Positions 1-64,000 of a stretch of DNA of 64,000 bases are shown piece after piece (positions within the stretch are counted from its first letter, which is position 1; every line of letters begins with the position of its first letter). The notes beneath the pieces are model-generated. The model worked only from the letters and a program-made list of their open reading frames with translations. It searched no databases and was not told the DNA's origin. The position numbers and the translations under genes are program-made. Source of the DNA: Acinetobacter pullicarnis. GTDB lineage: Bacteria > Pseudomonadota > Gammaproteobacteria > Pseudomonadales > Moraxellaceae. The stretch spans positions 3,348,001 through 3,412,000 of the forward strand of contig NZ_VCMZ01000001.1 in the NCBI RefSeq assembly GCF_006352475.1, written 5' to 3'.

Positions 1-237
1 CGCATTCTGTCTACACCTGCTGGTGCAGAGGCGACTGGCTTACATGCCGTTGACTCAATCAATGGCTGGACCTACATCATGAGTAACTTCCAGCATCCTG
101 GTGACTGGGGCGGTATTCACAATGTGGTTAAAGACCAATTAACCCCACTCATCGAGCAGAACTATGATGGTGGTTATGCCGCATCAGTGGGTTATATCAC
201 GGCTGATCCAATGCCATCAGTTGTGAAAAAAGTTTAA
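1..237 (+). CDS. PhoX-family (DUF839) phosphatase, C-terminal fragment
   Basis: An open frame runs from the window edge to a TAA stop and encodes 78 residues; the start lies outside the window. The fragment keeps the spacing R-x-L-x2-P-x-G-x-E-x-T-G followed by N-x-QHPG-x-W. The same pattern occurs near the end of the complete PhoX-family protein at 3295-5511 (RRFLTGPSGCEITG ... NVQHPGGEW). I infer a second DUF839/PhoX paralog, a family of periplasmic, usually Tat-exported alkaline phosphatases. Identity rests on the C-terminus only, so the substrate and the presence of a Tat signal cannot be judged. A hairpin terminator follows about 80 bp downstream. Confidence 0.7.
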   Translation, partial: RILSTPAGAEATGLHAVDSINGWTYIMSNFQHPGDWGGIHNVVKDQLTPLIEQNYDGGYAASVGYITADPMPSVVKKV

Positions 238-313
238 TTTATTCGTTACTTGCTGGTCTTTCTAACTAACCCAGACCATTCAACGTTGGCCTTTATTGTT
301 GAATAAGACCCGC

Positions 314-348
314 ATAAAAAATACCGACCTTGTGTCGGTATTTTTTAT
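314..348. terminator. Bidirectional rho-independent terminator
   Basis: A stem ATACCGAC / GTCGGTAT with a five-base loop is flanked by A6 on the left and T6 on the right. It can end the PhoX-type transcript from the left and the leftward AEC permease transcript from the right. Confidence 0.85.
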
Positions 349-382
349 GGGAAAAATAAACTGATATGGGCCAAATTGAGAT

Positions 383-1258
383 TCATAGCATGTGCAGTAC
401 AGCCGCATAAATGACAATGACCCCACAACTCACAAGCGTTCCTGCTGCAATATACTTGGCTGAAGTCCCAGTACCCTGATAATGGTTTTCCAACGCCACA
501 ATATTGGCTGCTGGCGGTAAACAAAATAATAAAAACAAAGACCCCAGCGCATGCGGTAAATCGGTCAATGGAAAATAAAAATACACCAACGTACAAATCA
601 GCATACCGCAGCAGAGTTTCAACATCGCCACTTTGGCACTGTGCCACACGTCGTCCCATGCAATTCGAGTCTGCCGTAACCACATCCCCAGCACACACAT
701 TCCACTAAAGCTCATTGCCCATTTTGCAAATAGATAAACTGCATCTATCCACTGATGTTGATCTAAATACTGAACTTGCAGCAAACGTAACAGTCCCGCA
801 ATCGCTAAAGCAATCACGGGTGGAGACTGGATGACTTTTTTAACAATCTTACCAAGTGGTTGCGTTTCTGTGCTAACAGCACTGACTGCCCAAACATTGC
901 CAAATAAGGAAACACCGATATACAGCGCAATCATCGGTGCGCTGGCTTCAGGGCCAAACAGTGCAATCGCAATTGGAAAACCCAACCACGCCATATTGGT
1001 ATAGCTAAAGCACAAGGCTTGTACACGGTCTTTATAAAGCAATGCATATAGCGCAAACAATACAATCGCGGTGCACAGACTCAGCAACACCAAACTTAAG
1101 CTGCCCTCTCGGTAATACACCATATTGTAGATGATCACGATTGGAATCAGCACACGGGTTAACACGGCCGAGAGCAGGGTTTTGAGCGCAGTGGCATTTG
1201 AGCAGTTGGCCAAGATCAAACCGCTGATCAAGGAAAACAAAGGGAATAATAAAACCAC
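383..1258 (-). CDS. AEC (auxin efflux carrier) family permease
   Basis: The frame encodes about 291 hydrophobic residues forming roughly ten membrane segments in two halves, the usual size and layout of bacterial AEC/PF03547 transporters. The family exports small organic anions or amino acids; the substrate here is unknown. The open frame continues upstream to 1651 through tatA, but that part is polar and is not family-like. I chose the GTG at 1258, just before the first hydrophobic segment (VVLLFPLFSLISGLILAN), with a weak AGAAG seven bases upstream. An in-frame ATG at 1342 is the alternative. The gene is divergent from tatABC and converges on the terminator at 314-348. Confidence 0.75.
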   Translation of the reverse strand: MVLLFPLFSLISGLILANCSNATALKTLLSAVLTRVLIPIVIIYNMVYYREGSLSLVLLSLCTAIVLFALYALLYKDRVQALCFSYTNMAWLGFPIAIALFGPEASAPMIALYIGVSLFGNVWAVSAVSTETQPLGKIVKKVIQSPPVIALAIAGLLRLLQVQYLDQHQWIDAVYLFAKWAMSFSGMCVLGMWLRQTRIAWDDVWHSAKVAMLKLCCGMLICTLVYFYFPLTDLPHALGSLFLLFCLPPAANIVALENHYQGTGTSAKYIAAGTLVSCGVIVIYAAVLHML

Positions 1259-1454
1259 AGATGAACTTCTAGTATTTAATTTCCGCTTGATACTAGCATG
1301 GCTAAATGTTTGGCAGCCAGCGTATTGGCTTAGCCTTGGCATCACATAAACACCGTGCAGTGATGGAGTGTTGTCTTCGAATTGCAACAATTTGGTCACG
1401 GCCTTGTCATCAATAACTGCTGAGATAGCTAGCATTATCAAAGGAGTATTAAAG

Positions 1455-1679
1455 ATGGCTGGCTTATCAATTTGGCATGTGCTGATTTTTGCCATTGTGG
1501 TGATTTTATTGTTCGGTACTGCAAAACTAAAGAACCTCGGCAAAGATGTCGGTGGAGCAGTTAAAGACTTTAAAAAATCGATTAAAGAAGATGAAGCCAC
1601 GACAGCAGCACTGAATGAGCCGCGTACCTTGGAGCACCAAAGCAGCACCACAGATACAAACGCAACAGTGAAACACTAA
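1455..1679 (+). CDS. tatA: Twin-arginine translocase subunit TatA
   Basis: TatA forms the protein-conducting assembly of the Tat system, which moves folded proteins across the inner membrane. The 74-residue product has a short N-terminal membrane segment ([18 protein letters not shown]), the hinge before [20 protein letters not shown], and an amphipathic helix followed by a polar tail, all as in the family. The start at 1455 is set by AAGGAG at 1441-1446; the frame is open further upstream but has no second good ribosome site. It is the first gene of tatABC, 17 bp before tatB. Confidence 0.95.
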
Positions 1680-1696
1680 GCTGGGAGGCGCTAGGC

Positions 1697-2248
1697 ATGC
1701 TTGATATCGGATTCTCTGAACTTTTGGTTTTTGGCATTATTGGCCTGTTGGTTCTCGGACCAGAGAAACTGCCGCAGGCCTTACGTTCTGCTGCACGCTA
1801 TTATCATAAATTCAAAAGCACCATCAGCAATCTACAAAATGATATTGATCGTGAATTACGTGTCTCAGAGTTACGTGAGCAAATGAAAAATGAAATGGAC
1901 CGCATTCAAGCACTTGAACAAAAAATGCAGGCGCAAATGCAACAGTTACAACAACAAAAAATAATGGATGAACCCGCGCAAGCCGCTGCAGAAATGCAGT
2001 CCAGCATGCAGGTTAAGACCGCAACCGTTGCACCTTCGCCAATGTATGCACCATTAAGTGAGCAGCACCCCTTGCATCATAAACAACGACGTCAACAAGC
2101 AGCGTCTCATCCACAAGATGGGATGTATGCCGCGATGCCACTGACTTATTGTGCGACAGCTTGGTTCAAGCAAGATCGTTGCAATCGTACAAGTTCAGTG
2201 CCTTATCCTTACCCCGCATTGAACACAGATTATCAGGTGGCCGTATGA
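1697..2248 (+). CDS. tatB: Sec-independent translocase subunit TatB
   Basis: TatB pairs with TatC to form the receptor for twin-arginine signal peptides. The product starts MLDIGFSELLVFGIIGLLVLGPEKLP, which keeps the conserved Glu in the membrane segment (position 8) and the GPEKLP hinge. A long Gln/Met-rich amphipathic helix (about residues 40-95) and a variable, low-complexity tail follow. At 183 residues it is of usual size. GGGAGG lies upstream of the ATG at 1697. Its TGA overlaps the tatC start in an ATGA junction, which suggests translational coupling. Confidence 0.95.
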   Translation: MLDIGFSELLVFGIIGLLVLGPEKLPQALRSAARYYHKFKSTISNLQNDIDRELRVSELREQMKNEMDRIQALEQKMQAQMQQLQQQKIMDEPAQAAAEMQSSMQVKTATVAPSPMYAPLSEQHPLHHKQRRQQAASHPQDGMYAAMPLTYCATAWFKQDRCNRTSSVPYPYPALNTDYQVAV

Positions 2249-3060
2249 GCAACTCACTCAGTCCAGAAATACTACAACCCGCAGTAGCAAAGGCCAATGA
2301 TGCAGAAGATCAAGCATCGTTGGCTGCAATGCCCATCACTCAACATTTAACCGTTCTTCGCCAGCATTTGGTCAAAATCGTCGCGGTATTACTGGGCTTC
2401 TTTTTTTGCTTACTGCCGTTCGCCAATAAAACCTATTCCACCTTGTCCGAACCACTTCGTGCGCAATTACCAGCGCAGTCCACCATGATTGCCACCGATG
2501 TGACTGCCACGTTTATGGCACCGTTCAAGCTGAATTTTTTTATTGCAATTTTATTGGCGATGCCTTTTATTATTTATCAGCTCTGGTCCTTTGTGAAACC
2601 TGCGTTGTTTGAAAAAGAAAAAAGTCTCGCCTTTCCACTGCTCTTTGGCAGTATCGTGTTGTTCTATGCCGGTATTGCTTTTGCCTACTTCGTTGCCTTG
2701 CCATCCATTTTGCACTTTTTTATCAGCGTTTCACCCGATACCGTCGCGCCCATGACCGACATCAACAGTTATCTCAGCTTCTGTTTAAAACTGTTTTTAG
2801 TATTCGGTCTCACCTTTGAAATCCCAATTATTACCTTGGTATTAATTTTAATTGGTCTGGTCAACACCCAAACCTTGGTTGAAAAAAGACGCTTTATTAT
2901 TGTGGGCTGTTTTTTCGTTGCGATGTTTGCCACACCACCAGATGCAATTTCAATGGTGATGCTGGCTGTCCCAATGTGGCTGCTGTTTGAAGTGGGTTTG
3001 TTCTTTGGCAAACTATTAGAAAAACGTAAAAATACAGCAGATGCTGAAAGCAATGCCTAA
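2245..3060 (+). CDS. tatC: Sec-independent translocase subunit TatC
   Basis: TatC is the six-helix core that binds twin-arginine signal peptides. The 271-residue product has the family landmarks: MPITQHLTVLRQHLVK near residue 31, the LLAMPFIIYQLWSFVKPALFEKEK loop in the middle, and the late FGLTFEIPI segment. An earlier in-frame start at 2149 lies inside tatB and is rejected; the ATGA overlap with tatB sets the start at 2245. A terminator follows at 3095-3118, so tatABC is a complete unit. A likely client, the Tat-signal PhoX protein, is the next gene. Confidence 0.95.
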   Translation: MSNSLSPEILQPAVAKANDAEDQASLAAMPITQHLTVLRQHLVKIVAVLLGFFFCLLPFANKTYSTLSEPLRAQLPAQSTMIATDVTATFMAPFKLNFFIAILLAMPFIIYQLWSFVKPALFEKEKSLAFPLLFGSIVLFYAGIAFAYFVALPSILHFFISVSPDTVAPMTDINSYLSFCLKLFLVFGLTFEIPIITLVLILIGLVNTQTLVEKRRFIIVGCFFVAMFATPPDAISMVMLAVPMWLLFEVGLFFGKLLEKRKNTADAESNA

Positions 3061-3094
3061 CCAATAAAAATAACGATCGCCCGTTTTCCATCAC

Positions 3095-3118
3095 AAGCAG
3101 CGCAAGCTGCTTTTTTTT
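3095..3118 (+). terminator. Rho-independent terminator of tatABC
   Basis: The stem AAGCAGC / GCTGCTT closes a GCAA tetraloop and runs into eight T residues, 35 bp after the tatC stop. Confidence 0.9.
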
Positions 3119-3215
3119 ATTACCGCCAAACCAACGAGCCAAATGATTAAACATATAAATTTTCAATAAATAAGACTTTAATAAATAAAAGTTTTTTAAC
3201 CAAACCATCATCTAA

Positions 3216-3244
3216 CTGTCAAATGACTTAAATATAACTCGATT
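3216..3244 (+). promoter_or_regulatory. Possible Pho-box-like direct repeats
   Basis: Three seven-base units starting with CT (CTGTCAA, CTTAAAT, CTCGATT) begin at 3216, 3227 and 3238, exactly 11 bp apart. This is the helical spacing of PhoB boxes (consensus CTGTCAT-N4-CTGTCAT). Only the first unit matches well. The position, 50-80 bp before a PhoX-type phosphatase, makes PhoB control plausible but unproven. Confidence 0.35.
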
Positions 3245-3294
3245 AGATTGAAGCGATCATTGTTTAGATTAATCAAATACTTAAGGAAAACTCC

Positions 3295-5511
3295 ATGACC
3301 GAGCAGACGCCACAGCATGAAGACAATGTTTATGATAGCAATCCATCTGGAAATCCAGAATTCCGTAGTTTATTTGATCAAAAAATCTCACGCCGTAACT
3401 TAATTACCAAATCTGCTGGTGGGGCCGTTGCATTAACCCTCGCAACAACTTTAGTTGGGTGTGGCAGCGATGATAACGACAATGTCACTGGAACACTTCC
3501 ACCTGAGGTTGATAAACAACCCCTTCCAAAAGCTTTAACCTTTAAGCCTGTTGAAAAAAACACATTAAATGCTTTCACCGTACCTGAAGGCTATGAAGCA
3601 CGCGTTCTTTTCGCTTTGGGCGATCCAATCAACACAGCATATGCAGAATGGGATGATCAAAATATTGCATCAGGTCCAAGCTTTGCTATGCGTTCGGGTG
3701 ACAATCATGATGGGATGAGCTTTTTTGGCTTAGATCAAGCGAAGGGACGTTATGATGCCCAAGTCTCTGATCAAGGTCTATTGGTCTTAAATCATGAATA
3801 TATCAACCAAAAACATTTACATCCGATTCCTAACACCACACGTGACTTGATTCGCTCAGAAGACGAAGTCATCCGCGAAGTGAACTGTCATGGTGTTTCG
3901 GTTATTCACGTAATCAAAGATCCAAAAACACAAGAAGTTAAAATCAATAAAAACTCGCCATTTAGCCGTCGTATTACCGCTGCATCTCGTATTGAATTTT
4001 CTGGGCCAGTGAAAGGCCATGCCTTAGTTAAAACCAAAACCAGCCCAGATGGGTCGTTTACCTTAGGTACGCACAATAACTGTGGTAACGGCTACACCCC
4101 TTGGGGCACCTACCTCACCACTGAAGAAAACTTTGATGGCTATCTTGCGCGTAATGCCGATGACAATCGTCAAGACTTGGTCGAAAATGCGCTAACACGT
4201 TATAAAATTGACAAAGGTCAAAGTGCTCAATATAAATGGAACACGCCAAAAGCATCGATTTTAAACCAAGACATGTACGATCGTTGGAATACATCGATTA
4301 CGGCAGACAAGGCAGAAAAAGACTATCGCAATAGCGCCAACTGCTTTGGTTGGATTGTTGAGATCGATCCATTTGATGGCCGTCAAGATCCAGTTAAACG
4401 AACAGCATTAGGTCGTTTTGCCCATGAGGACTGTCGCAGCAGTCGTGCCATTCAAGGTCAACAGCTCGCCTTTTATATGGGTGATGACTCTACTGGTGAA
4501 TATATTTATAAATTTGTCTCCGATGCCAAATGGGATGCAAAAGATGTCAACGGTGGTTATCGCGCTGGCGACAAATATATGAACGCAGGAAAGCTATACG
4601 TTGCTAAATTCAACTTCGATGAAGCCACACAAAAGGCACACGGAGAATGGGTTGAGCTCACTATCAATAATTCGCGTATTTCCGCTTATGATAAATATAA
4701 GTTTGCTGATCAAGCTGATGTCTTGATTCACACGCGTCTTGCCGCAGATGCCGTGGGTGCGACCAAAATGGATCGTCCAGAATGGTGTGCTGTTAATCCA
4801 ACGAATGGTGAGGTCTACATTACCCTGACCAATAACTCCAATCGTGGTAAAAGCTATGCAACTGATGCAGCTAACCCACGTAACTACTTCGACCAAGACA
4901 GTGGCAAAACTGACCTAAAAGGCAATATCAACGGTCATATTATTCGTCTACGTGAAAGTGAAAACCAAACTACTGCAACCAAATTCGAATGGGATATCTT
5001 CTTATTTGGGGCTGAGCAAGATTCACTGCCAAACGTCAACCTTTCTGGTTTAACCGATGCCAATGACTTCTCTAGTCCAGATGGGATGTGGTTTGACCCA
5101 CGTGGTGTACTGTGGATCCAAACTGATGATGGTGCTTATACAGATGAAACCAACTGTATGATGCTTGCCGCATTACCGGGTCAAGTCGGAGATGGCAGCG
5201 TGGCGAAAGCCAAATCTGGTGATCAATCCCAAGTTACGGTTCAAGGAGCAACACTTAACGACAGTAAATTACGTCGTTTCCTCACTGGCCCTTCAGGTTG
5301 TGAAATCACTGGCGTGACCATGACACCCGATTACAAAGCCATTTTTGTCAATGTACAGCATCCAGGCGGTGAGTGGCCATCCAACCATCCGAAGGCACTG
5401 AATGCAAGCTTAGGCAAAGGCACACGTCCACGTTCTGCAACAGTCGTCATTACCCGCAAAGATGGCAAAATCATTGTGGGTGAAGATCTAGAGCAAGTGA
5501 AAAAAGCATAA
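3295..5511 (+). CDS. PhoX-family (DUF839) Tat-exported phosphatase, probable lipoprotein
   Basis: The 738-residue product has a twin-arginine signal: SRRNLITK with the arginines at 33-34, a hydrophobic stretch, then TLVGC with Cys56, which could act as a lipobox cysteine. The mature part is a DUF839/PhoX domain, recognisable from HNNCGNGYTPWGTYLTTEEN near residue 260 and the C-terminal NVQHPGGEWPSNHP. PhoX enzymes are calcium/iron-dependent alkaline phosphatases of the cell envelope that release phosphate from organic esters. The protein folds before export, so the neighbouring tatABC operon is a sensible partner. ATG 3295 is preceded by AAGGAAAACTCC. The alternative is a DUF839 protein with another phosphoesterase substrate. 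Confidence 0.9.
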   Translation: MTEQTPQHEDNVYDSNPSGNPEFRSLFDQKISRRNLITKSAGGAVALTLATTLVGCGSDDNDNVTGTLPPEVDKQPLPKALTFKPVEKNTLNAFTVPEGYEARVLFALGDPINTAYAEWDDQNIASGPSFAMRSGDNHDGMSFFGLDQAKGRYDAQVSDQGLLVLNHEYINQKHLHPIPNTTRDLIRSEDEVIREVNCHGVSVIHVIKDPKTQEVKINKNSPFSRRITAASRIEFSGPVKGHALVKTKTSPDGSFTLGTHNNCGNGYTPWGTYLTTEENFDGYLARNADDNRQDLVENALTRYKIDKGQSAQYKWNTPKASILNQDMYDRWNTSITADKAEKDYRNSANCFGWIVEIDPFDGRQDPVKRTALGRFAHEDCRSSRAIQGQQLAFYMGDDSTGEYIYKFVSDAKWDAKDVNGGYRAGDKYMNAGKLYVAKFNFDEATQKAHGEWVELTINNSRISAYDKYKFADQADVLIHTRLAADAVGATKMDRPEWCAVNPTNGEVYITLTNNSNRGKSYATDAANPRNYFDQDSGKTDLKGNINGHIIRLRESENQTTATKFEWDIFLFGAEQDSLPNVNLSGLTDANDFSSPDGMWFDPRGVLWIQTDDGAYTDETNCMMLAALPGQVGDGSVAKAKSGDQSQVTVQGATLNDSKLRRFLTGPSGCEITGVTMTPDYKAIFVNVQHPGGEWPSNHPKALNASLGKGTRPRSATVVITRKDGKIIVGEDLEQVKKA

Positions 5512-5535
5512 ACCTTTTGCTTGATTTTAAAGCCG

Positions 5536-5566
5536 CGCCTAGGCCGAGTTAAACTCGGCCTAGGCG
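5536..5566. terminator. Long perfect stem-loop between convergent genes
   Basis: A 15-bp arm (CGCCTAGGCCGAGTT) is followed after one base by its exact complement, giving a very stable hairpin. It lies between the stop of the PhoX gene and the stop of the leftward NRDE gene. The T-run on the right is weak (TGTTTCATT), so it may end transcription in both directions or only protect 3' ends. Confidence 0.7.
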
Positions 5567-5573
5567 TGTTTCA

Positions 5574-6341
5574 TTATATTTGAATTTGAATCAACTCACC
5601 TTGCCTTGCACCCTGTTGTGATTTTTCTATCCAATCCAACCCACGGCTGCTGATTCGAAGCAAGTTGGAACAACGTGTGCCATAACTTGGACTTTGAATA
5701 AAGGTCGATGACAGTAAATGTTCCATTTCAGCCCGAATGCCCGTTTCAGGTAATAATTGGGGAATGACTTTGCGCTCATCTTCAAGCACCTCCCAAGCTG
5801 CCGCACAAATTGCTGTTTCCGCAATATTTTGTTGAAGCATTGGCAAAAATTCTTGGGTAAAACGTTTACGTAAATGTTGGGTCTTTACCCAATCCTCACT
5901 CATCAAACCATTGGACACCACATACACCCCATGCGCCAATACTTGCGGTGCTTCCCCCCGATTACTCATATAAACTGCTTGTTGTCGATCCCCCACAAAT
6001 AAGTTAAAACCGGCATAGTCACATTGGTGTTTATCCAGGGCCTGTGCAAAACGAATCGGACTTTGATCTGTGCTTAAATACTGTTGAATCAACTCACCAC
6101 GCGAAGTTGTATATTGGGTTTGATCCTGACCATCGCGAAAGTTGGTCACAATCGCCCAACGCCCTGTCGCAGTCACGCCCATCCACGTGCCACCGGACTG
6201 TAAATCTTGCCCCGCAATAATCGGGCTATTCGGCCACGTTTTTAATGCTGCGGTCGGTCGCGCATAAAACTCATCTCGATTGGAGATCAGACATAATGGC
6301 AATTGATCAAGTAATTGCCATGCAAAAGCTACAATACACAT
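5574..6341 (-). CDS. NRDE (TANGO2-like) family protein
   Basis: The 255-residue product begins MCIVAFAWQLL and contains the family motif SNRDEFYARP at residues 20-29, followed by the typical SGGTWMGVT and WAIVTNFRD blocks. The initiator-adjacent cysteine (Cys2) is conserved in NRDE proteins (PF05742) and recalls N-terminal nucleophile hydrolases. Cellular function is not established; eukaryotic TANGO2 members are linked to lipid and haem handling. There is no signal peptide. The gene is monocistronic, converging on the PhoX gene and divergent from lgt. Confidence 0.88.
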   Translation of the reverse strand: MCIVAFAWQLLDQLPLCLISNRDEFYARPTAALKTWPNSPIIAGQDLQSGGTWMGVTATGRWAIVTNFRDGQDQTQYTTSRGELIQQYLSTDQSPIRFAQALDKHQCDYAGFNLFVGDRQQAVYMSNRGEAPQVLAHGVYVVSNGLMSEDWVKTQHLRKRFTQEFLPMLQQNIAETAICAAAWEVLEDERKVIPQLLPETGIRAEMEHLLSSTFIQSPSYGTRCSNLLRISSRGLDWIEKSQQGARQGELIQIQI

Positions 6342-6433
6342 AATTCGGTCTCGCTGAGTTTACACATTGAATGTACAACATTTTTCCGAAGTTTCAGCTA
6401 GAATCTGTGCAAAATATTAAACAAGGAGCAGCA

Positions 6434-7252
6434 ATGCTGACCTACCCAAATATTGATCCGGTGGCATTGGCACTCGGACCTGTACAAGTACATTGGTATG
6501 GACTGATGTATTTATTAGCATTCTTATGTGCTTGGGGGCTTGCAAATTATCGTGCCAAACAACGCGACAGTTGGAATGCCGAAATGGTCTCCGACTTGGT
6601 CTTTTATGGCGCACTTGGTGTGGTACTCGGTGGTCGCTTCGGCTATGTGCTGTTCTATGAATTTGATAAATTTTTAGTTGATCCAATCTGGTTATTTAAA
6701 GTCTGGACCGGTGGAATGAGCTTCCACGGCGGTTTTCTGGGTGTGATGTTTGCCATGTTATTTTGGTGCCACAAATACAAGAAAACTTGGTTTGAAACCC
6801 TCGATTTTATTGCTCCCTGTGTACCAACAGGTTTGATGTTTGGTCGTTTAGGCAATTTTATTGGCGGTGAACTCTATGGCCGTCAAGTCACTGATCCCAA
6901 CTTTGCCTTGGGCATGATCTTTCCAACCGATCCCCTGCAACTGATTCGTCATCCATCACAAATCTATCAAGCAATCTGCGAAGGCTTATTGCTGTTTATT
7001 CTGTTGTGGTGGTTTAGTAGTAAGCCACGTCCACGTATGGCCGTTTCTGCTGTGTTTTTAATGGGATATGGCGTGGCACGATTTGTGATTGAATTCTTCC
7101 GTGAACCTGACGCAGACCAAGGCTATATCTTATTTGGCTGGATGACCAAAGGACAGATTTTATCCTTCCCAATGATCTTGGTTGGTCTCTGGATGATTTG
7201 GTATGCCTACAAGAAAAATGTCTTCGACTGGGGCCCACGCAAAAACACATAA
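6434..7252 (+). CDS. lgt: Prolipoprotein diacylglyceryl transferase Lgt
   Basis: Lgt transfers diacylglycerol from phosphatidylglycerol to the lipobox cysteine of prelipoproteins in the inner membrane, the first step of lipoprotein maturation. The 272-residue product has the expected seven-helix profile. It carries the Lgt signature GRLGNFIGGELYGR near residue 140, the VHWYGLMYLLAF N-terminal segment, GGRFGYVLFY near residue 70 and RHPSQIYQA near residue 175. The start at 6434 follows AAGGAG at 6423-6428; an upstream in-frame start at 6371 lacks a ribosome site. Several lipoproteins in this window would be its clients. Confidence 0.96.
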   Translation: MLTYPNIDPVALALGPVQVHWYGLMYLLAFLCAWGLANYRAKQRDSWNAEMVSDLVFYGALGVVLGGRFGYVLFYEFDKFLVDPIWLFKVWTGGMSFHGGFLGVMFAMLFWCHKYKKTWFETLDFIAPCVPTGLMFGRLGNFIGGELYGRQVTDPNFALGMIFPTDPLQLIRHPSQIYQAICEGLLLFILLWWFSSKPRPRMAVSAVFLMGYGVARFVIEFFREPDADQGYILFGWMTKGQILSFPMILVGLWMIWYAYKKNVFDWGPRKNT

Positions 7253-7290
7253 ATATCAATAGATACAATAAAAACCGAATGGTTTAAATC

Positions 7291-7343
7291 GGCCGATCCG
7301 CAATCTATCTCGGTATAAATTGCGGATCGGCCTTTGTATTTTT
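7291..7343 (+). terminator. Terminator of lgt with large loop
   Basis: Arms GGCCGATCCGCAAT (7291-7304) and its exact complement (7319-7332) enclose a 14-base loop. TTTGTATTTTT follows, consistent with a rho-independent terminator for lgt. Confidence 0.8.
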
Positions 7344-7415
7344 CAATATTGAAGCGTAGTTTTATGCTAGAGTTTGCGCACATAAAGCACTGAATAGAAT
7401 GGTGGGTAAATACAA

Positions 7416-7802
7416 ATGCTTGAGTTTTGGTTTGATCCTAAAATATCGGTACTGCGTAAGTTAGGTATTTTCATGGTGATCGCATTGATTACAGGGACTC
7501 TATTTTATATTCAAGCATTGCCACTTGATGCCATTTTAATGTTTGTCGGTACCGGCATTATTTTTCTGATCAGTCGTTATTGCAAACTCTATTTCTTTAC
7601 TCAAAATCCCAATGGCCGATTAGCACGCCTTTGTACTTGGATTCCGATTGCCATCCTGTTGGCCTTATTGTTTGCCAAAGCACAACAAGAACTGCTGCTG
7701 CTTGGTGTACAAGGCATTGGCTTTATGGCCCTAGCAAGCTGTATATTTTCTCCGCTGTCACTGCTGAATAAAAACAACCCACCGCAAGCGCCCAAACAAT
7801 GA
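7416..7802 (+). CDS. Small inner-membrane protein, first of a tandem pair
   Basis: The 128-residue product is mostly hydrophobic, with about four membrane segments (residues 15-33, 37-53, 71-86, 91-113) and a polar KNNPPQAPKQ tail. I do not recognise the family. It resembles the next gene in length, in the opening M-[LI]-x-FW pattern, and in a matching VQGIGFMAL / AQVIGFTAL block in the last helix, so the two are tandem paralogs. Its TGA overlaps the ATG of the second copy (ATGA), which predicts coupled translation. The start ATG 7416 is preceded only by a weak GGTGGG. Confidence 0.7.
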   Translation: MLEFWFDPKISVLRKLGIFMVIALITGTLFYIQALPLDAILMFVGTGIIFLISRYCKLYFFTQNPNGRLARLCTWIPIAILLALLFAKAQQELLLLGVQGIGFMALASCIFSPLSLLNKNNPPQAPKQ

Positions 7803-8170
7803 TTGATTTCTGGTATTCCGAACGCTGTAGTCGCAACATCAAATTGATGATCTATGCCATGACCATCGGCATTTTATATTACTGCTCAAGCATCGCTAAA
7901 CTGAATACGCTGTTTAGCAGCATTGCGCTCTTGATCGGCATTTCAATTCATGTGTTTCGGCAGCTACAACTTAAATTCATCTCAGTCGACCATCCACGAC
8001 CAGGGCTCAACTTGCTACTCAGTAGGCTGCCCTTGCTCGCGCTAATTGTCATCTTGCTGTATTTACCCATGACAGATCGACTGGTTTATTCGGCACAAGT
8101 GATCGGTTTTACAGCACTCGGATTCTTTCTGGTGTCGCATTACAGCCAACGCGCGCGACGTGATGATTAA
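7799..8170 (+). CDS. Small inner-membrane protein, second of a tandem pair
   Basis: The product has 123 residues and about four membrane segments, ending in a basic tail (YSQRARRDD). It aligns end to end with the preceding gene: an FW motif at the start, a charged loop in the middle and AQVIGFTALGFFLVS in the final helix. Divergence is considerable, so the duplication is old. No enzymatic motif is visible. The pair could form a hetero-oligomer, but this is inference from the overlap only. Confidence 0.7.
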   Translation: MIDFWYSERCSRNIKLMIYAMTIGILYYCSSIAKLNTLFSSIALLIGISIHVFRQLQLKFISVDHPRPGLNLLLSRLPLLALIVILLYLPMTDRLVYSAQVIGFTALGFFLVSHYSQRARRDD

Positions 8171-8322
8171 ATCGATTGGCTAAAAACAATGGAAAATATT
8201 GTGAACTATGCGGTGCTGATGTTAAAAATATCTGAATATCAAGGGCCCGATTTTATTTTAGGTATTTTCAAGAAAATACTTGGTTGTCAGGAGAATATGG
8301 CGAATATCTGCCATAACGCTGG

Positions 8323-8351
8323 ATACGAGACCATCACAGATGATCTCGTAT
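8323..8351. terminator. Hairpin between convergent genes
   Basis: Thirteen-base arms (ATACGAGACCATC / GATGATCTCGTAT) with one mismatch and a three-base loop lie between the end of the small membrane pair and the leftward HxlR gene. There is no clear T-run on either side, so its role as terminator is only probable. Confidence 0.5.
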
Positions 8352-8371
8352 TGATGCTTTGATGGCTTAGC

Positions 8372-8716
8372 TTATTCAATTTTATTTTCACTGCCCCATT
8401 GGCACATTAAATCTAAAATTGGTATCAGGGATACCCCACGTGCAGACAAGGAATATTCCACTTTGGGTGGAATTTGTGGATATTCTTTTCGAATAACCAA
8501 CTGATCTCGTTCTAACTCTTTGAGTGTATTACTCAAGGTTTTAAATGAAATTGTACCGATACAGCGCTTTAACTCATTAAAGCGCATCACGGGCTTATTT
8601 TCACTCAGCCAATACATCACAATCATTTTATATTTGCCATTCAGCAAAGAAAGCGTATATCCAAAATGGGTATCTTCAAGCTGAGTATTGGTTGGAGCAC
8701 ATCTATTTTCTGCCAT
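8372..8716 (-). CDS. HxlR-family transcriptional regulator
   Basis: The 114-residue product is a single winged helix-turn-helix domain of HxlR type. Landmarks are the N-terminal cysteine region (RCAPTNTQ), SLLNGKYKMIVMYWL, RFNELKRCIGTISFKTLSNTLKELERDQLV (recognition helix) and the wing ending KVEYSLSARG. HxlR proteins often respond to aldehydes, quinones or redox stress and commonly regulate a divergent flavin or aldehyde enzyme, as here. I infer that it controls the oxidoreductase at 8837 and itself from the 120-bp intergenic space. Confidence 0.88.
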   Translation of the reverse strand: MAENRCAPTNTQLEDTHFGYTLSLLNGKYKMIVMYWLSENKPVMRFNELKRCIGTISFKTLSNTLKELERDQLVIRKEYPQIPPKVEYSLSARGVSLIPILDLMCQWGSENKIE

Positions 8717-8836
8717 TTTACACTCTCCTTTGGGATAGTATATAACCTAAAATTGCGTACTTCAATCAAGTTAGTTGTTGATCTATACTCCGATTTCGAG
8801 TCAAGCATCCTGTATAAATCTGAAGTCGAGGTCGCA

Positions 8837-9394
8837 ATGCAAAAAACATTAGTTATCGTGAGCCATCCGAATATTGATCAATCGATTGTCAATAAACGTT
8901 GGATTGAGGAATTAAAAAAACATCCCGATCTGTACACCGTTCATGATCTTTACCAAGCCTATCCCGATGGTAAAATCTCGGTTGAATATGAACAAGCGCT
9001 GATTGAGCAGCATGCTCATTTGATTTTACAATTTCCGATCTATTGGTTTAACTGCCCACCATTATTAAAAACATGGTTAGATGATGTATTTAGCTATGGT
9101 TGGGCTTATGGCGAAACTGGCGATAAACTTAAACAGCGAAAATTTGGTTTGGCTGTGACTGCAGGTGGCAATCAAACCAGCGACTATGCAAAAAATGGAA
9201 GATATCAAACCAGCTTAACGGAGGTGTTGCTGCCATTTTCTCTCACTGCCCAGTATGTTCAAGCCGATTATCAACCTTACTTTGCCTACTATGGTGCAGA
9301 ACATAATCTAACCACCGAAAACCTTGAACAAAGTGCACAGGCATATATTGAACACTTGGCGACACTTTTTGAGCAACAAGCTTCCGTAGCATGA
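8837..9394 (+). CDS. Flavodoxin-fold NAD(P)H oxidoreductase (KefF/MdaB type)
   Basis: The 185-residue product begins MQKTLVIVSHPN, the first strand and phosphate loop of NAD(P)H-quinone reductase/KefF-like flavoproteins. It continues with the LILQFPIYWFNCPPLLKTWLDDVF block (about residues 62-85) and the TAGGNQ motif near residue 112. Such enzymes use FMN or FAD for two-electron reduction of quinones. The start is ATG 8837 with GAGG ten bases upstream; the open frame further upstream overlaps the divergent HxlR gene and is not family-like. Control by the HxlR protein is inferred from context. Confidence 0.88.
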   Translation: MQKTLVIVSHPNIDQSIVNKRWIEELKKHPDLYTVHDLYQAYPDGKISVEYEQALIEQHAHLILQFPIYWFNCPPLLKTWLDDVFSYGWAYGETGDKLKQRKFGLAVTAGGNQTSDYAKNGRYQTSLTEVLLPFSLTAQYVQADYQPYFAYYGAEHNLTTENLEQSAQAYIEHLATLFEQQASVA

Positions 9395-9613
9395 CCCTAT
9401 TTTTTTAAGCAATGTGCGCTGCTCATCTATAAACAAGGGAGATGATAAGCGCACGAATGCTTCCATCTCTCCCGATCAAAATATGGCTCATAGTGATCGG
9501 TTCTTTGATATAAAAACACTTCACTTTCTGATGATTAACACAAATTTAAGCATGCACTTTACAAATTTCAGACTATGCTAGGGACTTCGCATATTTTGAA
9601 ATGAGTACAGGAC

Positions 9614-10705
9614 GTGAAAAAACTCAGCGTTGGTATTATCTTTGGTGGAAAATCTTCTGAGCATGAGGTTTCACTCCAATCTGCTAAAAACATTATTGAA
9701 GCCATTGACCGCAATCGATTTGATATCACCTTGATTGGTATCGACAAACAAGGCCAATGGTTTTTACGCGATCTAAACCGCTTCTTAGAAAATGCAGAGG
9801 ATCCGCGTCATATTTCACTTGCTGCTTCAGTACGTCCACTGGCCTTACAACCGGGTCATCTCCAACAGCCCTTTTTTGAATCAGCACAACAGCAACAACT
9901 CAACCAACTCGATGTCATCTTCCCAATTATTCACGGAACACTGGGTGAAGATGGTTCATTACAAGGCTTATTGGCCTTCGCCAATCTGCCTTATGTCGGT
10001 TCTGCCGTATTGGGTTCTGCGGTTTGTATGGACAAAGATCTATGTAAGCGCTTGCTTATGCAGGCTGGTATTGCTGTTGCCCCTTATATCGCGGTTAAAG
10101 CGGTTGCGGATGAAGCGGCTTTATTTGAGCAAGCTTCAACTCAACTCGGTCTCCCCTTATTTATCAAACCTGCCAGTCAAGGTTCATCGGTCGGTGTTAG
10201 TAAAGTCACCAATGCAGCAGAATTTAGTGCAGGCTTGGCCTTGGCCTTTCGTTATGATCGAAAAGTGCTGATTGAACAAGCCATTGTTGGTCGTGAAATC
10301 GAATGTGCGATTTTAGGCAACGATCAACCACAAGCCAGTGTCTGTGGTGAAGTACTGACCCAAGATCAGTTCTACTCTTATGATGCCAAATATATTGATG
10401 GCCAATCACGTACTGTGGTCCCTGCCGAGATGCCTAAAGAAATTGAAGCGCAGATTCAAGCAGTTGCATTACGTACCTTTGCGGTACTGGAGTGTGAAGG
10501 TCTCGCCCGTGTTGACGTTTTCCTGACCCCAGACAATCAAATCGTGGTCAATGAAGTCAATACCTTACCTGGCTTTACCAATATCAGTATGTATCCGCAA
10601 CTGTGGCAAGCCAGTGGCTTAAACTATAGCGATCTGATTAGCAATTTAATTGATCTTGCCTTGCAACGTCATCAACTGAATGCCAGTAAACAACACGTTC
10701 TTTGA
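9614..10705 (+). CDS. ddlA: D-alanine--D-alanine ligase, DdlA type
   Basis: The enzyme joins two D-Ala with ATP to make the terminal dipeptide of the peptidoglycan precursor. The 363-residue product is the long DdlA form, about 60 residues longer than DdlB. It shows GIIFGGKSSEHEVSLQSAKN at the N-terminus, HGTLGEDGSLQGLLAFANLPYVGS in the substrate region, the ATP-grasp loop KPASQGSSVGVSKV and the metal site VNEVNTLPGFTNISMYP. It starts with GTG 9614. The gene stands alone, not in a division cluster, which also fits a DdlA paralog. Confidence 0.95.
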   Translation: MKKLSVGIIFGGKSSEHEVSLQSAKNIIEAIDRNRFDITLIGIDKQGQWFLRDLNRFLENAEDPRHISLAASVRPLALQPGHLQQPFFESAQQQQLNQLDVIFPIIHGTLGEDGSLQGLLAFANLPYVGSAVLGSAVCMDKDLCKRLLMQAGIAVAPYIAVKAVADEAALFEQASTQLGLPLFIKPASQGSSVGVSKVTNAAEFSAGLALAFRYDRKVLIEQAIVGREIECAILGNDQPQASVCGEVLTQDQFYSYDAKYIDGQSRTVVPAEMPKEIEAQIQAVALRTFAVLECEGLARVDVFLTPDNQIVVNEVNTLPGFTNISMYPQLWQASGLNYSDLISNLIDLALQRHQLNASKQHVL

Positions 10706-10742
10706 TTGAACGCAAGCGCCCTCTCCAGTTTGGAGGGGCTGC

Positions 10743-11273
10743 TTAAGACCCAAGTCGATAATAGCTATAGGTCACATTTTCCTTATAGACCACATGGCTA
10801 CTTTGCTTAAAGTCAGATACCCACTCTGCGCCAGAAAATCCAGCGATATGCCCATAAACATGGGCTTTGGTACGCTGAATAATATAAATATCACCCCGTT
10901 CTGGATGATCAAAAGCAGGATTAATTCGACGATAACCAATATCCATGAGAGTCTTGCCCCAGTCCGATGCCGCGACAGGATGGTTATCAAAACGTGCACC
11001 CGCACTTTCTAATGCAAGACGTATACTCTTCGCACATTTCTGTGAGCTGGTTCTGCTCGAAATACGGGCTAAGCTTTTGGAAAATGTATGAAGATTGATG
11101 GCATATTTGGCCTGAACGATGCTTTTCTTCTCTGAATTCTTCGTCAAGGGATTGGCTGGAATGACTTCGCTGTTCTGAATCGTTGCCTTTTTATTATTCT
11201 GCTGCTTTGCACGAGCCCTAATCTGATGATGTTCAGCAACATGCTGCTGTTGAACATTGGCGTGATAAGCCAT
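10743..11273 (-). CDS. Papain-fold peptidoglycan amidase, Tae2-like
   Basis: The 176-residue product has a polar Gln/Lys/Asn-rich N-terminus (about residues 1-60) with no signal peptide. A compact domain follows: SSQKCAKSIRLALESAG (Cys80), a PERGDIYIIQ strand, YGHIAGF (His142) and WVSDFKQ (Asp154). A Cys at the start of a helix, then GD-hydrophobic, GHI and WVSDF matches CHAP/NlpC-P60-type amidases, and best the Tae2-like amidases delivered by type VI secretion, which also lack signal peptides. No immunity gene is recognisable next to it: ddlA converges from the left and a DUF1963 gene lies to the right. Activity on peptidoglycan cross-peptides is inferred. Confidence 0.6.
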   Translation of the reverse strand: MAYHANVQQQHVAEHHQIRARAKQQNNKKATIQNSEVIPANPLTKNSEKKSIVQAKYAINLHTFSKSLARISSRTSSQKCAKSIRLALESAGARFDNHPVAASDWGKTLMDIGYRRINPAFDHPERGDIYIIQRTKAHVYGHIAGFSGAEWVSDFKQSSHVVYKENVTYSYYRLGS

Positions 11274-11592
11274 GCTTAAACCTCTCGTTGTTTCAAAAGC
11301 ATCGATAACTCAGCGGTATAGCCAAGCTATCTTTTGACGAAGCGAGGATATTAAACTTTCAAGCTTAATTTTTTGATCTAAAAAATGTAAGGAAATTTGT
11401 AAGATTTGGCTTAAAATTTTTAACTATTTATTTTAAATAAAATTATTTTAGTGTAATCGAACTATGCATTTTCTTGGTCGGCTTGCATTTGTATACTTTT
11501 CACACGACTCAGATTGAAGCGCACACCACAACTTCAATCTAAATCATTTTTTAGTGATCTGTTGACTAAATTAAATTTTGTCTAAGCCACAA
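11274..11592. other. AT-rich intergenic region without a gene
   Basis: No supported gene was found here. The part next to 11274 should hold the promoter of the leftward amidase gene. An inverted repeat AGATTGAAG (11511-11519) / CTTCAATCT (11532-11540) with a 12-base loop is followed by ATCATTTTTTAG on the + strand, so it could be a weak terminator or a 3' structure of the DUF1963 transcript. Confidence 0.6.
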
Positions 11593-12426
11593 TTAACCAC
11601 AATCCCAGTTATAAGCGACTTTGGAAAAATCACGCTTTTTTAAATCGGCTGGGTCAATAAAGAAGTTCCCAACCCCAACATCGCCCCACATGATATCGAT
11701 CCCATTTGCCTGATCACTATCAATTTGCAGCAGCAACACATAGGCTTTTAATTCATCTCGATACTCACGTGGATCGGATTGAGTGAAATACGGATACCCT
11801 CCCAGACGATGCCCAGTGCTAGGGAACTGTTCATTATAAGGGTCTAGCCAATCTTCTTGCAGATCAGCGCCTTCAAACTGTTCTTCATAGTCCCAAATAT
11901 CATCCATCGACAATACTTGGCGCGCAAAATTTTCATCATCGGTACTGATATATTGTGTTTCTACGGCAAAGCTCAGTGCAGACTGCCCTTCAACAGGTGA
12001 ATAATAGTCCGCATCAAATTGAGCAAAATATTCACTAAAATCTTGATGTAATAAGCTTTCATCCTCAATGACCTGTTCAAAGAACATCACCCGAAAATCT
12101 GCTTGTTTTTGTAGATCATCAAAGTCCGCACCGTACAGATCATCACCGCCAATATAGAACTGTAAAATTCCTGAACTTGGATAATCGGGTAGGCTTGGCA
12201 TTTCTGCAAAATTCATTTGTGCCAACAACTTGAGTGGCTTACCCTCACGATCCATCGGATAGCTTTCTGTCAGTGGTAAATAAGGCATACCACCGATCTG
12301 ACTTTGCCAGCGTGTGACCGCCGCTGTACCTTGTAGTTCAATCGATACACTCGGTTTCGCGGTTGCCAAAATCTGATCTTTAAATTGCTGTATTTGTGGT
12401 GGTAATGCGGCCCAATCCAGACTCAT
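11593..12426 (-). CDS. YwqG-like DUF1963 protein
   Basis: The 277-residue acidic product resembles YwqG/DUF1963 proteins. It shows GGMPYLPLTESYPMDREG (residues ~45-62), KLLAQMNFAEMP, GILQFYIGGDDLYG, HRLGGYPYFTQSDPR and the C-terminal MWGDVGVGNFFIDPADL. The biochemical function of the family is unknown; some members sit in toxin-immunity loci, which is worth noting because the Tae2-like amidase is the next gene downstream on the same strand. The start ATG at 12426 has GGGGA upstream; the longer frame to 12492 has no such site and runs toward the divergent thyA. Confidence 0.8.
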   Translation of the reverse strand: MSLDWAALPPQIQQFKDQILATAKPSVSIELQGTAAVTRWQSQIGGMPYLPLTESYPMDREGKPLKLLAQMNFAEMPSLPDYPSSGILQFYIGGDDLYGADFDDLQKQADFRVMFFEQVIEDESLLHQDFSEYFAQFDADYYSPVEGQSALSFAVETQYISTDDENFARQVLSMDDIWDYEEQFEGADLQEDWLDPYNEQFPSTGHRLGGYPYFTQSDPREYRDELKAYVLLLQIDSDQANGIDIMWGDVGVGNFFIDPADLKKRDFSKVAYNWDCG

Positions 12427-12555
12427 TTGCTTTCCCCATTTGTTATCTATTAAAAAGATCTTGGGTTTAGTATAAACTGCTGGGCTAAACAATAAATCCC
12501 ACCTGCAAGCGTTGCACGACGGCTATTGACGTCCACAGCGGAATTTGGAACTTTT

Positions 12556-13398
12556 ATGCGAGCGTATCTCAACCTTTTACAACACATTCTTGATCATGGT
12601 GCTGACAAAGGCGACCGCACTGGAACGGGTACACGTTCCGTATTTGGTCATCAAATGCGCTTTGATTTAAGTCAAGGTTTTCCTCTACTGACCACCAAAA
12701 AAGTGCATTTCCGTTCAATTGCGATTGAGCTGTTATGGTTCCTTAAAGGCGACACCAATGTTCAGTATTTACAGGACAATAAAGTCAGTATTTGGGATGA
12801 ATGGTCAACGGCAGAGCAAACGGCACGCTTTGGTCGCCCTGCGGGTGAACTTGGCCCAGTCTATGGGCACCAATGGCGAAATTTTGCTGCCAGCCAAGCA
12901 GAAGATGGTGCCTATAACCACGATGGTTTTGATCAAATCTCATGGTTAGTCAATGAAATTAAAACCAATCCAAACTCACGTCGTCTCATCGTTTCTGGTT
13001 GGAACCCCAAAGAAGCTGGCCAAGTGGCGCTACCACCTTGTCATACTTTATTTCAGTTCTTTGTGCAGAATGGCAAACTTTCCTGCCAATTGTATCAACG
13101 CAGTGCCGATGTGTTTCTAGGTGTACCGTTTAACATTGCCAGCTATGCACTCTTAACCCACATGATTGCCCAAGTCTGTGATCTTGAAGTGGGTGATTTT
13201 GTTTGGACTGGCGGGGATACCCATTTATATGCCAATCATTTTGAGCAAACCCAATTACAGCTCAGCCGCGAACCGATGCCATTGTGCCAACTCAAGCTGA
13301 ACCCAGCCGTTAAAAATATTTTTGATTTTAAATTTGAAGATATTGAAATTGAAAATTATCAATCACATCCAGGAATTAAAGCAGCGGTGGCCGTATGA
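12556..13398 (+). CDS. thyA: Thymidylate synthase
   Basis: ThyA methylates dUMP to dTMP with methylenetetrahydrofolate, yielding dihydrofolate. The 280-residue product has [19 protein letters not shown] near the start, the catalytic cysteine in [12 protein letters not shown], the [19 protein letters not shown] block and the HLYANHFEQ motif. A TTG at 12526 extends the frame by ten residues, but the family start is the ATG at 12556. The stop overlaps folA (ATGA), coupling synthesis of the enzyme that makes dihydrofolate with the one that recycles it. Confidence 0.97.
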
Positions 13399-13907
13399 GT
13401 TTTAAAGGTTTAGAAATTGTGCACGTGGTGGCAATGGATCAACAATACTGTATTGGCACAGGCAATCAACTGCCGTGGCATATCTCTGCCGACCTACAAC
13501 ACTTTAAAGCCATTACCCAAGGTGGTGTGGTGATCATGGGCCGTAAAACCCTTGAATCGATGGGTCGTGCCCTGCCTAATCGGGTCAACTGGGTGATTAC
13601 GCGTGATCCTAGCTGGCGTTTTGATGGGGTAAAAGTTGCATTTAGCATCGAAGATGCTTTAAACAATGCCCTCCCCGATGTACGTGCTTCAGAAAAACCC
13701 AATTCAATTTTCATTATTGGTGGGGGTGAGATTTTCAAGCAAAGCATTGATATCGCAGATCGTTTGGAACTCACCCATATCGAACTCGATGTACAAGGTG
13801 ATGCGCACTACCCTGAGATTCCGGCTGCTTTTAAGAAAATGGCGACTGAGAAACATATTGATGACAAAACAGGGATTGCATTTGAGTTCGCAAGCTATCA
13901 AAAATAG
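13395..13907 (+). CDS. folA: Dihydrofolate reductase
   Basis: FolA reduces dihydrofolate to tetrahydrofolate with NADPH and is the target of trimethoprim. The 170-residue product has [28 protein letters not shown] at the N-terminus, containing the catalytic acidic Asp and the Met-20-type loop. [15 protein letters not shown] and FIIGGGEIF (NADPH binding) follow. Its ATG overlaps the thyA stop. It is a chromosomal-type enzyme, not one of the acquired dfr families. Confidence 0.96.
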
Positions 13908-13933
13908 CAGCAATCTCTTATAAATAATTGAAT

Positions 13934-15010
13934 ATGCATAACATCGGGAAAAAAGACTTTTTTATCGCGCTTGGAAAAGTTTTACTGCATGCCCTGTTTA
14001 GCCTGTTTGTGATTTTATCATCGATCTGGCTCTGCTTTGCACTTTGGATTCAACAGCCTGGAAGCGTGCTGACCAGCCAGATCCTAATTGGGCTTTGGAT
14101 TTCTTTTGCTTGCAGTATTTTGGGAATCTACTTCACCCAAAGCGTCTTTAGTCGCGGCAAAGACAGCATAATCTACTTGATTATATTGGCTTTAGCCATG
14201 CTGTGGTATTTTAATATTCCAGCCAAACAAGACCGCGACTGGAGCCCCGATGTTGCCAACATTCTCAGTTATCAACGCGATGGTGACTTGGTCACTATTG
14301 ATAATATTCGTAATTTTGAATGGTATAGCCAAGATCGTTTTCAAGAGCGTTGGGAAACTCGCACTTACGATTTAGCCCAAATCACTGGGGTGAATATTAT
14401 TACCTCCTATTGGATGGGACCACAAATCGCGCACACCTTGGTCAGTTTTGATTTTGCTGATCAAAAGCCGCTGGTATTTTCGATCGAAATTCGTAAAGAA
14501 AAAGATGAAGCATTTTCGGCAATTGGAGGTTTCTTCCGTCAATTTGAACTGAGTCTGATCGCCTCTGATGAAAAAGATATTATCTATACCCGTAGCAATA
14601 TTCGCGGTGAACAGGTTTATTTTTTCCCCGTTGCGATGTCTAAACCTGCAATGAAAGCACTGTTCTTAGAATACCTCAGCAAGTCCGATGAACTTCGCGC
14701 CCAACCGAAGTGGTATAACACGCTCACCAGTAACTGCACGACCCTAATCTTTGATATGGTGCAGGCCATTGACCCCAATAAACTTCCCAAAGATTACCGA
14801 CTTTTGGCTTCGGGGTATTTACCCAATTATCTGTATGACCTGAACGTGCTTAATCCAGTATGGAATATGCAGCAATGGTATCAACATGCGCATGTTAATC
14901 CGCGCACGTCCAACTTTAATCAGCTTAAAGATCAAAGCAGCGCACATTATTCCGCTTTACTCCGTGAAGGTTTGCCTCGCAGTACGCCGCCTGCAAAAAC
15001 TTCGCCTTAA
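13934..15010 (+). CDS. DUF4105 inner-membrane/periplasmic protein
   Basis: The product of about 358 residues has three N-terminal membrane helices (residues ~10-40, 50-65, 78-95). A periplasmic DUF4105-type domain follows, with RWETRTYDL, SYWMGPQIAHTLVSFDF, FSIEIRKEKDEAFSAIGGFFR and a late Cys in LTSNCTTLIFDM. The conserved Cys and His resemble a papain-like arrangement, but the activity of the family is not known to me. I take ATG 13934 rather than the TTG two codons upstream; neither has a good ribosome site. The gene follows folA by 26 bp and may be co-transcribed. Confidence 0.8.
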   Translation: MHNIGKKDFFIALGKVLLHALFSLFVILSSIWLCFALWIQQPGSVLTSQILIGLWISFACSILGIYFTQSVFSRGKDSIIYLIILALAMLWYFNIPAKQDRDWSPDVANILSYQRDGDLVTIDNIRNFEWYSQDRFQERWETRTYDLAQITGVNIITSYWMGPQIAHTLVSFDFADQKPLVFSIEIRKEKDEAFSAIGGFFRQFELSLIASDEKDIIYTRSNIRGEQVYFFPVAMSKPAMKALFLEYLSKSDELRAQPKWYNTLTSNCTTLIFDMVQAIDPNKLPKDYRLLASGYLPNYLYDLNVLNPVWNMQQWYQHAHVNPRTSNFNQLKDQSSAHYSALLREGLPRSTPPAKTSP

Positions 15011-15136
15011 GCACTGCTGTGTAACCACAATAGACTCAAAATATGTTTTACTAATGTCCGAATACAGCGCCTATACAGGCACGCTTCATTATTTTTTCTT
15101 TATAACGCAGACCATTTAAAATTGGGACGAAAAATT

Positions 15137-15589
15137 ATGTTAAAACCGCTTATGAGCAGCGTCCTGCTGGCTGCAACGCTCGGCATTGTTGGCTGTAATA
15201 CTGCTAGCAATGTGCAACAACAGCAGAGTTCAACACTTTTACAAAATAAAGAGTGGACGCTCACTCACATTGGTTCGACAGAAATTAAGGATGATGCAAC
15301 GAGCAGTACACCTAAACTTAAATTCGATCAAGCAACACAACGTTTAAGTGGTACAGATGGCTGTAATCAATTGATGGCAGGCTATAAAATTGAGGGTGCA
15401 CAACTGAACCTAACCCAGTTTGCATCGACCAAAATGATGTGTATGGGCAAGATGCAGCAAGCAGATCAATTCAATCAAGCACTCGCTAAAGTCACGGCAT
15501 ATCAAAGCTATGGCCATCAGCTCAAGTTATTGGATCGTTTTGGCAATAGCGTTTTAAAGTTCAGCAATACAGTAATAACGCAACCTTAA
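15137..15589 (+). CDS. META-domain (HslJ-like) lipoprotein
   Basis: The 150-residue product has a lipoprotein signal ending GIVGC (Cys at about residue 20). A META domain follows: LQNKEWTLTHIG, then LSGTDGCNQLMAGY, and LNLTQFASTKMMCMG, the usual W-L, G-x-x-x-GCN and A-S-T-x-M-x-C pattern. Members include HslJ, an outer-membrane protein linked to novobiocin resistance in E. coli. The start ATG 15137 follows GGGACG; the upstream TTG at 15122 is less likely. It would be lipidated by Lgt. Confidence 0.85.
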   Translation: MLKPLMSSVLLAATLGIVGCNTASNVQQQQSSTLLQNKEWTLTHIGSTEIKDDATSSTPKLKFDQATQRLSGTDGCNQLMAGYKIEGAQLNLTQFASTKMMCMGKMQQADQFNQALAKVTAYQSYGHQLKLLDRFGNSVLKFSNTVITQP

Positions 15590-15696
15590 GTCTGCTCGCG
15601 CGTTACAGCTCAAGCTTAGCTTTAAACCATGAAGATGGATGAGAGGATACATGCATCGGTCTTCATTTATTTCAAATTGAATAAAGAGAATAAATT

Positions 15697-16221
15697 ATGC
15701 AACAGGCACTTTTTGGTGGTGGATGCTTTTGGTGTGTTGAAGCAGTATTTCTACAGTTAAGAGGCGTGCATCGCGTCGTCAGCGGCTATGCAGGTGGTCA
15801 TACCACCAATCCCAGCTACGAGCAGATTTGTCAGGGTGATACCAATCATGCTGAAGTGATTTTAATTGAATACGATGAAGCACAAATCGAGTTTAAACAA
15901 CTGTTAGATGTATTCTTTGCCACACACGATCCAACCACGCTGAATCGTCAAGGCAATGACATTGGCACCCAATACCGTTCTGTTATTTTCTATGCCGATG
16001 ATGCGCAAAAACAACAAGCGACACAGTATATCGATGCTTTAAAAGCAGATGGGCTGGCAATCGTCACCGAACTTGCGGCATGGCCAACGTTTTATCCTGC
16101 TGAAGATATGCATCAAAATTTCTATGAACGCAACCCAGAACAAGGCTTCTGCAACTTTGCCATTCCGCCTAAACTGGCCAAGCTTCGCAGTAAGTTCCAG
16201 AGCCTAATGAAACAAGACTAA
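15697..16221 (+). CDS. msrA: Peptide-methionine (S)-S-oxide reductase MsrA
   Basis: MsrA repairs methionine-S-sulfoxide in proteins using a thioredoxin-recycled cysteine. The 174-residue product has the catalytic [11 protein letters not shown] motif at residues 8-18, the [25 protein letters not shown] block and [20 protein letters not shown], all diagnostic. AAGAGAATAA precedes the ATG. It is cytoplasmic, stands alone and is followed by a strong bidirectional terminator. Confidence 0.96.
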
Positions 16222-16260
16222 GCGCTGCCTTATTCAAAACATGACTCAACTCAAAACACA

Positions 16261-16288
16261 AAAAAGCGATCTAAACAGATCGCTTTTT
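16261..16288. terminator. Bidirectional terminator between msrA and exbD
   Basis: A perfect 12-base inverted repeat AAAAAGCGATCT / AGATCGCTTTTT with an AAAC loop lies between two convergent genes and gives T-runs on both strands. Confidence 0.92.
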
Positions 16289-16338
16289 CAATGGCTTATT
16301 GGTTGTTGCTCACCTTAGCCGAGGTCAATTCGCTTCAC

Positions 16339-16743
16339 TTAGTTATCACTGACAAAAGCAATATCATTTAAGCCTGCTTCACTGGCACTTGCCATTACTT
16401 GCGCAACCGTATCATAACGCGCATCTTTATCGGCACGAAGTTGGATCGCAGGTTTTAGCGCTGACTGTGATTCTTCTTTAAACCGCGTTTGCAGCTCTTC
16501 TAAAGTAATCGTTTTGGTTCCCCAAGAGATTTCACCTTGTGCATTAATATTAATGGTGACTTCTTTTGCTGGCGGCTCAACAATATCCGCAGTGGTTTTT
16601 GGTAAGGTTAATGGTATTGATGGGTTAGCAACAGTTGCTGTGACCAAGAAAATGATCATCAATACCAACATAATGTCGATCAGCGGAATGAGATTCATCT
16701 CATTCATGCCAGTGTCGTTGTCTTCACCCAATTGAAAAGCCAT
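16339..16743 (-). CDS. exbD: Biopolymer transport protein ExbD
   Basis: ExbD works with ExbB as the proton-driven motor that energises TonB. The 134-residue product has a short cytoplasmic start, one membrane segment with the essential Asp (NLIPLIDIMLVLMIIFLV) and a periplasmic domain ending LNDIAFVSDN. Its ATG overlaps the exbB stop by one base (TAATG), so translation is probably coupled. It is the last gene of the leftward tonB-exbB-exbD operon. Confidence 0.95.
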   Translation of the reverse strand: MAFQLGEDNDTGMNEMNLIPLIDIMLVLMIIFLVTATVANPSIPLTLPKTTADIVEPPAKEVTININAQGEISWGTKTITLEELQTRFKEESQSALKPAIQLRADKDARYDTVAQVMASASEAGLNDIAFVSDN

Positions 16744-17366
16744 TAAGCTTGACCTCCAACGAGTCCTTTTTGTGACTGTTCAACGGGCACAGAAGCCGGC
16801 GTTGACTCTTGCTGTAACATGGTGTCGATCAATAGACCATGAGCATGATCTTGCAAATCATTGGTGAGCGTACGATTAAAACGGACACAAATGTTATAGG
16901 CAATCACCGCAGGAATCGCGACCGCCAAACCCAGTCCAGTCATAATCAGTGCTTCACCGACAGGCGTTGCAACCTGAGCAAGACCAGCTTGACCACTTTG
17001 ACCAACAGCAACCAAGGCGTGAAAAATGCCCCACACGGTACCAAACAACCCGACAAAGGGTGCTAAAGAAGCAATGGTACCCAGTACAGAAACACCTTTT
17101 TCAGCAGATGATTTCTCAACTGAGATTTGACGAAGTAAAGCTTGTTCTGCAACAGCTTTACGTTGATCAAAGCTCAATGGGACAAATTTTGCCTTGAGTT
17201 GATTCATTGCCTTACTCAGCTGTGCTTGCGCTTGTTGTTTCAGCTGGCGCGTACCGAGCAAACGTAAGACAAAAATGGTCCATGTCGCAATCGACATCGC
17301 CAAAAGTATAAAATACAGCGTCTTACTAATCGCGTCTGCATGTTGCCAATAGACTGAAAAGTTCAT
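16743..17366 (-). CDS. exbB: Biopolymer transport protein ExbB
   Basis: ExbB forms the pentameric stator channel of the TonB motor. The 207-residue product has three membrane segments, with the diagnostic ASLAPFVGLFGTVWGIFHAL in the second and VGEALIMTGLGLAVAIPAV in the third. ATG 17366 is preceded by AGGATTTTG. It lies 27 bp downstream of tonB and overlaps exbD. A TolQ assignment is less likely because tonB, not tolA, is the partner gene. Confidence 0.95.
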   Translation of the reverse strand: MNFSVYWQHADAISKTLYFILLAMSIATWTIFVLRLLGTRQLKQQAQAQLSKAMNQLKAKFVPLSFDQRKAVAEQALLRQISVEKSSAEKGVSVLGTIASLAPFVGLFGTVWGIFHALVAVGQSGQAGLAQVATPVGEALIMTGLGLAVAIPAVIAYNICVRFNRTLTNDLQDHAHGLLIDTMLQQESTPASVPVEQSQKGLVGGQA

Positions 17367-17393
17367 AATTCAAAATCCTAAATAATAAAATCT

Positions 17394-18224
17394 TTATCTA
17401 CGTTTTTCGTTAGTAGAAACACTAAAATTTTGCCTTACAACAAAGGGAACACTGACGCCATTCTCTTTATATGGTTTAAATTTAGCAGCATTGGTTTGCT
17501 TTACAACATAACTGTCGAGTGAGCTAAAACCACTTCCTTGCAGAAGCTTAACGCTCATGACTTTACCGGCACCATCTGAAGTAATTTCGAGTTTAATCGT
17601 TTTAACCCCATCTTCTGGCTTCAACCATTTAACCACTTGCGCTGCATCAATAATAGGACGTCGTGACCAAGAAACATCACCCTCAGACACCATCCGAGGT
17701 TTCTTCGAATTTTCATCTTGTTCGCGCTTCTGACGATCTCGTTCGTCTTGTTCGCGCTTCTGACGATCTCGTTCATCTTGTTCGCGCTTTTGACGATCAC
17801 GCTCATCTTGTTCACGCTTCTGACGATCCCGCTCTAAGCGGTCTTTTTCCAAGCGATCTTTTTCCAGTTTTTGCTTTTCCAAAGTATCATCTTGAAAAAT
17901 TACTTTTTCCTTCGTTTTCTCATTTTTTTGAGCAATAACTTTGGGTTTGACCACTGGAATCGGTTCAGGTTTTGGTTCGACTTTTGGCTTAATTGGTTTG
18001 GTTGGTGGCGGAGGTGGTGGTGGCGGTACAAATTCTTCTTTAATTTTTACCAACTTTACTTTGATTGGCTTTTTCTCAATCGGTTTGAGTTCAGCCGTTT
18101 TAATCTGACTTACACCCCAGAGTACCCCGATGTGCCCAACTGCCACAGCCATTAAGGCAATGATAATTTTTTTCTTCATATCGGGTTGCGGTCGTTGCAA
18201 ATTTGGTGTGGAAGACTGATGCAT
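17394..18224 (-). CDS. tonB: Energy transducer TonB
   Basis: TonB carries proton-motive energy to outer-membrane receptors for siderophores and other ligands. The 276-residue product has a cytoplasmic leader, one membrane helix (KKKIIIALMAVAVGHIGVLWG), a Pro/Lys-rich periplasmic spacer with eight consecutive prolines and KPKVEPKPEP, a charged repeat region (four copies of a DRQKREQDER unit) and a C-terminal domain with LKPEDGVKTIKLEITSDGAGKV and NAAKFKPYKENG. The start is ATG 18224; an internal ATG at 18179 (MKKKI) is possible. A Fur-like box overlaps its promoter and ISAba1 lies 150 bp upstream. Confidence 0.93.
   Translation of the reverse strand: MHQSSTPNLQRPQPDMKKKIIIALMAVAVGHIGVLWGVSQIKTAELKPIEKKPIKVKLVKIKEEFVPPPPPPPPTKPIKPKVEPKPEPIPVVKPKVIAQKNEKTKEKVIFQDDTLEKQKLEKDRLEKDRLERDRQKREQDERDRQKREQDERDRQKREQDERDRQKREQDENSKKPRMVSEGDVSWSRRPIIDAAQVVKWLKPEDGVKTIKLEITSDGAGKVMSVKLLQGSGFSSLDSYVVKQTNAAKFKPYKENGVSVPFVVRQNFSVSTNEKRR
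17713..17832. repeat. Four 30-bp tandem repeats inside tonB
   Basis: Four near-identical 30-bp units begin at 17713, 17743, 17773 and 17803 and differ at only a few positions. They encode four 10-residue DRQKREQDER-type units in the TonB spacer. In-frame repeats of this kind can change copy number by slippage without breaking the gene. Confidence 0.93.
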
Positions 18225-18312
18225 ATAAACACTTGGACCTTAAACTGAGTTGAGACGTAAAGCATAGCTTTTACAAATCATGCTCATCGGTTGGAACAAT
18301 TAAAGTGGCTTA

Positions 18313-18342
18313 ATCATAAATGAGAAGTGTTTTCATTTGCAA
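18313..18342 (-). promoter_or_regulatory. Native tonB promoter
   Basis: Read on the minus strand, a -35 TTGCAA (18342-18337), an 18-bp spacer and a -10 TATGAT (18318-18313) lie about 90 bp before the tonB start. The spacer is almost entirely covered by the Fur-like inverted repeat. Confidence 0.55.
18318..18338. promoter_or_regulatory. Fur box over the tonB promoter
   Basis: The sequence AAATGAGAA-GTG-TTTTCATTT is an inverted repeat with one mismatch per arm. Its core TGAGAAGTGTTTTCA matches the 7-1-7 Fur motif TGATAATCATTATCA at most positions. It sits between the -35 and -10 of the tonB promoter, the expected place for iron-dependent repression. Confidence 0.6.
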
Positions 18343-18364
18343 CTGTTATTTATATGTTTTTTAA

Positions 18365-18373
18365 CTTTCTTAC
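18365..18373 (+). repeat. Left 9-bp target-site duplication of ISAba1
   Basis: CTTTCTTAC directly abuts the left inverted repeat and recurs exactly at the right end (19554-19562). An intact duplication shows that the element transposed here as a unit, probably recently. Confidence 0.95.
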
Positions 18374-18405
18374 CTCTGTACACGACAAAAATAGATAACT
18401 CATTG

Positions 18406-18433
18406 AAATAATGTCACAATAATTGTTTTCTAA
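18406..18433 (-). promoter_or_regulatory. ISAba1 outward promoter toward tonB
   Basis: On the minus strand, -35 TTAGAA (18433-18428), a 16-bp spacer and -10 TTATTT (18411-18406) reproduce the described ISAba1 outward promoter, which is known to raise expression of adjacent genes such as ampC and blaOXA. Transcription would leave the element through its left end and run into tonB-exbB-exbD. Confidence 0.85.
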
Positions 18434-18444
18434 CGACGAATACT

Positions 18445-19535
18445 ATGACACATCTCAATGAGTTATATCTTATCTTAAACAAATATCTAAAATGGAACAA
18501 GTCACATTTAAAGTGCTTTGCGCTCATCATGCTTGTGATTATTTTAAAGCAAACATGTAATCTTTCTTCTGCATCTAAAGCCTTGCCCATCAAGTGCTTA
18601 CCACAATCATTTTATCGACGTATGCAGCGCTTCTTTGCAGGTCAGTATTTCGATTATCGTCAAATTTCTCGGTTGATTTTCAATATATTTTCATTCGACA
18701 AAGTGCAACTGACTTTAGATAGAACCAATTGGAAATGGGGAAAACGAAATATTAATATCCTGATGCTCGCGATCGTTTATCGTGGAATAGCGATACCTAT
18801 CCTTTGGACATTGCTTAATAAACGTGGAAATTCAGATACGAAAGAGCGCATTGCTTTGATTCAACGCTTTATCTCCATTTTTGGTAAAGACCGTATTGTG
18901 AATGTGTTCGCAGACAGAGAGTTTATCGGTGAGCAGTGGTTTACATGGTTAATTGAACAAGACATCAACTTCTGCATTCGTGTTAAAAAAACTTCATTGT
19001 CACCAATCATTTAGGAAAGAATCATAAAATTAGTGATTTATTTCGCCATCTTAAAGTTGGTCAAATTGAATGTCGTAAACGACGGATTTTGGTTGGTCGG
19101 GTGAAACTATATATAAGTGCACTACAGTTAGAAAATGGAGAGCTTTTACTCGTCGTTTCTCCTCAGTTTAATGCCAATGCTATTCAGGATTATGCATTAC
19201 GCTGGGAAATTGAAACCTTATTCAGTTGTCTCAAAGGACGCGGGTTTAATCTTGAAAATACGCGCTTGACAGACCCTAGACGAGTGAAAAAATTGATTGC
19301 GGTGTTAGCTATAAGCTTCTGTTGGTGTTACTTAACGGGTGAATGGCAACATGATCAAAAAAAAGCGATAAAAATAAAGAAGCATGGACGACTCTCAATG
19401 AGTTTATTTCGCTATGGTTTAGACTATGTTCAAATGGCGATTCAGCGTTTAATTGGTTTTGGGAAAAAAGAAGAGTTTAAGGAAATTTTGGCAATTTTAA
19501 GAAGGCAGAATCCTGATAGGATAAGGGTTCTGTGA
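18445..19535 (+). CDS. tnpA: ISAba1 transposase (two frames joined by -1 frameshift)
   Basis: The first frame (18445-19014) gives 189 residues; the second continues to 19535. They join if the ribosome slips back one base on seven A residues at 18985-18991, giving KKNFIVTNHLGKNHK across the junction and a protein of about 363 residues. DDE landmarks are TLDRTNWKWG, FADREFIGEQWF and the IS4 signature Y-x2-R-x3-E-x6-K, seen as YALRWEIETLFSCLK. Two-frame organisation is usual for this element, so I do not treat it as a pseudogene. Confidence 0.9.
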
Positions 19536-19553
19536 AATTTGTCGTGTACAGAG

Positions 19554-19562
19554 CTTTCTTAC
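19554..19562 (+). repeat. Right 9-bp target-site duplication of ISAba1
   Basis: CTTTCTTAC, identical to 18365-18373, immediately follows the right inverted repeat. Confidence 0.95.
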
Positions 19563-19564
19563 AT

Positions 19565-19597
19565 AAAAAAAATGAGGAATACACAGGGCATCCTCAT
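19565..19597 (-). terminator. Rho-independent terminator of purU
   Basis: On the minus strand the stem ATGAGGA / TCCTCAT with a 12-base loop is followed by a run of eight or more T residues. It lies 27 bp after the purU stop and ends two bases from the IS target duplication, so the insertion left it intact. Confidence 0.85.
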
Positions 19598-19623
19598 CCT
19601 TATTTTATTCAATCAGTGTTTAC

Positions 19624-20490
19624 TTATTGGAAAACAACTGTTTTATTTCCATCCACAATAATTCGGTCTTCGAGGTGCCATCTAACTGCACGTGCCAGTA
19701 CATTACGCTCAACATCTTGTCCCAATTCACGTAACTGATCGACAGTAAAGTCGTGATTTACACGCTCTACATCTTGTTCAATGATTGGTCCCTGATCCAA
19801 ATCAGCTGTAACATAGTGCGCAGTTGCACCAATCAACTTCACCCCTTTCTCATAAGCTTGCTTATATGGATTTGCCCCCACAAAAGCCGGCAAGAATGAA
19901 TGGTGAATGTTGATGACTTTCATCGGCCATCTTGCCACAAAGTCTTCACTGAGCACTTGCATATAACGCGCAAGCACTAGCAAGTCATTGCCTTGCATCA
20001 ATTCGTCAATTTTGGCGTAGGCTTCAACTTTATTGTCTTTATTTACAGGTACAACAATAAAAGGAATACCGAAGTTTTCCACAGACTCTTTTAAATCTTC
20101 ATGATTTGAAATCACTTGGGTAATTTCACAAGGTAGACCGCCACGTGCATGACGCCACAGTAACTCAAGTAAAGCATGATCCACTCTAGAGACCAAAACC
20201 CCGACTTTTTTAACATCGCTAACCAAGGTTAAACGCCACTGCATGTCGTAGCGTTCAGCGACGTTGGCAGCAAAAGTTTGCAGCAGGGTTTCTTTGCGAG
20301 ACTGTAGATGCTCAAGTTCAAACTCAACACGCATAAAGTAGCGTCCACCCTGAGCTTCAGTTGCGTATTGATCAAGTGCGGTAATGTTGGCACCTTGATG
20401 ATACAAAAAGCTCGATACGGCTTGCACGATGCCTGGCTTGTCTTCACAAGTAATCAATAACCGTGCGGTGTTGGCGGTCGTCATGTTCAT
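19624..20490 (-). CDS. purU: Formyltetrahydrofolate deformylase
   Basis: PurU hydrolyses 10-formyl-tetrahydrofolate to formate and tetrahydrofolate, balancing one-carbon pools and supplying formate for purine synthesis. The 288-residue product has an N-terminal ACT domain (RLLITCEDKPGIVQAVSSFLYHQGANI) and a formyltransferase-fold domain. The latter contains SNHEDLKESVENFGIPF, the catalytic HHSFLPAFVGANPY and TAHYVTADLDQGPIIEQDV. I start at ATG 20490; ATG 20484 and GTG 20505 are alternatives, none with a strong ribosome site. Confidence 0.95.
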   Translation of the reverse strand: MNMTTANTARLLITCEDKPGIVQAVSSFLYHQGANITALDQYATEAQGGRYFMRVEFELEHLQSRKETLLQTFAANVAERYDMQWRLTLVSDVKKVGVLVSRVDHALLELLWRHARGGLPCEITQVISNHEDLKESVENFGIPFIVVPVNKDNKVEAYAKIDELMQGNDLLVLARYMQVLSEDFVARWPMKVINIHHSFLPAFVGANPYKQAYEKGVKLIGATAHYVTADLDQGPIIEQDVERVNHDFTVDQLRELGQDVERNVLARAVRWHLEDRIIVDGNKTVVFQ

Positions 20491-20551
20491 GTCGATTGAA
20501 ATCACTTATTCATAAAAACTGGTCAACATTCTAAAGCTTTTTGCAAAGCTT

Positions 20552-21262
20552 TCAATCTTCATTCGCATTCAGCTCAAACTTGCTACCCGAAAGACTGCTA
20601 AAAAAGTCTGAAGAACCAAATGTTTCTAATAATCGCTCGTAGGTTTCACGACTCTCCCCACGCAAATAGGGCCCCTCTAAAAACACCATTTGTCTGAGCG
20701 CTTGCCAAACCCATTTTTCCTCTAAATGGTTTGAATCACTCAGATGCCCAGACATATATAAAAAGTTGGTCCAGTTGGTCAGCACAATCCAAATATTAAT
20801 AATCAGCGCTTCAATCTCTGTTGCAGTCATTTGCATTAAACCAGCTTCAACAAAGGCCTGATAAATTTTTTGCCCTTGTTGCATCACTTTACCGGCAAAG
20901 CGCGGATAGTTTTTGCGAAAACTTTCATTGTTCTCAATTAAATGGTAAACATCTCGATGTAAAAACCGATAGGCCCATAACTGACCGCTCAGTACTTGGA
21001 AGTAACGGATTTTATCATTAGCATCAACCACACGATCATCTGGCAATGCCAGCATTTCCAAGGTCTCTTTTTGATATTGATGCATGAGCTCACGAATGAT
21101 CTCTTGCTTATTACTAAAGTGATAATACAAATTTCCTGGACTAATACCCAACTCAGCGGCAAGATGATTGGTTGTCACCGCGCGTTCACCACGCTCATTG
21201 AACAACTGTAAGCTCGTCAGCAAAATTCGATCTTTGGTTTTCAAGGTTTTAGAGCTTGTCAT
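20552..21262 (-). CDS. TetR-family regulator
   Basis: The 236-residue product has a TetR DNA-binding domain at residues ~8-55 (KDRILLTSLQLFNERGERAVTTNHLAAELGISPGNLYYHF). A helical ligand-binding domain with many aromatic residues (YRFLHRDVYHLI, NIWIVLTNWTNFLYMSGHL) follows, suggesting a hydrophobic effector such as a fatty acid or aldehyde. It is divergent from an aldehyde dehydrogenase, and the shared 111-bp intergenic region holds two palindromes. Autoregulation and control of the dehydrogenase are inferred. Confidence 0.9.
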   Translation of the reverse strand: MTSSKTLKTKDRILLTSLQLFNERGERAVTTNHLAAELGISPGNLYYHFSNKQEIIRELMHQYQKETLEMLALPDDRVVDANDKIRYFQVLSGQLWAYRFLHRDVYHLIENNESFRKNYPRFAGKVMQQGQKIYQAFVEAGLMQMTATEIEALIINIWIVLTNWTNFLYMSGHLSDSNHLEEKWVWQALRQMVFLEGPYLRGESRETYERLLETFGSSDFFSSLSGSKFELNANED

Positions 21263-21282
21263 CCGAACACCATCTTTTAATC

Positions 21283-21298
21283 GTTAGCAAACACTAAC
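21283..21298. promoter_or_regulatory. Candidate TetR operator
   Basis: GTTAG and CTAAC flank six bases (GTTAGCAAACACTAAC), 20 bp before the TetR start codon. The spacing and arms look like a TetR-type site that could autoregulate the gene. Confidence 0.4.
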
Positions 21299-21310
21299 AC
21301 ATAAAGCAAC

Positions 21311-21339
21311 TTGACTATTTAGAGTATTTACTCTAAAAA
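21311..21339 (+). promoter_or_regulatory. Aldehyde dehydrogenase promoter with embedded palindrome
   Basis: TTGACT (21311-21316) and TAAAAA (21334-21339), 17 bp apart, form a likely promoter. Its spacer is occupied by a perfect 9-2-9 inverted repeat, TTTAGAGTA-TT-TACTCTAAA (21318-21337), a typical place for a repressor to block RNA polymerase. Confidence 0.5.
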
Positions 21340-21373
21340 CATTAATTAATAAAATTCAACCGGGTTGCTTGTT

Positions 21374-22822
21374 ATGAACAGTCAAACAAAAACAGATTCT
21401 ACGGCTTCCTATCCACCCGAAGTATCACAACTACAGCAACAACTTGACCAGCAAAAGATCGCGTACCAACGTTATCCGATGCCAACGGCAAAGGAACGGA
21501 TTGAGCGTTTAGCACGTTTAAGAAAAGTACTGATCAAGTATCAAGAGCAAATTGCTCAAGCAATTCATCAAGATTACGGCAATCGGTCATTTTCTGAAAC
21601 CAAAATTGGTGAATTACTCACGTGTATTGAGCAAATTAAATATTATAGCAAGCATTTAACCGAATGGATGAAGCCTTCGAAGCGTCACATTGGCATCATT
21701 CATCGCCCCGCCAAAGCTTGGGTCCAATATCAACCAATGGGTGTAATTGGAATTATTAGCCCGTGGAATTACCCACTCCTTCTTTCCGTGGGGCCTTTAA
21801 TCTGTGCACTGGCTGCTGGCAATCATGCCATGATTAAAATTTCCAGTGCTTCCATGCATTTTGGTGAGTTACTCAAAAACATTATTTCAGAAGCCTTTCC
21901 ACAGGACTTGGTCGCAGTTGTCACTGGTGGCGGGATCATCTCAGACAGCTTTAGCCATTTGGCCTTTGATAAAATTATTTTTACGGGTTCAACCCAAATC
22001 GGTAAAACAGTGATGGCCGCAGCAGCGGAAAATCTTGTTCCAGTCATCTTAGAACTTGGTGGGAAATCCCCTGTGATCGTGCACCCCTCGAGCGATATGA
22101 AAGATGTGGCACAGCGCTTAGCCTTTGGAAAGTTGTGGAATGCAGGGCAAACCTGTGTTGCACCAGATTATCTCTTTCTGCCTAGAGGAAAGGTGAATGA
22201 GTTTATTGCGGAGTTTAAATATGTGGTCAGTGGCATGTATCCCGGTATGCAAAATAATCCTGACTACACCTCGATTATCAACGACAAACAATACAATCGC
22301 ATCCAAGGTTATTTAGATGATGCAATCGCACAAGGTGCGCAGCGAATCGAAATTAATCCGCTTGATGAAGACCTCGCATTGACCCGTAAAATTGCACCCA
22401 CCCTACTGACTGGGGTAACGGCACAGATGCAAATTATGCAACATGAAATTTTTGGCCCCATACTTCCAATCATTGAATACGATCAAATTAACGATGTGAT
22501 CGACTTTATTAATCAGCGTCCGCGTCCACTTGCTTTATACTATTTCGACTTTGATCAAGCTCGTGCAGACTATGTTGCCCAGCGCACACACTCTGGACAT
22601 TTTGGTCAAAATGCCGTTTTAACTCATGTTGCACAGGACGACCTCCCCTTCGGAGGCGTTGGTGCATCTGGTATGGGGAAATATCATGGGCCTGAAGGTT
22701 TTTTCAGTCTATCCCATGAGCGTTCGGTAATGTCGATACCGAAGTTGTTTAATCTTAAATTTATCATGCCGCCTTTTAATAAGTCGCTTCTCAAAGTTTT
22801 AGAGAAAACCTTCCTACGATAA
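21374..22822 (+). CDS. Coniferyl-aldehyde-dehydrogenase-like aldehyde dehydrogenase
   Basis: The 482-residue product is an NAD(P)-dependent aldehyde dehydrogenase. It shows GVIGIISPWNYPLLLSVGPL (cofactor region), FTGSTQIGKTV, the catalytic Glu in ELGGKSPVIV and the catalytic Cys in NAGQTCVAPDY. HEIFGPILPI and LPFGGVGASGMGKYHGPEGF follow near the end. Length and the C-terminal membrane-like tail (FNKSLLKVLEKTFLR) place it among the short coniferyl-aldehyde/fatty-aldehyde group; the natural substrate is uncertain. ATG 21374 is preferred over the upstream TTG at 21365. Regulation by the divergent TetR gene is inferred. Confidence 0.88.
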   Translation: MNSQTKTDSTASYPPEVSQLQQQLDQQKIAYQRYPMPTAKERIERLARLRKVLIKYQEQIAQAIHQDYGNRSFSETKIGELLTCIEQIKYYSKHLTEWMKPSKRHIGIIHRPAKAWVQYQPMGVIGIISPWNYPLLLSVGPLICALAAGNHAMIKISSASMHFGELLKNIISEAFPQDLVAVVTGGGIISDSFSHLAFDKIIFTGSTQIGKTVMAAAAENLVPVILELGGKSPVIVHPSSDMKDVAQRLAFGKLWNAGQTCVAPDYLFLPRGKVNEFIAEFKYVVSGMYPGMQNNPDYTSIINDKQYNRIQGYLDDAIAQGAQRIEINPLDEDLALTRKIAPTLLTGVTAQMQIMQHEIFGPILPIIEYDQINDVIDFINQRPRPLALYYFDFDQARADYVAQRTHSGHFGQNAVLTHVAQDDLPFGGVGASGMGKYHGPEGFFSLSHERSVMSIPKLFNLKFIMPPFNKSLLKVLEKTFLR

Positions 22823-22873
22823 CTGATCAAGGCATGATCTGTTACGCACTATCATGTCGTTTTTTCATCATTT

Positions 22874-22898
22874 CCGCTTGTCTTTTAAGCGGATTTTT
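22874..22898 (+). terminator. Terminator of the aldehyde dehydrogenase gene
   Basis: The stem CCGCTT / AAGCGG with a seven-base loop is followed by ATTTTT. It overlaps the -35 region of the likely rpmB promoter. Confidence 0.65.
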
Positions 22899-22906
22899 GG
22901 TATAAA
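22878..22906 (+). promoter_or_regulatory. Probable rpmB-rpmG promoter
   Basis: TTGTCT (22878-22883) and TATAAA (22901-22906) are separated by exactly 17 bp and lie about 80 bp before rpmB. The -35 element is part of the preceding terminator stem. Confidence 0.5.
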
Positions 22907-22984
22907 ACGCCCCTTGAATGAATTCATCGTTTTTTTTGACTGGCCACACAGGTTTGCTGTTGGCTAAATCAATGGAGTTACACC

Positions 22985-23221
22985 ATGTCTAAGGTTTGCC
23001 AAGTTACCGGCAAGCGTCCAGTCGTTGGTAACAACGTCTCACACGCCAACAACAAAACTAAGCGCCGGTTCGAGCCGAACCTGCATCACCACCGCTTTTG
23101 GTTAGAAAGCGAAAAACGTTTCGTACGTCTTCGTTTAACCACTAAAGGTATGCGTATCATCGACAAATTGGGTATCGAAAAGGTTATTGCTGACCTTCGT
23201 GCTCAAGGTCAAAAGATCTAA
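22985..23221 (+). CDS. rpmB: Ribosomal protein bL28
   Basis: The 78-residue protein is a component of the 50S subunit. It starts [29 protein letters not shown], the classical bL28 opening, and ends with [13 protein letters not shown]. Only one N-terminal cysteine is present, so this is the form without a zinc knuckle. ATGGAG lies a few bases before the ATG. It is followed after 12 bp by rpmG, the standard proteobacterial pair. Confidence 0.98.
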
Positions 23222-23233
23222 GGAGTCAGTAGA

Positions 23234-23389
23234 ATGCGTGATAAAATTCGTCTAGTTTCTTCTGCAGGTACTGGTTATTTCTATACCACGACTAAGAACA
23301 AACGTACTATGCCGGAAAAAATGGAAATCAAAAAATTTGATCCAAAAATCCGTCAACACGTAATTTTCAAAGAAGCTAAAATTAAATAA
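23234..23389 (+). CDS. rpmG: Ribosomal protein bL33
   Basis: A 51-residue reading frame starting [20 protein letters not shown] and ending [10 protein letters not shown] encodes bL33 of the 50S subunit. It has no cysteines, so it is the zinc-independent form. AAGGAGTCAG lies before the ATG at 23234. It is co-transcribed with rpmB and closed by a strong terminator. Confidence 0.97.
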
Positions 23390-23408
23390 TTTTAGTTTCT
23401 AAAAAAAT

Positions 23409-23437
23409 AACGACTTCAGCTGGAGTCGTTTTTTTTT
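23409..23437 (+). terminator. Terminator of rpmB-rpmG
   Basis: The stem AACGACT ... AGTCGTT, extended inward by CAG/CTG, is followed by nine T residues, about 20 bp after the rpmG stop. Confidence 0.93.
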
Positions 23438-23551
23438 GCCTTTTCTGTATCGAATATACTTTTATATAAATAAGCTTGTTAAACTTTTGGTGCTAAAATT
23501 TCGACACCATTCATATTTCCACTTTTTTATTCACCTCAGCAGGAGTATCGA

Positions 23552-25270
23552 GTGCCCCATCAAGTCGATTTGATTATTTTACTTGCCGCAGGTTTCGGAA
23601 TCGCTTTGATTTTTGGCTATATTGCAGCCAAACTTCGCCTCCCCCCATTAATCGGCTACCTGATTGCAGGGATCATTATCAGCCCAAACACGCCCGGTGT
23701 TGTTGCTGATATCGCCCTTGCCAATCAATTGGCTGAACTCGGCGTAATGTTTCTCATGTTCGGCGTTGGCATGCACTTCTCCTTAAAGGATCTGGTCCAA
23801 GTTCGACGAATTGCGTTACCGGGTGCCATCCTCCAAATTACCGTTGCAACCATACTGGGTATGTTTGTTTCGATGTTTTGGGGCTGGAGCTTTGGCTCGG
23901 CACTGATCTTTGGCCTCAGCCTGTCTTGTGCCAGTACGGTGGTACTCCTCAAAGCCTTGGGTGATCGCGGGCTACTCGAATCGGTGAATGGTAAAATTGC
24001 CGTTGGCTGGCTCTTGGTTGAAGACTTGGTCATGGTGTTGGTGTTGGTGCTGCTGCCAGCAGTGGCCATGCTACTTGGTGGCCATACCCCCGCAGGCTAT
24101 GACTCAAGTCAAAGCATCTGGGTAACCTTGGTGGTGACCCTATTAAAAGTCACGGGTTTTATTGCCTTTATGCTGATTGTGGGTAAACGCTTAATCCCAA
24201 TGATCATGCAACATGTGGCGCGTTTAGGCTCCAGAGAGTTATTCACCCTCACCGTGGTTGCTGCAGCCGTTTCAATTGCCTACGGCTCTTATGCTATTTT
24301 CGGGGTATCGATGGCACTGGGTGCCTTCTTTGCTGGGATGGTGGTGAAAGAATCTGACTTTAGCCACCGCGCAGAAGAAGAAACGCTGCCATTACGTGAA
24401 ATTTTTACAATCTTATTCTTCGTTTCAGTCGGTATGCTGTTTGACCCAAGCATCCTGATTGAACAACCGCTGCATATTTTGGCGGTAATCGCCATCATCA
24501 TGATTGGTAAAACCTTGGCCGCAATGGCGCTGGTGCTGTTCTTCCGCTATCCACTCAACACCGCTTTGACCGTTGGTGCAAGTCTTGCGCAAATTGGGGA
24601 ATTTTCCTTTATTTTGGCGACCCTTGGAGTAACACTCGGCCTGCTGAGTATCGAAGGGCAAAACCTGATTTTGGCCGGAGCTCTCTTTTCAATCACCCTC
24701 AACTCGTTCTTTTTCTCCGCAATTGAACCAGTACAAAATTGGATTCGCAAACACTCACAACTGGCACGTATGTTGGAACGCAGCAATGACCCATTAGCCA
24801 TGCTGCCAGATGAAGTCGATCAAGATTATTTACGCGACCAAGTGGTAATTGTTGGGCATGGCGAAGTTGGCCGTCGTATTACCAAAACCCTAATGCAAGA
24901 CAATATTAAAGTCGTGATTGCAGAGGAAAACCGGGAAATCGTAGAAGACTTACGTGCCAAAGGTATTGCCGCAGTGTCAGGAAGTGCCACCGAACCTGGT
25001 GTACTGATTCAAGCCCATGTGCAACACGCACGACTGCTGGTGATTTCACCAATGGATATTTTAGACATTCATAAAATTGTCGATACTGCCAAACTGCTAA
25101 ACCCACAAATTCAAGTTTTGGTTTGTGCTGAAAGCAACGAAGAAGCTGAGATTATTCGTGCAGATGCACTTGGTGAGGTCTATTACGCCAAAGAAGAAAT
25201 GGCGAGAAATATGACGGATCATATTTTAAATCAGATCCATCTGGCGCATGAGTCAAACCCAACTCACTAA
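23552..25270 (+). CDS. CPA2-family cation/proton antiporter (YbaL/KefB type)
   Basis: The 572-residue product has about twelve membrane helices of the Na+/H+ exchanger fold (LRLPPLIGYLIAGIIISP, LAELGVMFLMFGVGMHF, GASLAQIGEFSFILATLG). A cytoplasmic RCK_N nucleotide-binding domain follows from about residue 425 (DQVVIVGHGEVGRRITKTLMQ). Family members exchange potassium or other cations for protons under nucleotide control. The domain order and length resemble E. coli YbaL more than KefB/KefC. The GTG start at 23552 follows AGGAG. It is monocistronic, with a terminator on each side. Confidence 0.9.
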   Translation: MPHQVDLIILLAAGFGIALIFGYIAAKLRLPPLIGYLIAGIIISPNTPGVVADIALANQLAELGVMFLMFGVGMHFSLKDLVQVRRIALPGAILQITVATILGMFVSMFWGWSFGSALIFGLSLSCASTVVLLKALGDRGLLESVNGKIAVGWLLVEDLVMVLVLVLLPAVAMLLGGHTPAGYDSSQSIWVTLVVTLLKVTGFIAFMLIVGKRLIPMIMQHVARLGSRELFTLTVVAAAVSIAYGSYAIFGVSMALGAFFAGMVVKESDFSHRAEEETLPLREIFTILFFVSVGMLFDPSILIEQPLHILAVIAIIMIGKTLAAMALVLFFRYPLNTALTVGASLAQIGEFSFILATLGVTLGLLSIEGQNLILAGALFSITLNSFFFSAIEPVQNWIRKHSQLARMLERSNDPLAMLPDEVDQDYLRDQVVIVGHGEVGRRITKTLMQDNIKVVIAEENREIVEDLRAKGIAAVSGSATEPGVLIQAHVQHARLLVISPMDILDIHKIVDTAKLLNPQIQVLVCAESNEEAEIIRADALGEVYYAKEEMARNMTDHILNQIHLAHESNPTH

Positions 25271-25311
25271 AATGATTGATGCTCACCCAGCAATATTAAG
25301 ATTAAGCCCCT

Positions 25312-25340
25312 AAAAAAAAGACCTTTGTGGTCTTTTTTTT
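25312..25340. terminator. Terminator after the antiporter gene
   Basis: The stem AAAGACC / GGTCTTT with loop TTTGT is flanked by an A-run and a T-run of eight, so it may act on both strands. Confidence 0.88.
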
Positions 25341-25540
25341 CGCTACATTTCCAACCTTACAACCTGAGATAGACGTCTTTCTAGCCCTCAAGCATCATAA
25401 AAATCTAAATATATTCAAGTAAAAAACCATGTTTTAAAATAACTTAAGCACATGATTCATATCAAAAAATCAATACTTAAAGCATAGCTTAACCAGAAGA
25501 ATCAGACTATTGTATGATTTACATCAAAATGGAATGAAAA

Positions 25541-26302
25541 ATGTTAAAAAAATATAAACTTAGCCACTATATACTTCCACTCATGTTCGCTGGTTTTTCT
25601 ATCAATGCGATGGCTGCAATTAATGTCTACGGCCCCGGCGGACCTGCACCAGCAATGAATGAAGCAGCAAAACAGTTCAAAGCAAAAACAGGGATTGAAG
25701 TCAATGTCATCGCAGGACCAACACCACAATGGGCTGAAAAAGCCAAAGTAGATGCCTATCTCTTTTTTAGCGGCTCAGAAGCCATGATGTCGGATATGCA
25801 AACCATGTTCTCTGAGCAAATCATCAAAGAATCTATTGAGCCGATCTATTTACGCCCTGCTGCTATTTTAGTCAGAAATGGTAATCCTAAAAACATCAAA
25901 GGTTTTCAAGACCTCAGCAAACCTGGCACCAAAGTATTAGTGACTCACGGCGCTGGACAAGTTGGTATGTGGGAAGATATTGCAGGTCGAACTGGCAACA
26001 TTCAGCTCACTAAAGATTTCCGTAAAAATATTACGATGGTTGCCCCGAACACCGGCGTTGCCAAGAAAAACTGGATAGAAGACAACAGTTATGATGCATG
26101 GTTGGTATTTAATATTTGGGGCGTAAGTAACCCTGATATCGGTCAAATCGTACCGATTGAAAAGCAATTGGTGGTTTATCGTGATACTGGTGTTGCCTTA
26201 ACCAAACAAAGTTTAAAAAACACCGAAACAACCAGCTTCGTGGATTTTTTAACCTCACCTCAAGGTCATACAATTTTCAAAAAGTATGGTTGGAGCAAAT
26301 AA
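25541..26302 (+). CDS. AcfC-like periplasmic substrate-binding protein
   Basis: The 253-residue product has a signal peptide ending near INAMAA (about residue 26). The mature protein begins INVYGPGGPAPAMNEAAKQFKA and contains YLRPAAILVRNGNPKNIKGF, GMWEDIAGRTGNIQLTKDFRKN and NTGVAKKNWIEDN. This pattern is that of accessory colonisation factor AcfC and related ModA-like extracytoplasmic binding proteins; the anion bound is not known. No ABC permease genes are adjacent, so it may work alone or with a distant transporter. The upstream 200 bp are very AT-rich. Confidence 0.82.
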   Translation: MLKKYKLSHYILPLMFAGFSINAMAAINVYGPGGPAPAMNEAAKQFKAKTGIEVNVIAGPTPQWAEKAKVDAYLFFSGSEAMMSDMQTMFSEQIIKESIEPIYLRPAAILVRNGNPKNIKGFQDLSKPGTKVLVTHGAGQVGMWEDIAGRTGNIQLTKDFRKNITMVAPNTGVAKKNWIEDNSYDAWLVFNIWGVSNPDIGQIVPIEKQLVVYRDTGVALTKQSLKNTETTSFVDFLTSPQGHTIFKKYGWSK

Positions 26303-26370
26303 TTTAAATTGCTCACTTACAACCAGTAATCCCCCATTCAAGCACATCAAGATCAAGGTACTAGATCACT

Positions 26371-26413
26371 GCGTGTAAAAAAAGACCATCTTAATGGTCT
26401 TTTTTTTACACGC
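26371..26413. terminator. Bidirectional terminator between convergent genes
   Basis: The inverted repeat GCGTGTAAAAAAAGACCAT ... ATGGTCT plus T8 and ACACGC has a CTTA loop and runs of A and T on opposite sides. It can end both the AcfC-like and FAH-family transcripts. Confidence 0.92.
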
Positions 26414-26429
26414 GAATCAACGATATGGA

Positions 26430-27068
26430 TTACTTCACCCAAGTATTCCACACAAAATCTTGTGTTTTACCTTTAAGCGTCATTTTTAGCTGATCACCTG
26501 AATGTAATGGCGCAACACCCGATGGCGTACCAGTCATAATCACATCCCCCGGTTCAAGGCCAAAGACTTGACTAATTTCCATCAACAACGATCCAATATC
26601 AAAAATCATATTGGCAGTATTGCCTGACTGACGTAACTCATCATTAATTTCAAACTGATATTGTGCTTGCTGCCAATCTTCAATCTCACTGGCATCAACC
26701 CAGTCACCCAAAACACAAGAACCATCAAAAGCCTTTGAGCGCTCCCACGGATAGCCTTGTTTTTTTAGAGAATCCTGTAGATCACGCAAGGTTAAGTCAA
26801 GACCAAGTGTCACCGCACCAATCGCTGCCAAAGCCTGTTCTGGGCTGCTGGCATCTTTTAATGGTTGATCGATACGCAAACTCAGCTCACACTCAAAATG
26901 ACAACTACCCCACGCTGGATTCCAAGAAATCCCCTCATCTAAACCCAACAAGCTACTCGGTGGTTTTAAGAATAATACCGCCTGATCTGGCACTGCATTA
27001 CCAAGCTCCCTGGCATGGTCTGCATAGCTGCGACCAACACAAATTATTTTAGATGGACGTATAGCCAT
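26430..27068 (-). CDS. Fumarylacetoacetate hydrolase family protein
   Basis: The 212-residue product begins RPSKIICVGRSYADHARELGN, the fold start of small FAH-family (YcgM/FAHD1-like) enzymes. It keeps the metal ligands in HFECELSL and TLGLDLTLRDLQ, the KAFDGSCVLGDW block and the final VIMTGTPSGVAPLHSGD. Such enzymes hydrolyse or decarboxylate acylpyruvates or oxaloacetate. GGGAGAACAAT precedes the ATG. It lies 33 bp downstream of a YcxB-like gene on the same strand and is probably co-transcribed with it. Confidence 0.88.
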   Translation of the reverse strand: MAIRPSKIICVGRSYADHARELGNAVPDQAVLFLKPPSSLLGLDEGISWNPAWGSCHFECELSLRIDQPLKDASSPEQALAAIGAVTLGLDLTLRDLQDSLKKQGYPWERSKAFDGSCVLGDWVDASEIEDWQQAQYQFEINDELRQSGNTANMIFDIGSLLMEISQVFGLEPGDVIMTGTPSGVAPLHSGDQLKMTLKGKTQDFVWNTWVK

Positions 27069-27101
27069 ATTGTTCTCCCTGTCATTTTAATGAATTGCTT
27101 A

Positions 27102-27602
27102 TCAACGCTTAAAACTATTTTCAAATAAAGTTTGATCAACAGCAGATGCAAAAGCACGCTTTGGCACAATCACCACCGTCTTGTTTTTTAATTCGATCAT
27201 GTAAGTCAATTTACCTGCCACAAAACGCTGGATTTCAGCATATGGAATTTTTTGTTTAACCCGACCACTGCTGAATAGCTCAGCATAATCTTGAAACAGA
27301 TCAATCCCCTGCTCACTTTTTCCAAATTGGTACTTCACAAATTGACGTTTAAACATCATCGGAAGAAACCAGTAACGCATTGAAAACTGCAAAGCCAAAA
27401 AGAAAATCCCTAAACCAACGTAGTAACGCCCCACGCCATCAAAGCCCAAATAAAAACCCCAAACCACAATCGCGATACTCACTAAAGGCGTAAGAAAACG
27501 GGTAATTTGTTTTTTACCAAAGGTCGCTAGGGCAAAACCATCTTGAGATTCTTCTAAATTTAAAAAATAACGCAAACGAAGTTCTGGCTTGTTGTCTGAC
27601 AT
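27102..27602 (-). CDS. YcxB-like membrane protein
   Basis: The 166-residue product has a polar N-terminus (PELRLRYFLNLEESQDGFALAT). Two membrane helices (residues ~36-54 and 60-76) follow, then a cytoplasmic beta-rich domain with IPYAEIQRFVAGKLTYMIELKNKTVVIVPKRAF. The arrangement matches YcxB-like/DUF proteins of unknown function. ATG 27602 is used. The gene precedes the FAH-family hydrolase in a likely two-gene unit. Confidence 0.7.
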   Translation of the reverse strand: MSDNKPELRLRYFLNLEESQDGFALATFGKKQITRFLTPLVSIAIVVWGFYLGFDGVGRYYVGLGIFFLALQFSMRYWFLPMMFKRQFVKYQFGKSEQGIDLFQDYAELFSSGRVKQKIPYAEIQRFVAGKLTYMIELKNKTVVIVPKRAFASAVDQTLFENSFKR

Positions 27603-27769
27603 AATGACTTCAATACAAGTAATATTTTAGATAGCAAGATACTACACCAAATCATGCTTTTTCTTCATGCTTTTCACGGTTACTTACACGCTGACAAGTA
27701 AAATCAAATCGCCAAGGCTTTGCTTCAGGTCGAATACCACCCGTTATTTTAGGCTTTTTTATAGGCACA

Positions 27770-27793
27770 AAAAAACCGCTTAAAAGCGGTTTA
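27770..27793 (-). terminator. Terminator of tRNA-Arg copy 1
   Basis: Read leftward, AAACCGCTT / AAGCGGTTT with a two-base loop is followed by a T-run, 11 bp after the tRNA 3' end. Confidence 0.85.
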
Positions 27794-27803
27794 ATTATCA
27801 AGT

Positions 27804-27880
27804 TGGTGCGCTCAGAGAGATTCGAACTCCCGACCCCTTAGTTCGTAGCCAAGTGCTCTATCCAGCTGAGCTATGAGCGC
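27804..27880 (-). tRNA. tRNA-Arg (anticodon ACG), copy 1
   Basis: The minus strand folds as a complete 77-base cloverleaf. It starts GCGCTCATAGCTCAG, has anticodon arm CTTGG-CTACGAA-CTAAG with anticodon ACG, T-arm GTTCGAATC and an encoded CCA end. The A34 should be edited to inosine to read CGU, CGC and CGA. The sequence is identical to the copies at 33614 and 33735. Confidence 0.97.
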
Positions 27881-27889
27881 GATACTTGT

Positions 27890-28447
27890 TGGTGCGCATT
27901 ATACGCGTTTTGTCAGATTTGATAAGTGTTTTTTAAGATAATTACCCCTGTTTGCTGATGAATTAAGCAAAATAACCGCAAGTGTTTAATTTAAAAGCGA
28001 ATACAAATAAAGAGTGCCGCAATAACCGCCTCGATACACCCAACCGACTTAACTTTGCGCTGTGAGCATACGCCTTACGAGGTCTTGGTCCGCGGTGTGA
28101 AATCTCGTTTTTGAAAGACTTGAATCGCCTAATTCCTAGATTCAAATAAAGTGTATTAAGTTAATTTTAGCTATTTTACATAATATAAAGTTTGGTAAGA
28201 CTCAATGTAAGTCCGAAATATAAATCTCCGGTTTCTCCAAAGTAAAAATGTCCACATATAAATGCTCAGCCCAAAGCCCCCCGCCCTTTCCCCTTACATC
28301 TACCTCCTCTTTATTCGAAAAACACTCAACATGAATTTCACTCAGCTTTGAGTTAGATTAAATCATTTTTATTCATGTCGTGATTCGGGTATAAATCTCA
28401 GCATAAAGAAGTTTAGGTTTATCTCAGAATTAGGGTGCAAGATCAAA
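27890..28447. other. Intergenic region upstream of mesX, no gene seen
   Basis: A 60-codon leftward frame (27963-28145) has no ribosome site or recognisable product and is not called. The region contains a C-rich stretch (28266-28310), a distant inverted repeat ACATGAAT (28329) / ATTCATGT (28371) and a possible MetR box. The mesX promoter presumably lies in its right third; TATAAA occurs at 28390. Confidence 0.6.
28332..28344. promoter_or_regulatory. Possible MetR box before mesX
   Basis: TGAATTTCACTCA differs at one base from the MetR consensus TGAA-N2-T-N2-TTCA. It lies 104 bp before the start of a methionine synthase operon. Short motifs of this kind arise by chance, so confidence is low. 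Confidence 0.3.
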
Positions 28448-29425
28448 ATGACTAAAGAATTTACATGTTCTCTTAAAAGCATTAGTTTCGATGAAAACTA
28501 TTTCCCTTCAGACAATACACGTCTCACCACCAACTTTGCCAATTTGGCTAGAGGTGAGAGTCGTCAAGAAAACTTGCGTAAAACCTTAAGAATGATTAAC
28601 AATCGTTTCAATGACTTGGCGAGCTGGGATAACCCTAAGGGCGATCGTTATTCGGTTGAAATTGAAATCGTTTCTGCCGACATGGACATTGAAGGCAATG
28701 GCAATGCCTTCCCAACAATTGAAATATTAAAAACCACTATTGTTGATCACAAAAATAACAAACGCATTGACGGCATGGTTGGGAATAGTTTTTCTTCTTA
28801 TGTGCGCGATTATGACTTTAGTGTATTGCTGTTAGAGCATAGCAAGAATCAAACAACCTTTAGTCCACCAAATAATTTTGGAGACTTGCACGGAAAGTTA
28901 TTTAAATATCTTGTGAATTCGAGTGCTTACAAAGAAAACTTTAGCAAAAAACCAGTTATCTGCCTGAGTGTTTCAAGCAGCAAAACTTATCATCGAACTG
29001 AAAATCACCATCCAGTATTGGGTGTTGAATATCAGCAGGATGCATATTCTCTAACCGACGAATATTTCAGCAAAATGGGCTTACAGGTGCGCTATTTCAT
29101 GCCTACAAATAGTGTTGCGCCTTTAGCTTTCTATTTTGCTGGTGATTTACTCAGTGATTACACCGATCTTGAGCTTATTAGCGCGATCAGCACGATGGAA
29201 ACCTTTCAAAAGATCTATCGACCTGAGATTTACAATGCCAATTCTGCGGCAGGTCAATGCTATCAGCCTAGTTTGAAATATCAGGATTACTCATTAACGC
29301 AAATTGTTTATGACCGAGAAGAACGTGGCCAGTTGGCGGTTAAGCAAGGGAAATTTACTGAAGAGCAGTTTATTAAACCTTATCAAAACATTCTTGAGCA
29401 ATGGGCTGAGCATTACGCTGCTTAA
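28448..29425 (+). CDS. mesX: MesX (DUF1852), partner of methionine synthase MesD
   Basis: The 325-residue product is a DUF1852 protein: FTCSLKSISFDENYFPSDNTR at the start, INNRFNDLASWDNPKGDRY, and a middle HHPVLGVEYQQDAYSLTDEYF. DUF1852 is always found beside a short MetE-like protein; the pair has been described as MesX-MesD, an aerobic methionine synthase that does not use B12 or a folate polyglutamate domain. MesX is required for MesD activity, though its own chemistry is unclear. It is first in the likely operon mesX-mesD-flavin reductase, 29 bp before mesD. Confidence 0.88.
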   Translation: MTKEFTCSLKSISFDENYFPSDNTRLTTNFANLARGESRQENLRKTLRMINNRFNDLASWDNPKGDRYSVEIEIVSADMDIEGNGNAFPTIEILKTTIVDHKNNKRIDGMVGNSFSSYVRDYDFSVLLLEHSKNQTTFSPPNNFGDLHGKLFKYLVNSSAYKENFSKKPVICLSVSSSKTYHRTENHHPVLGVEYQQDAYSLTDEYFSKMGLQVRYFMPTNSVAPLAFYFAGDLLSDYTDLELISAISTMETFQKIYRPEIYNANSAAGQCYQPSLKYQDYSLTQIVYDREERGQLAVKQGKFTEEQFIKPYQNILEQWAEHYAA

Positions 29426-29454
29426 TCAACCAAAATATAGAAGATGATTTTATT

Positions 29455-30477
29455 ATGAAAATTTTACTACCGACCTCAACCGCTGGCAGCTTACCTAAAC
29501 CTTCTTGGCTTGCAGAACCTGAGCAACTTTGGTCACCGTGGAAATTACAGGGCGAGCAACTCATTGAAGGCAAACAAGATGCTTTACGTTTGTCGTTGCA
29601 AGAACAACAACATGCAGGCATTGATATTGTCAGTGATGGCGAACAAACCCGCCAACATTTTGTCACCACCTTTATTGAACACCTGACTGGCGTTGATTTT
29701 GAAAAACGCGAAACCGTCAGAATCCGCAATCGCTATGATGCCAGTGTTCCAACTGTCGTTGGTGCAGTAACACGCGAAAAGCCTGTTTTTGTTGAAGATG
29801 CCAAGTTTTTACGTCAGCAGACTACGCAACCGATTAAATGGGCACTTCCTGGTCCAATGACCATGATCGACACGCTGTATGACAACCATTATAAAAGCCG
29901 TGAAAAATTGGCTTGGGAATTTGCCAAAATTCTCAATCAAGAAGCCCTCGAATTAGAAGCTGCTGGTGTAGACATCATCCAATTTGATGAGCCTGCATTT
30001 AATGTGTTCTTTGATGAGGTCAATGATTGGGGTGTTGCCACATTAGAACGAGCGCTGGAAGGACTTAAATGTGAAACCGCGGTGCATATTTGCTATGGCT
30101 ATGGCATTAAAGCCAATACAGATTGGAAAAAGACTTTAGGATCAGAATGGCGTCAATATGAAGAAGCTTTTCCTAAGTTGCAAAAATCTAAGATCGATAT
30201 CATTTCACTCGAATGCCAAAACTCTCATGTACCAATGGATCTGATTGAACTGATTCGTGGTAAAAAAGTGATGGTTGGCGCAATTGATGTAGCAAGCAAT
30301 ACCATTGAAACACCTGAACAAGTGGCCGACACCTTACGTAAAGCATTGCAGTTTGTCGATGCCGACAAGCTCTACCCTTCGACCAACTGCGGCATGGCAC
30401 CATTATCTCGCCAAGTTGCAAGAGGCAAGCTCAATGCCTTAAGCGCAGGTGCAGCAATCGTTCGCGGAGAACTCTAA
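29455..30477 (+). CDS. mesD: Core-MetE methionine synthase MesD
   Basis: The 340-residue product corresponds only to the C-terminal catalytic barrel of MetE and lacks the N-terminal folate-binding half, so it is less than half of MetE length. Zinc and homocysteine residues are visible in DIIQFDEPAFN, VHICYGYG (His and Cys) and STNCGMAPLSR (Cys). Methyl transfer to homocysteine requires the adjacent MesX and, as far as known, oxygen; the methyl donor is not settled. The start ATG follows AAGATGATTTT. It is in tandem with mesX. Confidence 0.9.
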   Translation: MKILLPTSTAGSLPKPSWLAEPEQLWSPWKLQGEQLIEGKQDALRLSLQEQQHAGIDIVSDGEQTRQHFVTTFIEHLTGVDFEKRETVRIRNRYDASVPTVVGAVTREKPVFVEDAKFLRQQTTQPIKWALPGPMTMIDTLYDNHYKSREKLAWEFAKILNQEALELEAAGVDIIQFDEPAFNVFFDEVNDWGVATLERALEGLKCETAVHICYGYGIKANTDWKKTLGSEWRQYEEAFPKLQKSKIDIISLECQNSHVPMDLIELIRGKKVMVGAIDVASNTIETPEQVADTLRKALQFVDADKLYPSTNCGMAPLSRQVARGKLNALSAGAAIVRGEL

Positions 30478-30480
30478 ACC

Positions 30481-30557
30481 GAGTCCTCACCCAATCTCCC
30501 CCTCTTACGTCACATATGGCTTATCTATTCCCAAGAGGGGGAACTTTTGGGGGACTC
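30481..30557. repeat. Imperfect inverted repeat between mesD and the reductase
   Basis: Outer arms GAGTCC / GGACTC and inner arms TCCCCCTCTT (30497-30506) / AAGAGGGGGA (30533-30542) form a long imperfect stem with a 26-base loop. No T-run follows. It may be an intergenic repeat element or a processing structure that lowers downstream expression. Confidence 0.65.
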
Positions 30558-30678
30558 AAAGCCTTGTGTATGCGACACAACGCTCCTTCCTCAGAAAAGA
30601 TGATATGCCAACGTGACACCATCACGGGGCATAGCCAAATTTAAAGCAAAAAGTACGGTTCAATTTAGGAACAAAGTG

Positions 30679-31170
30679 ATGGTTGAAGTAACAGACTTTA
30701 GAAATGCAATGTCTTTATTAACAGGCGCAGTCAATGTTATTACCACGACAGGTGCATCTGGTCGTTATGGATTCACTGCATCCTCGGTGTGTAGTGTCAC
30801 GGATACGCCACCGACCTTGTTGGTCTGTATGAATACTGCTTCGAGTTCACATGCACATTTTATAGAAAATAAAATTTTAACAGTGAATGTCTTAGGTGCA
30901 CATCATCAGCATATTTCTAAAGCATTTTCATCCAAAATGACGCCAGAACAACGCTTTGCATGCGGAACGTGGACAGCCTTAGAAACCGGCGCACCGGTTT
31001 TAGAAGATGCGTTGGTGAGTTTTGACTGTCAGATTGAGCAGATTCAAGCAGTCGGCACCCATGCGATTTTTATTTGCCGTATTGTCGCCATTCAACAAAG
31101 CCAACATGATCAAGGTTTGGTTTATTTTAATCGTGCTTATCACCATGTGGGACAGACGAAAATCGCTTAG
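30679..31170 (+). CDS. Flavin reductase (RutF/HpaC-like)
   Basis: The 163-residue product begins DFRNAMSLLTGAVNVITTTG and contains GFTASSVCSVTDTPPTLLVCMN, the FMN-binding core of short-chain flavin reductases. HFIENKILTVNVLG and the late LVYFNRAYHHVG follow. Such proteins supply FMNH2 or FADH2 to a partner monooxygenase. The position after mesX-mesD suggests a role for reduced flavin in that oxygen-dependent system, which is inference. I take ATG 30679, eight bases after AGGA; the open frame upstream to 30613 is not family-like. Confidence 0.85.
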   Translation: MVEVTDFRNAMSLLTGAVNVITTTGASGRYGFTASSVCSVTDTPPTLLVCMNTASSSHAHFIENKILTVNVLGAHHQHISKAFSSKMTPEQRFACGTWTALETGAPVLEDALVSFDCQIEQIQAVGTHAIFICRIVAIQQSQHDQGLVYFNRAYHHVGQTKIA

Positions 31171-31279
31171 GTCCGCGTTAAATATATTTGACCTAAAGCC
31201 GTTAATCATAGGCTCAATGATGGGATTTACTTTAAGATAGCCAATACTCTTAACCCCAGACCAATTCACATTCTATCTT

Positions 31280-31942
31280 ATGAAAGACGACGAACCCTCA
31301 CTTTCCAGCATGATGTCTTGCCTCATTAGCTTCGGCTTTCTAACGATGCTACTCATGGCCACCTATTTTACATTTTACGGAAAGCGAGATGAGCTCATAG
31401 CCAATAGAACACAAGTTTGGAAAGTCATCCAGATTAAAGCCGATCCTTCTTTTAGTTACTTTGCCTATGCAAACCGCTCAAATGGCTATGACTTATTGAT
31501 TAATAAACATGAACAGAGTTTCTATTCCGATAATTGCGGTGTAATAAAACCTTTTTGTATTGAACTCAAACAAGGCTTGGTTACCCCGAGCTCATTTGAC
31601 TTCTATGTCCGCCATGACCCAGCCAATCAACCAGAAGCGTATAACCAATATTTACTAAAAAGCGTTCACTACTTAGATAACAATCAAAAGCTTCAGCATC
31701 TCGAACGTCGCAACAATGCACCGAACACACCCAAAGCACTCCAAAAAGCAAAAAAAAGCTTTACTGGATTTTTCATAATGACGCTCTTTGGTTATGCTTT
31801 CTTCTTACTCATTTTTTATATTTCTGCTTACGACGACAGCCCATCCTTCCAGAAAATTAAAATGCGCATCTTTAAAATTTTAACGATCGGACTAACTTTG
31901 TTTTATCTACACTTTATTATTCAGTTTTTTATAAACACCTAA
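31280..31942 (+). CDS. Unknown membrane protein, tandem paralog A
   Basis: The 220-residue product has one N-terminal helix (residues ~13-30), an extracytoplasmic domain of about 120 residues with C-x5-FC (DNCGVIKPFC) and SFDFYV, and two C-terminal helices. It ends with YLHFIIQFFINT. I do not recognise the family. The next gene encodes a protein with the same layout, cysteine motif and ending, so the two are paralogs. The paired cysteines may form a disulfide. The start ATG 31280 has no strong ribosome site. Confidence 0.72.
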   Translation: MKDDEPSLSSMMSCLISFGFLTMLLMATYFTFYGKRDELIANRTQVWKVIQIKADPSFSYFAYANRSNGYDLLINKHEQSFYSDNCGVIKPFCIELKQGLVTPSSFDFYVRHDPANQPEAYNQYLLKSVHYLDNNQKLQHLERRNNAPNTPKALQKAKKSFTGFFIMTLFGYAFFLLIFYISAYDDSPSFQKIKMRIFKILTIGLTLFYLHFIIQFFINT

Positions 31943-31954
31943 GTGACAAGATGA

Positions 31955-32015
31955 CTTACTTAAATTAATGAGCGCCATTATTTAACTGCATATCCTGTTA
32001 GTACTACATTCAATT
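31955..32015 (+). repeat. Duplicated intergenic segment, copy 1
   Basis: About 61 bp downstream of paralog A, including TGAGCGCCATTATTT and ACTACATTCAATTC, recur downstream of paralog B (32740-32800) with scattered differences. The duplication therefore covered gene plus 3' flank. Confidence 0.85.
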
Positions 32016-32068
32016 CTTAAATAAGTATCCAACATCAACCCAATCAAGACTCACTCACGATTTACTCC

Positions 32069-32728
32069 ATGATGAACAACAACCCACTCTCCAAACTCGC
32101 TACCCGTGTTGCCGGATTTGGATTTATTCTAATGTTGCTTTATAACGCCCATACGAGTTTCTATCAAAAACTACAAGAACTCAGTGCAAACCAACAACTC
32201 GACTGGAACATCGTAAATGTTGAAGTAAATCAGGAAACTCACTACGATATTTTTGAATATAGGGATAAGACCTACGAATTCAAGATTACCCAATATCAAC
32301 GAAATTTTTACACCACTCGCTGTGCGGCAATGATGCCATTTTGCAAAGGTGTAAAAGCCAAATTAAATACCCCAACCTCTTTCGATTTTTATACCAGCTA
32401 TAATTCCAATGAGAATGTTAGACATAATGATCAATATCGCTTAAAAACTATTTATTTCAACAATGAAAAAAATAAAGCACAGCAAATTGATCTACTCGCA
32501 CAAGCACCCAATAGCACTTCCGCCATTCAAGCAGAGAAAAAAAGCTTTATTCGTTTCTTTCTCATAACATTACTCACTTATATCACCATCATGATTGGCT
32601 TATATATTTTTACAGCTGATGAAGATCCCATTAAGCAACAAGACAAACGGCTCTTCTTTAAAATTTGCTCAGTTGCGCTGATGCTGCATTATCTACACTT
32701 TATTATTCAGTTTTTTCTAAACACTTAA
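32069..32728 (+). CDS. Unknown membrane protein, tandem paralog B
   Basis: The 219-residue product parallels the preceding gene: an N-terminal helix (GFGFILMLLYNAHTSFY), an extracytoplasmic domain with TRCAAMMPFC and TSFDFYTSY, two C-terminal helices and the ending YLHFIIQFFLNT. Sequence outside these blocks has diverged strongly, more than the end motifs. No function can be assigned. A homodimer or heterodimer with paralog A is conceivable. Confidence 0.72.
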   Translation: MMNNNPLSKLATRVAGFGFILMLLYNAHTSFYQKLQELSANQQLDWNIVNVEVNQETHYDIFEYRDKTYEFKITQYQRNFYTTRCAAMMPFCKGVKAKLNTPTSFDFYTSYNSNENVRHNDQYRLKTIYFNNEKNKAQQIDLLAQAPNSTSAIQAEKKSFIRFFLITLLTYITIMIGLYIFTADEDPIKQQDKRLFFKICSVALMLHYLHFIIQFFLNT

Positions 32729-32739
32729 ACGATGATGGC

Positions 32740-32800
32740 TTATTTAAATTAGTGAGCGCCATTATTTGACTACATACCTTGTTCGCACTACATTCAATTC
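32740..32800 (+). repeat. Duplicated intergenic segment, copy 2
   Basis: This segment matches 31955-32015 over about 61 bp. Because it is intergenic in copy 1, the apparent frame of the next gene starting at 32779 inside it is unlikely to be coding. Confidence 0.85.
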
Positions 32801-32820
32801 AAAGTCATTTTAAAAAACAA

Positions 32821-33546
32821 ATGGAACAAACAATGGGAAACTATACCCAACTGGTTTTTAGCGACAATCCAATTGCGCAAGATAATTTAAATCCCAATGA
32901 TCCCGACCTTTACATCAAAAGTATTTTTCCACTTTTTTGGTTCGCATTATTCACTCCCAAAAATATAAAAATCTTAAGTGAGAATGAGCATACCTATATA
33001 TGGCATCATCTTGTCGTTGAAAGAGCGCAAGCCATAAGCAACTTTCAAAGTAAAACCCACTTATGGTCCGCATTTGGATTAACAGCACAACGACTGGCAA
33101 GAGAGTTCATCAACTACTTAACGGAAAGAGACCAGAAATACATAATTTTATATGTAAGCGATATATTCAGCATCGGCCATAGCGAAGAAGATGATGAGGC
33201 CATTTTAAAAATATTGGCTTGCTATGAACTCACACGTTCGACAGACTTCTTGGCCGCAGTACAACAAAATATCTGGCTTTCGCTTTCTTATGATTATTAT
33301 TTCAAAGAGAAATATAACTTTGCATTAAATGGCTTAGATCCGGATGAACCAGATGAGCATCTAAGTTATATCGTTGATGGTGCTGAAGAATTACTTGATA
33401 CACTCCATATTATTACAAACTCACTTGAATCATATGATCAAAAGGATTCAACAGCCGATGACAGCCAAAAACCGGCAAAGCAACAACATCTACCGCCCAC
33501 CAACCTATGGGAAAAATTCAAAAAGTTTTTAAATGTCTTATTTTAA
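32821..33546 (+). CDS. Hypothetical protein, acidic, cytoplasmic
   Basis: The 241-residue product has no signal peptide or clear membrane helix. It begins MEQTMGNYTQLVFSDNP, is rich in acidic and aromatic residues (ILYVSDIFSIGHSEEDDEAILK, NGLDPDEPDEHLSYIVDGAEE) and ends in a basic helix (NLWEKFKKFLNVLF). I do not recognise it. The frame is open from 32779, but that stretch lies in duplicated intergenic DNA, so ATG 32821 or 32833 is the likelier start. It is the last gene before the second tRNA-Arg and converges on it. Confidence 0.65.
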   Translation: MEQTMGNYTQLVFSDNPIAQDNLNPNDPDLYIKSIFPLFWFALFTPKNIKILSENEHTYIWHHLVVERAQAISNFQSKTHLWSAFGLTAQRLAREFINYLTERDQKYIILYVSDIFSIGHSEEDDEAILKILACYELTRSTDFLAAVQQNIWLSLSYDYYFKEKYNFALNGLDPDEPDEHLSYIVDGAEELLDTLHIITNSLESYDQKDSTADDSQKPAKQQHLPPTNLWEKFKKFLNVLF

Positions 33547-33579
33547 GAAGCAAATTTTAAGAAGCAAATTTCAGGCACA

Positions 33580-33603
33580 AAAAAACCGCTAAAAAGCGGT
33601 TTA
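33580..33603 (-). terminator. Terminator of the tRNA cluster
   Basis: AAACCGCT / AGCGGTTT with a TTTT loop, followed leftward by a T-run, lies 11 bp after the tRNA-Arg 3' end. On the + strand it may also end the 32821-33546 transcript. Confidence 0.85.
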
Positions 33604-33613
33604 ATCATCAAGT

Positions 33614-33690
33614 TGGTGCGCTCAGAGAGATTCGAACTCCCGACCCCTTAGTTCGTAGCCAAGTGCTCTATCCAGCTGAGCTATGAGCGC
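33614..33690 (-). tRNA. tRNA-Arg (anticodon ACG), copy 2
   Basis: The 77-base cloverleaf with encoded CCA is identical in sequence to the copy at 27804-27880. It is the last gene of a leftward cluster tRNA-Ser, tRNA-Arg, tRNA-Arg. Confidence 0.97.
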
Positions 33691-33734
33691 GATACTTGTG
33701 TGTCATATTGACGATTCGTTATGTTTCTATAAAT

Positions 33735-33811
33735 TGGTGCGCTCAGAGAGATTCGAACTCCCGACCCCTTAGTTCGTAGCCAAGTGCTCTATCCAGCTGA
33801 GCTATGAGCGC
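33735..33811 (-). tRNA. tRNA-Arg (anticodon ACG), copy 3
   Basis: This is the same 77-base tRNA-Arg, 44 bp upstream of copy 2. Its flanks differ from those of the other two copies, so only copies 1 and 2 share the longer repeat. Confidence 0.97.
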
Positions 33812-33825
33812 ATCGTATAAAAACG

Positions 33826-33915
33826 TGGCGGTGAGAGAGGGATTCGAACCCTCGATACAGTTACCCGTATGCGTCCTTAGCAGGGACGTGGTTTCAGCCA
33901 CTCACCCATCTCACC
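33826..33915 (-). tRNA. tRNA-Ser (anticodon GCT)
   Basis: The minus strand gives a 90-base class II tRNA: acceptor GGTGAGA / TCTCACC, anticodon loop CTGCTAA (anticodon GCT, reading AGC/AGU), a long variable arm (ATACGGGTAACTGTAT) and encoded GCCA. It lies 14 bp upstream of tRNA-Arg copy 3. Confidence 0.97.
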
Positions 33916-34177
33916 GAACGAGCCGCCATAATACAAACTAAAGTCCGACTTCACAAGTCATCTATCTAAAAAAAACCAGTTTTCTTGCTCGATTACATAC
34001 TTTTTATACGATTTTCATTTTTTCGTTGTTTTTTTATGCTAAATCAGACTGGAAAATTCACCCACTTTTAAAAACGCGCTGTAAACTTGATTAAAAATAC
34101 AATATTGCAATCATTTACGTGCAGTATATCGCTGCATGACTTATGCTAAAGCCATCTGCTTACAAGAAACAAAAGCC

Positions 34178-37081
34178 ATGATGAAAACTTGGGATGATCC
34201 AGAAGCGAAAGCCGAAGCTCAACGTTACGACAATCCAATTCCCAGTCGTACACTTATTTCAGAAACCATTGAGCAAAAAAAACAAGCACAGTCTCATGCA
34301 GACTTAGTTGAACATTTTCAAATTGCTGATCAAAGAAGTATTGATGCACTGAGTCATCGTTTAAGCGCCATGGTGCGTGATGGTCAGCTCATGAAAGATG
34401 GTTTTAAATTTCAATTGATGGTCGATCAACCGATTCATGATGCAACGGTTTATATCAACAATAAAGGTCTTGGTTCTGCCTCAATCACTGGTCAGGAAGA
34501 TTTACTGTTGCCTGAACGTGAATTACGCCAAGTCTTTCAAGGTGACCGCATTAAAGTGCAACAAACTTCTGTCGACCGTAAAGGCAAAGGTTGGGGCTAT
34601 GTCACTGAAATTACGCAACGTCGTATAAAAGAAATTATTGGGAAATTGTCTGTTTTTGAGGGTGAATACTTTATTCAACCAGCAGCACCCAACGCACACC
34701 AACCGATTACCCTTGAAAAAGAGTTAATCGAACATGCGCAAGTCAAAGTCGGTGACTCTTTACGTGTTGCAATTGATGACTATCCTACCCGCGATGAATT
34801 TGCGACGGGTCATATTGTGCAATCGATGGCAGACAAAGCCGACACTGAAATTATTATTCCGCAAACCATCTTAGAATTTGGTCTGCCGTTTGAATTTCCA
34901 GAAGAAGTGGTACAAGAGGCTGAAAACTTTAAAGAGCCAACGGCCCAAGACCGCGCTGGACGTATCGATTTAAGAGATCTTGCCTTGGTCACCATTGATG
35001 GTGAAGATGCACGTGACTTTGATGATGCCGTCTATGCCGAAAAACGTCCAGGTGGCGGCTACCGCGTGGTGGTTGCGATTGCCGATGTCAGTCACTATGT
35101 TCGCCTAGGCAAACCATTAGATGACGAAGCACAGGAACGTGGTACTTCAGTTTACTTCCCGCACTTTGTGTTGCCGATGTTGCCTGAAGCACTCTCCAAT
35201 GGTCTTTGCTCACTCAATCCGGGGGTTGACCGTCTGTGCATGGTCTGCGATTTAAATCTATCGCGTGCTGGTCGTGTGACCAGTTATGAGTTCTATCCTT
35301 CCGTCATGCATTCCAAAGCCCGTCTGACCTATGACCAAGTGGCGGAATACTTTGCGGGTGATACTGCGGCAATACCAGACAACCGTGACGTGACCAAATC
35401 ACTGAATACCTTGTTCCAGTTGTATCAAGTACTCAAAGATTTACGTCAAAAACGTCATGCGATGGAATTCGAAACCGTCGAAACCTATATGACCTTTGAC
35501 GAACTCGGTGGAATTGATCAAATTTTACCGCGCCATCGTAATGAAGCACATAAACTGATTGAAGAATGCATGTTGCTCGCCAACGTGGCTGCTGCGGAAT
35601 ATTCACTTAAAAATGAAATTCCAATGTTGTACCGCGTGCATGAGCCACCAGAGTTTTCACGTATTCAAAAAGTCCGTGATTTCGTCAAATTACTGGGCTT
35701 AAAATTCCCAGAACAGCCGACTCAAGCCGACTACCAAGCCGTGATTGAAGCGACCAAAGATCGTATTGATGCACCAAGCATTCATGCGGTGCTGTTACGT
35801 TCGATGATGCAAGCTTATTACGGCGCAAAAAATGCGGGCCATTTCGGTTTGGCTTATGAAGGCTACACCCACTTCACCTCGCCAATTCGTCGTTATCCAG
35901 ATTTACTATTACACCGTGCAATCAAAACCCATCTTGCCAAAAAAACACCGGTATTGTCTGGTGCCGCACTGGATGATGCTGGTCAACATTTCTCTGCAAC
36001 TGAACGTCGTGCAGATGAAGCTTCACGCTCTGTGACCACATGGCTGAAATGTCATTATATGAAACAGCATTTGGGCGAAGAGTTTGTCGGTATCGTTTCT
36101 GCTGTGGCCGAATTTGGTTTATTCGTTACACTCAAAGACTTGTATGTCGATGGCATGATTCATATCAGCCAATTGGGTGATGACTACTTTGTCTTCGATC
36201 AAGCCAGTCAAACCTTAGTTGGACAAAATCGCGGCCAAGTCTTTGGTCTAGGTGATGAAGTCAAAATTAAAGTCGCGGGTGTCAATCTCGAAGAACGTAA
36301 AATCGACTTTGAGCTGTTACAACAACTGTCGCATGCTGGTCGTGTGATTCGCAGTCGTGCTCCACGCACTGCGAAAACACCAGCGAAAGAACAAGTGTTC
36401 GCGCAAGATCCAGCCAAGCCTACTACAAAGCCTTCGAATAGAAGACCTGCCAATGGCAAAGCGCCTGCCGCGAAAAGACCGACCACTGCTCGACCGACTA
36501 CCGATCAAGCAACCACGGATCGTTCGACTGCGCCAAGACCTGCCAATGCTAAAGCGCCTGCCGCAAAAAGACCGAACACTGCTCGACCTGCTACCGATCA
36601 AGCGAATACGGATCGTTCGAATACGCCAAAACCTGCAAATGCTAAAGCACCTGTCGCCAAAAAACCGACAACTGCTCACCCAGCTGCAGATCAAGCGACT
36701 ACAGATCATTCGAATACGCCAAAACCGGCAACAGCGAAAGCTCGTCCACCGCGTAATCGCAATACGGCCGCTAAGCCAAATACGCCAAGACTAGCTGCAA
36801 CACAAGCTGCGCCAGTCGCAGCCGTTGCAAAGCCGGTTGAAGCAGAAGCCGTTGTTGCTAAAGCAGTGGTAGTGACTGAGCCAGTCCAACAAACTGAGCA
36901 ACGCACTGATTTGAGCAAGAAAAAGTCCAAAGTCAAAAATGGCAATGACCGTAAAAAGTCAGCCAATGGCGACTCATCCAAATCTGCGAGCAAAGCCAAG
37001 ATCAAAGATAAGGACAAGGTCAAAAAGAAAAAGGACAAGGCTAAAAAGAAAAAAGACAACGCCAAGTCTCGCAGTGAATAA
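34178..37081 (+). CDS. rnr: Ribonuclease R with repetitive basic C-terminal tail
   Basis: RNase R is a processive 3'-5' exoribonuclease that degrades structured RNA and acts in tmRNA quality control. The product (about 967 residues) has a winged-helix/cold-shock N-terminal region, the RNB centre DGEDARDFDDAVYAE near residue 275, YTHFTSPIRRYPDLLLHRAI and an S1 domain from about residue 634 (GIVSAVAEFGLFVTL). From residue ~707 a 260-residue tail contains three 31-residue repeats and ends in Lys/Asp-rich KKKKDKAKKKKD. The family is usually near 800 residues, so the tail is unusually long. Start ATG 34178 or 34181 is preferred over 34136 by similarity of the opening. Confidence 0.95.
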   Translation: MMKTWDDPEAKAEAQRYDNPIPSRTLISETIEQKKQAQSHADLVEHFQIADQRSIDALSHRLSAMVRDGQLMKDGFKFQLMVDQPIHDATVYINNKGLGSASITGQEDLLLPERELRQVFQGDRIKVQQTSVDRKGKGWGYVTEITQRRIKEIIGKLSVFEGEYFIQPAAPNAHQPITLEKELIEHAQVKVGDSLRVAIDDYPTRDEFATGHIVQSMADKADTEIIIPQTILEFGLPFEFPEEVVQEAENFKEPTAQDRAGRIDLRDLALVTIDGEDARDFDDAVYAEKRPGGGYRVVVAIADVSHYVRLGKPLDDEAQERGTSVYFPHFVLPMLPEALSNGLCSLNPGVDRLCMVCDLNLSRAGRVTSYEFYPSVMHSKARLTYDQVAEYFAGDTAAIPDNRDVTKSLNTLFQLYQVLKDLRQKRHAMEFETVETYMTFDELGGIDQILPRHRNEAHKLIEECMLLANVAAAEYSLKNEIPMLYRVHEPPEFSRIQKVRDFVKLLGLKFPEQPTQADYQAVIEATKDRIDAPSIHAVLLRSMMQAYYGAKNAGHFGLAYEGYTHFTSPIRRYPDLLLHRAIKTHLAKKTPVLSGAALDDAGQHFSATERRADEASRSVTTWLKCHYMKQHLGEEFVGIVSAVAEFGLFVTLKDLYVDGMIHISQLGDDYFVFDQASQTLVGQNRGQVFGLGDEVKIKVAGVNLEERKIDFELLQQLSHAGRVIRSRAPRTAKTPAKEQVFAQDPAKPTTKPSNRRPANGKAPAAKRPTTARPTTDQATTDRSTAPRPANAKAPAAKRPNTARPATDQANTDRSNTPKPANAKAPVAKKPTTAHPAADQATTDHSNTPKPATAKARPPRNRNTAAKPNTPRLAATQAAPVAAVAKPVEAEAVVAKAVVVTEPVQQTEQRTDLSKKKSKVKNGNDRKKSANGDSSKSASKAKIKDKDKVKKKKDKAKKKKDNAKSRSE
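36443..36721 (+). repeat. Three 93-bp tandem repeats in the rnr tail
   Basis: Units begin at 36443, 36536 and 36629, with a partial fourth at 36722. Each encodes 31 residues of the type RPANAKAPAAKRPNTARPAT plus DQANTDRSNTP. The period is a multiple of three, so copy-number change keeps the frame. Confidence 0.93.
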
Positions 37082-37090
37082 AGCACCAAC

Positions 37091-37119
37091 ATCCTCAGTG
37101 GCTTAATGCCGCTGAGGAT
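37091..37119 (+). terminator. Probable terminator of rnr
   Basis: Twelve-base arms ATCCTCAGTGGC / GCCGCTGAGGAT (one G-U pair) with loop TTAAT begin 10 bp after the rnr stop. A T-rich but interrupted tract follows. The rest of the 300-bp gap up to prlC shows no gene. Confidence 0.7.
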
Positions 37120-37382
37120 ACCGTTCGTTCTTTCTGCTTCTTTACTTATATAACAATGAAAACCAACAGCGCATAAATACATGCAAATTTGACATGCCTT
37201 CGGTTGCAGTGCTGCAAGCCACAAATCCCCTCACGCCCTTGAATACCATTAAAAAAGCAATCAAATTGAATAAATCACCCGTTTAACTCATCAGAGAAAA
37301 GCGAATTTTCCCAATGAGACCTTGATTTCCCTCAGTTCAAGCCCACATCTACACATAACCGATAACGAAATGGCGCCCAACA

Positions 37383-39422
37383 ATGACATTACAACAAGCA
37401 ACTTTACCCGTTCCCCACTTTGATCAGTTACCACTTGCCGATCTGAAACAACAAATACAACAGGCACTCGAACAAGGCCAACAGTTTTTAGACCAGCTCA
37501 CTGAAGTCCCAGCACAGTTGCAGCAACAGCTTGACGTTTTAGCCAAAGTCGATCAGCTTGAAAATAATTTAAGCGAGTCTTGGGGGATTCTTTCCCATCT
37601 CAATGCCGTGATGAACAACCCAGAAACCCGTGAACTTTATCAGGAAGTTTTACCGGCCCTGAGCGAATACTACACTGGGCTTGGTCAACATACTGTGCTG
37701 TATCAGACCTATCAACAATTGCATGATCATGCTGAATTTGCACAGTTAAGCGCAGCACAGCAAAGTGTGATTAAACTGGCTTTACGTGACTTTAAACTTT
37801 CTGGTGTGGCACTTACTGGTGATGCAAAAACCCGTTATGCCGAAATTTCAGCGCGTCTTTCGCAGCTGTCATCTGAATTTTCCAATCATGTTTTAGATGC
37901 AACGCAAGCCTTCTTCCTGCCGTTGACTGAACAGCAACTGCAAGGTTTGCCGCAAAGCAGCATTGAATTGCTCAAGCAATACGGACAACAACGTGAGCTT
38001 GATCAAGCCGTTGCGACTTTAGATATTCCGTCTTATTTGGCAATCATGACCTATGCCGATGACCGTGCGCTACGCGAGCAACTCTATCAGGCTTACACCA
38101 CCCGCGCATCAGATCAATCGAGCCATCCTGAATTTAACAACAGCGAGATCATGCAAGAAACCTTGGCGTTGCGTCAGGAAATGGCGGTATTGCTTGGTTT
38201 TGAGAGTTATGCGGCCTATTCATTGGCCAGTAAAATGGCACCCGATGTCTCCACCGTGCAAAAATTCTTAGTCGAATTGGCTGAACATTCACGTGCACCT
38301 GCAGAGCAAGAAATTGCTGAGTTACAGCACATCGCAGCACAAGATGGCGTGACTGAACTAAAACCGTGGGACAGCACCTATTATTCTGAAAAGCTTAAAC
38401 AACAACGCTTTAGCCTATCCCAAGAAGACCTCAAACCGTACTTCCCCGCACCACGTGTGATTCAAGGGTTGTTTGCTGTGGTCAACCGTTTATACGGTAT
38501 TCAAGTGGTTGAACGTGCTGCACCACTGTGGCATCCCGATGTACGTTATTTTGAAATTGAAGATCAAGGCCAAGTGCTTGGTGGTTTCTACTTCGACCTG
38601 TATGCGCGCAGTGGCAAACGTGGTGGCGCTTGGATGAGCGGCTTCCGTTCACGCATGCAAACCAGTGAGGGCTTACAGAAACCAATCTGCTATATGGTTG
38701 GCAATTTTACCCCACCTGTTGCACCGCAACCGGCGTTACTCAGCCACGATGAAGTAATCACGTTGTTCCATGAATTTGGTCATGGCTTGCATCACCTACT
38801 CACCGAAGTGGATCAAATTTCAGTGGCAGGTACGCACGGCGTAGCATGGGATGCGGTTGAATTACCAAGTCAATTTATGGAATTCTGGACGTGGGACAAA
38901 GACAGCTTAGACAGCTTAAGTGAGCATATCGACAGCAAACAACAGTTACCGCAAAACTTGTTAACCGCTTTACTGGATGCACGTTTCTTCCAATCGGGCA
39001 TGCAAAGTCTGCGTCAAATTGAATTTGCTTTATTTGACCTGAATATTCATGCGGCAAATCCAGCCCTGAATAGTGCGCAAATTCAAAGCACCCTTGATGA
39101 TATCCGTGATAAATATGCGGTGTTGCCAACCACGGCCAGTAATCGCTTCCAAAACAGCTTTAGCCATATCTTTGCAGGCGGTTATGCAGCGGGTTATTAC
39201 TCTTATAAATGGGCAGAAGTATTGGCCAGTGATGCATTTGATCGCTTTGAACAAGAAGGGATTTTTAACACTGAAACCGGCAAAGAATTCCGTAAAGCAG
39301 TGCTTGCTGTCGGGGGTAAAGACAGTGCTTTAACTGCTTTTGTGAATTTCCGTGGTCGTGAGCCGAAAATTGATGCGTTGTTGCGTCATCAAGGTTGGAC
39401 GAATGGCGCAAAAAGCGCTTAA
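37383..39422 (+). CDS. prlC: Oligopeptidase A (M3 family zinc metallopeptidase)
   Basis: PrlC degrades short peptides in the cytoplasm, including cleaved signal peptides. The 679-residue product has the M3 zinc site HEFGHGLHHLL with the downstream Glu in WDAVELPSQFMEFW. Supporting blocks are VLGGFYFDLYARSGKRGGAWM and the C-terminal FAGGYAAGYYSYKWAEVLASDAF. Length fits E. coli OpdA (680). It is followed 35 bp later by a yheV-like gene, the same pairing as in many gammaproteobacteria. Confidence 0.96.
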   Translation: MTLQQATLPVPHFDQLPLADLKQQIQQALEQGQQFLDQLTEVPAQLQQQLDVLAKVDQLENNLSESWGILSHLNAVMNNPETRELYQEVLPALSEYYTGLGQHTVLYQTYQQLHDHAEFAQLSAAQQSVIKLALRDFKLSGVALTGDAKTRYAEISARLSQLSSEFSNHVLDATQAFFLPLTEQQLQGLPQSSIELLKQYGQQRELDQAVATLDIPSYLAIMTYADDRALREQLYQAYTTRASDQSSHPEFNNSEIMQETLALRQEMAVLLGFESYAAYSLASKMAPDVSTVQKFLVELAEHSRAPAEQEIAELQHIAAQDGVTELKPWDSTYYSEKLKQQRFSLSQEDLKPYFPAPRVIQGLFAVVNRLYGIQVVERAAPLWHPDVRYFEIEDQGQVLGGFYFDLYARSGKRGGAWMSGFRSRMQTSEGLQKPICYMVGNFTPPVAPQPALLSHDEVITLFHEFGHGLHHLLTEVDQISVAGTHGVAWDAVELPSQFMEFWTWDKDSLDSLSEHIDSKQQLPQNLLTALLDARFFQSGMQSLRQIEFALFDLNIHAANPALNSAQIQSTLDDIRDKYAVLPTTASNRFQNSFSHIFAGGYAAGYYSYKWAEVLASDAFDRFEQEGIFNTETGKEFRKAVLAVGGKDSALTAFVNFRGREPKIDALLRHQGWTNGAKSA

Positions 39423-39457
39423 ACTACAGGCCTTCTATCAATTTAATGGGTGAGCTT

Positions 39458-39667
39458 ATGCAGATCAAACGTCGTTTCATTGCCGGGGCCAAATGCCCAA
39501 AATGCGAAGCAATGGATCGTGTGGTCATGCTCACCACGGGCGATGCAGAATGGATTGAATGCGTTGAATGTGACTATTCTGAAAATCGCCCGACTTATCT
39601 CGATATCCCGCCTGAACCTGCCGATGAAATTGGCGTGGTGCAGTTTAAACCGCGTCCGCAAAAATAA
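39458..39667 (+). CDS. yheV: YheV-family zinc-ribbon protein
   Basis: The 69-residue product starts MQIKRRFIAGAKCPKCEAMD and carries two CxxC pairs (CPKC and CVEC) that should bind zinc, as in YheV. Function is unknown. The ATG at 39458 aligns with the family start and has GGGTGAG just upstream; ATG 39446 is an alternative. It is probably co-transcribed with prlC. Confidence 0.88.
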   Translation: MQIKRRFIAGAKCPKCEAMDRVVMLTTGDAEWIECVECDYSENRPTYLDIPPEPADEIGVVQFKPRPQK

Positions 39668-39678
39668 AGCGACACAGC

Positions 39679-40593
39679 TTATTCAACACCCTGTTTTACC
39701 GACCGATCTGCAAAGATCGGTTTTTGTATTAACTGCGCCATCACAATGCCAATCAAAGTTAAACCACCGCCAATAATATGGAACTGCTGCAAATGCTCAC
39801 CCAACATCGCCACAGCAATTAAGGCAGTAAATAGCGGCAATAAATTCATAAAGATACTGTTTTTATTCGGTCCCAAATGGCGTACGCCTTCAATCCATAA
39901 ATAAGACAACAATACCGACGAGAAAATACCGGCATAGACAATCAAAGGAATGGTCTGTTGATTCAATTGCATATCTTCTGCTGGTAAAAAGATAAAAAAC
40001 GGCAATACATAGATAATTGCAAAACAAGATTGTATAAAATTAGACTGCCACGCAGGAATCGGCATTTTCCATTTTTTTAACAACACCCCATACAGCGCAA
40101 AACCACAGGCTGCAATCAACATCAAGCCATCACCCAAATGGATACCAGCAGCGAAAACCTGAGTCACCTGCCCTTGACCAAGCAAATAAACAATCCCATA
40201 AAATGATATTGCACCACCAAACAACATGCCGTAACGCAGCCGATCTTTTAAAATTACGCTACTCAAAATCATGGTCAACAATGGAATCAAGGTTGTCACA
40301 ATCGCCATATTGGTCGCAGTAGTGGTCGCTGCCGCCTGATAAGATAAAAATTGAAATAATGAAACCGAAAGAAAGCCACCCAAGGCTAAATGCTTCCAAT
40401 ACAAGCGAATAACCTGTCGATTTTTCCACACCGGGATGAAGATAAAAACACTCATAATTGCCAGTGCCAAAACCAAACGATAGAAGGTAATCGCAATTGG
40501 TGAAATCGCATGGCTGGCCATTTTCGAGACCACCACATTACCGGCCCAAAATAAAATCGCCAATAAGGGATAAATAGATGCTTTCTGAAACAT
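39679..40593 (-). CDS. EamA-family (DMT) transporter
   Basis: The 304-residue product has ten membrane helices in two EamA repeats (YPLLAILFWAGNVVVSKMA at the start, GIFSSVLLSYLWIEGVRHLG and AVAMLGEHLQQFHIIGGGLTLIGIV later). It probably exports a metabolite or amino acid. The start ATG at 40593 is preferred to a TTG at 40605. It is divergent from an AraC-type regulator, a common pairing for DMT exporters, and its 3' end contains the terminator of the convergent prlC-yheV unit. Confidence 0.88.
   Translation of the reverse strand: MFQKASIYPLLAILFWAGNVVVSKMASHAISPIAITFYRLVLALAIMSVFIFIPVWKNRQVIRLYWKHLALGGFLSVSLFQFLSYQAAATTTATNMAIVTTLIPLLTMILSSVILKDRLRYGMLFGGAISFYGIVYLLGQGQVTQVFAAGIHLGDGLMLIAACGFALYGVLLKKWKMPIPAWQSNFIQSCFAIIYVLPFFIFLPAEDMQLNQQTIPLIVYAGIFSSVLLSYLWIEGVRHLGPNKNSIFMNLLPLFTALIAVAMLGEHLQQFHIIGGGLTLIGIVMAQLIQKPIFADRSVKQGVE
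39702..39725 (+). terminator. Terminator of prlC-yheV, inside the convergent gene
   Basis: The perfect stem ACCGATCT / AGATCGGT with a GCAA loop and five T residues lies 35 bp after yheV. It falls within the last codons of the leftward EamA gene. Confidence 0.88.
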
Positions 40594-40719
40594 GATAAAA
40601 CTCAAGACAATGTGTGCTGGTTCATGCTAAAAAATAAACACACTTGTTTTACGCGACATAAAGACAGAAACTATCGAGAAATAGACAGATGATGCTTTTT
40701 AAGTGTTTTGAGGTAAGCA

Positions 40720-41502
40720 ATGGGCACCGACTTTAATCACGGCTATTTAGATTATCCAATTTTTGCCTTCTCACAAAACTATGCGCATGGTCACATTGAA
40801 GCATGGCACAGCCATGAACGTATTCAACTGATTCATACCCTTTCAGGGGTGATTCGGATTCAAACTGAAGAAGGCATTTGGATTAGCCCACCAGGTCGTG
40901 GACTCTGGATTCCAGCAGGAAAACCACATGCCTTACTGATCCATGGTCAGGTGAAAGCACGTGGGGTATTTATCGATACTTATAGCCGTGCTGATCTGGC
41001 CAATGAATGTTTGGTGGTGAGTATTTCCCCATTACTGCGTGAGCTAATGAGTGCCGCACTACAGATTCAAACTGAAATACAACCACATAGCCGAGATGAG
41101 CGTTTATTAGAACTGATTTTAGATGAAGTCCGTCTACTGCCGAGTTTGGCATTTAACTTACCCGAACCGAAAACACCCGCTTTGGTACAACTCTGCCAAC
41201 AAATCCGTGAAAACCTAAGTGAAACTTGGCCACTGGAACAAGCGGCAGATCAACTACATATGAGCAGTAAGACTTTGGCGCGCTATTTCCAAAAAGAAAC
41301 CGCAATGAATTTCGCACAATGGATTCGCCAAGCCAAATTGATGCAAGCCATGACCGATTTGGCCCTGCATAAATCAATTCTAACCATTGCACTGGACTTA
41401 GGCTATGACAGTCCCAGTGCCTTTAGTGCCATGTTTAAGCGCGAAACAGCCATGACACCCAGTGAATATATTGCTCAATTTGAAGTGAACTCAATAGACT
41501 AA
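40720..41502 (+). CDS. AraC-family regulator (NimR-like)
   Basis: The 260-residue product has an N-terminal cupin (HIEAWHSHERIQLIHTLSGVIRI, WIPAGKPHAL). A C-terminal AraC DNA-binding domain with two helix-turn-helix units follows (LEQAADQLHMSSKTLARYFQKETAMNF; ILTIALDLGYDSPSAFSAMFKRETAMTPSEY). Layout and length resemble NimR/YeaM, which controls a divergent efflux pump gene. Control of the EamA gene from the shared 126-bp gap is inferred. Confidence 0.9.
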   Translation: MGTDFNHGYLDYPIFAFSQNYAHGHIEAWHSHERIQLIHTLSGVIRIQTEEGIWISPPGRGLWIPAGKPHALLIHGQVKARGVFIDTYSRADLANECLVVSISPLLRELMSAALQIQTEIQPHSRDERLLELILDEVRLLPSLAFNLPEPKTPALVQLCQQIRENLSETWPLEQAADQLHMSSKTLARYFQKETAMNFAQWIRQAKLMQAMTDLALHKSILTIALDLGYDSPSAFSAMFKRETAMTPSEYIAQFEVNSID

Positions 41503-41642
41503 GAGGCACGTCAGCTGAGTTTTCTCTCACACCTCCCCCCCCTGTTGATTGTCCTTTTCGCAATAGCAATTGTCAGCTATGCGTGAGCAGTTCGCCCGAA
41601 AAATCCCAATAATCAACGCAAGCAACCCTATTGGAGAGGATC

Positions 41643-43340
41643 ATGTTGGCGAACCCTATCGAAAAATATCAAAGATTCAATGCCATTGAATTACCAGATC
41701 GGACTTGGCCCAATCGTAAAATTGAGCATGCCCCGCGTTGGTCATCCACAGATTTACGTGATGGCAATCAATCCTTGGCCAACCCAATGAATCATGCGCG
41801 TAAGTTTAAGTTTTACCAATTGTTGGTCAGTTGTGGCTTTAAAGAAATTGAAGTCGCCTTTCCATCTGCGTCACAAACTGATTTTGATTTTGTGCGCTTT
41901 TTAATTGAGCAAAATCACATTCCAGATGACGTAAATATTCAAGTGATTACCCAAGCACGCTCCGACTTAATCACCAGAACCTTTGAGTCTTTACGCGGTG
42001 CCAAACAAGCCACCATTCATTTATATAATGCCACGGCTGAAGTGTTCCGTCGTTTGGTGTTTAAAATGACCCAATCACAAGTGATTGAACTTGCAGTCAC
42101 AGCAATACGGCAAATTCGAGAACTTTGCGCACAGCATCCAGAAACCCAATGGACCTTTGAATATTCACCTGAAACCTTTTGTTTTACTGAAGCAGAATTT
42201 GCATTAGAGGTTTGTGAGGCAGTAGCTGCGGTTTGGGAACCTTGTGCTGCCCGCCCCATGATTATCAATTTACCTACCACGGTTGAAGTCAGTACCCCCA
42301 ATGTCTTTGCCGATCAAATTGAGTGGTTCTGTCGGCATTTCTCACAGCGTCAAGCGGTCTGTATTAGCGTGCATCCACACAATGATCGCGGCACAGGCGT
42401 GGCAACGGCTGAATTGGCATTATTGGCGGGTGCAGATCGGATTGAGGGCTGTTTATTTGGCAATGGTGAACGTACTGGTAATGTCGATTTGGTCAATTTA
42501 GCCTTAAACATGTATAGCCAAGGCATTGCGCCAGCACTTGATTTTAGTCAAATTCGCCATGTGGTGAATGTCGTCACTGAATGCAATGAGCTTCCAGTGC
42601 ATCCTCGTCATCCCTATGCGGGTGAATTGGTGTTCACGGCTTTTTCCGGGAGTCATCAAGATGCAATTAAAAAAGGCTTTGAATTACGTAAAACGCAAAG
42701 CCATTCACGCTGGGAGGTGCCCTATTTGCCCATTGACCCTTCAGATATCGGATGCAGTTATGAAGCGGTGATTCGGGTCAATAGTCAATCGGGAAAAAGT
42801 GGTGCCGCTTGGATTTTACAGCAAAATCACGGTATTGAGCTTCCGCCTGCATTACAGCGTGACTTTAGCCAAGTGATTCAAAAAATATCCGATGCCAGCA
42901 GTCAAGAGTTAAGCCAAAGTCAGATTTGGAAAGTATTTTGTGCGCATTACGGCATCAGTCAGACCCAACTCAACTTGGTTTCTTATCAGGTGCAACAGCA
43001 GCGTCCTGATGAAACCCAGATTCAATTGCAGCTTGCACACGGCGAACAGGCAACCCATAGCATTGGCACAGGCAATGGCATACTTTCAGCCAGTTTAAAT
43101 GCCTTGTTGGATCTATGCAGTGAAACAGCACAGATCATTGAGTATAAAGAACATACTTTGGGTCAAGCCAGCCATAGCCGCTCAATTTGCTATGTCCAAA
43201 TCCGTAGTCAAACAGGGCAAACCACTTGGGGCGTTGCGATTGATAATGATATTGCGCGTGCATCGATTCAAGCTTTAGCGAATAGTCTCATTCCGTATAT
43301 TCATAGTGATGTCACACAAGATCAGACTCAACAGGCTTAA
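41643..43340 (+). CDS. leuA: 2-isopropylmalate synthase (long LeuA type)
   Basis: LeuA condenses acetyl-CoA with 2-oxoisovalerate, the first committed step to leucine. The 565-residue product shows RWSSTDLRDGNQSL (metal-binding start), CISVHPHNDRGTGVATAELALLAG (HxH metal ligands), GCLFGNGERTGNVDLV, and a C-terminal allosteric domain likely to mediate leucine inhibition. Its length fits the longer actinobacterial/Acinetobacter-type form rather than the E. coli enzyme of about 520. ATG 41643 follows GAGAGGATC; the upstream ATG at 41631 is less well placed. I saw no clear leader-peptide attenuator in the 140 bp upstream. Confidence 0.95.
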   Translation: MLANPIEKYQRFNAIELPDRTWPNRKIEHAPRWSSTDLRDGNQSLANPMNHARKFKFYQLLVSCGFKEIEVAFPSASQTDFDFVRFLIEQNHIPDDVNIQVITQARSDLITRTFESLRGAKQATIHLYNATAEVFRRLVFKMTQSQVIELAVTAIRQIRELCAQHPETQWTFEYSPETFCFTEAEFALEVCEAVAAVWEPCAARPMIINLPTTVEVSTPNVFADQIEWFCRHFSQRQAVCISVHPHNDRGTGVATAELALLAGADRIEGCLFGNGERTGNVDLVNLALNMYSQGIAPALDFSQIRHVVNVVTECNELPVHPRHPYAGELVFTAFSGSHQDAIKKGFELRKTQSHSRWEVPYLPIDPSDIGCSYEAVIRVNSQSGKSGAAWILQQNHGIELPPALQRDFSQVIQKISDASSQELSQSQIWKVFCAHYGISQTQLNLVSYQVQQQRPDETQIQLQLAHGEQATHSIGTGNGILSASLNALLDLCSETAQIIEYKEHTLGQASHSRSICYVQIRSQTGQTTWGVAIDNDIARASIQALANSLIPYIHSDVTQDQTQQA

Positions 43341-43391
43341 ACTTTGCTCAACTTTGATAAACTGCACTGGAATAACGCAAAGTTGACCATT

Positions 43392-44270
43392 ATGCCAAAC
43401 ACCTCATCCAATCCGCCTCTACTGAAGGCGATTGGATTTTTAATGCTTTCCGCCTTTTTATTTTCGATTATGGGCGTTTGCGTACGCTATGCCTCACACA
43501 CGGTAGACAATGCCAGTGTGGTATTTTTCCGTAATATTTTTGGCCTGCTGATTTTTCTACCTTTGGTATTTAACAAAGGGCTGTCGCATTTTAAAACTGA
43601 AAAATTATGGATGCATACTTGGCGTTCAATTGCGGGTCTAGCAGCGATGTATGGCTTTTTCTATGCCATTGCACACCTCAAACTTTCCAACGCCATGGTG
43701 TTCACCTATTCATCACCTATTTTTATTCCATTGATTGCATGGTTGTTCTTAAAAGAAAAAATCACCAAGCCGATGCTGCTTGCCGCTGCAATTGGTTTGA
43801 TTGGTGTGGTCTTTGTGGCTAAGCCAGATGATGGTTTTTTTAACTCTATTTCTGCGATTGGTTTAAGTGCCAGTTTTTTAGCAGCAATGGCCTATGTCAC
43901 CGTGCGGGCGCTCACCCATACCGAACCACCTGAACGCATCGTATTTTATTTCTGTGTGATTGGTAGTTTGGTTTCTGCAATTCCGATGTTCTGGCTATGG
44001 CGCCCCTATACTTTGCATGAAATTGGATTGTTAGCTGCAGCAGGCATTTTGGCGAGTATCAGTCAGATGTTTATGTCTTATGCCTATAAAATGGCACCGG
44101 CTGGGCAAATTGGGCCCGTCAATTATAGTGCGATTATCTTTGCAGGTACGTGGGGCTATTTATTTTGGCAAGAAACCCCAGATCATTACAGCATCATTGG
44201 TTTTGGCTTTATTATTCTGGCAATTGTACTGTGTAGTCCTTTGCTACAAAATCGTTTAGCAAAACAGTAG
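43392..44270 (+). CDS. EamA-family (DMT) transporter
   Basis: The 292-residue product has ten membrane helices in two EamA repeats (GFLMLSAFLFSIMGVCVRYAS; LAAMAYVTVRALTHTEPPER; GPVNYSAIIFAGTWGYLFW). It is a drug/metabolite superfamily exporter of unknown substrate. ATG 43392 begins a good family N-terminus; the longer frame from 43344 is not conserved-looking. It starts 51 bp after leuA and may be co-transcribed. It is not closely similar to the EamA protein at 39679-40593. Confidence 0.85.
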   Translation: MPNTSSNPPLLKAIGFLMLSAFLFSIMGVCVRYASHTVDNASVVFFRNIFGLLIFLPLVFNKGLSHFKTEKLWMHTWRSIAGLAAMYGFFYAIAHLKLSNAMVFTYSSPIFIPLIAWLFLKEKITKPMLLAAAIGLIGVVFVAKPDDGFFNSISAIGLSASFLAAMAYVTVRALTHTEPPERIVFYFCVIGSLVSAIPMFWLWRPYTLHEIGLLAAAGILASISQMFMSYAYKMAPAGQIGPVNYSAIIFAGTWGYLFWQETPDHYSIIGFGFIILAIVLCSPLLQNRLAKQ

Positions 44271-44287
44271 ACTGATTTCAAAATTCA

Positions 44288-44348
44288 ATCACCTAAACAT
44301 GCATTACTTTTATACCGAGTAATACGGGTTTAGGTGATCGTGCAAATA
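44288..44348. terminator. Nested hairpin between convergent genes
   Basis: Outer arms ATCACCTAAAC (44288) / GTTTAGGTGAT (44338) enclose an inner ATTAC / GTAAT hairpin. It lies between the EamA gene and the leftward lipoprotein gene. T-runs are short, so it is a probable rather than certain terminator. Confidence 0.5.
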
Positions 44349-44355
44349 ATACTGT

Positions 44356-44592
44356 TTAACGAGGCTGTGAATAATTACGGAAACGATAACCCTGCGACTT
44401 CATACAGTCTGCGATTAATTCGGGTTTTTCATTGGCATTCACTTTGGCGAGGCCAATATCATATTTACATTTGGCTAAAATGTTTTCCGTATCATCATAA
44501 GAAATCCCTTGTTTATACCAGCTTGGACCGACAACACATCCACTACCAAATAATGCTGCAACAATTGGAATAAAGAATAAATAACTTTTCAT
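44356..44592 (-). CDS. Small lipoprotein, copy 1 of a dispersed pair
   Basis: The 78-residue product has a lipoprotein signal ending GSGC (Cys19). The mature part has the pattern W-x-KQG-[IM]-[SH]-x3-TxN-x2-AKC-[KR]-YDIGLAKVN-x2-[ED]K-x-[ED]L-x2-[DE]CM-x-[SQ]. A gene of the same family (46962-47180) lies 2.4 kb away on the same strand. Two cysteines in the mature part could form a disulfide. Function is unknown. Confidence 0.78.
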   Translation of the reverse strand: MKSYLFFIPIVAALFGSGCVVGPSWYKQGISYDDTENILAKCKYDIGLAKVNANEKPELIADCMKSQGYRFRNYSQPR

Positions 44593-44634
44593 GCTGTTCT
44601 CAACTTTAGATCAGTGACCTTTAAATCAGTCGTT

Positions 44635-44919
44635 TTAAAATTTATAAAGCAATCCAGTCACCGCGATCAGCCCATATTTCTGTTTTACGATTGAGCTATC
44701 TACGGCATCACCCAACAAATAATAACCACCGCCTTTTGCACCTAAAAATAACTTTTTGCTTAATTTATAATGCACCCCAAGCAATGCCCCAACATCCTTA
44801 AAACCACCACCGGGTGAATACGCTGTAAAATTGGTTTGGGCTGCCTGACTTTCTGTGACACCAAAATAGGCTTGGTTATAGTTTTTATTCACGTAGCGGG
44901 TCGAGAGGTGGGTTAAGTG
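44635..44919 (-). pseudogene. MipA/OmpV-family outer membrane protein, C-terminal remnant
   Basis: The frame encodes LSTRYVNKNYNQAYFGVTES, a glycine-rich middle (SPGGGFKDVGALLGVHYKL) and ends GLLYKF, the closing beta-strands and terminal Phe of MipA/OmpV proteins. A full member has about 250 residues; here only the last 85-95 remain and no N-terminus or signal peptide is present. The upstream end abuts the stop codon of the metallo-beta-lactamase-like gene, so a deletion probably joined the two. Expression as a protein is unlikely. Confidence 0.7.
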
Positions 44920-44923
44920 ATTA

Positions 44924-45802
44924 CTACTTGGTTGTTTGAGCTTCCAACTGCTTGTTCAATGCGGCTTTAGATAGATCGACATAACGCGCTAATCCCTCAC
45001 GATCATAGAAGGCGCGTTGATCACCTTTTTTATATTGATTGATCTTGTCCTTTAAATTAAAGCGTTCGCCTTTGCTGGCAATAAAAATATCCACCTTCTG
45101 TTCAGATAAAACTGCAAAACTATTATTCAGATCATCCACAATCGTGGGATAGTTTTTATTGTTAATTAAATAATAATCTGGCGTCGCCAAACTATCTGCG
45201 TAGATTAAAACATCCTTGTTGCTCAGTTTAATCTTCCATGAGGTGGCACCGGGTAAATGCCCCGGTGTCAGAAGTGCCGTAATCTCCACACCACCCAAAT
45301 AGAAGCGCTCACGATTACGTATTTCCCGATCAACAATCACAGGCGGAAATAATAATGCATCGCCCAATGCAAAATCTTCTGCTCCCCCCAAAGCCAATTG
45401 TTTGGCATTTTCTCGACTGGTAATTAAACGCGCGCCACTCCACGCTTTCATCTTGGCTAAGCCACCTGCTTGATCTAAGCGCGCATGACTGTTCAATAGA
45501 TATTGAATATCCCCAACCTTAAAACCGAGTCGCTCAATATTCGATTTTATCAATTCTGCACTTTGATCCAGACCAGCATCAATCAGTAGATGTCCTTCTG
45601 GCGTGGTAATCAAAATCGAACTGAGATTTTCAGTGCCGACATACCAAACCTGTAGTGCCATTTGAAAGGGTTCAATCGGTTTGGCCCACGCCTCGAAAAT
45701 AGCCATTGGTGGTGCATGGGACAATGCTTGCTGTGGATCTAATTTTGCTGAGGTGATTGGCGCCCAAATGGCGGCTAAAATCAACCAACTAACTCTATTC
45801 AT
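44924..45802 (-). CDS. Subclass B3 metallo-beta-lactamase-like protein, R-Q-K metal site
   Basis: The 292-residue product has a signal peptide (WLILAAIWAPITSA) and a B3 metallo-beta-lactamase fold: PFQMALQVWYVGTENLSSIL, LLIDAGLD, NSHARLDQAGG, LLTPGHLPGATSW and IFIASKGERFNL. Compared with the canonical H-x-HxDH site, His118 is Arg108, His121 is Gln111 and His263 is Lys244, while His116, Asp120 and His196 are kept. This is the substitution set I know as B3-RQK (CSR-1, SER-1). Such a site probably binds fewer or different metals, and real lactamase activity is uncertain. It is divergent from a LysR gene. Confidence 0.85.
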   Translation of the reverse strand: MNRVSWLILAAIWAPITSAKLDPQQALSHAPPMAIFEAWAKPIEPFQMALQVWYVGTENLSSILITTPEGHLLIDAGLDQSAELIKSNIERLGFKVGDIQYLLNSHARLDQAGGLAKMKAWSGARLITSRENAKQLALGGAEDFALGDALLFPPVIVDREIRNRERFYLGGVEITALLTPGHLPGATSWKIKLSNKDVLIYADSLATPDYYLINNKNYPTIVDDLNNSFAVLSEQKVDIFIASKGERFNLKDKINQYKKGDQRAFYDREGLARYVDLSKAALNKQLEAQTTK

Positions 45803-45880
45803 AACACTGACTTAAGATTGAAATTTCATCAGGATGATAGTATAAAGCTGTTGAATTTAGCTCACTTTGGTTGGCACAGA

Positions 45881-46786
45881 TTGAACATTCTTCAATTAGA
45901 TTTAAATTTATTAAAAGTGCTTTATGTGCTGTTGCAAACGGGCTCCACCAAAGAGACTGCACTCAAACTCCAGATCTCACCCTCTGCTGTCAGTCATGCC
46001 CTGAATCGACTGCGCGGTGTTTTGGATGACCCTCTCTTTAGACGAGAGAATAATCTGCAAGTTGCCACGCCCTATGCACGAACCCTCAAAGAGAAATTAA
46101 CGCCATTATTCACCTCTTTAAATGAAGACTTATTTCGTAATATTGAAAATGTTGAACGTATTTTTAATATCGTGATTCCACCAGCACTGAATGTATTATT
46201 AACGCCGGCATTGGCTCAGCTTGCGGAATTAAATAAAACCAAACTCAACTGTGTCACCTTTGAACGACGCTCTTGGCGTGACGAAGTGCTACAAGGTCAA
46301 GTCGATTTGGTACTCGCAGTGGGTGATTATCAAAATCCGATCTCTGCACTGCGCTATACCCATGTTGGCAACACTCAATTGATTGTTTTATATGGTGACC
46401 CGCTAAAATCGCAACTGGCATCTCAACCAGGATTACCCCTTGAACAACTCACAGCGTTTAAACATATCTACTGCCATCCTTGGCCTCAAAATGAAAATGA
46501 GCTGGATCGCCAACTCAGACGACTCGGCTTGGATCGAACCATTGGATTTAGCTGCAATGATTACAGTCAAATTATTCCAGCAATCAAGGCTGCACCCCTG
46601 ATCGCGGTGGTGCCACGCCCATGGTTTGAATCCATGGCAGAGCAATCCGATATTTATCAATTGGCATTAAATGATGAGAAAGCGGTAGGTGGTCTGTTTA
46701 TGCTGTATCGCAGCTCTACGACGCACTGGAAAAAGCAGATCATTGCGTCTGTGGGTGATTTTCTAAGTCAGCATTATCAAAAGTAG
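45881..46786 (+). CDS. LysR-family regulator
   Basis: The product has an N-terminal winged helix-turn-helix (LDLNLLKVLYVLLQTGSTKETALKLQISPSAVSHALNRLRGVLDDPLF) and a periplasmic-binding-like effector domain (residues ~90-300). The frame is open from 45818, but no ATG precedes the domain; TTG 45881 gives the normal LysR N-terminus, about 301 residues. It is divergent from the B3-type gene, the same geometry as ampR-ampC, so inducible control is a reasonable inference. The start remains uncertain. Confidence 0.87.
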   Translation: MNILQLDLNLLKVLYVLLQTGSTKETALKLQISPSAVSHALNRLRGVLDDPLFRRENNLQVATPYARTLKEKLTPLFTSLNEDLFRNIENVERIFNIVIPPALNVLLTPALAQLAELNKTKLNCVTFERRSWRDEVLQGQVDLVLAVGDYQNPISALRYTHVGNTQLIVLYGDPLKSQLASQPGLPLEQLTAFKHIYCHPWPQNENELDRQLRRLGLDRTIGFSCNDYSQIIPAIKAAPLIAVVPRPWFESMAEQSDIYQLALNDEKAVGGLFMLYRSSTTHWKKQIIASVGDFLSQHYQK

Positions 46787-46961
46787 GCTGATACACTGGA
46801 GATCTAAATCCGGTAATTAAATATCAAGTTATTTTAAGCACTTGACTAATTATTACCATCCGAAGCGATTATTTTCTAGCATAGATTATGCTTCGTGCCA
46901 CACGCATATAGAACAATATACTGTGGCATGTTGGCTACAATTTTAGTTGATCTGAGACTGC

Positions 46962-47180
46962 TTAATAAAGTCGGTATCCGTTTGATAGCATGCATTCACC
47001 AAGTAAATCTAGTTTATCATTTGGATTAACTTTTGCGAGACCGATATCATACCGACATTTAGCAAAGGTGTTCTGCGTTTCATAGTGTGACATACCTTGC
47101 TTCTGCCACGTTGGCGTTGAAGTACATCCACTAATAAACAGTGAGCCAATTAAAGAAATAAAAAGTAAATAATTATTCAT
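46962..47180 (-). CDS. Small lipoprotein, copy 2 of a dispersed pair
   Basis: The 72-residue product has a lipoprotein signal ending FISGC (Cys19). The mature region (WQKQGMSHYETQNTFAKCRY, then DIGLAKVNPNDKLDLLGECM) aligns with the lipoprotein at 44356-44592. Two cysteines are conserved between the copies. Function is unknown. The two copies flank the OmpV remnant, the B3-type gene and the LysR gene. Confidence 0.78.
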   Translation of the reverse strand: MNNYLLFISLIGSLFISGCTSTPTWQKQGMSHYETQNTFAKCRYDIGLAKVNPNDKLDLLGECMLSNGYRLY

Positions 47181-47409
47181 AGTATTCCTAATGTAATGTC
47201 ATTTGTTCTTAGATATTCGCCTTAAACTCATCATTTAAAGATGTAAAGCAAACGCTAAATCGTTCATCCATATTTTTGTATTACGTTTAAATAATCGGTC
47301 ATTTCATCCCATCATTCTTCAAGATCTCCTTTTATGCATTGCAATCAATCAACATCTGCAGACTTCTCCCTAAGCTGTAAATCGCGTAGAGAGAAATGGC
47401 TCAACTACT

Positions 47410-49626
47410 TTACTTATTTGGATACCAATCAAATAAATTGAACAAATACGGCATATAAGTCACCAACATCAAGGACGAAAACAGCACCATCATCGGTAAA
47501 ATCCAGCGTTCGTAGCGATAGTAAAAACTGCTGTACTTTTGCTTAGCTTCGTCATCGGCTGCAATGATCTCATCATCTCCCACCGACAAACGTGTCAGTA
47601 GATGATTCAACGCCACAGGTGGTGTCACATAGCCAAATTCAAAGGCAACCAACACCACCATCCAGAAATGAATTGGATGAATGCCATTTTCATAAGCCAC
47701 TGGCGCAATACTGGCAGCCACCAACAGCACTGCACCAAAGGGATCGGTACACATTCCAATCATGGCCAAAAGCATTGCCATAAAGCCCAGCGTAATCAGT
47801 ACACTGCCCAAATGTGTCGGCAGTAAGCTCACGACTTCAGCGCGCTCAATCAAGCCCCCCATACTGGCGGATAAGGCCATCAAAATAATGAGTGCCCCGA
47901 TATGTCCAACACTCTCTGCAGTCGCGAAACGGATTGCACGACCAAAACCACGTTGCTGCTCAGCCCGATGCCCATATTCGCGCAAGAATACTGATTTCTG
48001 TTCATGTTCTTGCTCTAGATTACTTTGTATGCTGTTGATTGGCAGTCGATCCCCCCATTTTTTATCAAAGAAAATAATACCAAGCAGCATAAATGGCAAA
48101 ATCACCGGTGCAGTAAATTCATCCATTTGGGTATCTAAACCATAGGCATAAAAGGCGATCACCAAGGCGACAATCAACACATAAGGAATGACCGGGATCA
48201 AGGCACGTAACATCCCTGGCACAGCAACTTTGGGTGAGTTAATCCGAAACTTGTCTTCAGCCAAAAACAGTGAGACCGCAAAAAAGATAATCGCAGTCAA
48301 CCAAAATACCCAAAAACCATGATTAAAAAGTTCATCAGAAGTCACATGTTTGCTGTCCAACATCGAAATCAAAATGATTAACAAACAAGGTCTTAATACC
48401 ACACCCAAGGAGCCTGACATGGCTGAAACCGCCAATGCATATTGACGACGTGCCCCGGCATTCCAAACTTCTCGATAGATAATCGCACCCGCTGCAATCA
48501 CGAAAATACCTGAGGCACCGGTATAGGCTGTTGGGATGGCTGCCGCAATTAAAATCAAACAGGTCAAGGTTTCGGGGGCAAGATTCCATGGCCGTAAAAT
48601 TGCCAAAAAGACATCCATAATGCGCGTTTGGGTGAGCAACATTCCTGCCCAAATAAACAAGGCTAGATTTAGGAAAATGCCTGAGAACTCAATCATCTGT
48701 CCCAGATAAATCCCCTGCCCCATTGGATAATCCATGAAAAAGATAAAGGCAATTCCAGTCAATGTCGCCATAAATGCAAATAACGGCACGCTTAAAAAAG
48801 CCAGCCCAATTTTCCCGCCTTCGATGGCCGTTTTGGGGATTCGAAACAACTGTACCGCACTGATCAGAGTCAAACTAAAGAACAGCAGAATCCATAAATA
48901 ATAAATTCCACGGGTTTCCAGATTGATCGCCACCCCAGAGTCGAGAACGGATTGATACTGACTCACAACTGAAAAACTAAGTAAGCCATTACCCAGCACC
49001 ATCACCAAATTATAAATCCGAAAATCCATCTTGGTTTTCGGTGCTCTTAAACTAATATGGTGCATATTGACCGAGGCCGTAATCGCGGAAACCACCACCA
49101 TCATCAACAGCAGCAAGATCCGATTATCGGTGCCATATTTAAATAACCCAAACAAACCGATTTCAAAATCTCGAAAGCTCCGAAGCGTACTATGCGCATC
49201 TAAATACTGCTTACTCTTGTCATAGAAAGCATATTTTTCTTCGCATTGTTGCTGTGCCGCCAACACCGATTGACGCACCTCAGCGGTTGAGGCCGTGCCA
49301 AAAAAGTCGGCAGAATCATCTTTGGCATTGGTCTGCATTTGCTGCTGAACCAAAGCATCTATATTGGGATAACGCTCACATTGTGGTTGCTCAGGTTCTG
49401 CCCTTAAAAAAGAATATTGCATCCCTGTACTTGGGTCGCCATACAGGCGCTCACCTGTACGTAACAACTCACCATGAATCAACTCACCCGTTCCAATAAT
49501 CAAGGTCAGCAAGAGCAGTAAGAGTATAAAAAAGGTTGAAAACCATTCATTCCAGAGATAACTGAGTAGACCAAATCCTGATCTATTATTTTTTGCTTCG
49601 TGCATGCTTTGTCCATTTTTTATCAT
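47410..49626 (-). CDS. TRAP transporter permease, fused DctQ-DctM type
   Basis: The 738-residue product has an N-terminal part with a helix, a large extracytoplasmic loop (residues ~50-160) and further helices. A DctM-like large permease follows (FSGIFLNLALFIWAGMLLTQTRIMD, AAAIPTAYTGASGIFVIAAGAIIYREVWNAGARRQYALAVSAMSGSLGVVLRP, the late VTPPVALNHLL). TRAP systems import organic acids with a sodium gradient. No DctP-type binding protein is adjacent; the lipoprotein at 50631-51674 may take part. ATG 49626 is used; ATG 49605 has a better ribosome site. Confidence 0.85.
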   Translation of the reverse strand: MIKNGQSMHEAKNNRSGFGLLSYLWNEWFSTFFILLLLLLTLIIGTGELIHGELLRTGERLYGDPSTGMQYSFLRAEPEQPQCERYPNIDALVQQQMQTNAKDDSADFFGTASTAEVRQSVLAAQQQCEEKYAFYDKSKQYLDAHSTLRSFRDFEIGLFGLFKYGTDNRILLLLMMVVVSAITASVNMHHISLRAPKTKMDFRIYNLVMVLGNGLLSFSVVSQYQSVLDSGVAINLETRGIYYLWILLFFSLTLISAVQLFRIPKTAIEGGKIGLAFLSVPLFAFMATLTGIAFIFFMDYPMGQGIYLGQMIEFSGIFLNLALFIWAGMLLTQTRIMDVFLAILRPWNLAPETLTCLILIAAAIPTAYTGASGIFVIAAGAIIYREVWNAGARRQYALAVSAMSGSLGVVLRPCLLIILISMLDSKHVTSDELFNHGFWVFWLTAIIFFAVSLFLAEDKFRINSPKVAVPGMLRALIPVIPYVLIVALVIAFYAYGLDTQMDEFTAPVILPFMLLGIIFFDKKWGDRLPINSIQSNLEQEHEQKSVFLREYGHRAEQQRGFGRAIRFATAESVGHIGALIILMALSASMGGLIERAEVVSLLPTHLGSVLITLGFMAMLLAMIGMCTDPFGAVLLVAASIAPVAYENGIHPIHFWMVVLVAFEFGYVTPPVALNHLLTRLSVGDDEIIAADDEAKQKYSSFYYRYERWILPMMVLFSSLMLVTYMPYLFNLFDWYPNK

Positions 49627-49925
49627 AGTCCAGAACTTGGGCTATCTATTTCACAGTTCTTGTATTGAGGTAAAATCCGTTACCTGATTGATTTCTTTTG
49701 ATTACACCAATGCTGTGTTATTTGACTCAACACATTTCACACCAATTTTTATTTTCTCTATTCTTTTCATGCACATGCTCGCGTCGCAACCGCGGCAACA
49801 ATTCAAATCATCTTCAAAGCGTAAATAATTGCAAAAAATGCAGCGCAGCGCCTGCCGTTATCTGAACATTTCAATTGTCTTGGCTTTTATTTCAAGCGAA
49901 ATGACGAGATGCTCATGGTTTGCAT

Positions 49926-50510
49926 TTACTTTGCAGCACGGTGTTGCTGCAACTGTATAAATATCAACCAAAGAATCGCCAACAAACTGCCCCAAATTGC
50001 ACCAACAAAATGTGCCTCGACCAAAACAGGGCTACCGATCAATTCAGCTGTTTCCAATGAACCCATGGTATTTTCCCAAATGATTTTGGCCCAAACCAAG
50101 CCCAATACCAATAAAGCAAATTTACGTTCTTGATTAAACTGTAAAAAAAACAAAGCAACCGCTGCATATAAACCGTGCATTAATCCTGATAAGCCTGCAT
50201 AGACTTCAATATCTGGATAGAAATAATAAAAACTAAAACTCATTAATGGTGGTAAACACAACATCATGATCAATAAAAAACGATTTTGTAGGTGTGGAAA
50301 AATAAAAGGTAAGAATATAAAAGCCAACATATTCAATAGATAGTGAATCCATCCGACATGAACCCAATGTGCAGTCCACCAACGCCAAGGTTGGTTAAAG
50401 AATTCAGGTTTCCAATAAATAAAGTAGGGCTGGAAAATTTGTAGAAACGCAGCAATTAACATTACAGCGCCAACTAAAATCATTCTTCGTCGTAATTCCT
50501 GTTCTTTCAT
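49926..50510 (-). CDS. Rhombosortase-like intramembrane serine protease
   Basis: The 194-residue product is a compact rhomboid with about six helices. It shows the catalytic serine in YAGLSGLMHGLYAA (Ser109), the histidine in VEAHFVGAIWGS (His167) and the N-terminal WWTAHWVHVGWIHYLLNMLAF segment. The small size and motif order match rhombosortase, which cleaves GlyGly-CTERM tails of secreted proteins. I found no GlyGly-CTERM protein in this window, so its substrate is elsewhere. It lies between the TRAP permease and a lipoprotein on the same strand. Confidence 0.8.
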   Translation of the reverse strand: MKEQELRRRMILVGAVMLIAAFLQIFQPYFIYWKPEFFNQPWRWWTAHWVHVGWIHYLLNMLAFIFLPFIFPHLQNRFLLIMMLCLPPLMSFSFYYFYPDIEVYAGLSGLMHGLYAAVALFFLQFNQERKFALLVLGLVWAKIIWENTMGSLETAELIGSPVLVEAHFVGAIWGSLLAILWLIFIQLQQHRAAK

Positions 50511-50630
50511 TTTTTCACCCCTTCGAGCCGCTTACTGAAGGTGTATAGCGACGCCTTCAGCACTTAAAAACTTTTCTAATATTCATAAAGATACAGATTA
50601 TATTTTATTTTCTCTGTAATTTTATTAAAG

Positions 50631-51674
50631 CTATTCTGCGGGTGCTTTGCTAAATAGCGTATCGTCTGCAGCCATTTTTTGATCATCCCAGAAATGACTC
50701 ATTCCCTCCTCTCCTGCACGTTTTCCGGTATGTTCAGTCCAGTAGCGGTCTGCAATGCTTTGAATCATTTGCCCTGCCATCTGATCAAATAAACGATAAT
50801 TGGGATCAACCTTTTTCCCTTCTCCGCGAGATGATGCATAGGCACGTAATGCATTACGAATTTTGCTATCATCCCCATTGGCCTGTGCCGCCACAGCATT
50901 TAAGGCATGCGATAAACGTACCCCTTTTTGCTCCCCAATTTGCATCGACTCTTGCAATGTTAGAAATGGGTCTGGTTTACCATCCCCAGAACCAGGCAAT
51001 AAGGTCCAAATCACCGCCCGCGTTGCCCGTGGAACTCCCCAATAGGTTGTATTGTCTAAACAACGCATCCCGCGCTCAACCTTGGCAGCAATATCTTTCG
51101 GGACATTGGCCTGCCCGCCTGAGTTAATATCATTGGTCATCGACTGTAAGCCACTGATCATCGCCAATAAATACACAGATTGATCTGTATCTTTTTGGAA
51201 GTTTAGACACTCCTCACCTAATTTATACTTGTATTTCCGCTCCCAATGTTCAGCAAATAGTTGATAACCTGTGTATTGACGTTCTGCTGCAATCGCTGCC
51301 CAGCGTTTCTGCTCAATTCGCGCATCCTGTGCCTCTGCCACTTGACCAACTTTGGATGCACGTAAATAACGTAACTCAGCATTCATCGCCTGACTTTCAG
51401 CACACATCCCTGCTGATGCATAAAGCATCACTGCCATACGAGCAGGATCTGCCCCCATCGCTTTGGTCGACATAATCATCGGTGCTAATGCATTACTGCT
51501 ATTACACACCATATCCACATCACTCATGGTTAAAATGGGGGGCAAGATATGCTTTTCTGTAAAACCGAGACCCGTTTCTGCACCATGTTTTATTGCCATA
51601 GAACAGCCAGATAAAACCGTTGTAATCAGAAGTGTGATGCAGGTGAGTTGAATTTTTTTATGTTTTTTATACAT
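50631..51674 (-). CDS. Lipoprotein resembling TRAP T-component (TatT-like)
   Basis: The 347-residue product has a lipoprotein signal ending VLSGC (Cys24) and a mainly helical mature part. The region DVDMVCNSSNALAPMIMSTKAMGADPARMAVMLYASAGMC, then RYLRASKVGQ and RQYTGYQLFAEHWERKY, recalls TatT/TRAP T-component lipoproteins, helical repeat proteins that form a scaffold for TRAP substrate delivery. A TRAP permease two genes away on the same strand supports this. The similarity is judged by pattern only. Confidence 0.6.
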   Translation of the reverse strand: MYKKHKKIQLTCITLLITTVLSGCSMAIKHGAETGLGFTEKHILPPILTMSDVDMVCNSSNALAPMIMSTKAMGADPARMAVMLYASAGMCAESQAMNAELRYLRASKVGQVAEAQDARIEQKRWAAIAAERQYTGYQLFAEHWERKYKYKLGEECLNFQKDTDQSVYLLAMISGLQSMTNDINSGGQANVPKDIAAKVERGMRCLDNTTYWGVPRATRAVIWTLLPGSGDGKPDPFLTLQESMQIGEQKGVRLSHALNAVAAQANGDDSKIRNALRAYASSRGEGKKVDPNYRLFDQMAGQMIQSIADRYWTEHTGKRAGEEGMSHFWDDQKMAADDTLFSKAPAE

Positions 51675-52102
51675 GCTTCTATCCCTATATAATTGTGATT
51701 ATTCCTTTACGATAAAACCGATCAAACCTTAGATTCGAACAAAAAAAGCGTTCTCCAAGTCCTGTCAGTTTGTCATATAAGTAGGGTTGTTTAATTGACC
51801 TAAAATATCTTTTCCACTAAATTTTGGGCAAAAAAAAGCAGCATTGCGACGGTTCTGCACATGCTACTTATTAAAGGGTAAATCCACAGTGGGATTAATT
51901 GGTTTTGATCACTCAATCTTTACAACAACATAATCGGGTTATTGAAATAACAAGACATCTGTATAGTTATTCGATAACAAAGCTAATTTAGTGGTTTTTT
52001 TCAACAATGTCTAACTATTTTTTAAACAAAACATCAATATAAAGACAAGTATTCATTATTTAACATCTTTTTCAATGTTACATAATTGTGTCTTATAACT
52101 CA
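51675..52102. other. AT-rich intergenic region, no gene seen
   Basis: No frame with a ribosome site or recognisable product was found. The left part must hold the promoter of the lipoprotein gene and the right part the 3' end of the ygfX transcript. I see no strong terminator hairpin or operator. Confidence 0.6.
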
Positions 52103-52516
52103 TTATTGTAGTTTTGAGTGAATCCTAATACTTTTCCATACACTTTTAGGGAGTTGGTCACCCCAAATAAGCAGCGGTTTGATTGAACGTGCTTCAAAAT
52201 AAACCACCACATAAAAATATTGGTCGATGATTTTTTTAATTTGTACGCGGTGTTTAGTTTTGGAATGGGCATATTGAATCGTCCAGTCTTGTGCATCAAG
52301 CACAGCCAGTGTCCGAATATGATCTTGTTTTAGAAAAAAGAAAAAACTGGTCAGCGCCAGTAGCAATAAAAGCAGTAATTCAGCAAAACTTAAAATTTGA
52401 TAAAAGATCATTAGGAGAATGAATAAACTACACAACTGAAACACCAGTATCGATCGACTGGGTTTCAGCGTATAAACCAAATGAATCGCAGCAGCTGAAT
52501 TAGGCTGAATGGACAT
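52103..52516 (-). CDS. ygfX: YgfX/CptA-like membrane protein
   Basis: The 137-residue product has a short polar N-terminus, two closely spaced helices (residues ~25-60) and a C-terminal domain with LDAQDWTIQYAH and a final WGDQLPKSVWKSIRIH. This is the layout of YgfX, which is encoded next to SdhE and has been described as an inhibitor of cell division or cell-shape proteins. ATG 52516 overlaps the sdhE stop by 17 bp; the longer frame from 52534 is less likely. Confidence 0.78.
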   Translation of the reverse strand: MSIQPNSAAAIHLVYTLKPSRSILVFQLCSLFILLMIFYQILSFAELLLLLLLALTSFFFFLKQDHIRTLAVLDAQDWTIQYAHSKTKHRVQIKKIIDQYFYVVVYFEARSIKPLLIWGDQLPKSVWKSIRIHSKLQ

Positions 52517-52760
52517 AATCTTTGAGTTTAGCAATCAAATCTTTCAGCTCTGGGCGTGGTGGTTCAGTCACTTCCATAAACCAATCCAGTAAGTCTGGAT
52601 CTTCTTGTTCAACCAGTTCAGCAAATAATGCTTTCTCATGCGCATCCGCTTGCAAATAATACTGCTTCACATAGGGATCAAAATAAACATCAATCTCTTT
52701 TAAACCACGTCGAGCACGGTAAATCACTTTGCGTTCTTCTAAACTCTGATTCTCTGACAT
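52500..52760 (-). CDS. sdhE: FAD assembly factor SdhE
   Basis: SdhE helps attach FAD covalently to succinate dehydrogenase. The 86-residue product has the RGxxE signature in RRGLKEIDVYFDPY, the YYLQADAHEKALFAELVEQEDPDLLDWF core and a helical end. It pairs with ygfX in an overlapping unit, as in E. coli. GGGAAATTGAA precedes the ATG. Confidence 0.93.
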   Translation of the reverse strand: MSENQSLEERKVIYRARRGLKEIDVYFDPYVKQYYLQADAHEKALFAELVEQEDPDLLDWFMEVTEPPRPELKDLIAKLKDYVHSA

Positions 52761-52774
52761 TTCAATTTCCCTAA

Positions 52775-52807
52775 AACAAAAAAAGATTCAGTGAATTCAC
52801 CGAATCT
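52775..52807 (-). terminator. Rho-independent terminator between almA and sdhE
   Basis: Read leftward, AGATTCGGTGAATTCACTGAATCT is a near-perfect palindrome followed by seven T residues. It lies 180 bp after almA and 15 bp before sdhE, so it should isolate the two transcripts. Confidence 0.85.
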
Positions 52808-52985
52808 GGCGTTGAATCGAATGGATAGTTTAACTGAATCCGCCCTCAATACACTAAACAGCCGACAATTTAACTAAAATTGCGAAAGAGTGCATTCACC
52901 ATAATTCACTTAAAACAAGGATACGCAACCGCTTATAAAAGATTGATTTTAAGATTGGTCGCTGATTTCATCCGCTTTTCGGAAT

Positions 52986-54440
52986 TTAGCGCAGTTTAAA
53001 TCTGAGCACCTGATCATCAAACTTAGCATTTTTTAGTGCTTTACGATCTGCAAAATAATTATTGCTGACTCGCCAAGGTGCATTCCGCCCTTGTTTTGGC
53101 ATTACATCAGCAGCACGTGCGATATAGCCAGCACTTAAACTCCCCATCACAGTATCTTCGAGTAACTGACTCGGGTCGCCCTGTGCGATGACCTCATCCA
53201 AATGATGCTGATCCATATAATTAAGCAGACGACAAATATAATTTGCTGCAATATCAACCTTTAGTGTCCAAGAGGCATTGATGTAGCCAATAATCATTGC
53301 CATATTGGGCACATCACTCACCATCACACCTTGATATAACATATGTTCTGAGGTGTTCAGCGCTTGACCATCAATGCTGACCTGTATTCCACCCAAGATT
53401 TGAATCTGTAGTCCTGTTGCAGAAACAATAATATCAGCTGACAAATGCTGCCCAGATTTAAGTTGGATACCCGTCTCCGTAAATGCCTCAATCTGATCCG
53501 TTTCAACGCTTGCATGCCCTGAGCCCAACACCTGAAACAAATCAGCGTCTGGGACTACACAGAGTCGCTGATCCCATGGTGCATAACGCGGTGTAAAGTG
53601 TTTCATATCCACTTTCGCGTTGAGCTGTGAAGCAACTGAGCGTAATAACACACGTCGCAACAGTTGAGGATGCTTTTGTGCCAGCACATAGACACCACGT
53701 TGCATCACAATATTACGCGTGCGCGCAATTTTGTAGGCCAATGCCTCGGGTAAAAACTGACGCATCTTCTTATAAACAAAATCAGTCGCAGGGACCGAAG
53801 CAATGTAAGTCGGTGAGCGTTGTAACATGGTGACATGCTCAGCACCGCCCTTGACCAAAGCAGGCACCAATGTAATCGCAGTTGCACCACTGCCAATAAT
53901 CACAATTTTTTTGCCGAGATAATCTAAATCTGTAGGCCAATGCTGCGGATAAACCAATGGTCCTTTAAACTGATCTTGATTCGGGAAATCAGGCTGAAAG
54001 CCTTGATCATAGTTATAGTAACCTGTGCAGCCAAATATAAAATTTGCGATCCAGGTTTGTTTATTCTGCGCAGCATCTTCAATTTCGACCTGCCATTTCT
54101 TGCTCTCAGAATTATAATTTGCTGAAAGAACACGATGATTAAAATGAATTTTATTTTTTAAATCGAATTCATCAACAACTTCACTCAAATAGTTTTTGAT
54201 AGCCGCACCATCTGCCAACACACTGGACTTTGTCCAAGGCTTAAAGTCGAAGCCAAATGTTGACATATCTGAATCAGAACGAATCCCCGGATACTGAAAC
54301 AAATCCCAAGTGCCGCCAAAGCTTTGCCGCCGCTCAATGATCTCAAATGAACGCTTAGGAGATTTTTTTGAAAGATGTGCTGCTAACCCGATACCAGACA
54401 GCCCTGCACCAACGATAAGAAGATCAACATGCTTTTCCAT
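52986..54440 (-). CDS. almA: AlmA-type flavin monooxygenase
   Basis: The 484-residue product is a class B flavin monooxygenase with FAD site GAGLSG (residues 11-16), ERRQSFGGTWDLFQYPGIRSDSD, and NADPH site GSGATAITLVPALV near residue 187. It matches my memory of AlmA, which starts degradation of n-alkanes longer than about C32 in Acinetobacter. The fingerprint normally F-x-G-x3-H-x3-W-P reads FKGPLVYPQHWP, with Tyr164 in place of His. Whether this changes activity is unknown. The gene is monocistronic. Confidence 0.88.
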   Translation of the reverse strand: MEKHVDLLIVGAGLSGIGLAAHLSKKSPKRSFEIIERRQSFGGTWDLFQYPGIRSDSDMSTFGFDFKPWTKSSVLADGAAIKNYLSEVVDEFDLKNKIHFNHRVLSANYNSESKKWQVEIEDAAQNKQTWIANFIFGCTGYYNYDQGFQPDFPNQDQFKGPLVYPQHWPTDLDYLGKKIVIIGSGATAITLVPALVKGGAEHVTMLQRSPTYIASVPATDFVYKKMRQFLPEALAYKIARTRNIVMQRGVYVLAQKHPQLLRRVLLRSVASQLNAKVDMKHFTPRYAPWDQRLCVVPDADLFQVLGSGHASVETDQIEAFTETGIQLKSGQHLSADIIVSATGLQIQILGGIQVSIDGQALNTSEHMLYQGVMVSDVPNMAMIIGYINASWTLKVDIAANYICRLLNYMDQHHLDEVIAQGDPSQLLEDTVMGSLSAGYIARAADVMPKQGRNAPWRVSNNYFADRKALKNAKFDDQVLRFKLR

Positions 54441-54576
54441 ATTATTTTTATGGCCTGTATTTGAGATAGCTTATTAAAACACAATTTTGACAATCAGCAA
54501 TGTCAAGTTAATAGAAACAGAGGATTATTATGCCAGTCGAGATTGATGATTGAGAAAGCAACAAATTTCAGGCATA

Positions 54577-54607
54577 AAAAAAGGCCAGTGTTTCAACTGG
54601 CCTTTTT
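54577..54607. terminator. Terminator of the ribosomal operon
   Basis: AAAAAAGGCCAGT / ACTGGCCTTTTT with a six-base loop lies 17 bp after the rplQ stop and has A- and T-runs on both strands. Confidence 0.93.
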
Positions 54608-54623
54608 CACGAATAATATAAAA

Positions 54624-55001
54624 TTATTCTGCTGAAGTTTTCACTTCGCGATCTACAAGCTCAACATAAGCCATTGGTGCAGCATCACCTGCACGGAAGC
54701 CCGCTTTAAGCACACGTAGATAACCGCCATTACGTTCTTTGTAACGAGGGCCTAATACGGTAAATAGTTTACCGACAATAACAGCTGAACGAGTACGAGC
54801 AAACGCTAAACGACGGTTTGCTACAGTATCGTTTTTAGCTAGCGTGATTAAAGGCTCAGCAACACGACGTAATTCTTTAGCTTTAGGCACAGTTGTTTTG
54901 ATCAACTCATGCTCAAATAAAGAATTAGCCATGTTTTGGAACATCGCTTTACGATGACTACTGGTACGGCCTAATTTCACACCACTATTACGATGACGCA
55001 T
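54624..55001 (-). CDS. rplQ: Ribosomal protein bL17
   Basis: The 125-residue protein of the 50S exit-tunnel rim starts [20 protein letters not shown] and ends with [14 protein letters not shown]. Both are typical of the short proteobacterial bL17. It is the last gene of the alpha operon, 18 bp after rpoA, and is followed by a strong terminator. Confidence 0.98.
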
Positions 55002-55019
55002 GGTGATAGTCCTACTTAA

Positions 55020-56027
55020 TTAACGGCTACGATAGGCGAAACGATCGTCCATACGGAGGCTAGCCGGTGGCCAGTTCTCTAAACGCATGCCGAGTTGTAA
55101 GCCTTTTGAAGCCAGAACATCTTTGATTTCAGTCAACGATTTTTTACCTAAGTTAGGCGTTTTTAATAGCTCAACTTCAGTACGTTGTACTAGATCTCCG
55201 ATGTAGTAAATATTTTCTGCTTTCAAACAGTTAGCAGAACGAACAGTTAGCTCTAGATCATCCACTGGACGAAGCAAGATTGGGTCAACTTCTTCACGAG
55301 GTTCTTGAGCCACAGGCGCTTGATCTTTCTGAAGATCAACAAAGATTGCAATTTGTTGTTGCAAGATTGTTGCCGCTTTACGGATTGCTTCTTCAGGATC
55401 TACAGTGCCGTTAGTACCAAGATCAATGACAAGTTTATCAAGGTCCGTACGTTGTTCTACACGCGCATTTTCTACGGTATAAGACACACGTTGGATCGGG
55501 CTATAAGAAGCATCTAACTGTAAACGACCCACTGGGCGAGTTTCGCCTTCTGGGAAACGTGAATCAGATGTTTCATAACCACGGCCTTGAGCAACTTTCA
55601 GGCGCATTTTCAATGAACCAGAGGCACTGAGTGTGCCAATCAAATGCTCAGGGTTAACCACTTCAACATTATGAGGTAAACGAAGGTCTGCAGCAGTAAC
55701 ATCGCCAGGACCTTGTTTTTCTAATGTTAAATATGCTTCGTTTTGATCGAACAGTTTAATAGACAACCCTTTAAGGTTCAGCAAGAGCTCGACGATGTCC
55801 TGCTGCAAGCCTTCTAAAGTACTGTACTCGTGTTCGACACCTTCTATTTCAACTTCAACCACAGCAGCGCCAGGTAAAGAAGACAGTAGGATACGACGTA
55901 AAGCATTCCCTAGAGTATGGCCAAAACCACGCTCTAAAGGTTCCAGAATCACTTTTGCCGAGGTCCCGCTTGCCGCTTCGACCTTAATCGCTTGCGGTGT
56001 TAGAAACTCGTTTGCAGTACGCGTCAT
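55020..56027 (-). CDS. rpoA: RNA polymerase alpha subunit
   Basis: RpoA nucleates assembly of RNA polymerase and contacts activators and UP elements. The 335-residue product has the N-terminal dimerisation domain ([36 protein letters not shown]), a linker ([23 protein letters not shown]) and the C-terminal DNA-binding domain ([40 protein letters not shown]). It is slightly longer than E. coli RpoA (329). It sits between rpsD and rplQ. Confidence 0.99.
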
Positions 56028-56044
56028 TATTGCTACCTCAAGGA

Positions 56045-56668
56045 TTATTTAGAATACAATTCTACAATCAAGCTTTCGTTGATTTCAGCAGGTAAATCAG
56101 AACGATCTGGTGCAGCTTTAAATGTACCTTCTAATTTAGAATGATCAACATCCATCCAAGAAGGAATACCACGTTGAGCTGCTAACTCAATTGCGTTTTT
56201 AATACGTAATTGTGGTTTAGCACCTTCGTGAACTGCAACAACATCACCAGCTTTAACTTGAATAGACGCAATGTTAACACGACGACCATTTAAAGTAATG
56301 CTACGGTGAGATACCAGCTGACGAGCTTCTGCACGTGTAGAACCAAAACCCATGCGATAAACAACGTTATCAATGCGGCTTTCAAGCAGTTTCAACAAGT
56401 TTTCACCTGTTGCACCTTTTACACGAGCTGCTTCTTTGTAGTAGTTACTAAATTGACGCTCTAACACACCGTACATACGACGTACTTTTTGTTTTTCACG
56501 TAATTGTAGTGAGTACTCAGACTGTTTTGCACGGCTTTGGCCATGTTGGCCAGGCGCTTTAGCATGTTTTTTTGTTTTGACGTCAAATGGTTTGACGCCA
56601 GATTTAAGTTGCAGGTCTGTCCCTTCGCGGCGAGAGAGTTTGCATTTTGGACCAATATAACGAGCCAT
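56045..56668 (-). CDS. rpsD: Ribosomal protein uS4
   Basis: The 207-residue primary 16S-binding protein begins [19 protein letters not shown] and has an S4 RNA-binding domain ([38 protein letters not shown]). Only one N-terminal cysteine is present, so it is the zinc-free form. In E. coli this protein represses the alpha operon; the same is plausible here. It lies 12 bp after rpsK. Confidence 0.98.
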
Positions 56669-56680
56669 GAATGTTTCTCC

Positions 56681-57067
56681 TTAGACGCGACGTTTTTTAG
56701 GTGGACGGCAACCGTTGTGAGGAATTGGTGTCACATCGGTAATGCTATTAATTTTATAACCCACTGCACCTAAAGCACGAACCGCAGATTCACGACCTGG
56801 ACCAGGACCTTTTACAAGGACGTCCAAGTTTTTCAATCCGTAGTCTAAAGCTGCTTTACCAGCAACTTCAGCAGCTACCTGAGCAGCAAACGGAGTTGAT
56901 TTACGTGATCCACGGAAGCCTTGTCCACCTGAAGTGGCCCAAGCCAGTGCATTACCTTGACGATCGGTAATAGTCACAATGGTGTTATTAAAAGAAGCGT
57001 GAATGTGTGCAACACCTTCAGAGACGGTACGGGTGACCTTCTTGCGTGCGCGAGTATCTTTAGCCAT
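56681..57067 (-). CDS. rpsK: Ribosomal protein uS11
   Basis: The 128-residue protein of the 30S platform has [31 protein letters not shown] and ends [18 protein letters not shown], the highly conserved S11 tail. It starts with ATG 57067 preceded by GGAAGCTAAAAG. It lies between rpsM and rpsD in the alpha operon. Confidence 0.98.
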
Positions 57068-57086
57068 CTTTTAGCTTCCAGAAATC

Positions 57087-57443
57087 TTATTTCTTAATAG
57101 GTTTGCGCGGACCTTTACGGGTACGTGCGTTAGTTTTGGTGCGTTGTCCGCGAACAGGCAAGCTGCGACGATGACGAAGACCGCGGTAGCAGCCTAAATC
57201 CATTAAACGTTTAATGTTCATGGAAATTTCGCGACGTAAATCACCTTCGGTCGGAACCTTGGCAACTTCTGCACGAATCGCATCAAGCTGAGCATCATCT
57301 AATTCACGAATTTTAGTGGTGGTGGTAATACCAGCAGCAGCTAAGATGTTCTTAGCAGTATGGCGACCAATACCAAAAATATAAGTGAGAGAGATAACAG
57401 CATGCTTGTTATCCGGAATGTTTACACCGGCAATACGAGCCAT
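57087..57443 (-). CDS. rpsM: Ribosomal protein uS13
   Basis: The 118-residue 30S head protein starts [30 protein letters not shown] and ends [18 protein letters not shown], typical of S13. GGAGAAAATGA precedes the ATG. A GC-rich hairpin (57478-57502) lies in its leader, where E. coli has the S4-binding regulatory structure of the alpha operon. Confidence 0.98.
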
Positions 57444-57477
57444 TCATTTTCTCCAAAAAGGCAGCAGAGATAATCAA

Positions 57478-57502
57478 CCGCCCCACAAATCTTGAGGGGC
57501 GG
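57478..57502 (-). promoter_or_regulatory. GC-rich hairpin in the rpsM leader
   Basis: CCGCCCC / GGGGCGG with an 11-base loop lies 35 bp upstream of rpsM on the transcribed strand. No T-run follows. It may be part of a translational control site for ribosomal protein S4, as the E. coli alpha leader is, but the fold differs and this is inference. Confidence 0.4.
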
Positions 57503-57550
57503 ATAGTAACCTAATTTGCCTACTGAAATCAACAGGTCTTGATTAATAAA

Positions 57551-57667
57551 TTAACCTTGACGTTGTTTATGACGAGGTTCTGCGCTACAAATTACGCGAA
57601 TTACCCCATTACGACGGATAACTTTACAGCTACCACAAATTTTCTTTACAGAAGCTTGAACTTTCAT
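57551..57667 (-). CDS. rpmJ: Ribosomal protein bL36
   Basis: A 38-residue frame starting [20 protein letters not shown] and ending with [12 protein letters not shown] is bL36 of the 50S subunit. The zinc ligands C-x2-C, Cys and His are present, so this is the zinc-binding form. It lies between secY and rpsM, its usual place at the end of the spc operon. Confidence 0.97.
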
Positions 57668-57687
57668 AATGAAACCTCTAAGTGCGC

Positions 57688-59052
57688 TTATCCCTTAGGA
57701 TGAGCAGTCGTTTTCTTCATTAGTGATTGATTGTCATACTGATGCGACGTTAAGTGAGCTTGAAGTTGAGCCATGAAATCCATAACTACGACGACAACAA
57801 TCAGCAAAGAGGTACCACCCAAAGTGAATGGAATACCGAAAGAACTTTGCAAAATCATTGGCATCAAACAAATCACTGTAATGTAAATTGCACCAATAAA
57901 CGTCAAACGACTAAGAATATGATCTAAATAACGAGCAGTTTGCTCACCTGGGCGAATACCAGGTACATAAGCTCCACTGCGTTTCAAATTCTCTGAAACT
58001 TCTTTAGGGCTAAATACAAGCGCTGTATAGAAGTAGCAGAAAAAGATAATTAACGCACCGAAGAGCACCAAATAAAACGGTCGTCCAGGCGATAATTCTA
58101 ATGCCAAAGTTTGTAAGGTCTGCTGGAAAAAACTTGCATCAGCTTCAGTGCTACCTAACCATTGGCCTAAGCTTGCAGGAAAGAGCAGTAACGAACTTGC
58201 GAAGATTGCGGGAATGACCCCAGCCATATTAATCTTCAAAGGCAAGTGCGTTTGCTGTGCAGTAAATACGCGACGACCTTGCTGCTTTTGAGCATAGTTG
58301 ACAGTGATTCGACGTTGAGCTTTTTCAATAAACACGATCGCAGCAAGGACTGCTACAGAGAGCAATCCAAACACGACAAGACCGATCATACCAATGCTGC
58401 TAGTTCCATCATTTGCCGAAGAAAATGATTGAGCAACAAGCCCTGGTAAACCTGCCACAATACCTGCAAAGATAATCATTGAGATCCCGTTACCGATACC
58501 ACGTTCGGTAATCTGTTCTCCCAACCACATCAAGAACATTGTCCCTGCAACCAAAGAGGTCAATGCAGGAACCATGAATGCAAGACCAGAAGTCAAGGTA
58601 ATACCCTGAGCAACCAAGCCAGCACACATGCCTATGCCTTGTACTATTGCAAGTAAAAGTGTGCCATAACGCGTATATTGATTAATCTTACGCTTACCCT
58701 GCTCACCTTCTTTTTTCAATGCTTCTAGCGATGGTACTACCGTTGACATCAACTGCACGATAATCGATGCAGAGATGTAAGGCATGATACCCAAAGCTAG
58801 AATAGACATCCGTTCTAATGCTCCGCCTGAGAACATGTTAAACAAGCCAATGAAAGTACCTTCATTTTGCTTGAAAAAACCTGCTAAGGCGACATTATCG
58901 ATACCTGGCAAAGGAATATGCGTTCCTAGTCGAAAGACGACCAATGCGCCAACTAAGAACATTAATCGACGAATAATTTCACGGTATTTCACATGAAATG
59001 GTTGACCTTTCATCATGTGAACATGACCTGAAGAACTAGGAGACATACTCAC
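57688..59052 (-). CDS. secY: Protein translocase subunit SecY
   Basis: SecY is the ten-helix channel of the Sec translocon. The 454-residue product has [67 protein letters not shown] and the late [30 protein letters not shown] 59052 lies 6 bp after rplO, in the spc operon as in other proteobacteria. A few extra N-terminal residues ([13 protein letters not shown]) distinguish it from E. coli SecY. Confidence 0.98.
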
Positions 59053-59058
59053 TCGCGA

Positions 59059-59499
59059 TTACTCCTCGACTTTACCGCCAGCAGCTTCAAGAGCAGCTTT
59101 AGCGCCTTTAGTCAATGGAACACCTTGTACAGTAAATGCACGAGTCACTTCACCAGAAAGAACGATACGAGCACGTAACATATCTTTACGCACAACGTTA
59201 GCTGCTTTCAAAGTTTCAAGACTAACAAGATCGCCTTCTACTTTAGCAAGTTCAGACAAACGTACTTCAGCAGTTTTCAAAGCAATTTGGCTAGTAAAAC
59301 CGAATTTAGGCAAACGACGATATAATGCAGTTTGACCACCTTCAAAGCCCGGACGAACGCCACCACTTTTACGTGATTTTTGTCCTTTAACACCGCGACC
59401 ACCTGTTTTACCAACGCCAGAGCCTATACCACGACCCACGCGAAGATTTTCACGTTTAGCACCTTCTGCAGGTGCAAGTTCATTTAAACGCAGAGTCAT
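59059..59499 (-). CDS. rplO: Ribosomal protein uL15
   Basis: The 146-residue 50S protein begins [20 protein letters not shown] and has the Gly-rich block [21 protein letters not shown] and [18 protein letters not shown]. Both are diagnostic for L15. It follows rpmD by 3 bp and precedes secY by 6 bp, a tightly packed order that suggests coupled translation. Confidence 0.98.
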
Positions 59500-59502
59500 G
59501 GC

Positions 59503-59679
59503 TTATTCCTCTACACTAACCATATAGTAAACTTTGTTGACCATACCACGGTTAGAAGGCGTATCTTGCACTTCTACAGTATGACCAATACGACGCAGAC
59601 CTAAACCTTGTAGACAAAGTTTGTGATTTTTCAAACGATGTGATGAAGATTTGATCTGGGTAACTTTAATCGTTTTCAT
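59503..59679 (-). CDS. rpmD: Ribosomal protein uL30
   Basis: A 58-residue frame starting [20 protein letters not shown], with the [21 protein letters not shown] block, encodes uL30. It is encoded between rpsE (6 bp upstream) and rplO (3 bp downstream), its standard place in the spc operon. Confidence 0.97.
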
Positions 59680-59685
59680 GATTGA

Positions 59686-60183
59686 TTACCCTAAAATTTG
59701 TTCTACTGAAAGACCACGTTTCGCAGCGACTTTCTCAGGAGAAGTCATATCACGCAAACCATTAAAAGTTGCGTTTACTACGTTAGCAGCATTGGTAGAA
59801 CCATAGCATTTCGTCAATACGTTACGTACACCAGCAGCTTCAAGTACAGCACGCATAGAACCACCAGCAATTACGCCAGTACCTTCAGAAGCAGGCTGCA
59901 TGAAAACACGGCTAGCGCCATGACGAGCATTAATTGGGTGTTGTAAAGTGCCTTCAGCAAGTTCGATAGTAATCATGTTACGACGAGCAGCTTCAAGTGC
60001 TTTAGAAATAGCAGCTGGAACTTCACGTGCTTTACCACGACCAAAACCGACGCGACCATTACCATCACCTACCACAGTCAATGCTGTGAAAGAGAAGATA
60101 CGACCACCTTTAACAACCTTGGCTACACGATCAACGGCAACCAGCTTTTCAACGAGACCTTCGTTTTGTTCAACTTTCGCCAT
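59686..60183 (-). CDS. rpsE: Ribosomal protein uS5
   Basis: The 165-residue 30S protein involved in decoding accuracy has [33 protein letters not shown] and [15 protein letters not shown] [20 protein letters not shown]. The KVVKGGR loop is the region where spectinomycin-resistance changes occur; it looks wild type. It is 2 bp from rplR. Confidence 0.98.
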
Positions 60184-60185
60184 GA

Positions 60186-60536
60186 TTAGAACTCCAAGCC
60201 GCCTTCACGGGCAGCATCAGCCAAGGCTTTAATACGACCATGATATTTAAAACCAGAACGGTCAAATGCAACTTTAGTTACACCAGCTGCTTTGGCACGT
60301 TCTGCGATTAAAGCACCTACTTTACTCGCTGCTTCGGTATTACCCGTAGCACCAGCGCGTAAAGTAGCGTCTAAAGTTGAAGCTTGCGCTAAAACTTTGC
60401 CACCATCGGCTGAAATCAATTGAGCATAGATGTGACGCGGAGTGCGGTTTACACACAAACGAGTCGCACCCAATGCACGGATGTGCAAGCGTGTGCTTTT
60501 CGCACGACGCAAACGGGATTGTTTCTTTTCGTTCAT
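60186..60536 (-). CDS. rplR: Ribosomal protein uL18
   Basis: The 116-residue 5S rRNA-binding protein shows [30 protein letters not shown] and ends [26 protein letters not shown], the classical L18 tail. It lies 14 bp after rplF and 2 bp before rpsE. Confidence 0.98.
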
Positions 60537-60550
60537 AAGAACCTCGCGCC

Positions 60551-61084
60551 CTATTTCTTCTTAGCTTCTTTACGAAGAACAACTTCATCCGAATAACGAA
60601 CACCTTTACCTTTATAAGGTTCAGGAGAACGGTAAGAGCGAATATCAGCAGCCACTTGACCTAACAATTGTTTATTTGCAGACTTCAACACGATTTCAGT
60701 CGCGATTGGAGTTTCAGCAGTTACACCTTCTGGAAGTGCATAATCAATTGGGTGAGAAAAACCGAGGTTAAGGTTAACAACGTTACCTTTAACTGCAGCT
60801 TTATAACCGACACCGATCAGTTGTAGCTTACGTTCAAAGCCTTCATTAACACCTTTCACAAGGTTATTTAAAACAGCGCGAGCAGTACCTGCTTGCATCC
60901 AGCCGTCTCTCGACTCTTTTGCTGGAGCAATGTGCAGAGCACCATCTTCCTGTTTGAGCTCGACCAGCGCATGCAGGTTGAAAGACAATGTACCTTTGCT
61001 GCCTTTCACTTCGACCTGCCGGCCGTTCTGAGTAACTGTTACACCATTCGGCACAGTTACTGGGGCTTTAGCCACACGAGACAT
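60551..61084 (-). CDS. rplF: Ribosomal protein uL6
   Basis: The 177-residue 50S protein begins [21 protein letters not shown] and carries the L6 motif [14 protein letters not shown] near the C-terminus. It is of normal length. It lies 13 bp after rpsH in the spc operon. Confidence 0.98.
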
Positions 61085-61097
61085 GAGGAATCACCTA

Positions 61098-61493
61098 TTA
61101 AGAAACAAAAGCAATAACTTCACCACCGATGCCCGCAGAGCGTGCAGCGCGATCAGTCATGATGCCTTGGCTTGTAGAAACAATTGCAATACCCAAACCT
61201 TGCTTAACGCTCGGTAATTTATCTTTACCGCGATACTGACGTAGACCTGGACGGCTTACGCGTTTCACAGTTTCGATAACTGGTTTGCCTTCGAAATATT
61301 TTAAAGTGATGGTCAAAGTTGGTTTGCCTTCTAAATCAGCAACACCTACATCTGAAACATAACCTTCTTGTTGAAGAACGTTTGCAATAGCAACCTTCAA
61401 CTTAGAATTCGGCATAGAAACGGTTTGTTTCTTAGCCATTTGTGCGTTACGAACACGGGTTAGCATGTCGGCAACGGTATCTTGCATACTCAT
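61098..61493 (-). CDS. rpsH: Ribosomal protein uS8
   Basis: The 131-residue protein binds the central domain of 16S rRNA. It starts [22 protein letters not shown] and ends with [22 protein letters not shown], typical of S8. In E. coli S8 represses the spc operon at the rplE start. It lies 11 bp after rpsN. Confidence 0.98.
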
Positions 61494-61504
61494 CTAGTCG
61501 CTCC

Positions 61505-61810
61505 TTACCAGCTTGCCTTAACAACGCCCGGTACATCACCTTGCATTACTGTTTCGCGTAATTTGTTACGGCTTAAGCCGAACTTACGGAAGTAACCATG
61601 AGGACGACCAGTTAAACCACAGCGGTTACGCAAACGCACTGGAGATGCGTTACGCGGCAATGCTTGAAATTTCATCATCGCTTCAAAACGCTCTTCGTCA
61701 GTTGCATTTACATTTGCAATCGTTGCTTTTAATTCAGCACGTTTTGCAGCGTATTTAGCAACGGTCTGTTCGCGTTTTAATTCGCGATTAATCATACCTT
61801 TCTTAGCCAT
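61505..61810 (-). CDS. rpsN: Ribosomal protein uS14 (long, zinc-free form)
   Basis: The 101-residue product starts [20 protein letters not shown] and ends [20 protein letters not shown] and [10 protein letters not shown]. It has a single cysteine, so it is the long zinc-independent form. It lies 9 bp after rplE. Confidence 0.98.
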
Positions 61811-61819
61811 ATCGACCTC

Positions 61820-62356
61820 TTATTTAAACGGGAAGCCGAATGCACGCATAAGCGCACGGCCTTCGTCATCGGTGCGAGCAGTCGTAGTAATAGTAATATC
61901 CATACCACGAATACGATCAATCTTGTCATAATCGATTTCAGGGAAAACGATCTGTTCTTTCAAGCCCATCGAGTAGTTACCACGACCGTCGAAAGATTTC
62001 GCTGAGAAACCACGGAAGTCACGGATACGAGGGATTGCGATTGAGATCAAACGGTCCAAGAATTCGTACATTTGGTCGCCGCGTAAAGTAACTTTACAAC
62101 CGATCGGCCAACCATCACGGATTTTAAAACCAGCGATAGATTTACGCGCAAGAGTAAGTACTGGTTTTTGACCTGCAATTGCTTGCATATCAGAAAGTGC
62201 GCCATCTAATAATTTCTTATCAGCTGAAGCAGCACCAACACCCATGTTGATCGTAATTTTTGTAATACGCGGAATTTGCATTACATTCTCAAGAGCCAAC
62301 GTATCTTTCAGTTGAGTCTTAAGTTCTTCGTTATAACGTGTTCTAAGTCTGGCCAT
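61820..62356 (-). CDS. rplE: Ribosomal protein uL5
   Basis: The 178-residue 5S rRNA-binding protein shows [16 protein letters not shown] at the start, [32 protein letters not shown] and [26 protein letters not shown] at the end. Length and motifs are normal. It lies 15 bp after rplX. Confidence 0.98.
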
Positions 62357-62371
62357 TGCCTTTTCAACCTA

Positions 62372-62692
62372 TTACTTCGCCGCCGCCACTGATTCACCAT
62401 TTGATTTATAAACACGAACTTTCGTGCCTTCTGCATCAAACTGGTAACCAACACGGTCAGCCTTTTGGGTTGTAGCATTAAAAACTGCCACGTTTGAGAT
62501 ATGAAGCGAAGCTTCTTGTGTAACGATACTACCTTCAGTACCAGTTGCACGGTTCGGCTTTTGATGCTTCTTCACCAAGTTAAGGCCTTCAACCTTAACT
62601 CGATCGTTAGATACAGACAAAACAGTACCCTGTTTGCCTTTCTCTTTACCTGCGATCACAATTACTTGATCGTTTTTCTTAATCTTAGCCAT
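62372..62692 (-). CDS. rplX: Ribosomal protein uL24
   Basis: The 106-residue 50S assembly-initiator protein has a KOW motif near the start ([20 protein letters not shown]) and [12 protein letters not shown]. It is of usual length. It lies between rplN (11 bp) and rplE. Confidence 0.98.
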
Positions 62693-62703
62693 GATTGCCT
62701 CTA

Positions 62704-63072
62704 TTATAGAACTTCAGGAGCCAATGAAATGATTTTCATGAACTGTTCAGTACGAAGTTCACGAGTCACTGGTCCAAAAATACGAGTGGCAATCGGAGCC
62801 TTGTTATTATTTAAAATAACAGCAGCATTATCATCAAAACGGATCACTGAACCATCTGGACGACGAATACCAAATTTTGTACGAACAACCACTGCATTCA
62901 TCACGTCGCCTTTTTTAACACGGCCACGCGGAATTGCTTCTTTTACAGTAACTTTAATAATATCGCCAACAGAAGCATAACGACGGTGTGAACCACCTAG
63001 TACTTTAATACATTGTACGCGGCGTGCACCACTATTGTCTGCTACGTCGAGCATACTTTCGGTTTGAATCAT
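62704..63072 (-). CDS. rplN: Ribosomal protein uL14
   Basis: The 122-residue 50S protein starts [20 protein letters not shown] and ends with [22 protein letters not shown], the strictly conserved L14 ends. GGAGTAGGGCA precedes the ATG. It is the first gene of the spc part of the operon and is separated from rpsQ by a 90-bp gap holding a long hairpin. Confidence 0.98.
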
Positions 63073-63091
63073 TGCCCTACTCCAAAACCGA

Positions 63092-63149
63092 GCATCACCG
63101 GTCGCAATTTCGAAAGGCTCAAAGAGTACTCGAAATTGACCGATGATGC
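63092..63149 (-). promoter_or_regulatory. Long stem-loop at the S10/spc junction
   Basis: In the transcript, GCAUCAUCGGUCAAUUUCGA pairs with the segment ending GACCGGUGAUGC, giving about 20 pairs with one G-U and a two-base bulge around a 16-base loop. It ends 20 bases before the rplN start. There is no T-run, so processing or control of the downstream genes is likelier than termination. Confidence 0.6.
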
Positions 63150-63162
63150 AACAAGAACCTAA

Positions 63163-63420
63163 TTACTCAGCAGCTGCTTCAACGACTTCCACTAAAGCCC
63201 AAGCTTTAGTTTTAGAAATTGGGCGGCTTTCTTTAATGGTTACAACATCGCCAGTTTTAGCAGTGTTGTTCTCATCATGAGCGTGTAATTTAGTTGAACG
63301 GCGAAGTGATTTGCCATACAACGGGTGTTGAACGCGGCGTTCGATAAGTACAACAATAGACTTGTCCATTTTGTCGCTTACTACTTTGCCGGTTAACGTG
63401 CGGACTACATTTTCACTCAT
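63163..63420 (-). CDS. rpsQ: Ribosomal protein uS17
   Basis: The 85-residue 30S protein shows [31 protein letters not shown] and a late [16 protein letters not shown]. Its ATG overlaps the rpmC stop by four bases (ATGA). It is the last gene of the S10 part of the operon. Confidence 0.98.
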
Positions 63421-63614
63421 TGTCCGTTCCCCTGTTTTTCGGTGAGGAGTGTCTTAATACGTGCAACAGTCTTACGAGCAACTTGCACTTCGTGCGATTT
63501 ACCCAATTGACCCGTCGCTTTCGCCATACGAAGACGGAATTGGTTAAGCTGTTGCTCATCAAGCAAAGCTTTCAATTCTTCTACCGATTTTTCACGTAGA
63601 TCTTTAGTTTTCAT
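63417..63614 (-). CDS. rpmC: Ribosomal protein uL29
   Basis: The 65-residue 50S protein starts [20 protein letters not shown] and has [16 protein letters not shown] and [13 protein letters not shown], typical of L29. It overlaps rpsQ by four bases and the rplP stop by one base. Confidence 0.98.
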
Positions 63615-64000
63615 TACATTACCGTCCGAGTCACGATAGTGGTTTTAAACGGAAGCTTAGCAGCAGCAAGCGCAAACGCTTCACGTGCTAATTCTTCGTT
63701 CACACCTTCCATTTCGTACAGGATCTTACCTGGTTTGATTTCGCAAACCCAGTACTCCACACTACCTTTACCTTTACCCATACGTACTTCTAATGGTTTT
63801 TGAGTAATTGGTTTGTCTGGAAATACACGGATGAAGATTTTACCACCACGTTTTACACGACGGCTAATGGTACGACGCGCTGCTTCAATTTGACGCGCAG
63901 TCATACGACCACGTTCAACTGATTTAAGTGCGATTGTACCAAATGATACTGTACTGCCACGATGCGCAAGACCAGTGTTACGGCCTTTTTGCACTTTACG
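63614..64000 (-). CDS. rplP: Ribosomal protein uL16, N-terminus cut by window edge
   Basis: The visible 128 residues run from [20 protein letters not shown] to the stop and match L16 ([39 protein letters not shown]). About nine N-terminal residues lie beyond the window. L16 helps organise the tRNA-accommodation site of the 50S subunit. It overlaps rpmC by one base. Confidence 0.97.

Follow-up and report, generated by a model that had tools for sequence, protein, structure and literature searches.

The window (the whole stretch of 64,000 nucleotides analysed here) contains on its minus strand three genes in the order tonB-exbB-exbD, the products of which carry the domains TonB_C, MotA_ExbB and ExbD, respectively. 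tonB (17394..18224) is recognized by PF03544 TonB_C (26.7 bits, cut-off 24.6) and by TIGR01352 (31.2 bits, cut-off 27.1). The next two genes, exbB (16743..17366; PF01618, 103 bits) and exbD (16339..16743; PF02472, 112.2 bits), are named by context, because the NCBIfam models for TolQ (117.5 bits, cut-off 221), TolR (98.6, cut-off 127.3), ExbB (95.8, cut-off 206.2) and ExbD (78.2, cut-off 216) all score below their cut-offs. Within tonB, a tandem array at 17712-17828 (30-bp unit, 3.9 copies, 91% matches) gives the TonB linker a charged stretch that is repeated. The upstream neighbour, purU (19624..20505, minus strand; TIGR00655 PurU, 387.6 bits, cut-off 285.95), reads toward tonB, and its nearest match among 192 other loci is 82.2% identical. 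It is followed by a likely intrinsic terminator (19566..19600, minus strand), a hairpin of -11.3 kcal/mol with a T run, which was not picked up by a generic terminator scan.

Between purU and tonB lies an intact insertion sequence of 1180 bp (18374..19553, plus strand) with 16-bp inverted ends and a 9-bp target duplication, CTTTCTTAC, present on the left at 18365..18373 and on the right at 19554..19562. An IS4-type DDE transposase, directed away from tonB, is encoded in two open reading frames, both of which match DDE_Tnp_1 above its cut-off; with NF033591 the first scores 152 bits (cut-off 152) and the second 134.7 bits, below the cut-off. As a member of the IS4 family, ISAba1 measures about 1180 bp and has inverted ends of 16 bp and a 9-bp target duplication, to which the element beside tonB conforms. 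It is identical to a copy on another contig of the same genome (C3), which itself gives a 100% match to plasmid NZ_CP030755.1, annotated as ISAba1 family, and it can therefore be regarded as ISAba1. The left end of the element is separated from tonB, whose ATG is at 18224 on the minus strand, by 149 bp (18225-18373), in agreement with the preliminary description, in which an intact ISAba1 had been placed with its left end about 150 bp upstream of tonB. The likely purU terminator remains between purU and the element, and the insertion has left both this terminator and the native tonB promoter undamaged.

At the left end of the element, an outward promoter (P_out) reads toward tonB (18406..18433, minus strand), with TTAGAA at 18433-18428 and TTATTT at 18411-18406 separated by 16 bp. 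TTAGAA-N16-TTATTT is printed as the ISAba1 promoter in PMC9161033, and the hexamers and spacing are those of the copy beside tonB; a review (PMC9330008) gives the spacer of the ISAba1 promoter as 17N. The earlier claim of an ISAba1 outward promoter aimed at tonB thus holds as regards the hexamers, their place at the left end and their direction. P_out is a poor match to the sigma-70 consensus, and its hexamers were not listed by a generic promoter scan, which was uninformative with 5 pairs found versus 4.6 expected from shuffles; the native tonB promoter was listed. The same scan returned on the same strand a pair, GTGACA-N18-TATTTT (18417-18388), that overlaps P_out and is within chance expectation. 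Elsewhere, ISAba1 upstream of the adeABC pump has been reported to give a 25-fold reporter increase (PMC9161033), and in RNA-seq of clinical isolates ISAba1 upstream insertions have been named as the likely cause of overexpression (PMC5340874).

The native tonB promoter, TTGCAA-N18-TATGAT (18313..18342, minus strand), lies between the element and tonB and is indicated by its sequence, by the generic scan and by conservation in the genus. Its TTGCAA (18342-18337) and TATGAT (18318-18313) are separated by 18 bp, and the spacer is filled by an inverted repeat, AATGAAAACACTTCTCATT (18337-18319). A symmetric Fur weight matrix was built from the A. baumannii sites in Table 1 of PMC3055841 (21 distinct of 22). 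With this matrix, a 25-mer inside the native promoter (18316..18340) scores 17.1 bits, the best of the 63,976 positions in the window, the next being 9.1 bits, and no position reaches 17.1 bits in 2 million bases of first-order Markov background. Under a slightly different background, the score is 16.2 bits. When each of the 21 published sites is scored with itself left out, the scores range from 14.3 to 28.9 bits; since only two of them fall below the tonB site, the operator, which is convincing as judged from its sequence, belongs at the weak end of the published range. ISAba1 itself has no Fur-like site, its best matrix score being -1.6 bits. The preliminary description had reported a native promoter with a Fur-like inverted repeat in its spacer, and both the rank of the site and its genus-wide presence bear this out.

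The genome encodes a Fur-family protein (148.9 bits). A looser Fur pattern occurs at eight places in the whole genome, tonB included; scores of 18.3-26.7 bits are reached at five of the seven places other than tonB, and the remaining two score 10.1 and 1.4. Four of the five higher-scoring sites stand before a gene for a sigma-70-type factor and three genes for TonB-dependent receptors, and the fifth has an aconitase-family gene and a short open reading frame as neighbours. For two other TonB-like loci, one of which is below the Pfam cut-off, the surrounding 3.1-kb regions (about 1.5 kb to each side) contain no Fur-like site, their best scores being 6.7 and 4.6 bits. Microarrays of A. baumannii show strong overexpression of the cluster A1S_0452-0454 in low iron; a Fur box is predicted for this cluster, which is absent from the 22 sites in Table 1 (PMC3055841). 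According to PMC3859900, only tonB3 of the three TonB systems of A. baumannii is iron-induced. Gene order and an upstream Fur operator are common to the locus described here, tonB3-exbB3-exbD3 and A1S_0452-0454, and the two further TonB-like loci lacking a nearby Fur-like site add to the likeness to the tonB3 case; it is from gene order and regulation, rather than from sequence comparison, that orthology is proposed.

The region was compared within the genus using a set of 175 genomes, one per species, of which 172, the window genome included, matched the tonB query and 3 did not. The 149 genomes examined (of 174 others) were those among the matches listed, a further 22 with a match being left out. 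In 147 of the 149, the tonB promoter core has purU on its upstream side at a distance of 83-270 bp, with the purU end extrapolated from the alignment; in the other 2, purU was not found. In the window, the corresponding gap minus the element and one duplication is 91 bp, a typical value. The preliminary description had proposed a search of other genomes for insertion sequences at this site; ISAba1 was found there in none of the 149 other Acinetobacter genomes. Within the set examined, the insertion is thus peculiar to this strain or its species. As for ISAba1-like DNA anywhere in the genome, 38 of the 175 have it at E <= 1e-100, a count for which only two candidates were scored in each. A literature search gave no report of ISAba1 or any other insertion sequence upstream of tonB, nor of ISAba1 in connection with Fur regulation, and the available portions of PMC10483418 and PMC8945497 contain nothing on an insertion sequence upstream of tonB.

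ISAba1 is abundant in this genome, with 19 full copies and one fragment, and 9-bp duplications flank 18 of the 19, the exception being the copy on C3. Compared with the copy beside tonB, the remaining 17 chromosomal copies each show 11 or 12 differences, one of them at 18417, which is in the spacer of P_out outside the hexamers. Identical to the C3 copy, the tonB copy thus belongs to a separate lineage, so that, by sequence, two ISAba1 lineages coexist in the genome; that of the tonB copy was possibly delivered by the plasmid-like contig C3. In 8 of the 19 copies, including that at tonB, P_out faces an open reading frame of at least 100 amino acids whose most upstream start is within 350 bp. 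The other targets include a ClpB-like AAA protein, an amino acid permease, PPK2, a DUF4238 protein, an AAA protein and two with no Pfam match. That tonB is one target among these eight argues against reading selection into its insertion. As to individual loci, P_out of the copy at L009 (1-1371) is 128 nt upstream of the ClpB-like gene, and the distances are 263 nt to the permease (L013) and 285 nt to PPK2 (L015); at L012 P_out faces a frame for an MgtE-type transporter that is open at the border of the element. Several other copies abut open reading frames cut at the border.

The tonB control region has a 28-bp core, GTTGCAAATGAAAACACTTCTCATTTAT (18343-18316), that is nearly constant in the genus; it comprises the -35 hexamer and the Fur box and extends into the beginning of the -10 hexamer. 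The core is exact in 140 of the 149 other genomes, with one change in 7 and two changes in 2, and 25 of its 28 columns are invariant. Across the 149 loci, the Fur 25-mer takes 4 forms, 141 of the loci having exactly that of the window, and in the 29 closest loci it has a single form. As a control, we took the Fur site in front of one gene for a TonB-dependent receptor in the window genome and followed it in the best 29 of 135 matching genomes. Of these 29 loci, 24 retain a Fur-like site scoring 10 bits or more and 5 do not, and the 24 loci have 16 distinct 25-mers sharing 14-20 of 25 bases with that of the window genome. This control is a rough one based on a single gene, whose relatives are 45-74% identical in protein and may include some paralogues. 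Double duty as promoter and operator accounts for part of the conservation of the tonB core; spacer bases at odds with the Fur consensus are frozen as well.

A further conserved stretch follows at the start of the native leader (18281..18306, minus strand), where 14 of the 26 columns of a block at 18306-18281 are conserved at 0.96 or more over 134 distinct leaders. A structured leader RNA was considered and set aside: RNAalifold on 135 distinct leaders, including that of the window, gave short, often-broken helices with no convincing consensus, and a search of the tonB leader against Rfam found no match up to E = 1. The block could be a regulator site, a small-RNA site or a short reading frame, the last being judged unlikely because its ATG, kept in 111 of the 134 distinct other leaders, is replaced by ATA, ATC, ACG or another triplet in 23.

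How might the element affect the operon? We favour, at a probability of roughly 0.55, a model in which a single transposition of ISAba1 has added basal, Fur-independent transcription of tonB-exbB-exbD over an intact, Fur-repressed native promoter. The outline would be as follows: one ISAba1 transposed into the purU-tonB gap, which would have set P_out upstream of the undisturbed native promoter. In low iron, both promoters would be able to fire. In high iron, Fur would occupy the native promoter, and RNA polymerase from P_out, with a predicted start near 18399, would continue across the operator about 60 bp downstream, giving a basal Fur-independent tonB-exbB-exbD transcript that would retain the whole native leader. 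We infer that P_out may be active at tonB, that its polymerase may read through bound Fur and that TonB may be raised as a result. The physiological effect would probably be modest, because the receptor genes carry Fur sites of their own.

Several other readings have to be weighed against this model. The element might be a neutral passenger, with a P_out that yields little transcript or makes no difference of consequence, a reading that we hold to be rather doubtful though of some weight. A genome with 19 full copies, 18 of them with 9-bp duplications, 8 facing open reading frames and several lying against cut frames would readily supply such a passenger, and the site beside tonB, between a likely terminator and a promoter, is one where insertion should be tolerated. 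Against it, P_out increases expression in several published settings, and nothing but the native promoter, operator included, and the leader stands between P_out and tonB.

The operator at 18316-18340 also invites the idea, raised in the preliminary description, that bound Fur acts as a roadblock to polymerase about 60 bp past the predicted start of P_out, so that both promoters would be iron-regulated. The operator is indeed wholly inside the P_out transcription unit; however, the tonB site scores below 19 of the 21 published sites scored with themselves left out, so that a strong roadblock is not favoured, and we consider this outcome improbable. Least probable of all, and given very little weight, is that the insertion lowers tonB output, either because P_out interferes with the native promoter or because the element separates that promoter from upstream elements. 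P_out transcription would run directly across the native promoter, and only 30 bp of native DNA (18373-18344) are left upstream of the 28-bp core. But these 30 bp are poorly conserved (mean ungapped match to the window of 0.46 over 149 loci), which makes a conserved upstream element there unlikely. Addition of a promoter that bypasses Fur, as suggested in the preliminary description, is the part of its proposal that the anatomy favours, through the orientation, the published hexamers, the lack of a Fur-like site in the element, the intact operator and the presence of a gene for a Fur-family protein.

The other part of that proposal, an altered entry of siderophore-type antibiotics, fares less well. 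In iron-rich medium the receptors would stay repressed, because their genes have Fur sites of their own. Cefiderocol susceptibility testing uses iron-poor medium, so that the native tonB promoter should already be on. In one study of cefiderocol-heteroresistant derivatives of A. baumannii, the tonB3 and exbD transcripts were raised, not lowered (PMC10380697). Given the receptor Fur sites and these raised transcripts, it is unlikely that the action of siderophore antibiotics is changed to any large extent.

As a type of event, insertion of a promoter borne by an insertion sequence is well known, and the tonB case is a new example of it. ISAba1 upstream of ampC/blaADC, of blaOXA genes and of adeABC in A. 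baumannii agrees with the present case in the element, its orientation, its hexamers and its 5' position. Unlike those targets, the operon facing the element here serves energy transduction, is regulated by iron and retains a regulated promoter of its own. The host is probably another Acinetobacter species, since its purU comes no closer than 82.2% to any of the 192 other loci, and near relatives of A. baumannii would be expected within the genus set. The same element and operon meet again in cefiderocol-resistant A. baumannii mutants with ISAba1 at the C-terminal end of tonB; there, according to a review (PMC10150277), the insertion is inside tonB and is reported to reduce the expression of exbB and exbD. 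In contrast, the insertion described here is upstream of tonB, is oriented to raise expression and leaves the coding genes intact.

The frozen tonB operator may be more interesting than the insertion itself and is the part most worth following. It raises the question of why one Fur site is nearly invariant across the genus while that of a receptor gene drifts. One speculative answer, which we think unlikely, is that the tonB operator is a set-point of iron uptake frozen at sub-maximal affinity for Fur, and that the bypass by ISAba1 would have been retained where constant TonB pays. As for the insertion, if P_out is active, a mobile promoter would free the energy supply for siderophore uptake from repression by iron, and the locus would be a natural case of P_out acting beyond the usual drug-resistance genes.
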